A DNA stretch of 7,610 bases from Bacteroidales bacterium (GTDB lineage Bacteria > Bacteroidota > Bacteroidia > Bacteroidales > GCA-2748055), in assembly GCA_023135025.1 (NCBI GenBank), contig JAGLTY010000092.1:1-7610 (forward strand), written 5' to 3'. Numbering within the stretch: position 1 is the first letter of the stretch; each line of letters starts with the position of its first letter. The translations under genes were made by a program, and so were the position numbers. Shown here piece by piece: positions 1 to 7,610 of this stretch. The notes under the pieces are model-generated. The model did not search any database and had not been told where the DNA came from. It saw only the letters and a list, made by a program, of their open reading frames with translations.

Positions 1-6
1 AGCTAA

Positions 7-36
7 AGGTTCCTCGCGGCTTGCCGCGAGGAGCTT
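7..36 (+). repeat. GC-rich hairpin at window edge (terminator-like or dispersed palindrome)
   Basis: Perfect inverted arms CCTCGCGGC (12-20) and GCCGCGAGG (23-31) can fold as an 8-bp stem with a CUUG tetraloop. On plus-strand RNA the stem extends outward through U11-A32, U10·G33, G9-C34, G8·U35 and A7-U36. The two wobble pairs are A·C or C·A mismatches on the minus strand, so the fold is better as plus-strand RNA. No T tract follows on the plus strand, and only a weak CCTTT follows on the minus strand. It could be a terminator for fumC, a terminator for an unseen plus-strand gene to the left, or a dispersed palindromic repeat; the sequence does not decide. Confidence 0.5.
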
Positions 37-44
37 CAATAACA

Positions 45-65
45 GGGTGCAATAGCAGAGCACCC
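45..65. repeat. Short inverted repeat downstream of fumC
   Basis: GGGTGC (45-50) and GCACCC (60-65) form a perfect 6-bp stem with a 9-nt loop. A second small palindrome, CCAGG/CCTGG around base 69, overlaps its right arm, so the two cannot form together. No T tract is present on either side. It lies about 50 bp past the fumarase stop codon and may contribute to 3'-end structure of that mRNA. Confidence 0.3.
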
Positions 66-115
66 AGGGCCTGGTTCCTGGCGAAAGTAATGAGATTATT
101 TGCCGGTGAAGCGAC

Positions 116-1504
116 CTATAAACCGGTCATCCGGGAGGGATCAACCCACTCGTCGAACTCCTCATCGGTGAGGTATTTCAGGGCCAGTGCAGCCTCTTTC
201 AGGGTGGCTCCCTCCTTATGCGCCTTTTTGGCGATCTCGGCAGCCTTTTCGTACCCGATATGGGTGTTCAGGGCGGTGACCAGCATCAGGGAGTTGTTGA
301 GGTTCTCCTCGATCCGATCCTGATTGGGCTCAATCCCCACAGCGCAGTTTTCGTTGAAGGAGCGACAGGCATCCCCAATGAGTCGTGCCGATTCCAGGAA
401 GTTATAGATCATCATCGGCTTGAACACATTCAGCTCAAAGTGGCCATTGCTTCCACCAATATTGATGGCTACATCGTTGCCCATCACCTGGGCACATGCC
501 ATGGTCAGCGCCTCTGCCTGGGTGGGATTTACCTTGCCTGGCATGATGGAGGAGCCCGGTTCGTTGGCCGGAATGATGATCTCTCCGATACCGCAGCGTG
601 GACCGGAAGCCAGCATGCGAATGTCGTTTCCAATTTTCATCAGGCTTACGGCCAGGGTCTTCAATGCACCATGGGTCTCCACGATGGCATCATGGGCAGC
701 CAGCCCCTCGAACTTATTGGAACCTGTAATAAAAGGGAGATCGGTAAAACGGGCGATGTTCCTGGCCACCAGTTTGGCATACCCTTCGGGGGTATTGATG
801 CCGGTGCCCACTGCGGTTCCGCCCAGGGCCAGTTCGGTGAGGTGATCCAGGCTGTTGATCAGTGATTTCAAACCGTGATCGAGTTGCGATACATATCCGG
901 AAAACTCCTGTCCCAGCGTCAGTGGAGTGGCGTCCATCCAGTGGGTACGTCCGATCTTCACAACATTCATATGGGCATCAGCTTTCTCTTTAAGTGTATC
1001 ACGAAGATCCTTTACTCCGGGTATGGTTATTTCGGTGAGCATTTTGTATGCTGCGATATGCATGGCGGTGGGGAAGGTGTCGTTGGATGATTGTGACTTG
1101 TTCACATCATCGTTGGGATGGATCAGCCGTTCGCCTTCGCCCAGTGTGTTTCCCCGGATTACGTGGGCCCGGTTGGCCACCACTTCGTTTACGTTCATAT
1201 TGGATTGGGTGCCTGATCCGGTCTGCCAGACCACCAGCGGAAACTGGTCGTCCAGTTTCCCCTCAATAATCTCATCACAAACCTGCATGATCTGGTAGGC
1301 TTTCTCTTCGGAGAGCACTCCCAGCTCCAGGTTGGTTGCTGCTGCGGCCTTTTTCAGGTAACCGAAAGCCTGCACAATCTCTTTGGGCATTCGGCCGTCG
1401 CCTATTTTGAAATTATCTTTTGAACGTTGGGTTTGTGCGCCCCAGTACTTATCGGCAGGGACATTCACCTCGCCCATGGTATCCTTTTCAATTCTGGTTT
1501 TCAT
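116..1504 (-). CDS. fumC: Class II fumarate hydratase (fumarase C)
   Basis: Catalyses reversible hydration of fumarate to L-malate in the TCA cycle or in reductive succinate/fumarate metabolism; class II enzymes are cytosolic, iron-free homotetramers. The 462-residue product matches the usual family length. It carries the substrate-site stretch [14 protein letters not shown] (residues 95-108), the [11 protein letters not shown] segment with the site histidine at 188, and the fumarase/aspartase signature [11 protein letters not shown] (317-327) with the catalytic serine at 318. Both numbers coincide with those of E. coli FumC. Fumarase rather than aspartase or argininosuccinate lyase is supported by near-uniform similarity to FumC across the chain, including the start ([13 protein letters not shown]). 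The ATG at 1504 gives the standard N-terminus. It is the last gene of a minus-strand run, 81 bp after the lipoprotein gene. Confidence 0.97.
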
Positions 1505-1516
1505 GATTGGTATATT

Positions 1517-1535
1517 TTGAGTTAAATATACTCAA
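1517..1535. promoter_or_regulatory. Inverted repeat upstream of fumC (candidate operator)
   Basis: TTGAGT (1517-1522) and ACTCAA (1530-1535) are perfect inverted arms separated by seven A/T bases. The element sits 12 bp upstream of the fumC start codon. Its spacer includes a minus-strand TATATTTA that matches the Bacteroidota -7 box TAnnTTTG at all but the last position, although no matching -33 element is seen at the right distance. The arms resemble half-sites of CRP/FNR-type regulators, but the spacing is wider than FNR's. It could equally be a leader hairpin. Confidence 0.35.
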
Positions 1536-1585
1536 TCAGAACCAAGCTGAAGCAGGTAAAAAAATGTTCTTGGAAACAATATGGA

Positions 1586-2059
1586 TCAGGAGTCGGCCTT
1601 GGCCAGGAGAATGGTAATGTAATTGTTCCCTTCGGTATCGGATTCCACCCCCACGCCACACTGGGTCACATCTTCAAGCAGGGTAACTTCCCCATCGGTC
1701 AGCTGCAGCAACTCACCCAGGATCACATCTTCATCGCTTGAGGAGGTTTTCAGTACCAGCGCGTTCAGATTGTAAAAACTGTACTTTTCAAGTAGGGCAT
1801 CCCAGTGTTCATCCAGGCCGTCAGTGTTTACCTCCACCACCCCGTTGGCCATTTTGTAGGAGAAGACCTGTGCCTCGCCCACAATGAAGTACTGGTGAAC
1901 AAAAGCTCCGTCCACTCCTTCATCAATACGGAAGTCCCTTATGGCTTCGTAGATCAGATTTTCAATGTTCTTGATCTTGATGTAGGGTCCATCATCCTTG
2001 TCGCAGGAGAAGAGGAACAGCGGTATCATCAGGATCAGGATCAGGCGGAAGTTTTTCAT
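1586..2059 (-). CDS. Surface lipoprotein with degenerate CAP/YkwD-like domain
   Basis: This 157-residue protein opens with a type II signal peptide: Lys/Arg near the start, a hydrophobic run, and lipobox L-F-S-C with the lipidated cysteine at 19. The mature end C-D-K-D-D resembles the acidic export signal that sends Bacteroidota lipoproteins to the outer-membrane surface. The remainder looks like a remote bacterial CAP (SCP/YkwD) domain. An N-terminal helix (31-47) fits the 'LVNxxR' helix, AQVFSYKMA (63-71) fits 'AxxHSxxMA', DGLDEHWDAL (80-89) fits 'HxGFxERxxxL', and QCGVGV followed by NNYITILLA (133-153) fits the closing 'GIGVA...YxTQxF' strands. The characteristic CAP residues appear replaced: Phe66 stands where the first His is expected, Thr79 where the second is, and Leu98 where Glu is. 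Any role would therefore be binding or structural. Homology is my inference from motif order; the lipoprotein call is firmer. No function is assigned. Confidence 0.8.
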   Translation of the reverse strand: MKNFRLILILMIPLFLFSCDKDDGPYIKIKNIENLIYEAIRDFRIDEGVDGAFVHQYFIVGEAQVFSYKMANGVVEVNTDGLDEHWDALLEKYSFYNLNALVLKTSSSDEDVILGELLQLTDGEVTLLEDVTQCGVGVESDTEGNNYITILLAKADS

Positions 2060-2107
2060 GTTCTTTACATTTACACTCTAGTACGAAAAGGGAGCAAAAA
2101 AGGTTGC

Positions 2108-2446
2108 TTAGAGCTGGTCGATTTTTTCAGGAGGATCGCCCACCACCGCCTTGTACTTCCCTTCCACAATGGGCCGGTGAATCAGTTTGGGATTTTCAAC
2201 CATCACCTTGATCCACTCTTCGTCATTCAGATTCAATCCTTTAAGCTCTTTTCGGTAGACCTCTTCCTGGGTACGGATTAATTCAAACGGTTTCACATGG
2301 AGTTTCATTACCAGGGCGGTAAGTTCGGCTTCGGTAAGAGGCTCTTTCAGGTATTCGCCTACCTGCAGTTCCATCTTTTTCTCGGTGGCATATTGCAGGC
2401 CGGCCCTGCTTTTTTTGCAGCGGGGATTGTGGTAGATGGTATACAT
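2108..2446 (-). CDS. YfgD/ArsC-family thioredoxin-fold protein (arsenate reductase-like)
   Basis: A 112-residue member of the ArsC/Spx thioredoxin-fold family. The start YTIYHNPRCKKSR places the single cysteine at residue 10, the position of the catalytic cysteine of glutaredoxin-coupled arsenate reductases. The sequence follows E. coli YfgD more closely than plasmid ArsC: ELIRTQEEVYRKEL (55-68) and VENPKLIHRPIV (83-94) are both YfgD-like. Arg58 and Arg91 match two of the three arginines that bind the arseno intermediate. The third, usually in a GRPPE stretch, is changed here to G-D-P-P-E with Asp104. No ars regulator or efflux gene is adjacent, so true arsenate reduction is doubtful; a general thiol-redox role is as likely. 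It lies 25 bp after the Asp-box protein gene and 48 bp before the lipoprotein gene, on the same strand. Confidence 0.9.
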   Translation of the reverse strand: MYTIYHNPRCKKSRAGLQYATEKKMELQVGEYLKEPLTEAELTALVMKLHVKPFELIRTQEEVYRKELKGLNLNDEEWIKVMVENPKLIHRPIVEGKYKAVVGDPPEKIDQL

Positions 2447-2471
2447 GTTGATATGTTATTTATTAATAGTT

Positions 2472-4817
2472 CTATTCTTCCTCCTCCGTCTCCTGCTGGT
2501 TGACCGGGTCGGCATCCAGGACAAACATGCCGCGGCCATGGGTGGCAACGATGATCATATTTTCGCGTGGCTGAATGGCCAGGTCGTGTATATAGGTGCA
2601 TGGAAGGTCGCCCAGTACCTCCCAGCTCTCCCCGGCATCTTTTGAGACATAGACACCCACATCGGTGCCCAGGTAGAGAATATTCTCCTTTTCAGGGTCC
2701 TCCCTGATCACATTGACCGGTCCGGCAGGAACATTGGCCGAAATATCTTCCCAGGTGGCTCCAAAGTCGGTGGAGCGCCATATATAAACGGCGGCATCAT
2801 CATCCCTGCGTCCGGTCTGGGTGACATACACGGTACCGAAATCGTGTTTCGAGGCCACGATCCTGGAGATCCACCTTACCGGTAGTGGTTCTTTGCGGAT
2901 ATCCTCCCATTTTTTCCCACCATTCCTGGTTCTCCAAAGCCTCCCGTCGTCGGTGCCGGCATAAAGCAGATCCGGGTTGAAGACAGATTCTTCCAGCGCA
3001 CTGATGGTCTGGTAGCTGATATCGCCCTTCTTCTCAGGATCGTTGTAGGTGAGGTCGGGACTGATCTGCTCCCAGGTTCCTCCCCTGTCGGTTGACTTCA
3101 GAACATGCTGAACCCCGTGATAGACAATATCCGGATTGTGGTCGGACAGCAGGGTGGGGGCCATCCACTGTCCCCTGAATTCAGGCTCTTCCGGGAAGAT
3201 GGTGGGCAATACCCACTCCATATCGTCGGGATACCCTTCCACGGTGGCTTTGGCAAGCTTTCCATAGAAGAGGGAGGCGTAGATGGAGTTGTTGTCACGT
3301 GGGTCCACCACATGGGTGCTCCCTTCGGCTCCCAGGGTGAGTTCCCACTCGGTGGGTCTTACCTTGTCTCTGCCCCGTGAAAGGTCTACTTCGCTGTAGA
3401 AGCTGTGGTGGTCCTGGATGGAGCCAAATACCCTGAAGGGTACATTGTTATCAAACGCCACATTGTAAAACTGTGCCAGTGGAAGCTCCTTCAGCAGGTT
3501 CCGCCAGTTTTCACCCTTGTCGTAGGAGATACTGACACCTCCATCATGGGCCGCCAGGATGTAGTTGGAGTTGTCCGGATCGATCCACATGCCATGCTGA
3601 TCGGCATGGATCTTACGCCTGATGGGTTCAAAGGTGGCCCCTCCATCGGTTGAGATATTGATCCAGAGACCGAGGGTGTAGACCCGGTCCTCATCGTTGG
3701 GATCTACACGCATCTGACCGAATACCCATCCGTAGGTGCCTGAGTGCCCCGACATATATTTCTTTGTTTTTTCGGTGAGACCACTTACCTGCTTCCAGCT
3801 CTCCCCGGCATCGTCCGAACGGTAGAGGGTGGCTCCTTTAATCACATCTTCCCTGGGACGGCCATAGGAGTCCAGCTCTCCCTCTTCCGCTTTGAAAGCG
3901 ATTTCATAATCATCCACAAAAGCATAGACCACATCGGGATTGGAGCGTGACACATCGATACCGGTGCGCCCCAAGAATTTTGATGAAGGCAACCCATTGG
4001 TCAGCTGCTTCCAGTTTTTTCCACCGTTAGTAGATTTCCAAACCCCGTTGTTCTTATGGTTTTCGCAGGTACGTGGATCGTTCCACTTCAGCCGGGTGCG
4101 CTGCCATGTGGTGGCATAAAGGATCTCCGGATCGCGGGGATCCATCACCAGGTCGTTGACTCCGCTTTCAGCTCCTTTGTAGAGTATCTTTTCCCAGTTC
4201 TCTCCTCCATCGGTGGTTTTATAGAGGCCCCGCTCTTTGTTCTTTGTCCACTCATGACCCGAAGCGGCCACATAGACGATATCCGGATTATCCGGGTGGA
4301 CCAGGATACGAGCAATGGTAAAGCTCTCTTCCAGGCCCATATGGGTCCAGGTCTCACCTCCATCGGTGGTTTTCCATACACCGCATCCGGGGTTTGACGA
4401 TCGGAAAATATTGGCCTCACCGGTTCCCACCCAAACGATTTCGGGGTTGGAGGGGGCAATGGCCAGGTCGCCGATGGTGGAGGTGCCCTGGTGCTCAAAT
4501 ACCGGTTCGAAAGTGACCCCTTCATTCACACTTTTCCAGACTCCGCTTGAGGCTGTTGCTACCCAGATGGTGTAGTTTTGCCCCTTAGGCCCCAAGGCCT
4601 CCACATCGGTACAACGGCCGCTGATATTGGTGGGTCCGATAAACTGCCAGTGCAGCTCCTTGAAAGTGGAGCTGTCGCGCATCTCTTCATGGGCCTGGTA
4701 CATGACCAGCTTTTCTTTGCCGGTTAGTATGGCGGTTTTAACCTGCGCGGAGAGTAACATTCCGTTGAGAATCATACTGGTGATGAGCAGGCACTGGATC
4801 GGGATTTTCGGTTTCAT
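2472..4817 (-). CDS. Secreted Asp-box (BNR/sortilin-type) beta-propeller protein
   Basis: A 781-residue exported protein. The N-terminus is a Sec signal peptide with a hydrophobic run (about 8-22) and a likely cut after LLSA (24). The rest is built of propeller blades marked by Asp-box motifs (S/T-x-D/N-x-G-x-x-W/F). I count eleven, starting near residues 96, 150, 201, 262, 334, 389, 431, 575, 630, 682 and 725. Most are preceded by blade strands of the type 'NPDIVYVAA' or 'DPEILYATT'. The opening FIGPTNISGRCTDV (59-72) and closing IVATHGRGMFVLD (756-768) are typical of the large BNR proteins often labelled glycosyl hydrolase or VPS10/sortilin-like in Bacteroidota. No glycosidase catalytic motif was recognised, so that label should not be read as enzyme function. 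Many relatives carry a further C-terminal domain; this one ends soon after the last blade with an acidic tail (ETEEEE) and no type IX sorting domain. Its gene diverges from the two-component operon. Confidence 0.9.
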   Translation of the reverse strand: MKPKIPIQCLLITSMILNGMLLSAQVKTAILTGKEKLVMYQAHEEMRDSSTFKELHWQFIGPTNISGRCTDVEALGPKGQNYTIWVATASSGVWKSVNEGVTFEPVFEHQGTSTIGDLAIAPSNPEIVWVGTGEANIFRSSNPGCGVWKTTDGGETWTHMGLEESFTIARILVHPDNPDIVYVAASGHEWTKNKERGLYKTTDGGENWEKILYKGAESGVNDLVMDPRDPEILYATTWQRTRLKWNDPRTCENHKNNGVWKSTNGGKNWKQLTNGLPSSKFLGRTGIDVSRSNPDVVYAFVDDYEIAFKAEEGELDSYGRPREDVIKGATLYRSDDAGESWKQVSGLTEKTKKYMSGHSGTYGWVFGQMRVDPNDEDRVYTLGLWINISTDGGATFEPIRRKIHADQHGMWIDPDNSNYILAAHDGGVSISYDKGENWRNLLKELPLAQFYNVAFDNNVPFRVFGSIQDHHSFYSEVDLSRGRDKVRPTEWELTLGAEGSTHVVDPRDNNSIYASLFYGKLAKATVEGYPDDMEWVLPTIFPEEPEFRGQWMAPTLLSDHNPDIVYHGVQHVLKSTDRGGTWEQISPDLTYNDPEKKGDISYQTISALEESVFNPDLLYAGTDDGRLWRTRNGGKKWEDIRKEPLPVRWISRIVASKHDFGTVYVTQTGRRDDDAAVYIWRSTDFGATWEDISANVPAGPVNVIREDPEKENILYLGTDVGVYVSKDAGESWEVLGDLPCTYIHDLAIQPRENMIIVATHGRGMFVLDADPVNQQETEEEE

Positions 4818-4862
4818 GGTTTCAGGGATCGGTTTCCACTCTTAAAAATAGCTAAGTTTTTG

Positions 4863-4870
4863 TTATTTTG
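4863..4870 (+). promoter_or_regulatory. Candidate -7 box for the two-component operon
   Basis: TTATTTTG matches the Bacteroidota -7 consensus TAnnTTTG at seven of eight positions and lies 16 bp before the ATG at 4887. No convincing -33 TTTG is visible at 19-21 bp upstream. The same nine bases, TTATTTTGC, recur at 6957-6965 before the four-helix membrane protein gene. The whole divergent intergenic region is only 69 bp, so promoters for both directions must lie close together or overlap. Confidence 0.3.
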
Positions 4871-4886
4871 CCTTAAATCCGTTTGT

Positions 4887-5573
4887 ATGCAAATTCTTAT
4901 TGTTGAGGACGAGGCTTCTTTAATGGAGTCCATGGTGTCATACCTGGAGCTGGAGGGATTCAGATGCGAGCAGGCTTCAGATTACCATACGGCTGTTTGT
5001 GTGCTGGACAAACACGACTATATCTGCATGCTGATCGATTTGAACCTGCCCGGCGGGGATGGCATGAAGCTGGTAAAGCTTGCCAGGGAGAATCAATCGG
5101 AATCGGGGATCATTATTATATCTGCAAGAAATACCATTGAACAGAGGGTGGAAGGACTCGATGCCGGGGCTGATGATTATCTGGTTAAACCGTTCCACCT
5201 GTCTGAGCTGGTGGCCAGGGTTTATTCCGTGGCTCGCCGAACCCGCATGAAGGGTGGAGAGGTGCTTAGTTTCGGGGTGATCAGTATCTTACCGGAGGAG
5301 CACACCTGTTTTGTCGGTCAGCAGCAGGTTGACCTGACCCGGAAAGAACTGGATATGCTAATGTTCCTGATGGCCAATCGCAACCGTGTGGTAACCAAGG
5401 AGAGCATAGCCGACTATCTTTGGGGAGAGTATGGTGGAGGTTACGGATCGTACGACTTCATCTATACCCACCTGAAAAACCTGAGACGAAAACTTCAGGA
5501 TGCTGGCAGTCCCGATTATGTACAGAATATTTATGGCATAGGATATAAATTCTCTCTCGATAAGAGCCTATGA
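4887..5573 (+). CDS. OmpR/PhoB-family DNA-binding response regulator
   Basis: A 228-residue cytoplasmic transcription regulator. The receiver domain (1 to about 118) has the acidic pocket E7-D8, phospho-acceptor Asp51 in LIDLNLPGGDG, the switch Ser79 in IIIISAR and the conserved Lys101-Pro102. The C-terminal winged helix (about 128-226) shows LTRKELDMLMFLM, the recognition-helix region ending HLKNLRRKL, and the wing NIYGIGYKF, as in OmpR/PhoB proteins. I chose the ATG at 4887 because it begins exactly at the family start (MQILIVEDE). The frame stays open upstream to a TTG at 4860, but that would add nine residues with no family support and would run through the promoter-like box. The stop codon overlaps the kinase start (ATGA), which indicates translational coupling and identifies the kinase as its partner. 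The target genes are unknown; direct repeats just downstream of the operon are a candidate site. Confidence 0.96.
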   Translation: MQILIVEDEASLMESMVSYLELEGFRCEQASDYHTAVCVLDKHDYICMLIDLNLPGGDGMKLVKLARENQSESGIIIISARNTIEQRVEGLDAGADDYLVKPFHLSELVARVYSVARRTRMKGGEVLSFGVISILPEEHTCFVGQQQVDLTRKELDMLMFLMANRNRVVTKESIADYLWGEYGGGYGSYDFIYTHLKNLRRKLQDAGSPDYVQNIYGIGYKFSLDKSL

Positions 5574-6835
5574 AACTGCTAACCAAATCGACACTCTTAA
5601 TCGCAACCCTCTCCCTGTTCCTCTTCTTTATCATGGGGGTCATCTTCTTCCAGGTGCTGAAAAGCATAAGTATATCCGACCTGAACCGGGAGCTTTGCGA
5701 TTTGAAGGAGGTTGTGGAGGATTACCTGGAGATCTATGAGGGTGCTCAAATCGAAGCACTTACGGGGATCGATTCTCTGTCGGTAGAACCTGTGGGACGG
5801 ACCGTACACACCGGGGAAGTTTTTGGGGACACCCTGATGCAGACTATGAAAGATGACCAGTTCAGAACCTACCGTTACATTCAGTTTATAACTGAGAAAG
5901 GGGAGAGGTCCTACCTGGTAAAAATCTACAAATCCACTACTCCAGCAGATAAATTGGTGGAACGGGTGACGTTGATGATGACTCTTATGGTGATCCTGTT
6001 TCTGGCAGGGATATTTATTCTTAACAGGTTTATTTTTGCCAATTTGTGGGGAGATTTTTTTGAAGCCATTGAGAAACTGAAACAATTCGAAACCAGCAAG
6101 AAACCTGTGATACTTGGAGAACAGGATATCCAGGAATTCGATGAGTTTAAGCAGGTTATTGAAGTGATGACCCGGCGCCTGGCCGAAGACTACAGAGAGC
6201 TAAAAGAGTATACCGATCATACCACCCATGAATTGCAAACACCCCTGGCGGTGATTAAGTCTAAAACAGAGTTGCTGATTCAGTCGGAAAACCTGGGCGC
6301 GGAAGAGATGAAATGTCTGCAGGCGATCAACACCAGTGTTCACCAGTTATCCAGGCTCAACTCTACATTAACCCTGATTACTCGTATCGAAAACCGGCAA
6401 TTCACCGAAAAAGAGGAGATTAGCCTGACCGGACTTCTGGAACGGCACCTGGATTTATTACAGGAACACATCGGGCTGAGAAAGATCAATGTCGAAAAGC
6501 AATACCGGGATGAGGGTAAGGTGCTATTCATGGATCAGGGACTGGCCGATCTGTTGATTGCCAATCTACTGAAAAATGCCATTATACATAACATTGAGGG
6601 AGGAACCATTGTGCTTGAAACCAGACCTGAGAGCCTGGTTATTCGAAATGACGGGCCTCCCCTGGGATTTAGCCAGGAGGAGCTGTTTACACGTTTTGTC
6701 AGGGACGCCCGGAGAACTGGTAATTTTGGTCTGGGATTATCACTGGTGAAGAAAGTGTGCGAAAACTATGGATTTAAAATAGAATATTCTTTTGATAAAC
6801 AGCAACATACGTTTACAGTGACCCTCCCGGATTAA
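5570..6835 (+). CDS. Membrane sensor histidine kinase, partner of the upstream regulator
   Basis: A 421-residue inner-membrane sensor kinase. Transmembrane helix 1 (about 8-30) and helix 2 (about 132-157) flank a periplasmic sensor segment of roughly 100 residues with no recognised ligand-binding fold. A linker (158-210) follows that may be a degenerate HAMP. The dimerisation/phospho-acceptor helix carries the H box TDHTTHELQTPLAVIKSK with His220; Gln replaces the Arg more often seen in HELRTP. The ATP-binding domain shows an N box (NLLKNAIIHN, Asn336), a G1 box (RNDGPP, Asp361), an F box (ELFTRFVRD, 371-379) and a G2 box (GNFGLGLSL, 384-392). All catalytic motifs are intact, so it should autophosphorylate. 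The signal sensed cannot be read from the sequence. It overlaps the regulator gene by four bases and ends within the first direct repeat of the downstream intergenic region. Confidence 0.95.
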   Translation: MKLLTKSTLLIATLSLFLFFIMGVIFFQVLKSISISDLNRELCDLKEVVEDYLEIYEGAQIEALTGIDSLSVEPVGRTVHTGEVFGDTLMQTMKDDQFRTYRYIQFITEKGERSYLVKIYKSTTPADKLVERVTLMMTLMVILFLAGIFILNRFIFANLWGDFFEAIEKLKQFETSKKPVILGEQDIQEFDEFKQVIEVMTRRLAEDYRELKEYTDHTTHELQTPLAVIKSKTELLIQSENLGAEEMKCLQAINTSVHQLSRLNSTLTLITRIENRQFTEKEEISLTGLLERHLDLLQEHIGLRKINVEKQYRDEGKVLFMDQGLADLLIANLLKNAIIHNIEGGTIVLETRPESLVIRNDGPPLGFSQEELFTRFVRDARRTGNFGLGLSLVKKVCENYGFKIEYSFDKQQHTFTVTLPD

Positions 6836-6855
6836 TATCTTCAGAATATCTTCAG
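6834..6855 (+). promoter_or_regulatory. Tandem 11-bp direct repeat, candidate response-regulator operator
   Basis: AATATCTTCAG occurs twice head to tail (6834-6844 and 6845-6855), and a partial third copy, AATTCTG, follows. The right end also forms the palindrome CAGAATTCTG (6853-6862). OmpR/PhoB-family regulators typically bind as head-to-tail dimers on direct repeats with an 11-bp period, and the regulator in this window belongs to that family. The repeat ends 10 bp before a perfect TAnnTTTG box, covering the place where a -33 element would lie. That is the arrangement expected for an activator site. The binding itself is inference. Confidence 0.5.
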
Positions 6856-6865
6856 AATTCTGCTT

Positions 6866-6873
6866 TACATTTG
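6866..6873 (+). promoter_or_regulatory. Bacteroidota-type -7 promoter box after the kinase gene
   Basis: TACATTTG is an exact match to the TAnnTTTG -7 element of the Bacteroidota primary sigma factor. At the expected -33 distance (about 19-21 bp upstream) there is only TTCAG from the direct repeats, not TTTG, so the promoter would probably need an activator. Transcription would begin near 6877-6881. Confidence 0.5.
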
Positions 6874-6877
6874 ATCT

Positions 6878-6958
6878 GTAACGTTATCCTTCAAAAGATA
6901 ACAACATAGCTAAATGGATTAAAGAACCATCTGGAGCAAAATTCAGGTGGTTTTTTTT
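6878..6958 (+). ncRNA. Candidate small RNA or attenuated leader
   Basis: The stretch between the TACATTTG promoter box and the T-tract terminator would give a transcript of about 75-80 nt. It holds a 5' hairpin GTTATC/GATAAC (6883-6888 with 6897-6902, 8-nt loop), an A-rich single-stranded middle, and the terminator hairpin. No open reading frame of useful size exists: the only ATG (6914) is followed by one codon and a stop. It could be a free small RNA controlled by the two-component system, or the terminated leader of the four-helix membrane protein gene starting at 6974. The 5' end is an estimate from the promoter box. No known RNA family was recognised. Confidence 0.4.
6921..6958 (+). terminator. 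Intrinsic terminator
   Basis: ACCATCTG (6926-6933) pairs with CAGGTGGT (6944-6951) over eight bases, including one U·G pair, around a 10-nt loop. Eight T (6951-6958) follow directly, and the preceding AAA (6921-6923) can pair with part of that tract. The wobble pair and the T tract both point to plus-strand use. It would end the response regulator/kinase mRNA and any transcript started at the 6866 box, and it lies only 15 bp before the next start codon. Confidence 0.85.
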
Positions 6959-6964
6959 ATTTTG
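6957..6964 (+). promoter_or_regulatory. Candidate -7 box for the four-helix membrane protein gene
   Basis: TTATTTTG matches TAnnTTTG at seven of eight positions, overlaps the last two bases of the terminator T tract, and lies 9 bp before the ATG at 6974. If used, it would give an almost leaderless mRNA independent of the terminator. No -33 element is clear. The same nine-base string appears before the response regulator gene. Confidence 0.3.
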
Positions 6965-6973
6965 CAACCTGTT

Positions 6974-7417
6974 ATGATCTATTCATTTGCTTTTAAGATC
7001 CATATCATCATCAGCACCATAACGCTCCTGGCCGGGATTGTAACTATTGGATTGTCCATTCAGGGGCTGATCAGGAAACGGGACTATGGCAGGGGAGATT
7101 TTGGAGTATCACTGATCTTCAACGTGGCGCTCTATTTCCAGCTGATCCTGGGATTCTTGATCTATTACCTTCTTCGATCTGCCCTGGAAGAGCCTTTATG
7201 GGAGGTGCCTGACACCCAGAATGATGCTTCTCTAAGGTTCTGGGCCATAGAACACATAGCACTGATGATCTTCGCCCTTTTCCTGACGCAGTTGGGCAGG
7301 GTCTTTATTAAGAAATCAAGAGGTCCGTTCAGGAAGTTCAGAGCCTCTATTTTCTATTTTGGAACTTCCCTGTTACTGATCCTGTTCTCGGTAGGAATGG
7401 CACTGTTTTTCAGGTAG
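6974..7417 (+). CDS. Four-helix membrane protein, resembles small Bacteroidota 'cytochrome B' family
   Basis: A 147-residue integral membrane protein with four predicted helices (about 5-33, 43-68, 88-112, 122-145) and basic loops. The pattern of a His in helix 1 (His10), a QLILGFLIYYLL-type helix 2, LRFWAIEHIALM opening helix 3 (His94), a GR exit from helix 3, and a short C-terminal helix ending in FR recalls a small family that Bacteroidota genomes often label 'cytochrome B'. That likeness is from memory of the family and heme binding is unproven. A His often seen in helix 2 of such proteins appears as Leu/Tyr here. The ATG at 6974 is preferred: a GTG at 6947 in the same frame lies inside the terminator stem and adds nine unconvincing residues. 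The gene is convergent with the isomerase-like gene, 18 bp away. Confidence 0.8.
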   Translation: MIYSFAFKIHIIISTITLLAGIVTIGLSIQGLIRKRDYGRGDFGVSLIFNVALYFQLILGFLIYYLLRSALEEPLWEVPDTQNDASLRFWAIEHIALMIFALFLTQLGRVFIKKSRGPFRKFRASIFYFGTSLLLILFSVGMALFFR

Positions 7418-7435
7418 TTCCCGCCTGATTCTGGT

Positions 7436-7610
7436 TTAATCCAGGTTGGCTTTCACATGTTCAATCATCCAGTCCACGATTTTTTCAAAATCGTAATCGG
7501 GCAATCCGTCTTCCCACTGTTCCAGTGAATAGATCCCCCTGAAGCCACCCTCCTCCATGATCCGGATACAACGGTCAAAGTCGAAGGAGGTATGCTCATA
7601 GTTTTCATCG
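7436..7610 (-). CDS. Sugar phosphate isomerase/epimerase-like protein, C-terminal part (partial)
   Basis: The last 57 codons of a minus-strand gene that starts beyond the right edge. The reading ends ...SFDFDRCIRIMEEGGFRGIYSLEQW... and WMIEHVKANLD before a TAA (7436-7438). 'DFDRCxxIxEEGGFxGxYSxEQW' followed by a terminal 'WMIxHxKxNL' helix is typical of the end of xylose-isomerase-like TIM-barrel proteins (the AP endonuclease 2 superfamily). There the Glu in the SLEQW strand belongs to the metal-binding set. The full protein would be several times longer. Substrate cannot be told from this tail, and no partner gene is visible. Confidence 0.8.
   Translation of the reverse strand, partial: DENYEHTSFDFDRCIRIMEEGGFRGIYSLEQWEDGLPDYDFEKIVDWMIEHVKANLD

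Follow-up and report, generated by a model that had tools for sequence, protein, structure and literature searches.

Directly behind an OmpR-type two-component operon, the 7,610-nt stretch of Bacteroidales DNA analysed here (the window) carries an exact 11-bp direct repeat that is probably the operator of the adjacent OmpR-type regulator, and that would activate a promoter for a terminated RNA of about 80 nt with some read-through. The reading of the repeat as an operator is well supported by genome comparison. In the mechanism that we propose, the PorY-family kinase would phosphorylate the adjacent OmpR-type response regulator, which would then occupy two half-sites (CTTCAG-5 bp-CTTCAG) that cover the -33 region and switch on transcription from the promoter at 6866-6873; the RNA of about 80 nt would end at a terminator at 6921-6958, and some transcription would continue past it into a membrane-protein gene at 6974. 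We infer binding, activation and the transcription start from sequence and its conservation, and likewise that the short RNA is a separate product and more than a leader.

The repeat, its promoter and the two-component operon

The regulator gene (4887..5573, + strand) encodes 228 aa with the Pfam domains Response_reg (PF00072) and Trans_reg_C (PF00486) only, and a recognition helix SYDFIYTHLKNLRRKL; its top-scoring solved structures were response regulator D (1kgs) and BasR. The gene ends 1.26 kb upstream of the repeat, which agrees with the OmpR-type regulator that an earlier note on this DNA had placed there. The sensor histidine kinase gene (5570..6835, + strand; 421 aa) belongs to the PorY family (NCBIfam NF052314, 377 bits, cut-off 350) and its stop codon TAA occupies 6833-6835, so that the repeat overlaps the kinase gene by 2 bases. 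A 781-aa protein with sortilin/BNR repeats is encoded at 2472-4817 on the - strand, divergent from the regulator gene.

The repeat unit AATATCTTCAG is present as two exact head-to-tail copies (6834-6844 and 6845-6855), as had been claimed, and the identity at period 11 spans 14 bases, which sets the repeat tract at 6834..6858 (+ strand). When the window was shuffled 300 times with dinucleotides preserved, no shuffle gave a 14-base run at period 11 or at any period of 8-14. The predicted operator core is the 19-mer TCTTCAGAATnTCTTCAGA (6838-6856), with the half-sites CTTCAG-5 bp-CTTCAG arranged head to tail. The -7 box TACATTTG (6866..6873, + strand) begins 9 nt past the core; it is an exact TAnnTTTG box and its promoter has no TTTG at -33, both of which the earlier note had reported correctly. 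The box by itself is weak evidence, as five occur in the window against 3.4 expected. In the available text of PMC9723704 a TAnnTTTG-type box lies at -12 to -5 in a flavobacterium, which would place the start near 6878 and the core 19-mer at -40 to -22.

The likely promoter box of the regulator operon, TATTTTGC (4864..4871, + strand), has no CTTCAG repeat and is kept in relatives, staying TAnnTTGY in the seven close loci; TAnnTTGY is the SM5 alternative-sigma box in the available text of PMC9723704. The copies of TATTTTGC at 4864-4871 and 6958-6965 both fit this pattern, the second one lying across the T run of the terminator before the membrane-protein gene. Within 200 nt upstream of the regulator gene, on either strand, the best score for the repeat was only 9-11 of 18 positions in all 12 loci checked, which gives no support to autoregulation at the window locus, a role that the earlier note had entertained.

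Loose matches were common in the window's own genome (154 with 3 mismatches or fewer, where a reversed control gave 20), so that only near-exact sites are meaningful. At up to 2 mismatches there were 13 places; the genome scan that the earlier note had proposed thus recovered the window's site, the only one that is intergenic with a box, and yielded no further site of that kind.

The predicted short RNA and the membrane-protein gene in the genus

Our genus sample comprised 18 genomes, 12 of which had a kinase match of at least 53% identity. The whole intergenic block was retained in seven genus loci, the window among them, in the order site, box, stem GTTATC-8-GATAAC, ACATAGCTAAAT, terminator and the same membrane gene. 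Across these seven loci, 17 of the 19 core columns of the site were invariant in comparison to 2 of 9 in the adjoining spacer, and invariance was likewise seen in 4 of 8 columns of the box, 11 of 12 of the RNA stem (1 of 8 in its loop), 14 of 15 of the unpaired stretch, 1 of 8 of the terminator loop and 3 of 15 at 6959-6973. This alignment leaves out six loci: the more diverged L029, L030 and L031 have a slightly altered site, a TACTTTTA box and another terminator, with CATAGC(T/G)AA right after the box and the first stem absent, and the RNA part is missing from L028, L032 and L033, with no site found between kinase and membrane gene in L028. The conservation that the earlier note had proposed to check was thus found in seven genus loci and failed in genome G007, where the two-component system and the membrane gene are kept, no site was found between them, and the site is present elsewhere, at an HmuY gene. 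In G011 the kinase gene and the element are separated by an AsnA gene (PF03590) that is convergent to the kinase (L027/L052); all parts of the element persist behind it, which indicates that the element is a unit of its own.

A near-exact site outside known genes was present in all 12 genomes with a kinase of at least 53% identity, two of these sites (L065, L067) overlapping antisense frames of 115 and 98 aa, and in 11 of the 12 a box matching at least 5 of 6 positions accompanied it. The genus genomes lacking such a kinase had no site outside genes (0/6), with the reservations that these six genomes are 65-88% complete, that G012 has a kinase of only 35% identity and that the kinase of G014 is cut by a contig end. 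At L170 (G017) neither kinase nor site is present and the beginning of the regulator gene is fused to the last part of the membrane gene; this arrangement is a deletion remnant or a misassembly.

The predicted RNA would run from about 6878 to about 6958 and consists of the stem GTTATC-8 nt-GATAAC (6883..6902, + strand), a conserved and mostly unpaired stretch AACATAGCTAAATGG (6903..6917, + strand) and an intrinsic terminator with a long stem and T8 (6921..6958, + strand). Outside the stems, no part is better conserved than the unpaired stretch, and CATAGCTAA had a mean unpaired probability of 0.67-0.83 in the seven sequences. The fold (-22.8 kcal/mol, z -4.68) is due mostly to the terminator; a 20-pair structure containing both stems was 99.3% paired in the seven sequences, in which no two-sided pair changes occurred, so that covariation adds no support to it. 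A search of Rfam 15 gave no match at the gathering score in the window (best sub-threshold match His_leader, 26.9 of 49 bits). A model of the RNA (R1) had eight matches in 295 order genomes, two of them in genus members and the other six marginal and lacking ATAGCTAA, so that no homologue beyond the genus was found.

No conserved antisense target of the unpaired stretch was found when its complement, TTTAGCTATGT, was sought in seven genomes: seven of the 13 places were the element itself and the other six, in four genomes, share no gene. One of the occurrences of TTTAGCTATGT lies in an HmuY gene on the sense strand (L237 of G011, position 1501), about 0.86 kb inside the gene and far from its start codon, and is a single case.

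The gene that follows (6974..7417, + strand) encodes an uncharacterised 147-aa membrane protein with four helices (structure model, pLDDT 88.7). It had 334 homologues at E <= 0.001, with no name beyond hypothetical among the 120 listed, and His10 and His94 were invariant across 14 aligned sequences. A fold search gave nothing beyond weak resemblance to cytochrome c oxidase subunit III and to helical bundles. The protein may possibly bind heme.

We give slightly less than an even chance to the interpretation that stem and terminator form solely a cis-acting leader (attenuator) of this membrane gene, with no function as a free RNA. In the window only 15 nt separate the terminator from the ATG, and the same gene follows in all 10 genus loci that have the element; moreover, genomes G021 and G022 of another genus have a degenerate repeat before a homologous gene with no terminator between them (judged by eye), which suggests that the membrane gene may be the original target. 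Against a leader, the 5' arm of the terminator formed only weak alternative pairs when the 3' arm was left out, giving no strong antiterminator, and in three of the seven loci a TAnnTTGY box overlaps the terminator T run, such that the membrane gene may have its own promoter. A further argument comes from L253, an order locus in which site and box follow directly after a kinase gene and a strong terminator lies 44 nt past the promoter: the next large gene is convergent, so the only visible sense product is a short RNA, albeit that the terminator could serve the convergent gene too. The predicted L253 RNA is unrelated in sequence to that of the window and would represent the same architecture in a second family. 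L253 therefore speaks for a free RNA, and G021/G022 for the membrane gene as the target that came first. The activator site proposed by the earlier note was upheld by comparison and its autoregulation was not, while the core 19-mer, the predicted short RNA with its terminator and the membrane-protein gene behind it had been overlooked. A further step, to a heme-linked two-component system that has a new small regulatory RNA as its most immediate output, with the invariant ACATAGCTAAAT as effector stretch and an architecture that recurs in L253, is tentative and on present comparisons rather unlikely.

Recurrence of the site across Bacteroidota

The exact pattern TCTTCAGAATNTCTTCAGA was found at 74 loci in a collection of 84,980 species, 50 of which were counted as Bacteroidota from record titles (L112 included), the other 24 including L087. 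A TAnnTTTG box matching at least 5 of 6 positions lay 9 nt past the 19-mer, the same core-to-box offset as in the window, in 19 of the 50 Bacteroidota loci compared with none of the 24 others, and at any other offset from -60 to +119 in at most five loci. After four own-genus loci of the 74 were dropped, the box stood at offset 9 in 14 of the 32 Bacteroidota loci that lie outside frames of at least 150 aa, in 1 of the 14 inside such large frames and in 0 of 24 others. A regulator or kinase homologue (E 1e-10) was encoded in 12, none and two of these loci, respectively. Six of the 32 had a kinase directly upstream on the same strand, four of these being mutually related Chryseobacterium-type loci.

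Within the order, the 19-mer at up to 1 mismatch occurred in 18 of 393 genomes (control pattern, 1). Eleven of the 17 sites other than that of the window were inside genes, none of them with a box, and four of the six intergenic sites had one (L240, L244, L245 and L253). The L240 site precedes hemA and the L244 site (G010) the membrane gene. In L245 the site lies 24 nt before a response regulator-histidine kinase operon whose regulator is 50% identical to that of the window, with helix HDFIYTHLKNLRKKL, and both regulators have the helix core FIYTHLKNLR. Two pairs of loci are the same DNA (L112 and L240; L122 and L076), which reduces the hemA cases from four to two genomes; the order sample and the collection scan therefore cannot count as independent evidence.

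Starting from the kinase, a search with NF052314 over 118 phylum genomes yielded 30 PorY-family loci, the window's own included, which were scanned with the 18-position pattern CTTCAGAATNNCTTCAGAAT over the stretch that begins 20 nt ahead of the kinase stop and reaches 600 nt past it. A sense-strand match of at least 15/18 was found in 7 of the 30 (antisense 0/30; reversed pattern 0 and 0) and one of at least 14/18 in 11 of the 30 in comparison to 1, 0 and 0 in the controls, leaving 23 and 19 loci, respectively, below these thresholds; the sites of L184, L196 and L199 reach only 14/18. A motif-free test over 24 of the 30 loci (own locus L201 and five below the cut-off dropped) found five loci in which a 9-mer recurs at period 11 with 8 or more positions matching, compared with 0-2 loci at other periods from 6 to 23 and a shuffled mean of 0.56. 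The arrangement of a site behind the kinase recurs, though most PorY-family loci have no recognisable site. Regulators with a KNLKKKL helix (L184, L185, L196) adjoin repeats such as TCTTCTAAAT and those with KNLRKKL/GNLRKKI helices (L187, L190, L194, L200, L202) adjoin CTTCAG/CTTTAG-type repeats, so helix and site possibly covary across these few cases.

It is improbable that the site belongs to another OmpR-type regulator of the genome. Bacteroidota have many such regulators and 20 of the 32 site loci have no regulator or kinase nearby, but the site adjoins PorY-type kinases across distant genomes, co-occurs with the kinase in the genus (12/12 versus 0/6) and in L245 has an autoregulatory arrangement with a regulator of the same helix core. 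Quite improbable, too, is repression of the promoter by the bound regulator, as the promoter lacks a TTTG at -33 and the site spacing is one that we take to match class-II activator sites of the OmpR/PhoB family. What repression has in its favour is that the site overlaps the polymerase position and that HaeR of Porphyromonas acts both ways (PMC3764172, available text). That the repeat is a slippage by-product, with a terminator that merely ends the two-component operon, is hardly credible: slippage does yield short tandem duplications and a terminator is expected after an operon, but the repeat is kept in seven loci beside a fast-drifting spacer, has the same spacing to the -7 box in other Bacteroidota and persists behind the inserted gene in G011; a chance or slippage origin is contradicted by this conservation and the shuffles. 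Conservation, the 9-nt spacing, kinase linkage and L245 all point to the reading that the earlier note had suggested, in which the adjacent system activates the promoter from a site at the -33 region. The element has the features of an OmpR/PhoB-family activator site, namely direct half-sites 10-11 bp apart, a fixed promoter spacing and a linked regulator.

Genes behind the sites, known systems and the possible signal

In the genus and its family, sites precede HmuY-domain proteins that carry a type IX sorting tail (G007, G008 and G015), an HmuY protein without a type IX sorting tail match in G011 (degenerate site, 15/18), a TonB plug protein in G009 and glutamyl-tRNA reductase hemA in G022; hemA is also the gene behind the site of L240, which belongs to another genus. 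No match to PF14064 was found in the genome of the window itself, which is 81% complete. Elsewhere in Bacteroidota, site neighbours included four sulfatase-fold membrane proteins (two behind sites of only 14/18), two PAP2 proteins, two TonB/outer-membrane barrels and one cytochrome b561. The Pfam check of target genes covered 10, 5 and 5 proteins picked by eye, L102 being without a match among the 10. In Pedobacter (L106) a cytochrome b561-type gene (PF01292) lies behind the site. L193 has a protein with a similar start behind the kinase (judged by eye) and no recognisable site. The HmuY, TonB plug, hemA, cytochrome b561, PAP2 and sulfatase-fold genes behind site promoters suggest a heme or envelope signal.

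HaeSR (PG0719/PG0720) of Porphyromonas gingivalis is a two-component system tied to hemin, and in gel shifts HaeR binds hmuY, hmuS, ragA and its own promoter (PMC3764172, available text). PG0720 also activates a 550-nt non-coding antisense RNA, asSuGR, at the capsule locus (PMC8757827, available part). The words 'direct repeat' and 'consensus' are absent from the available text of PMC3764172, and in the accessible portions of PMC3764172 and PMC8757827 the hmuY promoter is unenriched in ChIP-seq. The likeness extends to the hmuY/TonB-type genes behind sites in the window's relatives. The window kinase passes the PorY family cut-off, whereas the partner encoded with it in one operon is an OmpR-type regulator and PorX is not known to be of that type. 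The PorX/PorY system of P. gingivalis responds to hemin, and its postulated PorX site, CG(A/C)AAAAA-N5-T(T/A)TCTTTGC, differs from the repeat (PMC8265659, available text). As both HaeSR and PorXY are reported as hemin-responsive in the available texts of PMC3764172 and PMC8265659, heme is a reasonable guess at the signal of the window's system, and a guess by analogy.

The PmrA/BasR box has a half-site CTTAAG, 5 bp and a second half-site, head to tail (PMC3973317, available text), which resembles CTTCAG-5 bp-CTTCAG in the window, and in other Bacteroidota some of the sites lie next to sulfatase-fold and PAP2 genes. In contrast, the window regulator scored 148.5 bits against the NCBIfam PmrA equivalog cut-off of 330, and phylum and promoter type are different. 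Short terminated RNAs switched on by a response regulator include OmrA/OmrB, MgrR and the csRNAs; the window RNA differs in having no Rfam match and in lying directly behind its own two-component operon, before a membrane gene.

OmpR-type operators and response-regulator-driven short transcripts are already known as kinds. To our knowledge few OmpR-type operators are known in Bacteroidota, and searches of an open library showed no report of the present motif in this phylum. The repeat described here offers a recognition sequence, at a set distance from its promoter, with which many genomes can be scanned; it links that sequence to a PorY-like kinase group and points to a short RNA output that has not been described.
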